From positions 1 through 33,660 of the forward strand of contig CAMOYC010000007.1 in assembly GCA_946629665.1 (NCBI GenBank): a stretch of 33,660 bases of DNA, given 5' to 3'. Position 1 is the first letter of the stretch; each line of letters opens with the position of its first letter. This document shows positions 1 through 33,660 of this stretch, in pieces. A program made the translations under genes and the position numbers. Origin of the DNA: an uncultured Lachnospiraceae bacterium. Its GTDB lineage: Bacteria; Bacillota; Clostridia; Lachnospirales; Lachnospiraceae. A model generated the notes under the pieces. The model was not told the origin of the DNA, did no database searches, and saw only the letters and a program-made list of their open reading frames with translations.

Positions 1-36
1 GCAAGTAGAATAGAAAGTGATCTACAGAATCATAAG

Positions 37-70
37 AAAGAGTGTCTCGCAGCTGAGACACTCTTTTTTT
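37..70. terminator. Probable bidirectional intrinsic terminator
   Basis: Perfect 12-bp stem AAAGAGTGTCTC (37-48) / GAGACACTCTTT (55-66) followed by T-run; abuts the stop of the minus-strand CoA-transferase. Confidence 0.85.
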
Positions 71-1398
71 CAGATCATTCCGGCTTCTTTTGCCTCATCC
101 CGCAGCTGGTCCCTGTAATCCGGATGGGCCAGAGAAATCATGGCCCTTACACGGTCCCGCATGCAAAGAGGCTTCAGATCCACACAACCGTATTCGGTGG
201 CGATGTATTGTACATCAGCTCTTGTGGTGGTGACAACGCTGCCTGCGGGTAGGCGGGAGACGATCCGGGACCGCCGGCCGGCCTTTCTGCTGTTTACTGT
301 GGAGGCAGCGGCGATAAAGGACTTGCCCTCCTTTGACATCTGAGCTCCCCGGACAAAATCCACCTGGCCTCCGGTCGCGCTGAATTGCTGTCCGTTCAGA
401 TTATCGGCGCAGACCTGGCCTAAAAGATCCATGGTCAGGGCGGAGTTGATGGAGATGGCCCGGTCGTTTTTGGCGATGTTGACCGGGTTGGTTACCTCGG
501 TGTAGGGAAGAAAATGCAGATCTTCATTGTGGTCCATGAAGTCATAAAACTCCCGGCTGCCGAAAGCGAAAGAAGCGACGGACTTGCCCTTGTAGATCGC
601 TTTGTTCCGGTTGGTGATATTGCCGTTTTTCATCAGTTCCATCATGGGGTCTGACAGCATTTCGCTGTGGACACCCAGATCATTTTTTTCCCGGAGGCCG
701 AAACCGATTGCGGAGCACAGGCTCCCCAGACCCAGCTGGATACAGGCCCCGTCGGGAATCTGTTCCACGATATGGTCGGAGATGGCCCGGACGGTCTCAT
801 TGACATCATAACCGGACACGGATACCGGTTCCCGGTCCAGACGGACGATCGCATCCGCCTCGGAATAGTGGATTCTGTTATCCTCACCGCACACATAGGG
901 GATCCTGCGATTCACCTGCAGAATGATGCGAGAGACGGCTTCTTTGAGGTGGACATTGATGCCGACGCCGGTAGGCCCGTAACTCATATATCCATCTTCG
1001 TCCGGAGGGGACACTTCAAAAAATGCGACATTGACTCCGCTGGTCTGCCGGCACCAGATATCGGACCGGCTCAGGTGGACACTGGTGTAATCCACCGGGA
1101 TATAAGCCTGGCAGGAACGTTCCCAGTTCCCCATGAAATAAGTGGTGATGCCCGCATAATGTTCCGGGTCCGGCTTCTCCATGCCCGGAGGGGCAACAAC
1201 GATATTGCCGGAGGCGATCGTAATGTCCCGTAGGGGCCGGTCAGGGTCCGAGATCCGCCGGCTTAAAGCCTGGCAGAGTCCGTAGGAGACACTGCTCATT
1301 GTCCCGATATAGATCCGGTCTCCGGATCCGATCAGCTCCATGGCCTCTTCCGGAGCCATACATTTTTTTTCAAATTCCTTTTTGATATGATCATTCAT
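70..1398 (-). CDS. Acetyl-CoA hydrolase/transferase family protein (4-hydroxybutyrate or butyryl-CoA:acetate CoA-transferase-like)
   Basis: 442 aa ORF; family-like segments such as IPDGACIQLGLGSLCSAIGFGL, LGVHSEMLSDPMMELMKNG, SATGGQVDFVRGAQMS. Substrate not resolvable by eye. Confidence 0.85.
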   Translation of the reverse strand: MNDHIKKEFEKKCMAPEEAMELIGSGDRIYIGTMSSVSYGLCQALSRRISDPDRPLRDITIASGNIVVAPPGMEKPDPEHYAGITTYFMGNWERSCQAYIPVDYTSVHLSRSDIWCRQTSGVNVAFFEVSPPDEDGYMSYGPTGVGINVHLKEAVSRIILQVNRRIPYVCGEDNRIHYSEADAIVRLDREPVSVSGYDVNETVRAISDHIVEQIPDGACIQLGLGSLCSAIGFGLREKNDLGVHSEMLSDPMMELMKNGNITNRNKAIYKGKSVASFAFGSREFYDFMDHNEDLHFLPYTEVTNPVNIAKNDRAISINSALTMDLLGQVCADNLNGQQFSATGGQVDFVRGAQMSKEGKSFIAAASTVNSRKAGRRSRIVSRLPAGSVVTTTRADVQYIATEYGCVDLKPLCMRDRVRAMISLAHPDYRDQLRDEAKEAGMI

Positions 1399-1594
1399 CG
1401 GATGATTTTGTCCTTTCGATTATTATTCTTTTAGAACAGCCATATATCTCATTAAAACATATTTCTCATAAAATGCAAGGGATTAGATAGCGGAAAGATC
1501 AGTTGTATGCTAAGATACTAGCAAGAAACATTCTGACAAAAACTGCTATGTTGCTGTATGTATATGAAAAGGCACAGGAGGAGATTAGAAACGA

Positions 1595-2401
1595 ATGAGT
1601 TATAAAATATTTGTCACAGATATTGATGGAACGATCCGCACAAGAGACAATATGATCTCTGACGCAGTTGTTGAAGCGATCGTCGGACTGGAAGAGAGAG
1701 GGATACCGGTTGTCATCGCTTCCGGCCGGGCGGCTCCGGGCCTGCTGGAAACTGCCCGGGACCTCCATATGGCAGAGTATGACAACACATTTTTGATGTC
1801 CTTTAACGGAGGCACGATCACAGAGTGTCGGACCGGGAAGATCCTGAAGAATATTACCCTTCCCCTGAACACGGCCTCCAGGATCTGGGCTTTATCCAAA
1901 GAGTATGACGTTGATATCGTAACGTTTTATGAAGACGCTCTGGTCACGAACAATACCGACAACCCATATTTTCGCCATGAGGCGGAGATCTGCACTATGC
2001 GACTGATCCAGGTGGAGGATTTCCGTGATTATGATGATATACCTTTGTCCAAGATCATGTTTGGCGCGGACCCGAAACGGATTGAACAGCTGGCTCCGGT
2101 CATGAAGAAAATGTTCGAAGGAGAGTTTGATGTTTTTATCTCGGAACCTCAGTTTCTGGAGTTTGTGCCTCCGGGAATCAATAAAGGAGATGCATTGGCC
2201 TTTTTTGAAGATTATCTGGGAATCACCCGGGATGAGATCCTCGCTTGCGGAGACAGCGGAAATGATGCTCCCATGGTTGCCTATGCGGGGCTTGGTGTCG
2301 CAATGGATAATGCACTTCCCCCGGTGAAAGAAGTGGCAGATTATATTGCGGGATCCGTGCAGGAGGACGGCGTTGTGGATGTGATCCGCAAGTTTTTCTG
2401 A
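1595..2401 (+). CDS. HAD-superfamily (Cof-type) sugar-phosphatase-like hydrolase
   Basis: 268 aa; motif I VTDIDGTIR, motif IV ACGDSGNDAPMVAYAGLGVAM typical of Cof/HAD-IIB. Confidence 0.9.
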   Translation: MSYKIFVTDIDGTIRTRDNMISDAVVEAIVGLEERGIPVVIASGRAAPGLLETARDLHMAEYDNTFLMSFNGGTITECRTGKILKNITLPLNTASRIWALSKEYDVDIVTFYEDALVTNNTDNPYFRHEAEICTMRLIQVEDFRDYDDIPLSKIMFGADPKRIEQLAPVMKKMFEGEFDVFISEPQFLEFVPPGINKGDALAFFEDYLGITRDEILACGDSGNDAPMVAYAGLGVAMDNALPPVKEVADYIAGSVQEDGVVDVIRKFF

Positions 2402-2454
2402 TGGATATTTTTTGACCTGATCGATATTATTTCATTGAAATATGATGTTCCAGG

Positions 2455-2483
2455 GAAGCCCGGACCCCGGGCTTCTTCTTTTT
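2455..2483 (+). terminator. Intrinsic terminator after HAD gene
   Basis: Perfect 9-bp stem GAAGCCCGG-acc-CCGGGCTTC followed by TTCTTTTT. Confidence 0.85.
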
Positions 2484-2568
2484 GTGCTGGCATTTTTTTA
2501 GGACACCTTTCTGTAGTATAATCCAGACAGATCAAAGAAATGAAAGACAGGAAAGGAGCGATGCCGGT

Positions 2569-3234
2569 ATGAGTGATTATATTGTAATTGATGTTGAGAT
2601 GTGTAAAGTCGGAAAGATCTTTCGGCAGGGCCGATACAAAAGACATAATGAGATCATCCAGATCGGAGCTGTCATGCTGAACGAAAAGTTTGAGGAAGTA
2701 GATGAGTTTTCCAGCTTTGTTCATCCGCAGTTCGGGAAGATTGACGGTTTCATTACCAAACTCACCGGGATCACACCGGGAAATATACAGGCTGCTCCTT
2801 CTTTAGAGATGGTCCTGCTTGATATGATCCGCTGGATCGATGGCAGGGATGCCAGATTTTGTTCCTGGAGCAGGACAGATTACTGTCAGATCCGGGATGA
2901 GATCCTGATGAAAGATCTGGATATGGACAAACTGGATTTCTTTTTGAAAGAAGAGAACTGGATTGATTACCAGAAAGTGGTGGATATCCGTTTTGGGCTG
3001 GACCGGGCCCCGTCCTTAAAGGACGCTTTGGAACTGGCAGACCTGGATGTAGTAGGGCATCTGCATGACGGACTTGCAGATGCAAGGAATACAGCCAGAA
3101 TGATCGCAAAACTGGAATTAAACCCCTGCTACCAATGTGGCAGAGAGCGGTTCCTTGTCAAGGAAGACCGGCAGACTCATCTGGGTTACTCGCTGGGCAG
3201 CCTGCTGCAGGGGATCGTGCTGGAAACAGCTTAG
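2569..3234 (+). CDS. DEDDh-type 3'-5' exonuclease (KapD/ERI1/DnaQ-like)
   Basis: MSDYIVIDVEMCKV (Exo I DxE), ...HDGLADARNTARM (Exo III). ORF extends to 2482 but ATG 2569 has an SD (GAAAGGAG). Confidence 0.85.
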   Translation: MSDYIVIDVEMCKVGKIFRQGRYKRHNEIIQIGAVMLNEKFEEVDEFSSFVHPQFGKIDGFITKLTGITPGNIQAAPSLEMVLLDMIRWIDGRDARFCSWSRTDYCQIRDEILMKDLDMDKLDFFLKEENWIDYQKVVDIRFGLDRAPSLKDALELADLDVVGHLHDGLADARNTARMIAKLELNPCYQCGRERFLVKEDRQTHLGYSLGSLLQGIVLETA

Positions 3235-3254
3235 AATAACAGGAGGTGTTTCAG

Positions 3255-3356
3255 ATGAAAGGTTATGCAGTAGAAAGTGGTTACATGGGCCTTGTGGAGG
3301 GAAGATATATCCTCTTTTCCTGTGAGGCAGATTACAGAGAATATCTGGAAGATTAA
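3255..3356 (+). CDS. 33-aa hypothetical small protein MKGYAVESGYMGLVEGRYILFSCEADYREYLED
   Basis: Strong SD AGGAGG (3241-3246) 8 nt upstream of ATG, complete ORF to TAA, followed by a terminator. Absent from the supplied ORF track (below size cutoff). Confidence 0.7.
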   Translation: MKGYAVESGYMGLVEGRYILFSCEADYREYLED

Positions 3357-3362
3357 CAGAGC

Positions 3363-3413
3363 AGGGGGCAGAGACCTTATGGGGGAAAGGTTTCTGCCTC
3401 CTGATTTTATCCT
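3363..3413. terminator. Intrinsic terminator between convergent genes
   Basis: 14-bp stem (two G-U) AGGGGGCAGAGACC (3363-3376) / GGTTTCTGCCTCCT (3389-3402), then T-rich tail. Confidence 0.7.
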
Positions 3414-3429
3414 TTTCAGGAAAATAGAT

Positions 3430-4182
3430 CTAAAAGAAGCAGTGCAGGTCTTTAAAGACAGCCTGGTAGTCTGCCAGGTCCTCCAGGTGCAAAGCCTTTA
3501 CGCCGGTGTAGGCATAGTCTCTGTCCAGGAGCTCATATTTTCTTTCTCCCATCTGGTGGAAAGGGAGCAGCTGTACTTCTTTTAGCCCAATCTTCTTCAG
3601 CAGGGCGGCCAGTCCTTTTGCATCCTCTGGGGAATCATTAAAATCCGGGATCACCGGGATCCGGGGAAGAATGGTCAGACCCTGTTCGGCGGCCCAGGAC
3701 AGGTTGCTTATGATCCGGTCATTATAGACCCCTGTGCCAAGAAAATGTTTCTTCCGGTCGTAATGCTTCACATCAAAGAGCAGGAGATCGAAGAGGGGGG
3801 CAAGGCGTTGGAAGATCTCTTCTTTCACATAACCGGTGGTCTCGATGGCAGTGTGGATCCCGGCTTCCTTCAGTTTCTTTACCAGGGCTTCCACGAAATC
3901 CGGCTGCATCATTCCTTCCCCGCCGGAGATGGTGACTCCGCCACCGGATTCCAGGTAAAAATCCATGTCCTGCAAGCAGATTTCCAACACCTGGGAAACC
4001 GTCTTGTATTCTCCTGCCTCAGTGTTGTCATTCATCGTCTGGATCAGGCTGCTCTGGGATTCCGGGTTGGCACACCAGCGGCAGCGAAGAGGGCAGCCTT
4101 TCAGAAAAATTGTGGTACGTATACCGGGCCCGTCATGTATGGAAAACTTCTGAATATTAAAAATAAGTCCTTTTTGGTCCAT
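3430..4182 (-). CDS. Glycyl-radical-enzyme activating enzyme (radical SAM, PflA-like, no ferredoxin-type insert)
   Basis: FSIHDGPGIRTTIFLKGCPLRCRWCANPESQ (CX3CX2C), TISGGEGMMQPDFVEAL, divergently adjacent to a glycyl radical enzyme. Confidence 0.92.
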   Translation of the reverse strand: MDQKGLIFNIQKFSIHDGPGIRTTIFLKGCPLRCRWCANPESQSSLIQTMNDNTEAGEYKTVSQVLEICLQDMDFYLESGGGVTISGGEGMMQPDFVEALVKKLKEAGIHTAIETTGYVKEEIFQRLAPLFDLLLFDVKHYDRKKHFLGTGVYNDRIISNLSWAAEQGLTILPRIPVIPDFNDSPEDAKGLAALLKKIGLKEVQLLPFHQMGERKYELLDRDYAYTGVKALHLEDLADYQAVFKDLHCFF

Positions 4183-4228
4183 GATACTCCTTCTATCGAT
4201 ATTTGGCTGATCAATTCATTGCCAAAAT

Positions 4229-4257
4229 ATCATAGCATAAAATGATACTTATGTAAA
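4229..4257 (-). promoter_or_regulatory. Putative sigma-A promoter of the activase gene
   Basis: On minus strand TTTACA (4257-4252), 17-bp spacer, TATGAT (4234-4229). Confidence 0.6.
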
Positions 4258-4263
4258 GAATTA

Positions 4264-4281
4264 AACTTATCAAAGAAAGTT
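4264..4281. promoter_or_regulatory. Candidate operator O1
   Basis: AACTT-ATCAAAGA-AAGTT inverted half-sites; near-identical to O2 (16 of 18). Confidence 0.55.
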
Positions 4282-4306
4282 ATAATAAGAAAATGAGAGG
4301 AAACTG

Positions 4307-4334
4307 TTGACATCTACCAAAAATGTGCTATTAT
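4307..4334 (+). promoter_or_regulatory. Putative sigma-A promoter of the GRE gene
   Basis: TTGACA (4307-4312), 16-bp spacer, TATTAT (4329-4334). Confidence 0.65.
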
Positions 4335-4335
4335 A

Positions 4336-4353
4336 AACTTACGAAAGAAAGTT
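4336..4353. promoter_or_regulatory. Candidate operator O2
   Basis: AACTT-ACGAAAGA-AAGTT immediately downstream of the GRE -10 box, a position expected for repression. Confidence 0.55.
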
Positions 4354-4379
4354 ATGAATATTTTTTAAGGAGATTAATA

Positions 4380-6791
4380 ATGGAGAATGCGGCACATTTT
4401 GGAAGACTGACACCAAGAATGCAAGCCTACCGGGAGAGCGTTCTGGATAAAAAACCCTACATCGATGCAGAGCGGGCACTGCTGGTGACGGAGGCCTACC
4501 GGGAAAATCAGGCTCAGCCGGTTGTCATAAGGCGGGCCCGGATGCTTCAGAATATTCTGGAGAACATGACTATTTACATAGAAGATGAGACCATCCTGGC
4601 GGGGAATCAGGCAACTTCCAACAAGGATGCCCCGATCTTTCCGGAATATACTCTGAAATTTGTGATGGAAGAGCTGGACCTCTTTGAGAAGAGGGACGGG
4701 GACGTATTTTATATTACGGAAGAAACCAAAGACCAGCTTCGGTCCATAGCCCCCTTCTGGGAAAACAATAATCTGAGAGCCCGCGGTATGGCCCTGCTTC
4801 CGGAGGAAGTGCAGGTCTACATGGATACCGGCTTTTTCGGGATGGAAGGCAAGCTAAACGCAGGGGATGCCCACATCGTGGTAGATTATGAGAACCTGCT
4901 CCGATGCGGTCTGGCCGGTTATGAAGAAAGAGCCAGGACACTGAAAGCCGGACTGGATCTGACCGATCCTGCATCCATCGATAAGTATCAGTTCTACAAG
5001 GCAGTTCTGATCGTGATCGATGCAGTCAGGCATTTTGCAGAGCGTTATGCCAGACTTGCCGAGGAGAAGGCGGGACAGGCGGAGGAACCGAGGAAGGCTG
5101 AGCTGCTGGAGCTTGCCAGAATCTGCAGGAAAGTTCCCTATCAGCCTGCGGAAACCTTCCACGAAGCGGTACAGTCAGTATGGTTTATCCAGCTGATCCT
5201 GCAGATTGAATCCAACGGCCACTCCCTGTCCTATGGGAGATTCGACCAGTATGCCGGGCCTTACCTGGATGCGGACCTGGAGGCAGGAAGGATCACGGAA
5301 GACCAGGCAGTGGAACTGCTGACCAACCTGTGGATCAAGACTTTGACCATCAACAAGGTCCGGTCCCAGGCCCATACCTTTTCCAGCGCGGGAAGTCCCA
5401 TGTACCAGAATGTCACCATCGGCGGCCAGACCAAAGAAGGGAAAGATGCGGTCAACCGGCTCTCCTTCCTAGTGCTGAAGTCGATCGGACAGACCCGGCT
5501 TCCCCAGCCAAACCTGACCGTGCGGTATCACAGAAATCTGGACCAGGCCTTTATGGATGAGGCGCTGGAAGTCCTGAAACTGGGGACCGGTATGCCCGCC
5601 TTTAACAGTGATGAGGTGATCATTCCCTCCTTCATAGAGAAAGGGGTAGCAAAAGAGGATGCCTATAATTATTCCGCAGTTGGCTGTGTGGAGACCGCCG
5701 TTCCCGGGAAATGGGGGTATCGATGCACCGGGATGAGCTACCTGAATTTCCCCCGGGTCCTCCTTATGGTTATGAATAATGGGATCGATGTCACATCCGG
5801 CAAGCGTTTTACCAAAGATTACGGGAATTTCCGTGACATGAAGTCCTTTGATGAACTGATGAGTGCCTGGGATAAGGCGATCCGGGAGCTCACCCGAATG
5901 AGCGTGATCGTGGAGAATGCCATCGACCTGGCAGGAGAGAGGGAGATCCCGGATATCCTCTGTTCCACCCTGACACAGGACTGCCTGGGAAGAGGGAAGA
6001 CCATAAAGGAAGGCGGAGCAATTTACGATTACATTTCCGGACTCCAGGTCGGGATCGCAGATATGGCAGACAGTCTTGCTGCCATCAAAAAGCTGGTATT
6101 TGATGAGAAGAAAATATCGAACGATCAGCTGATGGACGCTCTGGAATCTGATTTTGCCGGTCCGGAAGGAGAACGGATCCGTCACATGCTGATAGAGGAA
6201 GCTCCGAAATACGGTAATGATGACGATTACGCAGACCAGCTGATCGTGGATGCCTATGCCTCCTATATTGATGAGATGAAAAAATATCCGAATACCAGAC
6301 ATGGCAGAGGACCGATCGGCGGGATCCGCTATGCCGGGACCTCGTCCATCTCTGCCAACGTAGGTCAGGGATTCGGAACTATGGCTACTCCCAACGGCCG
6401 GCATGCCAGGGATCCGCTGGCGGAGGGATGTTCCCCTGCCCATTCCATGGACAGGAAGGGGCCGACGGCCGTATTCAAGTCCGTGTCCAAGCTTCCTACC
6501 CATGAGATCACCGGCGGAGTCCTTCTGAACCAGAAAGTGACTCCCTCCCTGCTGTCGACACCGGAGAATACCAGGAAGCTGGAGATGCTTATCCGGACTT
6601 TTTTCAACCGACTGGAGGGGTATCATGTCCAGTATAATGTGGTGGACCGGGCTACCCTGATCGACGCCCAGAAGCATCCTGAAAACTATAAAGATCTGAT
6701 CGTCCGCGTCGCCGGCTACAGCGCATTTTTCCATGTGCTGTCCAAAGCAACCCAGGATGATATCATAGCGAGAACAGAACAGACCTTGTAA
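4380..6791 (+). CDS. Glycyl radical enzyme of the YbiW/PflD type (candidate 1,5-anhydrohexitol-6-phosphate lyase)
   Basis: About 803 aa from ATG 4380 (SD AAGGAG). Active-site GCVETAVPGKWGYRCTGMS, C-terminal glycyl loop RVAGYSAFFHVLSKATQDDIIARTEQTL, YAGTSSISANV; these resemble E. coli YbiW from memory. Followed by FSA. Confidence 0.88.
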   Translation: MENAAHFGRLTPRMQAYRESVLDKKPYIDAERALLVTEAYRENQAQPVVIRRARMLQNILENMTIYIEDETILAGNQATSNKDAPIFPEYTLKFVMEELDLFEKRDGDVFYITEETKDQLRSIAPFWENNNLRARGMALLPEEVQVYMDTGFFGMEGKLNAGDAHIVVDYENLLRCGLAGYEERARTLKAGLDLTDPASIDKYQFYKAVLIVIDAVRHFAERYARLAEEKAGQAEEPRKAELLELARICRKVPYQPAETFHEAVQSVWFIQLILQIESNGHSLSYGRFDQYAGPYLDADLEAGRITEDQAVELLTNLWIKTLTINKVRSQAHTFSSAGSPMYQNVTIGGQTKEGKDAVNRLSFLVLKSIGQTRLPQPNLTVRYHRNLDQAFMDEALEVLKLGTGMPAFNSDEVIIPSFIEKGVAKEDAYNYSAVGCVETAVPGKWGYRCTGMSYLNFPRVLLMVMNNGIDVTSGKRFTKDYGNFRDMKSFDELMSAWDKAIRELTRMSVIVENAIDLAGEREIPDILCSTLTQDCLGRGKTIKEGGAIYDYISGLQVGIADMADSLAAIKKLVFDEKKISNDQLMDALESDFAGPEGERIRHMLIEEAPKYGNDDDYADQLIVDAYASYIDEMKKYPNTRHGRGPIGGIRYAGTSSISANVGQGFGTMATPNGRHARDPLAEGCSPAHSMDRKGPTAVFKSVSKLPTHEITGGVLLNQKVTPSLLSTPENTRKLEMLIRTFFNRLEGYHVQYNVVDRATLIDAQKHPENYKDLIVRVAGYSAFFHVLSKATQDDIIARTEQTL

Positions 6792-6840
6792 ATCCTGTAG
6801 AGAAGACGGTATAAAAGACTGCAAAAAGGAGAATGAACGA

Positions 6841-7518
6841 ATGAAATTATGTATCGACACCGCAGATATTGAAGCAATCAGAAGCATATACAAGTACTAT
6901 CCCGTGGACGGCGTATCCACGAACCCCTCCATTCTCGCCAAATCCGGTCAGGCCCCCTATGAGGTTTTGAGGGAGATCCGGAAGATCATCGGAGAAGAGG
7001 GGGAGCTTTTTGTACAGGTGATCTCAAAAAAAGCAGAAGGTATGATAGAAGAGGCCCATCACATTGTAAAGGAACTTGGCCTGCGGACCCTGGTCAAGAT
7101 TCCTTGCACGGAAGAAGGATACCGGGCTATGCAGCAACTCCATGCTGAGCAGATCCGTTTTATCGGTACCGCGATCTACACCCCCATGCAGGCCTATCTG
7201 GCTGCCAAATGCGGAGCGGACTATGTTGCTCCCTACATCAATCGAATCGACAATATGGGATTTGACGGGGTACAGGTTGCGAAAGATATTCAGGATATTA
7301 TCGAAAACAGCGGATATGACTGCAGCCTCCTTGCTGCAAGTTTCAAGAACTCGCAGCAGGTGCTGGAACTGGCCAAATACGGAGCAGGAGCGGTAACGGC
7401 CTCTCCGGATGTGATCCGTGGATTTGTGAAGAATGCGGCCATCGATGCAGCCGTAGAAGACTTTATCACTGATTTTGAAGGTCTGGTCGGACCGGGAAAG
7501 ACAATGGCCAACTGCTGA
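6841..7518 (+). CDS. fsa: Fructose-6-phosphate aldolase / transaldolase-like (FsaA/FsaB/TalC family)
   Basis: 225 aa; STNPSILAKSG, Schiff-base region LVKIPCTEEG, ADYVAPYINRIDNMG, AASFKNSQQVLE. Confidence 0.9.
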   Translation: MKLCIDTADIEAIRSIYKYYPVDGVSTNPSILAKSGQAPYEVLREIRKIIGEEGELFVQVISKKAEGMIEEAHHIVKELGLRTLVKIPCTEEGYRAMQQLHAEQIRFIGTAIYTPMQAYLAAKCGADYVAPYINRIDNMGFDGVQVAKDIQDIIENSGYDCSLLAASFKNSQQVLELAKYGAGAVTASPDVIRGFVKNAAIDAAVEDFITDFEGLVGPGKTMANC

Positions 7519-7542
7519 AGAAAAGGCTGAAGGCCTGAGGAG

Positions 7543-8301
7543 TTACTCAGCCTGGATCACTTTGATCCCTTGCGCTGTCAATTCCTCTACAATTCCAGGA
7601 TCGATCAGTGAATCGGTGATCACAGTACGAATCTTGTTCTTTAAGTTCAGCGGCACGGCACTGTGTCCGCTGAACTTTTGGCTTTCGGTAAGTACGATCA
7701 CCTGTTCCGCAGCGAGTGCCATATCCCTCACTGCCTGAGCCCTCATCTGGTCCCGGTTGGTAAAACCGGACCGGGCAGAGTAGCCGTCCGTGCCGATGAA
7801 GAAGAGGTCCACACAGAAATTCTCTGCCGTCTGCCGGACCATGGGGCCCACCATAACCTGGCTGTCCCGCTGGTAGTTGCCGCCTAGCAGGACGATGTCA
7901 AAAGAGCATTTTTTACGGATGTAGTCAGCGATAAAGACGCTGTTTGTGATCAGGGTGATATTTCTTTTGCTGGCAGCTAATGCATCTGCCAGGAGAGCGC
8001 AGCAGCTTCCGTTCTCGACCAGGATGGTATCCCCGTCATTCACCAGTTCTGCTGCCCGGGCAGCGATCATTTTTTTCTCTTCATAGTGGTAGGCGATCCT
8101 GCCGGCCAGGTCATCCTGGTTGCCCAGCATGGCATAACCGTGTTCCCGGCGGATGATCCCCCGTTCTTCCAGTTCATCCAGGTCTTTGCGGATAGTGACT
8201 TTGGAAACGCCAAGTGCCTCCGCCAGCCTGGTCACTTCTGTTTTCCCTGAATCGATGATCAGCTCCAGGATCTGACCGGAGCGGTCTTTCTTTACTCTCA
8301 T
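7543..8301 (-). CDS. DeoR-family transcriptional regulator
   Basis: 252 aa; N-terminal HTH VTRLAEALGVSKVTIRKDLDELEERGIIRREHGYA; C-terminal sugar-phosphate sensor domain (LLGGNYQRDSQVMVGPMV). Confidence 0.93.
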   Translation of the reverse strand: MRVKKDRSGQILELIIDSGKTEVTRLAEALGVSKVTIRKDLDELEERGIIRREHGYAMLGNQDDLAGRIAYHYEEKKMIAARAAELVNDGDTILVENGSCCALLADALAASKRNITLITNSVFIADYIRKKCSFDIVLLGGNYQRDSQVMVGPMVRQTAENFCVDLFFIGTDGYSARSGFTNRDQMRAQAVRDMALAAEQVIVLTESQKFSGHSAVPLNLKNKIRTVITDSLIDPGIVEELTAQGIKVIQAE

Positions 8302-8317
8302 GATATTCCACCCTTTT

Positions 8318-8335
8318 AATTTATTTATGATAGTT
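8318..8335. promoter_or_regulatory. Candidate operator O3 at the DeoR-family gene promoter
   Basis: AATTT-ATTTATGA-TAGTT; 27-nt block 8315-8341 matches the O1 block at 21 of 27 positions by eye. Confidence 0.4.
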
Positions 8336-8364
8336 ATAATACCATATTATTATATTTAATTCAA
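8336..8364 (-). promoter_or_regulatory. Putative promoter of the DeoR-family gene
   Basis: On minus strand TTGAAT (8364-8359), 17-bp spacer, TATTAT (8341-8336). Confidence 0.5.
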
Positions 8365-8409
8365 TTTTATGAGTTATTAAAGACAGGATTAAATCTTTCT
8401 TTTCCTTGC

Positions 8410-8438
8410 TTTACAAATAATATTTTTATGATTATTAT
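8410..8438 (+). promoter_or_regulatory. Putative promoter of the ManC-ManA fusion gene
   Basis: TTTACA (8410-8415), 17-bp spacer, TATTAT (8433-8438). Confidence 0.5.
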
Positions 8439-8496
8439 ATTTTATAAGAGTTTTTTTAGAAATCTTTATCAATAATGTATTGCGAGGCGTATTATC

Positions 8497-10932
8497 ATGA
8501 AATGTCTAATCTTAGCAGGCGGCAGCGGGGAGAGACTGTGGCCTTTATCCAGAAAGAACTATCCCAAGCAGTTTATCCCGATCCAGAAGAACCATTCCAT
8601 GTTTCAGGAAACGGTTTCCAGGAATCTCCCTTTTTGTGATGAATTTATCATAATAACCAAGGCAGACTACCGCTTTATCGTGGAGGACCAGATGAAGGCC
8701 TTCCAGGGGACACCTTACCGCTGTGTCTACGAGGAGAAGTCCCGGGGGACTCTGAATGCGATCGCCCTTGCCTGCATGAATCTGACACCGTCCGAGTATG
8801 TATTTGTGGTGGTTTCCGATCATGTGATCTACTCCCGCCCGGAGAGCGGCAGCGGGGAGAAGGATTACAAGGATTCCGTTATGCAGGCCAAGGAATATGC
8901 GAGAGAAGGGTTCATTTCTTTATTTACGGTCAGAGAACATCACATGAATCCTCGCTTCGGCTACATCAGAAATCTGGCGGCAGACGGCAGGGTCGGAGAA
9001 TTTATAGAAAAGCCCCAGGGCTCTGTCCTGGCATCCTTTGATCTGAACCAGGAAGCGGTCTATCGGAACTTGGGAATGCTCCTGTTCCGGGCGGATGTAT
9101 TCCTGAATGAACTGAGCAAGCTGGAGCCGAACCATTATCAGAAGCTCAAAAAGACATTTTCTTTGAGAAACAGCAGCAACGAAAACCTTCGATATGAGAT
9201 CGAGGGGTCCGAGAAGACCTACGATCTCTGGGAGAGCCGCACCTACTACAATGATGCGGGAAGTTATGATTACTATTCTGCCGAGAGTGAGGCAGACCTT
9301 TCCGAACTGATTATAGCAAAGGCGCTCCTGGAGAGGACAGATAAGCTGAAAGCAGTGAAAGGTGTGTTCCTCTGGAGCCAGATCGACAGCCTGGAAGATC
9401 TGGAGAAGACAGACTACACCCTGGAGGGCAAGGTTGTCACAGAAGACTGTTACGACAGTGTGGTGATCAACCACCAGCAGGACCGGACGGTTGTGGTGAA
9501 CGGCCTGGATAACATCATTGTGGCGAACACACCGGATGCAGTCTACATCAGCCGCAAGGGGAGAGCTTCCGAGATCCGTCAGATCATGGAAGATCACCCT
9601 GAATTGCAGGCCGATTCCGAGCAGGGAACGATGTTCTACCGGCCCTGGGGCCATTATGAGGAGCTCGCTTCCGAGGAAAGCTACCGGATCCGCCGTGTTT
9701 TTCTTCCTGCGGACAAGCTGATCCCGGCCCATCGCCACGAGAACAGGAATGAGAATATCACGATCGTACATGGTCAGGCTAAGATCACGAAAAACGGGGA
9801 GAGCCGGATCTACAATGTGAAGGATAACGTGGATCTGCCGGCCGGCACAGAGCACCAGATCGAGAATGCCGGGGAGGAGGTCCTGGTCTTCGTGGAGACG
9901 GCGGTCGGCGAGATCGGCCACGGCAAGGACCTGATCCTCAAAGGAAAAGAAAATGAGCAGGCCGACAGCAAAGACCTGATCCCTGAGGCTCTGGTGAAGC
10001 TGAGCCCGGCCTTCAAGGATTATCTGTGGGGCGGCACGAAGCTCAGAGATATCTACGGGATGAAATGTGATTATGATATCATTGCGGAGGGCTGGATGAT
10101 GTCCGCCCATCCTGCGGGAGAGTCCATCCTGGACAGCGGCCGTTACAAGGGCATGCATTTCGGCAACTATGTAAAGGGGATCGGCCGGGAGGCTCTGGGC
10201 TGGAAGTGCAGTCCGCTGCAGAATTTCCCGATCATGGTGAAGTTTATCGATGCCAAGCAGAGTCTGTCCGTCCAGGTCCATCCGAATGACGATTACGCCC
10301 TGGAGCATGAGAATGAGTACGGTAAGAACGAGATGTGGTATGTCATGGCGGCCGAGCCCGGAGCCGGCCTCTATGTCGGATTCAACCGGGATGTATCCAG
10401 GGAGGAAGTGGCCAGAAGAGTGGAAGACAATACCATCCTCGAGGTGCTGAATTTCTATGAGACCAAGCCCGGGGACGTCTATTATATCCCGGCGGGGACC
10501 GTTCACGCGATCGGCGCCGGCAACCTGATCTGTGAGATCCAGCAGTCCAGTAACTGCACCTACCGTCTTTACGATTATGACCGCCGCGATAAATTTGGCA
10601 ATGCCCGGGAGCTGCATCTGGACAAGGCGCTGGATGTATTGAATTTCCATAAGTTTGAACCGGAAGCCCTGGAGTCCGAACAGGACAGCGCAGGCACAGT
10701 GATCACCAGGTGTAAGTACTTTGAATCGACGGTATACGATGTGCAGGGCCAGGCCAGGATCCCGGTCAGCAGCAGTAATTTTGCTTCGATCATCTGTATG
10801 CAGGGCCAGGGAATCTTACGCTGTAACGGGGAGGAGCTGGCAGTTCAGGCAGGCGAGAGTATCTTTGTTCCGGCAATCGACAGTATCGTGGATGCAGAAG
10901 GACAGATGACCCTGATTCTCAGTCACGTGTGA
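8497..10932 (+). CDS. Fusion: mannose-1-phosphate guanylyltransferase + cupin + class I mannose-6-phosphate isomerase
   Basis: 811 aa. N-term LILAGGSGERLWPLSRKNYPKQF (nucleotidyltransferase); middle cupin RPWGHYEELASEESYRIRRVFLPADKLIPAHRHENRNENITIVHG; C-term LSPAFKDYLWGGTKL...DAKQSLSVQVHPND...GTVHAIGAGNLICEIQQSSNCTYRLYDYDR (ManA). Confidence 0.88.
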   Translation: MKCLILAGGSGERLWPLSRKNYPKQFIPIQKNHSMFQETVSRNLPFCDEFIIITKADYRFIVEDQMKAFQGTPYRCVYEEKSRGTLNAIALACMNLTPSEYVFVVVSDHVIYSRPESGSGEKDYKDSVMQAKEYAREGFISLFTVREHHMNPRFGYIRNLAADGRVGEFIEKPQGSVLASFDLNQEAVYRNLGMLLFRADVFLNELSKLEPNHYQKLKKTFSLRNSSNENLRYEIEGSEKTYDLWESRTYYNDAGSYDYYSAESEADLSELIIAKALLERTDKLKAVKGVFLWSQIDSLEDLEKTDYTLEGKVVTEDCYDSVVINHQQDRTVVVNGLDNIIVANTPDAVYISRKGRASEIRQIMEDHPELQADSEQGTMFYRPWGHYEELASEESYRIRRVFLPADKLIPAHRHENRNENITIVHGQAKITKNGESRIYNVKDNVDLPAGTEHQIENAGEEVLVFVETAVGEIGHGKDLILKGKENEQADSKDLIPEALVKLSPAFKDYLWGGTKLRDIYGMKCDYDIIAEGWMMSAHPAGESILDSGRYKGMHFGNYVKGIGREALGWKCSPLQNFPIMVKFIDAKQSLSVQVHPNDDYALEHENEYGKNEMWYVMAAEPGAGLYVGFNRDVSREEVARRVEDNTILEVLNFYETKPGDVYYIPAGTVHAIGAGNLICEIQQSSNCTYRLYDYDRRDKFGNARELHLDKALDVLNFHKFEPEALESEQDSAGTVITRCKYFESTVYDVQGQARIPVSSSNFASIICMQGQGILRCNGEELAVQAGESIFVPAIDSIVDAEGQMTLILSHV

Positions 10933-11077
10933 TAGAAAACGTATGTTATTTTTTTATCAAAAATGCTTTCCTTTTTTGAGGATACATGATATCATGATGG
11001 CATAACCAAAGTGGATACTATTATTGGCCCGGGATTCCGGATTTCGGGGCGATGAAAAATGCAAAGGAGTGTAAATT

Positions 11078-12301
11078 ATGCAGACAAAAGATGTTGTAAT
11101 CGTAAGTGCATGTCGTACCGCTATCGGTAAGTTCTTAGGAGAGTTTAAGAACGTTTCCGCAAGAGATCTGGCTATTGCAGTTGGTAAGGAAGCGATCAGC
11201 CGTGCCGGCATCGAGCCTAAGGATGTTGACGAGATCGTTATGGGCCAGGTTTATACCTCTATGCAGGGTTCCCTTCCTGCACGTCAGGTATCCCAGCGCA
11301 TCGGTATGTCCATCGAGTCCAACGCAGTGAACGTAAACCAGAACTGTGCTTCCGGTATGCGTGCATTAGAGATTGCCTGTGACGATATCCAGCTGGGCAA
11401 GACGGAGATCGGCCTTGTTGTTGGTGTTGACAACATGACACAGGTTCCTTTCCTTCTTCCGAAGGGACGTATGGGATATCGTATGGGTTCCATCCCGAAT
11501 CAGGGCGGCGCTGAGTTATACGACGCACTGCTTCATGATGCACTTTATGATGAGCTGTCCGGCGGACACATGGGCGTAACCGCAGATAATGTAGCTAAGC
11601 TTTACAATATCACCCGCGAAGAGTGTGACGAGCTGGCAGTTATGAGCCACGAGCGTGCATGCAAGGCAACAGAAGAGGGCAAGTTCAAAGAGGAAATGAT
11701 CGACATCGTTGAGCATACCAGAAAAGGCGATAAGATCCATAATACAGACGAGCATAAGATCGAGGGCTGCACTATGGAGTCCATCTCCAGATTAAGACCT
11801 GTATTCACAAAGGACGGCGTTACCACAGCAGCGAATGCTTCCGGTATCAACGACGCAGCTGCAGCAGTTGTCGTTATGTCCGTGGACAAGGCAAAAGAAC
11901 TGGGAATCGAGCCTATGGCTAAGATGATGGCTATCTGCGGCAAGGGCGTTGACGCCAGCGTTATGGGCCTTGGACCGGCAGTTGCAATTCCTAAGTGCTT
12001 AGACGCAGCAGGCGTTAAGTTTGAAGATGTTGACTACTGGGAAGTAAACGAAGCTTTCGCAGCTCAGTTCATCGGCGTAGAGCGCAAGTTAAAAGAAGAT
12101 TACGGATACATTGTTGACCGTAACAAGACCAACATCAACGGTTCCGGAATCTCCTTAGGACACCCGGTTGGATGTTCTGCACTTCGTATCATCGTAACCA
12201 TGTTATATGAGATGAAGCGTCAGGATGCTAAGATCGGCTGCGCATCCCTCTGTGTAGGCGGTGGCCCGGCTATGGCATCCCTGTGGACCCGCGAGATCTA
12301 A
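11078..12301 (+). CDS. thlA: Acetyl-CoA C-acetyltransferase (thiolase)
   Basis: 407 aa; NVNQNCASGMRALEIA (active Cys), EVNEAFAAQFIGVE, NINGSGISLGHPVGCSALR, CASLCVGGGPAMA. Confidence 0.95.
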   Translation: MQTKDVVIVSACRTAIGKFLGEFKNVSARDLAIAVGKEAISRAGIEPKDVDEIVMGQVYTSMQGSLPARQVSQRIGMSIESNAVNVNQNCASGMRALEIACDDIQLGKTEIGLVVGVDNMTQVPFLLPKGRMGYRMGSIPNQGGAELYDALLHDALYDELSGGHMGVTADNVAKLYNITREECDELAVMSHERACKATEEGKFKEEMIDIVEHTRKGDKIHNTDEHKIEGCTMESISRLRPVFTKDGVTTAANASGINDAAAAVVVMSVDKAKELGIEPMAKMMAICGKGVDASVMGLGPAVAIPKCLDAAGVKFEDVDYWEVNEAFAAQFIGVERKLKEDYGYIVDRNKTNINGSGISLGHPVGCSALRIIVTMLYEMKRQDAKIGCASLCVGGGPAMASLWTREI

Positions 12302-12352
12302 TCCCACGATCCACACTGCTGTTTCATTAAAGTTTGATCATAGTTTTTTCAG

Positions 12353-12384
12353 GGAACTTCGGCCCGGGCCGGAGTTCCTTTTTT
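12353..12384 (+). terminator. Intrinsic terminator after thiolase
   Basis: GGAACTTCGGCCCGGGCCGGAGTTCC stem-loop followed by TTTTTT. Confidence 0.8.
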
Positions 12385-12442
12385 GTTGCCCCGCGGCATG
12401 CAATATGATAAAATTAAGACAGGAAAAAGCGGAGGTAGGAAT

Positions 12443-13930
12443 ATGATCAGTGATAAGCTTTTACAAGCAAGAATCTATGAGAAGAATAATGAGAGTTCCG
12501 CGGAGAGCCGTCCACGTTTTCACTTTACTCCGAGAACCGGATGGATGAATGATCCCAACGGTTTCTCCTATTATGACGGGGCTTACCATCTGTTCTACCA
12601 GTACTACCCTTATGATACCAAGTGGGGGCCGATGCACTGGGGCCATGCCAGGTCGGAGGACCTTGTCCACTGGGAGTACCTTCCTGCAGCTTTAGCACCG
12701 GACCGGTCTTATGATGCGGAGGGCTGCTGGTCAGGCAGTGCAGTGACTTTGCCGGACGGAAGACAGCTTCTGGTCTACACCGGCAGGCTGGTGACGGAGA
12801 ACAGGGAAGAAGGTATTTTCCAGGTCCAGTGTCTGGCTGTGGGAGATGGACTGGATTATGAGAAATATGAGGGCAATCCGGTGATCACAGGTGCTGATCT
12901 TCCGGCCGGGGCCAGCGTCCGGGATTTCCGTGACCCCAAGGTCTGGCTGGATGAGACCACGGGCTGTTACCTGATGGCAGTCGGAAGCCGGGCTGCCGAT
13001 GGGAGTGGCCAGATCCTCCTTTTCCGGAGCCGGGATGGTTTTTCCTGGACTTATGTTAAGGTGCTGGAGGCCTGTCACGGACAGTATGGCCATATGTGGG
13101 AGTGCCCTGATTTTACGGTGTTCGGAGATAAGGGCCTGCTCATGGTGTCCCCTCAGGATATGATAAGAGAAGGCGAGTTCCAGAACGCCCATGGAAATAT
13201 GTACCTGGCCGGCAGCTATGATAAGGAGACCTGTACCTTTTCCAGAGAAGAGGTCCATGCGATCGATCATGGCTATGATTTCTATGCCACCCAGACGCTC
13301 ATTGCCCCGGATGGACGACGGATCATGATTGCCTGGATGCAGGCCTGGGAGAATGCCCATGAGCATCCTTTCCCTCAGGACTGGGCAGGTATGATGACCG
13401 TTCCCCGGGAGCTGACCCTCAAGGGAAATCGTCTGATCCAGAACCCCATCAGAGAGATTGAAAAACTTAGATCTGATAAGGTTGCCTACCATAACCTCAC
13501 GCTGAATGGAAGGATCAAACTGGCAGGGATCAGCGGCAGGTGCCTTGACATGACTGTGGATGTCAAACCTGTCTCCCCGGAAGATCATTATGAATATTTT
13601 GAGATCCGACTGGCAGAGGGCGAGGTCCGGGGCCGGTACTATACATCTGTGCTGCGCTATGAACCGGCAGCAGGCTTGGTTACCTTTGACCGGGCCGTCT
13701 CCGGATATGCAGGGGACTGTCTGCCTGCAAGAAAGCTGAAACTGGATGAGGACAGGGACGGAGTGATCCGTTTCCGTATCCTGCTGGATAAATATTCTGC
13801 AGAGATCTTTGTCAACGACGGGGAGTATGTGCTGTCCTCCGTGCTGGAGACATCCCAGGCGGCGAGGGGCATTTCTTTCATCTCCCAGGGCGACTGTCGG
13901 ATCGATATTGAAAAATATGATATGTTTTAA
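12443..13930 (+). CDS. GH32 beta-fructosidase / sucrose(-6-phosphate) hydrolase
   Basis: WMNDPNGF nucleophile motif, FRDPK, WECPDF; start ATG 12443 with SD GGAGG. Confidence 0.93.
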   Translation: MISDKLLQARIYEKNNESSAESRPRFHFTPRTGWMNDPNGFSYYDGAYHLFYQYYPYDTKWGPMHWGHARSEDLVHWEYLPAALAPDRSYDAEGCWSGSAVTLPDGRQLLVYTGRLVTENREEGIFQVQCLAVGDGLDYEKYEGNPVITGADLPAGASVRDFRDPKVWLDETTGCYLMAVGSRAADGSGQILLFRSRDGFSWTYVKVLEACHGQYGHMWECPDFTVFGDKGLLMVSPQDMIREGEFQNAHGNMYLAGSYDKETCTFSREEVHAIDHGYDFYATQTLIAPDGRRIMIAWMQAWENAHEHPFPQDWAGMMTVPRELTLKGNRLIQNPIREIEKLRSDKVAYHNLTLNGRIKLAGISGRCLDMTVDVKPVSPEDHYEYFEIRLAEGEVRGRYYTSVLRYEPAAGLVTFDRAVSGYAGDCLPARKLKLDEDRDGVIRFRILLDKYSAEIFVNDGEYVLSSVLETSQAARGISFISQGDCRIDIEKYDMF

Positions 13931-13985
13931 CATGGAGGCCCTATCTGCCTGACGCAGGGGGCCTTATCTTATAGAGGAGTGGAAT

Positions 13986-15164
13986 ATGAAGTACAGAAAA
14001 GATCGCCACGGCAATGATATCTCCGTTCTGGGGTTTGGCTGCATGCGCTTCCAGCAGTCAGGCGGGAAGATCAACATGGAGAAGACCGAGAAGCAGATCA
14101 TGAGGGCTTACCGGGCCGGTGTGAACTATTATGACACCGCCTATGTATACGGGGGGAGCGAGGCTGCTCTAGGAGAGATCCTGGAGAAGAACGGAATCCG
14201 TGACAAGGTGTATATAGCCACCAAATTGCCTCACTATATGATCCGCAAAAGAGACAGTCTGGAAAAATATTTTCAGGAACAGTTAAAACGGCTGCGCACG
14301 GATCACATCGATTACTACCTGATGCATATGCTGACCGATGTGGCTACCTGGGAAAGACTGAAAGACCTGGGTATCCTGGAATGGCTGGAGATGAAAAAAA
14401 GCAGAGGCCAGATCCGTCAGGTCGGTTTCTCCTACCATGGAAATTCTGATATGTTCTGCAGTCTGATCGATGCCTACGACTGGGATTTCTGCCAGATCCA
14501 GTATAATTATCTGGATGAGCATTCCCAGGCCGGCCGGGTCGGACTTCAGTATGCCAATAAAAAGGGATTGCCTGTGATCATTATGGAACCGCTCCGGGGC
14601 GGTAAGCTTGCGGGCGGTCTTCCGGAGGAGGCTGTGAGACTGATCCGGGAGCATGATCCTGTCGCTACCCCGGCCCAGCTGGCCTTCCGCTGGCTCTGGG
14701 ACCAGCCGGAGGTAACCTGTGTTCTTTCCGGTATGAATACACAGAAAATGGTCTGGGAGAATGTAAAGACTGCTTCTGCCAGTCAGGTTGGAGATCTGAC
14801 GGAGGAAGAGCGGGAGATCATCAGGCAGGTGGTCGGGATGATCAATGCAAAGATGAAGGTGGGATGTACCGGCTGCAGATACTGCATGCCCTGCCCGCAG
14901 AATGTGGACATACCCGGAACCTTTGCGGCTTATAACAGAAGATATTCTGACGGCTATGTCAAAGCGGTTTCCGAATATTTCATGTGTACGGCTCTCCGCC
15001 GGGAGCCGTCCTCCGCGTCCAATTGTATCGGATGCGGCAAGTGTGAGATGCACTGCCCCCAGCACATAGAGATCAGAAAAGAATTAAAGAATGCAGCGAA
15101 AGTGCTTGAGAATCCCCTCTACAAGGTCGGGAAGAGAGCAGTGAAACTGCTGAAACTGTACTAG
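13986..15164 (+). CDS. Aldo/keto reductase with C-terminal 4Fe-4S domain
   Basis: 392 aa; AKR motifs NYYDTAYVYGGSE, HIDYYLMH; C-term CTGCRYCMPCP and CIGCGKCEMHCP. Confidence 0.92.
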   Translation: MKYRKDRHGNDISVLGFGCMRFQQSGGKINMEKTEKQIMRAYRAGVNYYDTAYVYGGSEAALGEILEKNGIRDKVYIATKLPHYMIRKRDSLEKYFQEQLKRLRTDHIDYYLMHMLTDVATWERLKDLGILEWLEMKKSRGQIRQVGFSYHGNSDMFCSLIDAYDWDFCQIQYNYLDEHSQAGRVGLQYANKKGLPVIIMEPLRGGKLAGGLPEEAVRLIREHDPVATPAQLAFRWLWDQPEVTCVLSGMNTQKMVWENVKTASASQVGDLTEEEREIIRQVVGMINAKMKVGCTGCRYCMPCPQNVDIPGTFAAYNRRYSDGYVKAVSEYFMCTALRREPSSASNCIGCGKCEMHCPQHIEIRKELKNAAKVLENPLYKVGKRAVKLLKLY

Positions 15165-15190
15165 AGCCTGATTTGGAGAGGAGTGATACT

Positions 15191-15718
15191 ATGGCAGAAT
15201 TAACATTTATGGACGGAAAGATTGTCCTTATGAAGGGTGATATCACGGAACTGGACTGTGACTGCATCGTAAACGCGGCAAACAAGTCCCTTTTAGGAGG
15301 TGGCGGCGTGGATGGCGCAATCCACCGGGCTGCAGGCCCGCAGCTGCTGGAGGCCTGCAAAAAGCTGAACGGATGTCCGACCGGGGAAGCAAAGATCACA
15401 CCCGGCTTTAATCTTCCTGCCCGCTATGTAATCCACACGGTGGGACCGGTATTTTCCGGCAAAGGCCAGGACCCGATCGACCTGGCCAATTGCTACTGGA
15501 ATTCTCTTGAAGCAGCTAAAGGTCATGAAGCGAAAAGTATTGCTTTTCCCTGTATCTCAACCGGCGTCTACGGGTATCCCCACAGACAGGCAGCTATGGT
15601 CGCAGTTACCACTGTGAAAAGATGGCTGGAAGAAAATGATGACTATGAGATCAAAGTGATCTTCTGTGCATTTGACCAGCGTAATTTCCGTTGCCTGAAG
15701 ATGGAATTGGAAGGATAA
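15191..15718 (+). CDS. Macrodomain (ADP-ribose-binding/deacylase) protein
   Basis: GDITELDCDCIVNAANKSLLGGGGVDGAIHRAAG, ARYVIHTVGPV, CISTGVYGYP. Confidence 0.93.
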   Translation: MAELTFMDGKIVLMKGDITELDCDCIVNAANKSLLGGGGVDGAIHRAAGPQLLEACKKLNGCPTGEAKITPGFNLPARYVIHTVGPVFSGKGQDPIDLANCYWNSLEAAKGHEAKSIAFPCISTGVYGYPHRQAAMVAVTTVKRWLEENDDYEIKVIFCAFDQRNFRCLKMELEG

Positions 15719-15725
15719 AATCCGG

Positions 15726-16781
15726 TTATCGGAATCTGGCCCTGTAGATATTGACACAGGTGTAGGCCTCTTTGTAGTGAGAAGCGATCATAAGGAAGAT
15801 CTTTCCATCCGAAGCAACCTGGATTCCTTCCGGTTCTCTATGAGACAGCTTTTTCCCACCGCGGATGGTTCGGCTGGATGACTTTCCGGTCTTGTAATTG
15901 TACTTTTTCAGGATGATCGGGCGATACCGTTTTTTAAGGATCCTCATTTCCGCTTTGGAGGCGCTTCCTTCAATCGTGTAGATGGTAGTACCTTTGATGT
16001 CAAAACCCTGGAAGGGGCCCTTGGTCAGGCTTCTGCTAAAACTTTTCTGAATCTTTTTTGTATTGATATGCCGGCCGTTTTTCAGGGCGTAGACCTGAAA
16101 GCGCTGCCGGCCTTTTCTGATGTAACGCACTGCCAGCTTTTTTCCGTCTGCGCTTATGGCAGGGAAGACATTGCTGGCATAGGAGGATTTTGTTCCGGCT
16201 GTCCGGATGCGATAATGGATCCTGGCATGCTTACGCAGAGTTTTGCCTGGCCGGTAGGTAAAACAGGAGATGCTGGTGGTTTCTCCACTTCCTGATGAAC
16301 AGTCACTGCCGGTCCAAAGCCATGTCTTTCCGTCGTCACTCACACAATCCAGATTGGTTCCGTGGCCGAAATCAATGAGAGTCATGTAGTCACTGGTCCA
16401 GGTTCCGTCCTCCCGGTATCCGATCCGGGTCAGTCGAAGATCGTTGGACCCGGAGCCATGGGTGGCCATGACCGACAGGTAGTAATAATAAGTACCATCT
16501 GTCGTATACCCCTGGGGGATCCGTCTTGTAGAAAGTAAAGCGGCTTTGTGCACCAATGTAAGATCGCTTTTTGCTGTTTCCGCAGGAGTTGTGGCTGAGA
16601 CTTTTCTCATCAGAGTCTGTGTCAGCTTCGGCATGGAAGTATTTTCTTTTTTTGAGATATTGGTGACGACTTTTGCGGAAATGTGCACTGGCCGGCAGGA
16701 TCCTGCAGTCAATATAGTCCATATTGCAGTAAAAAAAATGATAAGGGATCCGGTCCCCTTACAAGCTCGTATCCGTTTCAT
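15726..16781 (-). CDS. Exported beta-propeller protein, possibly TagC / helveticin J-like
   Basis: MKRIRACKGTGSLIIFFTAIWTILTAG signal-like N-terminus; propeller-like repeats (RIPQGYTTDGTYYYYLSV, GTNLDCVSDDGKTWLWTG, EPEGIQVASDGKIFLMIASH). Start 16781 has SD GAAAGGA. Family assignment from memory only. Confidence 0.55.
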   Translation of the reverse strand: MKRIRACKGTGSLIIFFTAIWTILTAGSCRPVHISAKVVTNISKKENTSMPKLTQTLMRKVSATTPAETAKSDLTLVHKAALLSTRRIPQGYTTDGTYYYYLSVMATHGSGSNDLRLTRIGYREDGTWTSDYMTLIDFGHGTNLDCVSDDGKTWLWTGSDCSSGSGETTSISCFTYRPGKTLRKHARIHYRIRTAGTKSSYASNVFPAISADGKKLAVRYIRKGRQRFQVYALKNGRHINTKKIQKSFSRSLTKGPFQGFDIKGTTIYTIEGSASKAEMRILKKRYRPIILKKYNYKTGKSSSRTIRGGKKLSHREPEGIQVASDGKIFLMIASHYKEAYTCVNIYRARFR

Positions 16782-16895
16782 GATTGTCCTTTCAATTGTG
16801 ACCCGTTGATTGTGTAACTTACCACTATATGGTATCATGGAATTACTTATTTTCCAATCAATAACGGAGAGATTCAGGAAGGAGAAGGATGTGGT

Positions 16896-17918
16896 ATGAA
16901 AGATTCTGGAATCAGGAAACTGTTTGTCATGCTTTCCCTGACCCTGCTGCCGGGCATCCTGCTTTGGCAGGGGGCTGACTGCCAGGCCGGTGCGAAGACG
17001 AGACAGGTGACCGTAAAATATGAGGGGAAAGTGATCAGCACGGACAGACTGTATGGCTTGTCCGCAGATAAGTATATGCTGATCCCCTGCAAGATGCTCT
17101 TAAAACATCCGGAAACCGGAGTGAGCGCCAAGTACAACCGGAAGAAAAAGAAACTGAGACTGATGCGCAATAACATTGAGCTTGTGATGTATGAGGGCAG
17201 GAGCAAGGCAGTTCTGAACGAGGAGAGGATTTTCTCACTTGGAACAAAACTGAGGACCGTGCCCATGTCCGGGAAGAAAATGCTGATGGTGCCCGCCAAG
17301 AAAGTCTGCAGGCTCCTGGGCCTTTCCTATTCCTACAATGCGGTGACCCGGACGATACGGCTGAAAGCCCGAAAGCCGGTGATCGAGGACAGGTCAAGCA
17401 TCCAGTCCAAGGTGTTTATGTACATGGATACGAAGGAATTTGTGAAGCTGATCGGGCCCATTGCGCAGAAAGATTATCATAAGAACGGGGTGCTGGCATC
17501 CGTTACGATCGCCCAGGCCATCCACGAAAGCTGGAGCGGAACCTCCCTGCTTGCCCAGAAAGGCAATAATCTTTTCGGAATGAAGACCAATCTGTCCGGC
17601 AACAGCTGGAAAGGTTCTACCTGGGGTGGGAAAGTCTACTGGAAACGGACCCGGGAGGAATACGGGGGAAGAGTGGTGAGGATTACTGCCCCCTTCCGGA
17701 AATACAGCAGTGTGAACAAGTCCATCGGGGACCATTCCGCCTACCTGAAGAATGCCATGAACGGGTCGCGGCGCAGGTATGCCGGCCTGACCAGGACCAA
17801 AAGCTACAAAAAACAGATCCGCATCCTTCAAAAAGGCGGTTACTGTACTTTCCATGATTACGGGAAGAATCTGATCTCCGTGATCAAAAGATACAATCTG
17901 ACGAGATATGATAAATAA
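16896..17918 (+). CDS. Secreted N-acetylglucosaminidase with copper-amine-oxidase-N-like stalk
   Basis: Signal peptide; AKYNRKKKKLRLMRNNIELVMYEG...LGLSYSYNAVTRTIRLKA (CuAO_N-like); glucosaminidase VLASVTIAQAIHESWSGTSLLAQKGNNLFGMK. Confidence 0.85.
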   Translation: MKDSGIRKLFVMLSLTLLPGILLWQGADCQAGAKTRQVTVKYEGKVISTDRLYGLSADKYMLIPCKMLLKHPETGVSAKYNRKKKKLRLMRNNIELVMYEGRSKAVLNEERIFSLGTKLRTVPMSGKKMLMVPAKKVCRLLGLSYSYNAVTRTIRLKARKPVIEDRSSIQSKVFMYMDTKEFVKLIGPIAQKDYHKNGVLASVTIAQAIHESWSGTSLLAQKGNNLFGMKTNLSGNSWKGSTWGGKVYWKRTREEYGGRVVRITAPFRKYSSVNKSIGDHSAYLKNAMNGSRRRYAGLTRTKSYKKQIRILQKGGYCTFHDYGKNLISVIKRYNLTRYDK

Positions 17919-17947
17919 TCAATGTGTACCAGGAGGAGACGATAATA

Positions 17948-18994
17948 ATGAAATTAGGAATCATCGGAACCGGTAAGATCGTACATGAAGCTCTATTTGC
18001 AATGAAGCCGGTAAAAACAATTGAAGTAAAGGCAATTTTTGCCCGTCCCCACAGTAAGGAAAAGGGAGAAAAACTGGCAGCTGATCATGAGATCGACCGG
18101 GTTTACACGGATTATGATCTCCTTTTGAAAGAAGCGGATGTGGATGCCGTCTACATCGGCCTGGTCAACAGTGTCCACCATGCCTATGCGAAAAAGGCTC
18201 TTAATGCCGGCAAACATGTCATTCTTGAAAAACCTTTTACCTCCACCGTGGAAGAAGCGGATGATCTGATCCGGACGGCCCGTGATAACGGGGTCTACAT
18301 TCTGGAAGCAATTACGATCCTGCATGGGGACAACTACAAAAAGGTTCTGGAATGGCTGCCGAAACTCGGGAAGATCAAACTGCTCCAGGGCAATTATTCC
18401 CAATATTCCAGCCGCTATACCGATTACCTGAAAGGCAAGGTTGCCCCGGCCTTTGACCCGGAGCTTTCCGGTGGAGCCCTTTACGACATCAATCTCTATA
18501 ATGTTTATTTTGCGGTGGCTACTCTGGGAGCACCGGAAGCTACAGCCTATTTCCCCAATCTCGGCTTTAACGGGATTGATACTTCCGGTGTGGAGATCCT
18601 GGTCTATCCCGAATTTACAGCTACCCTTACCGGGGCCAAGGACGCAGACAGTCCCTCCCATACCATTATCCAGGGAGAGAAAGGCTGGCTGAAAGTTCTC
18701 GGAAAGCCCAACGTGCCGGAAGGGGTCGATATCGAATATCAGGACGAGGCGAATCCGGACGGAGTCCCAAGTCCATCCGGCGGGATCCAGAGAGCCATGA
18801 TCCGCGACCATTTTGACACACCCAAACTGCATCATCGAATGACACCGGAGTTCGAAGATTTCGCAAAGATCATCGACACAATGGATGCAGAGGCGGCGGA
18901 AGTGTGCATGAATAATTCCCTTGCCGTGATGAAAGTCCTTGAGCAGTCCCGGAAGGCAGCGGGGATCCGATTTGGGGTGGATGATCGTTCATGA
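17948..18994 (+). CDS. Gfo/Idh/MocA-family oxidoreductase
   Basis: MKLGIIGTGKIVHEALFAM Rossmann; VDAVYIGLVNSVHHAYAKKALNAGKHVILEKPFT; ATG 17948 with SD AGGAGG. Confidence 0.92.
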   Translation: MKLGIIGTGKIVHEALFAMKPVKTIEVKAIFARPHSKEKGEKLAADHEIDRVYTDYDLLLKEADVDAVYIGLVNSVHHAYAKKALNAGKHVILEKPFTSTVEEADDLIRTARDNGVYILEAITILHGDNYKKVLEWLPKLGKIKLLQGNYSQYSSRYTDYLKGKVAPAFDPELSGGALYDINLYNVYFAVATLGAPEATAYFPNLGFNGIDTSGVEILVYPEFTATLTGAKDADSPSHTIIQGEKGWLKVLGKPNVPEGVDIEYQDEANPDGVPSPSGGIQRAMIRDHFDTPKLHHRMTPEFEDFAKIIDTMDAEAAEVCMNNSLAVMKVLEQSRKAAGIRFGVDDRS

Positions 18995-19527
18995 CAGAGT
19001 ATTATGATCTATATACAAAGGACAGAGAAAGGACCGGGAAGACCGCCATCCGGGGCAGGAAGGTGCCGGATGGCCTTTACCGGATCATCTGTTTTGCCTG
19101 CATTTTTAACGACCAGGATAAAATGCTGATCCAGCAGAGACATTCATCGAAAAAAAGCTGGGCAAACTACTGGGATGTTTCCGCAGGAGGTCATATCATG
19201 GCCGGAGAAACCAGCATACAGGGCATCATGCGTGAAACGAGGGAGGAGATCGGGCTGGACCTGCCGGAGGGAGCCTTCAGCCCTATCCTGACTGTGCACT
19301 ATGAGAATTCTTTCCATGATATCTATGTGGTGCAGCATAACGTGAAGATCGAGGACCTGACCCTGCAGGAAAAAGAGGTGCAGGCAGTAAAATGGGCTTC
19401 GGAAAGAGAAATCGAAGAGATGATCTCAAACAGAACCTTTATGCCTGTATACCGGGAATTCATACGGCTCCTTTTCCGGATGAAAAACAGCAAAGGGATT
19501 CTCAGAATCAGAAAAAGAAACAGATAA
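18991..19527 (+). CDS. Nudix hydrolase (Idi/YfcD-like)
   Basis: Complete Nudix box GHIMAGETSIQGIMRETREEIGL; ATGA overlap with preceding gene. Confidence 0.92.
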   Translation: MTEYYDLYTKDRERTGKTAIRGRKVPDGLYRIICFACIFNDQDKMLIQQRHSSKKSWANYWDVSAGGHIMAGETSIQGIMRETREEIGLDLPEGAFSPILTVHYENSFHDIYVVQHNVKIEDLTLQEKEVQAVKWASEREIEEMISNRTFMPVYREFIRLLFRMKNSKGILRIRKRNR

Positions 19528-19540
19528 CGGAGGATATAGC

Positions 19541-20329
19541 ATGTTAAAAGATGTGGTAAAGACCAAGAATGAGATTGTACAGTGGATCCGGGAATATTTT
19601 GAGAAAAACGGGCCGACCTGCAGTGCAGTGATCGGTATTTCCGGCGGCAAGGATTCCAGTGTTACGGCCGCTCTGCTTGCGGAAGCGCTGGGCAAAGACC
19701 GAGTGGTCGGTGTCCTGATGCCGAACGGGGTGCAGAGCGATATCAGTGATTCCGAGGAGATCGTCAGCCTGCTGGGGATCCGGCACGTCACGGTAAACAT
19801 CAAGGACGGATTTGACGGATTGAGCGGTGCGATCAACCAGGCACTTGCTGACGGTGCGGTCGGAGCAGTCGAACTGTCAAGAGATTCCATCATCAATATG
19901 CCTCCCCGCCTGCGCATGAGCACCTTATATGCGATTGCACAGGCTCTACCGGAAGGCGGGCGGGTTGTCAATACCTGCAACCGGTCCGAGGACTATATCG
20001 GTTATTCCACCAAATACGGGGATGCTGCCGGTGATTTCAGCCCTCTGGCCAACGTGCTGGTCCATGAAGTGATCCAGATCGGTGAGATCCTCGGCCTTCC
20101 GGAACGCCTGACAAAAAAAGCTCCTTCCGATGGACTGAGCGGCATGACAGATGAGGATAAGATCGGTTTTACCTATGCGGTGCTTGACCATTATATCCTG
20201 ACCGGCGAGTGTGCCGACCAGGCAACCAGAGAGCGGATCGACCGGATGCACCGGCTCAATCTCCACAAGCTCCAGCTGATGCCTAATTATTCTCTGGATA
20301 CGGCTATGCAGGAGCCTAACTCCCTGTAA
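19541..20329 (+). CDS. nadE: NAD(+) synthetase (NH3-dependent)
   Basis: GISGGKDSSVTAALLAEALGKDRVVGVLMPNG, NTCNRSEDYIGYSTKYGDAAGDFSPLANV. Confidence 0.94.
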   Translation: MLKDVVKTKNEIVQWIREYFEKNGPTCSAVIGISGGKDSSVTAALLAEALGKDRVVGVLMPNGVQSDISDSEEIVSLLGIRHVTVNIKDGFDGLSGAINQALADGAVGAVELSRDSIINMPPRLRMSTLYAIAQALPEGGRVVNTCNRSEDYIGYSTKYGDAAGDFSPLANVLVHEVIQIGEILGLPERLTKKAPSDGLSGMTDEDKIGFTYAVLDHYILTGECADQATRERIDRMHRLNLHKLQLMPNYSLDTAMQEPNSL

Positions 20330-20392
20330 CCTTCATCGCCGTTTTGGCCAGATAGAACTGTAATGAACAGAGTGTAGAAAGTGAGGAATGAT

Positions 20393-21499
20393 ATGTCAAC
20401 ATTTTATATGCCTACGAAAGTGTTTGACGAAGAAAATGCAGTCAAAAACCACGCCGGCGATCTGAAAGCGTTCGGTAAGAAAGCGCTGATCGTATCCGGC
20501 CGCCATTCCGCCATGGCAAACGGATCCTACGAGGATATCTGTCAGGCCCTGGATGAAGCAGGGGTCGACCACGTTCTCTTTAACGAAATCGAGGAGAATC
20601 CTTCGGTGGAGACGATCATGAAAGCCCGGGACTTCGGAATTTCGGAGCAGGTGGATTTTGTGATCGGAGTCGGCGGAGGTTCCCCGATGGATGCCTCCAA
20701 GGCTATTGCCCTTATGATTGAGAAAAAGGACAAAGGCGCAGAATACCTGTATGATCCCGATGGAGACAGTAAAACCCTGCCGGTCGTTGCAGTGCCTACC
20801 ACCTGCGGAACCGGATCTGAGGTCACCGGTGTTGCGGTACTGACGATCAAGGAAAAGCAGACCAAGAAATCCATGAATCATAAGGTGTTCCCCGACCTGG
20901 CTCTCATTGACGGGAAGTATCTGAAGACAGCAAGCCGTCAGGTAATAAATAATACCGCCTTTGACGCGCTGGCCCACATGTATGAGAGCTATCTGAACGC
21001 TACCGCTTCCGGTTATAGCCGGATGTGCGTGGATGCTGGCCTTAAGATGTGGAAAAAAAGCATCGACGTGATCCGCGGGAGCAAGGAACCGGATGATGCA
21101 GACCGCCGGAATATGATGTGTGCCTCCATGATGGCAGGCATGGCGATCGCCCACACGGCGACTACTCTGCCCCACGGACTCAGCTATTCGGTAACCACGA
21201 AATTACAGGTGCCCCACGGAAAGGCCGTGTGCTATTTTATGGCAGGTTATCTGGCAGAGGCAAAGGCAGAAGACCGGGATTATCTGCTGACCACGGCAGG
21301 GTTTGAGTCCCTGGAGGATTTCTCCAAAGTGTACCGTGAAGCCTGCGGGTCCATCGATGCCGGGGAAGAGGAGCTGAAAGCAGTTCTTGAGGGTGCTGTG
21401 GAGGAACTGGCCGGCAATCCGAAAAAGCTTGCCCTGACACCTTTTGATACTGATAAGGAAACCCTGTCCCGAATCGCCTTTTACGAAGCAACACATTAA
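20393..21499 (+). CDS. Iron-containing alcohol dehydrogenase
   Basis: VIGVGGGSPMDASKAIAL, PTTCGTGSEVTGVAVL, FDALAHMYESYLN, HGLSYSVTTKLQVPHGKA. SD GTGAGGA precedes ATG 20393. Confidence 0.93.
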   Translation: MSTFYMPTKVFDEENAVKNHAGDLKAFGKKALIVSGRHSAMANGSYEDICQALDEAGVDHVLFNEIEENPSVETIMKARDFGISEQVDFVIGVGGGSPMDASKAIALMIEKKDKGAEYLYDPDGDSKTLPVVAVPTTCGTGSEVTGVAVLTIKEKQTKKSMNHKVFPDLALIDGKYLKTASRQVINNTAFDALAHMYESYLNATASGYSRMCVDAGLKMWKKSIDVIRGSKEPDDADRRNMMCASMMAGMAIAHTATTLPHGLSYSVTTKLQVPHGKAVCYFMAGYLAEAKAEDRDYLLTTAGFESLEDFSKVYREACGSIDAGEEELKAVLEGAVEELAGNPKKLALTPFDTDKETLSRIAFYEATH

Positions 21500-21527
21500 A
21501 AACAGAACAAGAAAATAGTCTGATCTG

Positions 21528-21566
21528 ACAGGTCCGCTCTTTGAAAAAAGGCGGACCTGTTTTTTT
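21528..21566 (+). terminator. Intrinsic terminator
   Basis: Perfect 10-bp stem ACAGGTCCGC (21528-21537) / GCGGACCTGT (21551-21560) followed by TTTTTT. Confidence 0.88.
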
Positions 21567-21713
21567 CCGGACCCGGACCGGACCTGGTCGGAATTCTCCC
21601 ATTATTCATTAGGATATTCCATCATGACAAAACAGCTTTTTGCTATACTATATACAGGATATTATGTTGTGTGCGTTATATCGCTATTGTTTACGGAGAA
21701 AGGTATTTAGAAT

Positions 21714-22415
21714 ATGCATGTTTTATTCATAAACGGAAGTCCTCATCCGCGAGGATGTACCTGGAGAGCCATGGTGGAAGTATCCAAGGAACTTCATGCT
21801 GCGGGGATCACGATCGAGTGGGTCCACGTTGGCGTCCAGGCCGTTCGCGGCTGTATGGGCTGCATGAAATGCAGGGAAGGCGGCATCAACAAGTGTATTT
21901 ACGGGGATGATACCGTGAATATCGCATTGAACCGCATGGCGGTCTGCGACGCCCTGGTAGTAGGATCTCCGGTCCATTACGGGGGAGCCTGCGGTGCTGT
22001 GACATCTTTCCTGGACCGCATGTTTTTTGCCGGGTCCAACGCAGGGATCTTTGAAGGCAAGCCGGGCGCTGCTGTAGTCAGCTGCCGTCGGGCCGGTTCC
22101 ACTTCTGCGCTGGAACAGCTTAATAAGTATTTTATGATCAATAATATGCCGCTGGTTCCTTCCTATTACTGGAATATGGTCCATGGCAACACCATCGAAG
22201 AGGTGGAGCAGGACAAGGAAGGAATGTTTGTTATGCGTCAGGTAGGCAGAAATCTGGTCTGGCTCCTGAAGGCCCTCAAGGCCGGAAAAGAGCAGGGGAT
22301 CGTATTCCCGGCTGCACAGCCGGATGAGATCGTCCGCACGAATTTTATCCGTAAGACTTCGCCGGATTACTCCTTCCATATGCCGCAACCTGAAACCGAT
22401 AAGTATCTGCCTTGA
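21714..22415 (+). CDS. Flavodoxin-family / NADPH-dependent FMN reductase-like protein
   Basis: MHVLFINGSPHPRGCTWRAM; GCMGCMKCREGGINKCIYGDD; LVVGSPVHYGGACGAVTSFLDRMFF. Confidence 0.88.
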   Translation: MHVLFINGSPHPRGCTWRAMVEVSKELHAAGITIEWVHVGVQAVRGCMGCMKCREGGINKCIYGDDTVNIALNRMAVCDALVVGSPVHYGGACGAVTSFLDRMFFAGSNAGIFEGKPGAAVVSCRRAGSTSALEQLNKYFMINNMPLVPSYYWNMVHGNTIEEVEQDKEGMFVMRQVGRNLVWLLKALKAGKEQGIVFPAAQPDEIVRTNFIRKTSPDYSFHMPQPETDKYLP

Positions 22416-22434
22416 CAGGAAGAAGTAAAGAAGT

Positions 22435-24018
22435 ATGGGAAAATGGGGTTTCTTCAAAGGGTCCAGAGATAACTGGTTCTCCCATGAACTGTATAACTGG
22501 ATGGACAGCAGCCGGTTCCCGCAGGCGGCCCAGCTTCATGAACGCTGCAAAGCCGAGAGGATCCGGGAGGCCTTGTCATCCTTTACAGACATGTATTTAC
22601 AGACAATCGAATATTATCCGGACGGAACCTTTCAGGAAGAAGGCAAGCCTCTCCTGGACAATGTGCAGGCCTTCTATCTGGTCCGGCTGAAGGAATTTCT
22701 TTCCGGCAGGCATATTGCCGACCATAAGATCTTTCTTCCTCTTCGTTGGAACCACCGTTTTATGGGGATTGCCGGAGCCGGCACCAACATGGAAACAGAT
22801 TGGGACAAGGAGCAGACCACCAATCTGACCTCCTGGCCGATGGCTGTGCGGAACGGCTTTGCCTGTGTGGTCAGCAACGGCGCCACCGGCATGTTTGTGG
22901 ACAGCAGCTGGGGTTTTAAGGACCAGGGTCTGGACTGGGAGATGATCAACAACTGGGCTTTCACCGGCACCCACAACATGACAGTCTGCGCCAAAGCAGT
23001 GGTGGAGGCAGCCTACGGCGAGAAGATCTGTAAGAGCTATATGCATGGAACTTCCGGCGGTGGGAGGCAGATCATGTGCCAGGCCCAGCTCTATCCGGAA
23101 GACTACGACGGTCTCTGGGCGGACGGTCCGCTCTTTGATTTCTATAATATGATGTTCTCCTGCCTCTGGGCAGCGGTGGTCTATTATAATGAATCGAACC
23201 GGGTACCCCTGGAGAAGTTCATCACGGCGAATAAACTGACCAGGACTGCCAAAAGGGTCTCCATGGGCCCCTTTGACTTAAAGTCAATGGGCTGGCTGAA
23301 CTACCTGAGAGCCCTTCCCGGAACCCCGACACCCGCAGGTCCGATCACAATCTTTGACCTGCAGGTGATGCTGAAGGTGTGGAACGGACCGGTTCTCTCG
23401 GACGGCACAAGGATCAGCTACGGCTTCGGACCGGAGATCACACAGTGGCCGGTCGGCCCGAGAAAGTTCGGCTATCTGAAGAGGCATGAGGACGGAACCA
23501 TCACTGTGATCCCCTTTGCCCTGCAGTTCCTGCGCTGGCTGGTCCGCGATCCGGACTGGGATATCCGGACCTGCAGCTACAAGGAGTTTGAGAAGATCTA
23601 TCTGGATCACAAGAAGGAATTTGAAAAGTTCGCTTTTTATGATCCGGATCTGAGGCCACTGGCAAAGTGCGGCGGCAAGCTGCTGATCACCCACGGAACG
23701 GGGGATCATATTGCACCGCACCAGGTAAGTTTCGATTATTATAAAAAGACATTACAATACTTCAGCTCTGAGCAGGAACTGAATAAGACATTCCGGGTCT
23801 TCTTCCCTCCGGAGGGCGGACATGCCCTCTATGACTGGGATGGCCCGAATGTGACCAACGAATCAGGATGGAAAGCTCTGATGAACTGGGTGGAGAATGA
23901 CCAGCCACCGGAACAATTGAGGGCGGTCAACTATGATTTTTCAGAAGATAAACTGATAAAAGATACCACTGTTCCGGTATTCAACCTGTGGCAGTGGAAA
24001 AAACACTATGGGAAATAG
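22435..24018 (+). CDS. Tannase/feruloyl esterase-family alpha/beta hydrolase (no signal peptide)
   Basis: 527 aa; nucleophile motif GTSGGGRQ, LYPEDYDGLWADGP, Asp in THGTGDHIAPHQ, His in PEGGHALYDW, C-term WVENDQPPEQLRAV. Confidence 0.8.
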   Translation: MGKWGFFKGSRDNWFSHELYNWMDSSRFPQAAQLHERCKAERIREALSSFTDMYLQTIEYYPDGTFQEEGKPLLDNVQAFYLVRLKEFLSGRHIADHKIFLPLRWNHRFMGIAGAGTNMETDWDKEQTTNLTSWPMAVRNGFACVVSNGATGMFVDSSWGFKDQGLDWEMINNWAFTGTHNMTVCAKAVVEAAYGEKICKSYMHGTSGGGRQIMCQAQLYPEDYDGLWADGPLFDFYNMMFSCLWAAVVYYNESNRVPLEKFITANKLTRTAKRVSMGPFDLKSMGWLNYLRALPGTPTPAGPITIFDLQVMLKVWNGPVLSDGTRISYGFGPEITQWPVGPRKFGYLKRHEDGTITVIPFALQFLRWLVRDPDWDIRTCSYKEFEKIYLDHKKEFEKFAFYDPDLRPLAKCGGKLLITHGTGDHIAPHQVSFDYYKKTLQYFSSEQELNKTFRVFFPPEGGHALYDWDGPNVTNESGWKALMNWVENDQPPEQLRAVNYDFSEDKLIKDTTVPVFNLWQWKKHYGK

Positions 24019-24045
24019 TATCATATCTGTTGATCAGACTGATGG

Positions 24046-24075
24046 GCCCCCGATGCTTGCTAAAGCAGCGGGGGC
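24046..24075. terminator. Strong stem-loop (weak U-tract) after tannase-like gene
   Basis: GCCCCCG (24046-24052) / CGGGGGC (24069-24075) with an inner 5-bp stem; downstream T-run is poor. Confidence 0.5.
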
Positions 24076-24125
24076 TTGTCAATTACAGGACATCTGCCGC
24101 AGATGACCGGAGAGGAACGAGGAAT

Positions 24126-25418
24126 ATGGCAAAGAAGAAAAAAGCAGGTTTGTCTGCAGAAAGACAGAGACAGGATGAGGAGATCCGTTTGCTCACGGTG
24201 GAACCGGAGGAAGTGGGGATGTCTTCCACCTATCTGGACTACATTGATGAGGTGATGCAAAGATCGATCGAAGAGAAGATGATGAAGGGCATGGTAACCC
24301 TGGTTGCCCGACATGGCAGGATTGTCCAGTTCAAGGCCTACGGGCAGATGGAAGAAGGGGTACCTATGAAGAAGGATTGCATTTTCCGGCTGGCCTCCAT
24401 GTCAAAGACGATCGGGGCAGCTGCCCTGATGCAGCTCTATGACCGGGGGATCATTATGCCTTCTGATCCGGTTTTTGCTTACATTCCGGCCTTTGCCAAC
24501 CCGATGGTTGCGGAGCCGGGAGAGAACGGAGACATTGTTTTGGTGCCCGCAAAGAGGGAGCCGACAGTACATGACCTTCTCACCATGACTTCCGGTGTCA
24601 GTGCTGTCCGGGCAATGGACAGCGGACATCCCGGCCATGAATACTGTGCGGCTCTCTACAAGGAGAAAGGGATCATTGATACCATGCACGGGCTGGATAT
24701 GACCATCGCTGAGGTGGTGGACCAGGTCGCCGGATTTCCCCTGGGCTCCCACCCGGGAGAACACTGGGAGTATTCCAACCTGTCATCCATCATTACCGGC
24801 CGGATCGTGGAGATTGCTTCCGGCATGAACCTGGATTCCTATCTGAAAAAGTACATTTTTGAGCCTCTGGATATGCAGGATACCGCATTTTTCCCGGAGG
24901 AGTCGAAATGGACCAGGATCCCTGCAGTCCACGCCTGCGGCAGCATGGATAAGCTGACCGGGCTGGATGTGCCGGGAACGGATGATACCAGACTGCCCTT
25001 TTCCGATGCAAGAAAATATTTCAATATTTCCGCAGGCCTTACCGGGACCGCCTATGATTATTTTAAATTTGCCCAGATGCTTTTAAACCGCGGCATCTAC
25101 CAGGGTAAACGACTTCTGAGCCCTAATGCAGTGCGGCTGATGACGACTAATCATATGGGGGACCGGCAGGAATCCATTTACGGGCACACCTGGGGATATA
25201 TGATGGATGTGATGACCGCTTATAATACCACGTTTAATTACATGGGTCTGGGCTCCTACAGCTGGCACGGCTACTGGGGCAGCTGTTATAATGTCTGGCC
25301 GGAGAAGGATGTGGTTGCCATCTTCCTGTCCCAGGTATCCCCTGTCGGCATGTCCTGGAAGACCCAGGAACGGTTTCTGAATGTCACTGCGAATTCGGTC
25401 ATGGATGACCTTTCATAA
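24126..25418 (+). CDS. Serine hydrolase, class C beta-lactamase/esterase family
   Basis: SxxK in RLASMSKTIGAAALMQLYDRG; YSN in EHWEYSNLSS; WHGYWGS. ATG 24126 preferred over 23988, which overlaps the upstream gene. Confidence 0.92.
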   Translation: MAKKKKAGLSAERQRQDEEIRLLTVEPEEVGMSSTYLDYIDEVMQRSIEEKMMKGMVTLVARHGRIVQFKAYGQMEEGVPMKKDCIFRLASMSKTIGAAALMQLYDRGIIMPSDPVFAYIPAFANPMVAEPGENGDIVLVPAKREPTVHDLLTMTSGVSAVRAMDSGHPGHEYCAALYKEKGIIDTMHGLDMTIAEVVDQVAGFPLGSHPGEHWEYSNLSSIITGRIVEIASGMNLDSYLKKYIFEPLDMQDTAFFPEESKWTRIPAVHACGSMDKLTGLDVPGTDDTRLPFSDARKYFNISAGLTGTAYDYFKFAQMLLNRGIYQGKRLLSPNAVRLMTTNHMGDRQESIYGHTWGYMMDVMTAYNTTFNYMGLGSYSWHGYWGSCYNVWPEKDVVAIFLSQVSPVGMSWKTQERFLNVTANSVMDDLS

Positions 25419-25531
25419 GCTGTTTCGAATTTTACAATTATGATATTCGCATGCTATGAATCTGTGGTATGGCATGATGATATGATATGTGTATAGAATT
25501 AGGTTATTTTATTCGTTGAGGAGGTATATAA

Positions 25532-26161
25532 ATGGGTGCAAAAAATATTTTGATCATCACCGGAAGTCCGAGGGCAGAAGGCAATACCAACAATCTGGTA
25601 AAAGCTTTTGCTGCCGCTGCTACAGGCGCAGGCCATACTGTAAAGTGCTTTGATGCCGTTGCTGCAGACATGCATGGCTGCCACGGAGATCAGAATTGCT
25701 TCAAGACCGGTCGCTGTGGATTAAAGGACGACGGCCTTAAGATGTATGAGCTGATGGGCTGGGCTGATGTGCTGGTTCTGGCTTCCCCTGTATACTGGAA
25801 GGGTTTTACTTCCTGGATCAAGAGAGCGATCGACCGTTTTTATGTGTTCGCTTCTCCGAAGGGCCATGAGAACTGCTCCGTGAAAGAGAGTTACCTGATC
25901 GCTGCGGCCGGCAATCCGGATGTGGCTGTTTTCGACGCGATGAAGCAGGAGTTTGACCTGGTCAACAAGCTTCTTCAGTTCCGGAATGCGGGAGAGCTCC
26001 TTGCAGCGGGACTTAAGGGACCGGAGGATTACAAAGAGCATATGGAATATATCCAGGCGGCTGCTGAGATGGGAAGCAAGGTCGGAGCGGAAGACGCGAT
26101 GTCCAAAGTAGCATTTCAGGGAGCTCACATGAGCCTGCGTGACCTCTGGAAAACCATGTAA
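25532..26161 (+). CDS. Flavodoxin-family NAD(P)H/FMN reductase-like protein
   Basis: NILIITGSPRAEGNTNNLVKAF; LVLASPVYWKGFTSWIKRAIDRFY; SD GAGGAGG. Confidence 0.9.
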   Translation: MGAKNILIITGSPRAEGNTNNLVKAFAAAATGAGHTVKCFDAVAADMHGCHGDQNCFKTGRCGLKDDGLKMYELMGWADVLVLASPVYWKGFTSWIKRAIDRFYVFASPKGHENCSVKESYLIAAAGNPDVAVFDAMKQEFDLVNKLLQFRNAGELLAAGLKGPEDYKEHMEYIQAAAEMGSKVGAEDAMSKVAFQGAHMSLRDLWKTM

Positions 26162-26186
26162 CAGATTAGGGAAGGAGAATTAAAAA

Positions 26187-26510
26187 ATGATTGGAATTTT
26201 ATACTTTTATTTACCGGGATGCAAATATTGTAAGAGAGCAGAAATCCTGATGCTGGAACTTCAGAACTCAAAACCGGAGTTCGGCGAGATCCAGGTGATC
26301 AAGATGAACGAGGCTGAGAGACCTGATATCGCAGCGAAGTTCACCCATTCCCGCGTTCCTGCTTTCTTCCTTGGCGATCGTCTTCTTTATGAGGCAGACC
26401 CCAATGAGAGCAGAGATGATATGAAAGCGATGCTTGAGAAGGTTTTCACTGCAGCTTGTGAAGTAAACAAACTGGCAGCTGAGACCATGAAGAATAAGAC
26501 CAGCTTCTAA
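26187..26510 (+). CDS. Glutaredoxin/thioredoxin-like protein (CKYC)
   Basis: MIGILYFYLPGCKYCKRAEILMLEL, cis-Pro motif SRVPAFFLGD; 107 aa. Confidence 0.85.
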   Translation: MIGILYFYLPGCKYCKRAEILMLELQNSKPEFGEIQVIKMNEAERPDIAAKFTHSRVPAFFLGDRLLYEADPNESRDDMKAMLEKVFTAACEVNKLAAETMKNKTSF

Positions 26511-26551
26511 TTTAGCCTATCATTTTTTTGATGATACAGGAGGATTGTCAT

Positions 26552-27454
26552 ATGCTTGATCTGTTGATCATCGGCAGCGGTCCTGCGGGACTTAGCGCCG
26601 GTGTCTATGCAAAGAGGGCCAACCTGAATTTCATATTGGCAGAGAAGGAGTTCCTTGGAGCCGGACAGATCATGAACTCGATCCGGGTGGACAATTATCT
26701 GGGCTTTTACGGGATCAGCGGCTATGATCTCGGCGACAAATTCCGCCTGCATGCGGAGGAACTCCGGGTTCCTTTCCTGATCGGGGAAGCCAGAGAGATC
26801 CTTCCGGTACCGGGAGGATGGCGTGTCATTTTTGACAAAGGAGACGTTCAGGAAGCCCGGACCCTGATCTACTGCGGGGGAACCCGGACAAGACACCTGG
26901 ACATCATGGGCCAGGATGCTTTTGGCAGAAAAGGTATCCACAGCTGCGTGGTATGTGACGGCCCTTATTATAAGAACAAATCTGTTGCGGTGGTCGGCGG
27001 CGGTGATACCGCGATCGACACCGCCAAATATCTCTCTGATCTTGCGAACCAGGTTTATCTGATCCACTGGATGAATGAATTCCAGGGCAATGAAACTACC
27101 CTGGATAAGTTAAAGGCTGACAGCCGGGTGGAAGTGCTTCCAAATACTTCTGTGCTGATGGCACTTGGTCAGGAGAGTCTGGAGTCACTGGTCCTGAGTA
27201 ATGGCAGGATCATCAAAGTGGATGGCTTGTTTGAGGCGATCGGTGCATTGCCTGAGACAGAGATGTTAAAAGAAATCGCAGCATTGGATGAGAGAGGTTA
27301 TATCAAAGCCGGAGAGGATTGCATTACCTCGGCACCGGGCCTGTTCGCGGCAGGAGATGTCCGGACAAAGAGGTTGCGCCAGGTATCTACTGCAGTGGCG
27401 GATGGTGCGAATGCAGTATATTCGGTCATGGAATATCTCAGACGGTTTGAGTAG
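26552..27454 (+). CDS. Thioredoxin reductase-like FAD-dependent disulfide oxidoreductase
   Basis: DLLIIGSGPAGLSAGVYAKRA; redox CVVCDGPYY; AVVGGGDTAIDTAKYL; GLFAAGDVRTKRLRQVSTAVADGANA. SD AGGAGG, ATG 26552. Confidence 0.92.
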   Translation: MLDLLIIGSGPAGLSAGVYAKRANLNFILAEKEFLGAGQIMNSIRVDNYLGFYGISGYDLGDKFRLHAEELRVPFLIGEAREILPVPGGWRVIFDKGDVQEARTLIYCGGTRTRHLDIMGQDAFGRKGIHSCVVCDGPYYKNKSVAVVGGGDTAIDTAKYLSDLANQVYLIHWMNEFQGNETTLDKLKADSRVEVLPNTSVLMALGQESLESLVLSNGRIIKVDGLFEAIGALPETEMLKEIAALDERGYIKAGEDCITSAPGLFAAGDVRTKRLRQVSTAVADGANAVYSVMEYLRRFE

Positions 27455-27468
27455 TTTAATCGTATACG

Positions 27469-27506
27469 ACAGCCCTTCTTTTCTAAGATGAAAAGAGGGG
27501 CTGTTT
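27469..27506 (+). terminator. Intrinsic terminator / attenuator-like stem-loop
   Basis: 15-bp stem (one G-U) ACAGCCCTTCTTTTC (27469-27483) / GAAAAGAGGGGCTGT (27490-27504) followed by a short T-run. Confidence 0.75.
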
Positions 27507-27538
27507 TCGGTAAAACAGCCGGAAGAAAGGAGAGCTTG

Positions 27539-28720
27539 ATGAGAAAAAGACTTGCGAAGAATACAGACAGAAAAAAATGGATGAAAGCAGCCACATTGCT
27601 GATGGCAGGCATGATGGCTTTCGGGCTCGCCGGATGTTCCGCGGGTTCCGGTCAGATGGAATCCACGGAATCCAACCTGGATCTTTCAGAGAACACCGGA
27701 GAAAACAAGGTGCATGAAGATTTCAGTCTGAATGTGAATTCCAACCGTGCCAGCGATTATGCCAAAAATGAAGTGCCTCTTCCGATTACCGGGATCGGTC
27801 GCGGCATCAGCACGGATGTGAAAGCGAAGGATAAGTACAAGATTGTTGTTATGACCCGGAATTCCACCAATCCTTACATGATCGGCATGTGGGACGGCGG
27901 AGCCCAAGCCGGCAAAGACATGGGCGTTGAGGTGCAGACTCTGGCTCCGTCTGAGCAGGATTCCATCAATGAGCAGGTTACGATCATGGAATCCCTGCTG
28001 GATCAGGGAGTGGATGGGTTTGTGATCCATCCTTCCGATTCCAAAGGAATCCAGCCGGTGGTGGACGCCGCCAACGAGAAGGGCATTCCTGTGGTTGCGA
28101 TCGGAACGGCACCTGACACCGGCGCCTTCATGCGGTCCGGCGTCGACTACTATGAGACCGGTTACCTTGTAACCAAAGAACTCTGTGAGGCAGCAGGCGG
28201 AAAGGGCAAGGCCATCATCCTGGAAGGTCCGGCAGGGGTACAGAATATGGAAGAGCGAAAAGCCGGCATTGAAGATGCGATCGCAGAATATCCCGATGTG
28301 GAGATCGTGGCATCCCAGACTGCCAACTGCAAGAGAAAAGAGGGAATGGATGTCATGGAGAATCTCCTGGAGGGTGACGGTGTTCAGGACGAGCTTTCCA
28401 TCGTAGTTTGCTGTAATGATGAGATGGCGATCGGAGCGATCCAGGCCCTTAAGGCCAGAAAGATGGATAATGTTTTCGTTGGTGGCTTTGACGCCTCCAA
28501 GGATGCTTCCCAGGCTGTCAAGGACGGAGACCTCTACGTGACCTACAATACAGATCCTTATGGATCCACCTACCTGGCATGCACCTACCTTGTGAAGTAT
28601 CTGAATGATAAGACGCTGCCGGAAGAGTATTTTATTCCTTTCCCGTCAGAAAGAAATGATCCGCTTATCACAAAAGAAAATGTCCAGGATTATATCGATA
28701 ATTACAGATGGTTTAAATAG
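27539..28720 (+). CDS. ABC sugar transporter substrate-binding lipoprotein (periplasmic-binding-protein type 1)
   Basis: MRKRLAKN...LMAGMMAFGLAGCSAG lipobox; YKIVVMTRNSTNPYMIGMWDGG; VDGFVIHPSDSKGIQPVVDAA. True start likely 27539 (SD GAAAGGAGAG), not 27488. Confidence 0.92.
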   Translation: MRKRLAKNTDRKKWMKAATLLMAGMMAFGLAGCSAGSGQMESTESNLDLSENTGENKVHEDFSLNVNSNRASDYAKNEVPLPITGIGRGISTDVKAKDKYKIVVMTRNSTNPYMIGMWDGGAQAGKDMGVEVQTLAPSEQDSINEQVTIMESLLDQGVDGFVIHPSDSKGIQPVVDAANEKGIPVVAIGTAPDTGAFMRSGVDYYETGYLVTKELCEAAGGKGKAIILEGPAGVQNMEERKAGIEDAIAEYPDVEIVASQTANCKRKEGMDVMENLLEGDGVQDELSIVVCCNDEMAIGAIQALKARKMDNVFVGGFDASKDASQAVKDGDLYVTYNTDPYGSTYLACTYLVKYLNDKTLPEEYFIPFPSERNDPLITKENVQDYIDNYRWFK

Positions 28721-28752
28721 GCCGTTAAGGACCACAGGTTAAACAGATCATT

Positions 28753-30276
28753 ATGACGACAAATAAAAGACCGCTTCTAAGAGCGGAAAATATAAGCAAA
28801 TCATTCCCCGGGGTGAAAGCTCTGTCCCATGTGGACCTGGACCTTTATCCCGGGGAGGTCCATATCCTGGCCGGGGAAAACGGCGCAGGAAAAAGTACCC
28901 TGATCAAGTGTATTCTGGGGGCTTATCAGCCGGATGAGGGCAAGCTGTTTCTGGAAGACAGTGAGATCCGGCTGCGTACTCCCAAGGAAGGGATTGAGCA
29001 CGGGATCGCTGCAGTCTACCAGGAACTGACCATGATCCCCTGGCTGGATGGCGCCCAGAATATTTTTTTCGGCAGGGAGCCAAAGATTGCCGGAACAACG
29101 ATCATAAACCGTAAGAAAATGTCCTGCCAGGCGAAAAGTCTGCTGGATGAACTTGGCTGTCAGGAGATCGACCTGACTCTTCCCGTAAAGAAGCTGGGGA
29201 TAGCGGAACAGCAGATGATCGAGATTGCCAAGGCAATCTCTATGAACCCCAAAGTAATCATATTTGACGAACCGACCGCATCCCTTTCGGATCGTGAGGT
29301 GGACAGGCTGTTCGCTCAGATAGAGATCCTCAAAAAGAAAGGTCTGGCGATCGTTTATATATCCCACCGCATGAAAGAACTGCATGCAGTCGGAGATCGG
29401 ATCACCGTTCTGCGGGACGGGAAAAAGATAGGAACCTACCCGGAGAGGGAGCTATCCGATGATGAGCTGGTCAGCCTGATGATCGGAGGCAACATTGAGG
29501 AAGTTTATAAAAAGACTTCTGTTCCGGGCCGGGAAACCGCTTTGGAAATCAGGGAACTCAGCGACCGGAAGGGTAAAGTGCACGAATGCAGTCTGCAGGT
29601 CAGAAAGGGCGAGATCGTCGGCCTGGCCGGGCTGGTAGGAGCGGGAAGGACAGAGCTTTCCCGTCTCATTTTCGGGATTGACAAGAGTTCCTGTGGCCAG
29701 GTCCTGCTCCACGGGGAAGATGTTACCGGCAAAAGTCCAGAATACCTGGTGGACCATGGGCTGGGCCTGCTTCCGGAAGACCGGAAAGGGCTGGGGCTGG
29801 CTCTTCGGGCCCCCATCTCCTGGAATGTGGTTGCTTCCGGCCTCCGGCAGGTTTTTCCACATTTTTTTATGAACGAAAAGAAAAATGACTCCGTGGCGGC
29901 CGAATATATCCGGATGCTGGAGGTTGCCACGCCGGATGTCCAAAGAAATGTCGGGCAGCTTTCCGGAGGCAATCAGCAAAAGGTCGTCGTTGCCAAGTGG
30001 CTTTGCGCGAATACGGATGTGATCCTCTTTGATGAGCCCACCCGGGGAATCGATGTCGGAGCCAAGGCAGAGATCTACGTCCTGATGAACAAAATGGCTT
30101 CCGAGGGAAAAGCCATCTTGATGATATCTTCGGAACTGTCTGAAATCATGGGGATGAGCGATAAGATCTACGTGATGCGGGAAGGACGGATCGTCGGCTC
30201 CCTAGAACGGGAGAACTTTTCAGAAGAGGAGATTGGCCGGATGATGCTTCTCTCCGGGGAAGGAGAGGGAGCATGA
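28753..30276 (+). CDS. Ribose-type ABC transporter ATP-binding protein (two ATPase domains)
   Basis: 507 aa; Walker A GENGAGKSTLIK; degenerate second site GLVGAGRTEL; LSGGNQQKVVVAKWL; DEPTRGIDVGAKAEIY. Confidence 0.95.
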   Translation: MTTNKRPLLRAENISKSFPGVKALSHVDLDLYPGEVHILAGENGAGKSTLIKCILGAYQPDEGKLFLEDSEIRLRTPKEGIEHGIAAVYQELTMIPWLDGAQNIFFGREPKIAGTTIINRKKMSCQAKSLLDELGCQEIDLTLPVKKLGIAEQQMIEIAKAISMNPKVIIFDEPTASLSDREVDRLFAQIEILKKKGLAIVYISHRMKELHAVGDRITVLRDGKKIGTYPERELSDDELVSLMIGGNIEEVYKKTSVPGRETALEIRELSDRKGKVHECSLQVRKGEIVGLAGLVGAGRTELSRLIFGIDKSSCGQVLLHGEDVTGKSPEYLVDHGLGLLPEDRKGLGLALRAPISWNVVASGLRQVFPHFFMNEKKNDSVAAEYIRMLEVATPDVQRNVGQLSGGNQQKVVVAKWLCANTDVILFDEPTRGIDVGAKAEIYVLMNKMASEGKAILMISSELSEIMGMSDKIYVMREGRIVGSLERENFSEEEIGRMMLLSGEGEGA

Positions 30277-31256
30277 GAAAAAAAGTGTATGATAATAAAG
30301 GGATAAGATCCAAGGGCTTCCGACTGCTGACTTTTGCACCTCCGGCCCTTTATATGATGATCATCCTGATGATCCTGTTCAGCTTTTTTGCTGACCATTA
30401 TTTTGCCTGGTCCAACCTCAGTGTGATCCTTCGCCAGGCTGCTCCCCTGATGATGCTTGCCTGCGGGCAGACACTGATCATTCTCATGCAGGGGACAGAT
30501 CTTTCCCTGGGATCTATCGTTTCTCTCACCTCAGTGTTATGGATCTGGCTGTTAAATCTGGGATTTGGCATGCCTGTCTCTATTCTGCTTGTCATACTGG
30601 CCGGGGCTCTTTGCGGTCTGCTGAATGGTTTGATCGTGGGAAAAGGTCTTCTTCCGGTCTTTATCGTGACCCTGGGAACACAGAATATCTTTAAATCAGC
30701 AGCTTTGCTGCTCTGTGGCAGCCAGACGATCTACTATCGTCACGATCTGTTCCGCATGGTTGCCAAGGAGGGCCTGTCAGGGATCAGCTACTCCGTTATG
30801 ATCTCTTTTCTGATGGTGGGGATCACCTGGTTCCTTCTGAACCAAACATCCTTTGGCATGAAGATCCGGGGGATCGGCGGCAATCCGGAGGCATTGACGC
30901 TGGCCGGTGTCAGTATCAGCAGGACAACTATTATGGGTTTTATCTATGCAGGTATCATGGCTGCAGTCGGAGGCATGCTTCTCTGCTGCAGGATCGAGTC
31001 CGGAAACCCTAATTCGGGCAACGGCCTGGAGTTTTCTGCGGTAGCGGCGGTCCTGTTGGGCGGCACTTCCATGAGGGAAGGCCGGGGAGGTGTGGGAGGA
31101 ACCATCTTCGGTGTACTCATGCTTCAGGTGTTAAGAAGCGGACTCACTCAGGTCGGTGTATCCTCCATCTACCAGAACGCGATCATCGGTATCGTGATAC
31201 TGACGGCGATCATCCTGGATGAGATCATCCGCAGAAGAGGAGGTGAAGAGGATTGA
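30273..31256 (+). CDS. ABC transporter permease (RbsC-like) 1
   Basis: Hydrophobic; LACGQTLIILMQGTDLSLGSIVSLTS; AVAAVLLGGTSMREGRGGVGGTIFG. ATGA overlap with ATPase. Confidence 0.94.
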   Translation: MRKKVYDNKGIRSKGFRLLTFAPPALYMMIILMILFSFFADHYFAWSNLSVILRQAAPLMMLACGQTLIILMQGTDLSLGSIVSLTSVLWIWLLNLGFGMPVSILLVILAGALCGLLNGLIVGKGLLPVFIVTLGTQNIFKSAALLLCGSQTIYYRHDLFRMVAKEGLSGISYSVMISFLMVGITWFLLNQTSFGMKIRGIGGNPEALTLAGVSISRTTIMGFIYAGIMAAVGGMLLCCRIESGNPNSGNGLEFSAVAAVLLGGTSMREGRGGVGGTIFGVLMLQVLRSGLTQVGVSSIYQNAIIGIVILTAIILDEIIRRRGGEED

Positions 31257-32248
31257 AGAAGAATACCATGCTTCATGACCTGGTAAAAGGCAGATACTTT
31301 TTCTCCGTGATGAGTCTGTTTGTTCTCATTGGGATTTCCTGCCTGATGAGTCCCTCCTTTCTGTCCCTGAGTAATTTTATAACCATCCTGCGGCAGGCCA
31401 GCATCCTGCTGATCCTCAGCATGGGCCTCACCGCAGTTGTATTAACCGGCAACATTGACCTGTCAGTGGGGTCCTCTGCGGCTCTTTGCGGATGTGTTTG
31501 TGCCCAGATGCTGGTGGCAGGATTTCCGGTGATATTGTGTATGGGCGCCAGCCTCCTGATCGGGCTGACCGTCGGTTTTATCAACGGGCTGCTGGTGGGG
31601 ATCCTGAAATTACCATCCTTTATTGCCACCTACGGGATGAACATGGTAGCCTCCGGGCTGGCTATGATCGTCATGAACGGGGGTGTGATCTACGGCTTGC
31701 CCACAAACTTTACCACCCTTGGCGTCGGTTATCTGGGTCCCTTGCCGGTTCCGGTGATCCTGGCTGCTATCCTGGTGGTCTGCATGATGATACTTCTGCA
31801 GAAGACAGTGTTTGGCCGCAATGTCTACATGATCGGATACAATGCAAATGCGGCAGATTATTCCGGGGTCAATTCCCTGAGAACGTTGCTGGGTGCCTAT
31901 CTCTTGTGCGGAATGACCGGGGCGATCGGCGGAATCGTTATGACCGCCCGGCTGAATGCGGCAGATTTCGGGATGACCGAGGCCTATGGATTGCAGATCG
32001 TGGCTGCCGTCGTTGTGGGAGGCACCTCCCTGCTCGGCGGGGAAGGCGGTGTGCTGGGAACAGTGATCGGAGCCATAATCCTCACTATCATCGTGAACAT
32101 CATGAACATCATGGGAGTAAACTCCAACTGGCAGGGAATGGTCCATGGAATCGTTATTTTGTTCGTAGTCTGGCTGGATGTGTTTGCCAGGAGAGTGGGA
32201 GCCGGGAGAGCTCTGAGAAAACAGAGAGAATCGGTTAAAAGAGCATAG
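31253..32248 (+). CDS. ABC transporter permease (RbsC-like) 2
   Basis: LTAVVLTGNIDLSVGSSAALCG; AAVVVGGTSLLGGEGGVLGTVIGA. Likely TTG start overlapping upstream stop (TTGA), SD AGGAGG at 31238. Confidence 0.93.
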   Translation: MKKNTMLHDLVKGRYFFSVMSLFVLIGISCLMSPSFLSLSNFITILRQASILLILSMGLTAVVLTGNIDLSVGSSAALCGCVCAQMLVAGFPVILCMGASLLIGLTVGFINGLLVGILKLPSFIATYGMNMVASGLAMIVMNGGVIYGLPTNFTTLGVGYLGPLPVPVILAAILVVCMMILLQKTVFGRNVYMIGYNANAADYSGVNSLRTLLGAYLLCGMTGAIGGIVMTARLNAADFGMTEAYGLQIVAAVVVGGTSLLGGEGGVLGTVIGAIILTIIVNIMNIMGVNSNWQGMVHGIVILFVVWLDVFARRVGAGRALRKQRESVKRA

Positions 32249-32270
32249 ACTCTGTTGGAATAAAGAAAAA

Positions 32271-32308
32271 ACAGGCAGAAAGCGATGGGAGCTTTCTGCC
32301 TGTTTTTC
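32271..32308. terminator. Intrinsic terminator, probably bidirectional
   Basis: Perfect 13-bp stem ACAGGCAGAAAGC / GCTTTCTGCCTGT flanked by A-run and T-run. Confidence 0.9.
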
Positions 32309-32356
32309 TTATACATCTATATTCGTGGGATGATCTGATCACGAAACGGTCTGCAT

Positions 32357-32650
32357 TTATTCTGTCAGGAATTCACTTGTCTGATCGATGAGGTTGATCC
32401 GCACGGTCCCCTTCTTTCCATCAACCTTTGCAGGGATGGATTCAAACTTGACACGCTCAAGCCTTTTGCCCGGATCATCTGCGGCAATATCGTTGATATT
32501 GATCTCTTCCTCGCCGCTTTGCAGCATTTTCCTTATATTCTTGACCATCAATCTGTCGTAGCGCTCACAGGCCTTTTTTGCTTTTTCCTGGTTTTCCGGC
32601 TGATCGAAGAAACTTTTTGTCCAGTTCTCTAAATTTGTGATCTCAATCAT
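32357..32650 (-). CDS. Hypothetical protein (97 aa)
   Basis: MIEITNLENWTKSFFDQPENQEKAKKACERYDRLMVKNIRKML...; start 32650 preceded by purine-rich SD AAAAGGAGAAAAC. No family recognised. Confidence 0.7.
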   Translation of the reverse strand: MIEITNLENWTKSFFDQPENQEKAKKACERYDRLMVKNIRKMLQSGEEEININDIAADDPGKRLERVKFESIPAKVDGKKGTVRINLIDQTSEFLTE

Positions 32651-32783
32651 GGCAGTTTTCTCCTTTTTTTTGTTTATAAACATATCAATTATAGAAGATA
32701 TTATAGTACATTTCTGGGAAGAATCCCACAAGAATCTGGGAAATATGGTCAGGAAAGGGGGATGATCCTCAGAGAGGTATATA

Positions 32784-32811
32784 TATTACAAATGACGGGT
32801 GTGGATATTCC
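32784..32811 (+). repeat. 28-bp direct repeat, copy A
   Basis: TATTACAAATGACGGGTGTGGATATTCC; 23 of 28 identical to copy B. Confidence 0.6.
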
Positions 32812-32981
32812 AATTGCAATTCGGGCAAACCAAGAAAAAAACAGATCAGAAAAAACTTGTTCCTGATAACAAATTGTTCCATATTGACATAGGTAATACC
32901 TTGTGCTTACAAAAAAATGCATGGTCCTCCCTATTTTTTTGTCAGTTTTTTGTAAAAAGTTATAAAAAATCATTAATTGAT

Positions 32982-33009
32982 TATTGCAAATTAACGATGT
33001 GGATATTCC
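32982..33009 (+). repeat. 28-bp direct repeat, copy B
   Basis: TATTGCAAATTAACGATGTGGATATTCC; lies just upstream of the -10 box TATAAT (33033-33038). Confidence 0.6.
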
Positions 33010-33155
33010 CAAAATGCCACTTTTCCTTCATGTATAATCTTTATTAGATGAAAACTCAGGTATTAGGTTGATTTATGGGTTATGGGAATTTGAGTGATCA
33101 TCTCAACAATTTATTGACAGGCCATAAGGCCGAAAAAGTAAGGAGGAAAATTGTA

Positions 33156-33660
33156 ATGATTGCAAAAGGATTTACAGAGCCAACCGCACGTATCAAATCT
33201 TTAAAGGCAGAAGTTGTTAATGCTGTTCCGGAAGTTGAGCCGTACAGAGCCGTCCTGATTACAGAGTCTTATAAAGAGACAGAGGGAATGCCAGCGGTTA
33301 TGAGAAGAGCAAAAGCTAATGAGAAGATCTTCAACAATCTTCCTGTTGTTATTCGTGACAACGAGCTTATCGTTGGTGCTCTTTCCGTAAAGCCTCGTTC
33401 CACAAACCTTTGCCCGGAGTTCTCTTATGACTGGGTAGAGAAAGAGTTCAAGACAATGGCTACACGTATGTGTGACCCGTTCGTAATCACAGAAGAAACA
33501 GCTGATATCCTTCACGAAGTATTCAAGTACTGGAAAGGTAAAACAACAAGCGAGTTAGCTACTTCCTACATGAGCCAGGAAGCACTTGACTGCCAGGCTG
33601 GCGGTGTTTTCACAGTAGGTAACTACTACTTTGGTGGAATCGGACATGTTTGTGTAGACT
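33156..33660 (+). CDS. Glycyl radical enzyme, N-terminal part (glycerol/1,2-propanediol dehydratase clade), truncated by window edge
   Basis: MIAKGFTEPTARIKSLKAEVVNAVPEVEPYRAVLITESYKETEGMPAVMRRAKANEKIF...RDNELIVGALSVKPRSTN...FTVGNYYFGGIGHVCVD; SD AGGAGG. Not in ORF track because no stop is inside the window. Confidence 0.88.
   Translation, partial: MIAKGFTEPTARIKSLKAEVVNAVPEVEPYRAVLITESYKETEGMPAVMRRAKANEKIFNNLPVVIRDNELIVGALSVKPRSTNLCPEFSYDWVEKEFKTMATRMCDPFVITEETADILHEVFKYWKGKTTSELATSYMSQEALDCQAGGVFTVGNYYFGGIGHVCVD

Follow-up and report, generated by a model that had tools for sequence, protein, structure and literature searches.

A thioredoxin reductase-like flavoprotein from an uncultured Lachnospiraceae bacterium (TRXR) nests within the NTRs, but all three arginines of the 2'-phosphate motif HRRxxxR have been replaced, and its gene lies just downstream of that of a small CxxC redoxin (GRX). 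We propose that this NTR-lineage enzyme takes NADH and passes electrons to the adjacent GRX; from sequence comparison, we give the whole of this mechanism, as far as GRX, a probability of about 0.6. Having lost the 2'-phosphate pocket, TRXR would accept hydride from NADH, and two electrons would then travel from NADH through FAD and CVVC to the C[KQ]YC centre of GRX. GRX would in turn reduce disulfides, or a reductive enzyme, near an ester-hydrolysing and sugar-importing module, the final acceptor being the least certain element of the scheme.

The gene cluster and its surroundings

The window, which is the whole of contig C7 of the source genome (G000; 33,660 nucleotides), carries three adjacent plus-strand genes that encode a flavodoxin-fold protein (FLD), GRX and TRXR (Table 1). 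As the initial annotation had described, the gaps between them are short (25 bp for FLD-GRX, 41 bp for GRX-TRXR), and a ribosome-binding site precedes each gene. The true start of TRXR is the ATG at 26552, with AGGAGG approximately 8 bp upstream, while the TTG at 26528 listed for this gene is only a mechanical ORF start. The window also holds, at 33075-33660, part of a second glycyl radical enzyme gene, which is cut off where the contig ends.

Table 1. Positions of the genes, motifs and neighbouring elements in the window
Feature	Position	Strand	Description	Evidence
FLD	25532-26161	+	flavodoxin-fold FMN_red/Flavodoxin_2 protein, 209 aa, FMN loop GSPRAEGNT	ORF, Pfam, alignment
GRX	26187-26510	+	thioredoxin-fold redoxin, 107 aa	ORF, Pfam, structure profile match
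GRX CKYC	26220-26231	+	cis-Pro segment of GRX is RVPA	
TRXR	26552-27454	+	NTR-derived thioredoxin reductase-like flavoprotein, 300 aa	TIGR01292, AlphaFold model
TRXR CVVC	26945-26956	+	redox-active disulfide, residues 132-135	
TRXR GGGDTA	26996-27013	+	dinucleotide-binding motif of NAD(P)H domain, intact, residues 149-154	
TRXR HWMNEFQGNE	27065-27094	+	in place of HRRxxxR, residues 172-181	
Terminator-like element	27469-27504	+	strong hairpin, then UUUU	z -5.12
Context: hydrolases	22435-25418	+	tannase/feruloyl-esterase-like and beta-lactamase-fold	Pfam PF07519, PF00144
Context: importer	27539-32248	+	ribose-type ABC importer: SBP, ATPase, two permeases	

Because terminator-like hairpins are located 3' of TRXR both here and in a second genome of the genus (G303; hairpin and U-rich tail at the matching spot, z -4.91), the three genes probably form a unit of their own that ends upstream of the importer operon, and a single transcription unit with the importer is thought unlikely. 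The hairpin in the window was absent from a consensus terminator scan owing to its short T-run, and in G318 no terminator-like hairpin was seen 3' of TRXR. Between 27469 and 27520, a further hairpin (GGCTGTTTTCGGTAAAACAGCC) ahead of the SBP gene overlaps the terminator-like one; the two exclude each other and could be an attenuator.

When the 24 congeneric genomes were compared, the stable module of the genus proved to be a tannase-like gene and a beta-lactamase-fold hydrolase, sometimes FLD, and then a ribose-type SBP-ATPase-permease-permease set; SBP is present in 12 of the 24, and the combination of esterase pair and ribose-type importer has been conserved across about half of the genus. 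Into this module, TRXR and GRX are inserted as accessory genes. The FLD-GRX-TRXR trio as a whole turned up in no genome but this one: FLD has relatives in 16/24 genomes, most of which lack TRXR and GRX, and FLD lies, with no TRXR alongside, between the hydrolase and SBP genes in G315, G318 and G319. Thus, FLD accompanies the tannase/beta-lactamase/SBP module, and the conserved trio, which the initial annotation itself had made a test of its proposal, does not hold as far as FLD is concerned. Nor is FLD the classical electron-carrier flavodoxin that had been supposed. The Pfam models FMN_red (65.9 bits) and Flavodoxin_2 (56.3 bits) prevail over that of classical flavodoxins, and the FMN loop follows the GSPRxxGNT pattern of NADPH-dependent FMN reductases, indicating an FMN-reductase-type protein.

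The substrate of the importer and esterases is perhaps an acylated or galloylated sugar. Inspection of the N-termini of the two hydrolases revealed no evident signal peptide, which fits a route in which an esterified sugar would be imported and then hydrolysed inside the cell. A second tannase-like gene is located on contig C13. It is doubtful that the role of TRXR and GRX is dedicated to this pathway.

Probable pairing of the reductase with a CxxC redoxin

GRX carries a marginal Pfam Glutaredoxin match (24.0 bits versus a cut-off of 22.9), and it stays below the cut-off with every NCBIfam Grx model. C12, C15 and P58 are invariant, and both the CxxC and the cis-Pro of glutaredoxins are present. 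The family profile matches protein disulfide oxidoreductase (PDO), thioredoxin and glutaredoxin structures in the PDB, and an AlphaFold model calculated from the single sequence was poor (pLDDT 69).

Homologs of GRX (E<1e-5) were identified in five of the 24 congeneric genomes, exactly the five that hold the TRXR clade (Fisher p 2e-5, kinship ignored); since the 24 genomes represent one genus, this co-occurrence may partly reflect common descent, and none of the five MAGs that carry both genes is complete (70–88%). The two genes adjoin in G000, G303 and G319; in G318 a single gene cluster has one of them at each end, and in G313 they are on different contigs. TRXR-associated GRX proteins always display C[KQ]YC, and CPYC or CPHC is found in those unlinked relatives from other genera that could be aligned. 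A wider scan of genome contigs for TrxRs yielded only canonical HRRxxxR enzymes, none with a GRX neighbour. The tie between the reductase and the CKYC protein that had been suggested from the window is thus borne out by shared genomes and three adjacent pairs, and these patterns make GRX a likely partner of TRXR.

We also considered that the two proteins could be mere passengers of the importer locus, with TRXR reducing a general thioredoxin or a low-molecular disulfide. The variable order of GRX and TRXR (G318, G313) and the two WCGPC thioredoxins of the source genome (C76, C42) are compatible with such an arrangement, which is nevertheless improbable given that TRXR and GRX co-occur exactly even where they are unlinked, and that the GRX subgroup with the distinctive CxxC is confined to the same five genomes.

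Nucleotide site and lineage of the reductase

TRXR was aligned with E. coli TrxB, with AhpF and with TrxRs from its own family and genus. Each of Arg173, Arg174 and Arg178 is found in all 21 NADPH-type (HRR-type) relatives compared, which carry HRRxxxR, whereas TRXR has W, M and Q at these positions, within HWMNEFQ. A specialised reductase without the NADPH signature, with this segment in place of an HRRxxFRA-like one, had been proposed at the outset, and the alignment agrees on both points. The loss does not reflect general decay, since TRXR keeps 66 of the 80 columns that are invariant in nine relatives and departs at only 14, the three arginines among them. The second Rossmann motif, GGGDTA, is retained. 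The AlphaFold model (pLDDT 83.8) puts the altered residues directly after the second Rossmann beta-2 strand (E167-171), and residues that follow this strand are the site that selects NADH or NADPH in such folds.

The FAD domain, CxxC and GxGxxA Rossmann motif of NTRs are all present in TRXR, whereas the HRRxxxR 2'-phosphate motif is not. TIGR01292 (TRX_reduct) gives 270.4 bits, well above noise and below the curated NCBIfam cut-off of 343, and the best PDB matches of the model in a fold search are NADPH-TrxRs and AhpF. The CVVC centre, which had been noted as a departure from the usual CATC type, is indeed there, but it is uninformative on the electron donor because it is normal in the subfamily, including in paralog C24, which keeps two of the three arginines.

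Trees place TRXR inside the NTRs of Lachnospiraceae and Oscillospiraceae and away from FFTRs. Eight sequences, drawn from five genomes of a single genus, make up the TRXR clade (100% bootstrap, SH-aLRT 94–99), and Arg173 is gone in all eight. Copies adjacent to ribD (G000 C24, G303 C76) read HWRxDFR, with two arginines retained (HWRKDFR in C24). The importer-adjacent copies form a supported subclade (95–98 bootstrap) with HWMNEFQ, HWMDQFQ, HWLDEFQ and ITIEDHFR. Of the four distinct copies linked to the importer, three have lost all three arginines at once. This series is what stepwise arginine loss inside the NTR lineage would look like. Position 174 is acidic in two close relatives within the clade (E in G318_C3, D in G318_C32); an acid at a Rossmann position such as this one is a classical NADH-type signature.

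Since only the 2'-phosphate arginines are gone, while GGGDTA and the NTR fold are kept, we consider with reasonable confidence that the donor would be NADH, rather than NADPH or ferredoxin. The TRXR of the window has Met at position 174 and not an acid, and dual use of NADH and NADPH is for this reason possible. If the motif change were simply drift, TRXR could still employ NADPH, or both nucleotides, via other contacts. Indeed, HRRxxxR can be missing from a TrxR whose structure is ordinary (7jyp, from Thermosipho, with VQNLPYLTAA as the aligned segment), and the two arginines remaining in paralog C24 point the same way. Drift appears unlikely, however, when the few invariant columns that have departed include all three 2'-phosphate arginines, when these disappear together in most importer-linked copies, and when E or D takes the place of one of them in two relatives.

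A TRXR of FFTR/DTR type with FLD as its electron donor, suggested by the missing HRRxxxR and by the position of FLD directly upstream in the same unit, is highly improbable: FFTRs lose both NAD(P)H motifs (PMC10880999) whereas TRXR keeps GGGDTA and groups with NTRs, no FFTR or DTR structure appeared in the top 50 fold matches of the model, FLD is of the FMN-reductase type with relatives mostly in genomes without TRXR, and the genuine ferredoxin-type FFTR of this genome is a separate gene on contig C75, only 26–33% identical to the TRXR clade. This C75 protein has IIGTSPREE where NTRs have GGGxxA, and matches the Clostridium acetobutylicum FFTR 6gnc with an E of 2e-101. Among the donors put forward in the initial annotation, NADH alone fits, and neither ferredoxin nor flavodoxin is supported.

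Other reductases of the source genome were recorded as well. One (L003; G000:C1:42923-43831) carries CAVC and LQDLDHFTGE, has no HRRxxxR, and directly follows NrdD, an anaerobic ribonucleotide reductase with a fused C-terminal CPNC thioredoxin-like domain; its clade (100/100) also occurs in G304 (L136) and G315, and it may feed class III RNR electrons from a non-NADPH donor. The FFTR-type TrxR on C75 (L004) has as neighbours a MarR regulator and a glutathione-peroxidase-like protein. The G000 assembly, which is 87.5% complete, yielded no HRRxxxR TrxR at all.

Comparison with known systems

TRXR has its fold, FAD domain, CxxC, GGGxxA and tree nesting in common with canonical NTRs (E. coli TrxB and the HRRxxxR TrxRs of Lachnospiraceae), and differs from them by the absent 2'-phosphate arginines, by CVVC/CAVC, and by its putative dedicated redoxin. 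The C. acetobutylicum FFTR (6gna-6gnd) likewise belongs to the TrxR family and is devoid of HRRxxxR but, unlike TRXR, has also lost GGGxxA. The HRRxxxR motif is equally missing from the Thermoplasma acidophilum TrxR (3cty), which is described as NADH-using and was once called pyridine-independent (PMC6262447); its lineage and partner differ from those of TRXR. In genome surveys, a TrxB in which HRRxxxR (with GxGxxA) is missing is classed as non-NTR and probably ferredoxin-dependent (PMC10880999). The TRXR subfamily, located inside the NTR tree with an intact nucleotide domain, could thus be miscounted as non-NTR.

As in the Cp34/Cp9(/Cp20) system of Clostridium pasteurianum (Reynolds 2002, described in PMC3720550), a TrxR-like flavoprotein here adjoins a small CxxC redoxin. 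The TrxR encoded in the TrxR-Cp9-Prx operon of C. pasteurianum is described as NADH-dependent (PMC3720550), and NADH is the probable donor for TRXR. The C. pasteurianum system includes a linked peroxiredoxin, whereas the TRXR/GRX locus does not: the genome has three AhpC/TSA-family matches, none of them on this contig. GRX is not a member of the Cp9 family. The Cp9/YruB model (TIGR02196) did not list it even at E 10, and Cp9/YruB redoxins measure 75–80 aa and carry CP[YW]C, as opposed to 107 aa and CKYC.

Cp9/YruB redoxins (TIGR02196) were detected in 91 of 391 genomes of the class and in none of the sampled genomes of the family to which this bacterium belongs. About half of the 30 Cp9 loci examined have an adjacent TrxR, with a TrxR-redoxin spacing of a few bases in L150 and L174; the tree was built with these Cp9-adjacent TrxRs, and the likeness of their loci to Cp34 was deduced from gene order. 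TrxRs without the full HRRxxxR next to a CxxC redoxin are found both here and in several Cp9-linked loci, where the broken motifs include HQFDHFQGN (L174), HQFDNLQAE (L177) and IRRHDYFN (L150), and Q178, G179 and N180 are common to the L174 reductase and TRXR. L157 also figures among the Cp9-redoxin-linked TrxRs of other Clostridia with diverse broken NADPH motifs, and IRRYDYFK occurs as well. Other Cp9-adjacent TrxRs retain HRR (L163, L166, L171) or are FFTR-like (L149, L167-L169, L172).

A broad scheme, in which one Lachnospiraceae genus would have reinvented the TrxR/redoxin pair, switched it to NADH and turned it into a private disulfide-reducing line for a sugar-ester uptake/esterase module, convergent with Cp34/Cp9, is tentative and in its entirety rather unlikely. 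Since the Cp9-adjacent TrxRs sit in well supported clades separate from TRXR, TrxR-redoxin pairs of this kind appear to have had more than one origin, with comparable residue changes; as GRX in addition fails the Cp9 (YruB) model, the relation to Cp34/Cp9 looks like convergence. TRXR is a second, apparently independent redoxin-paired reductase to lose the same arginines, which renders the donor switch testable by mutation. Rather than a new electron source, the TRXR/GRX pair appears to be a pairing familiar from Clostridium that was reinvented locally.
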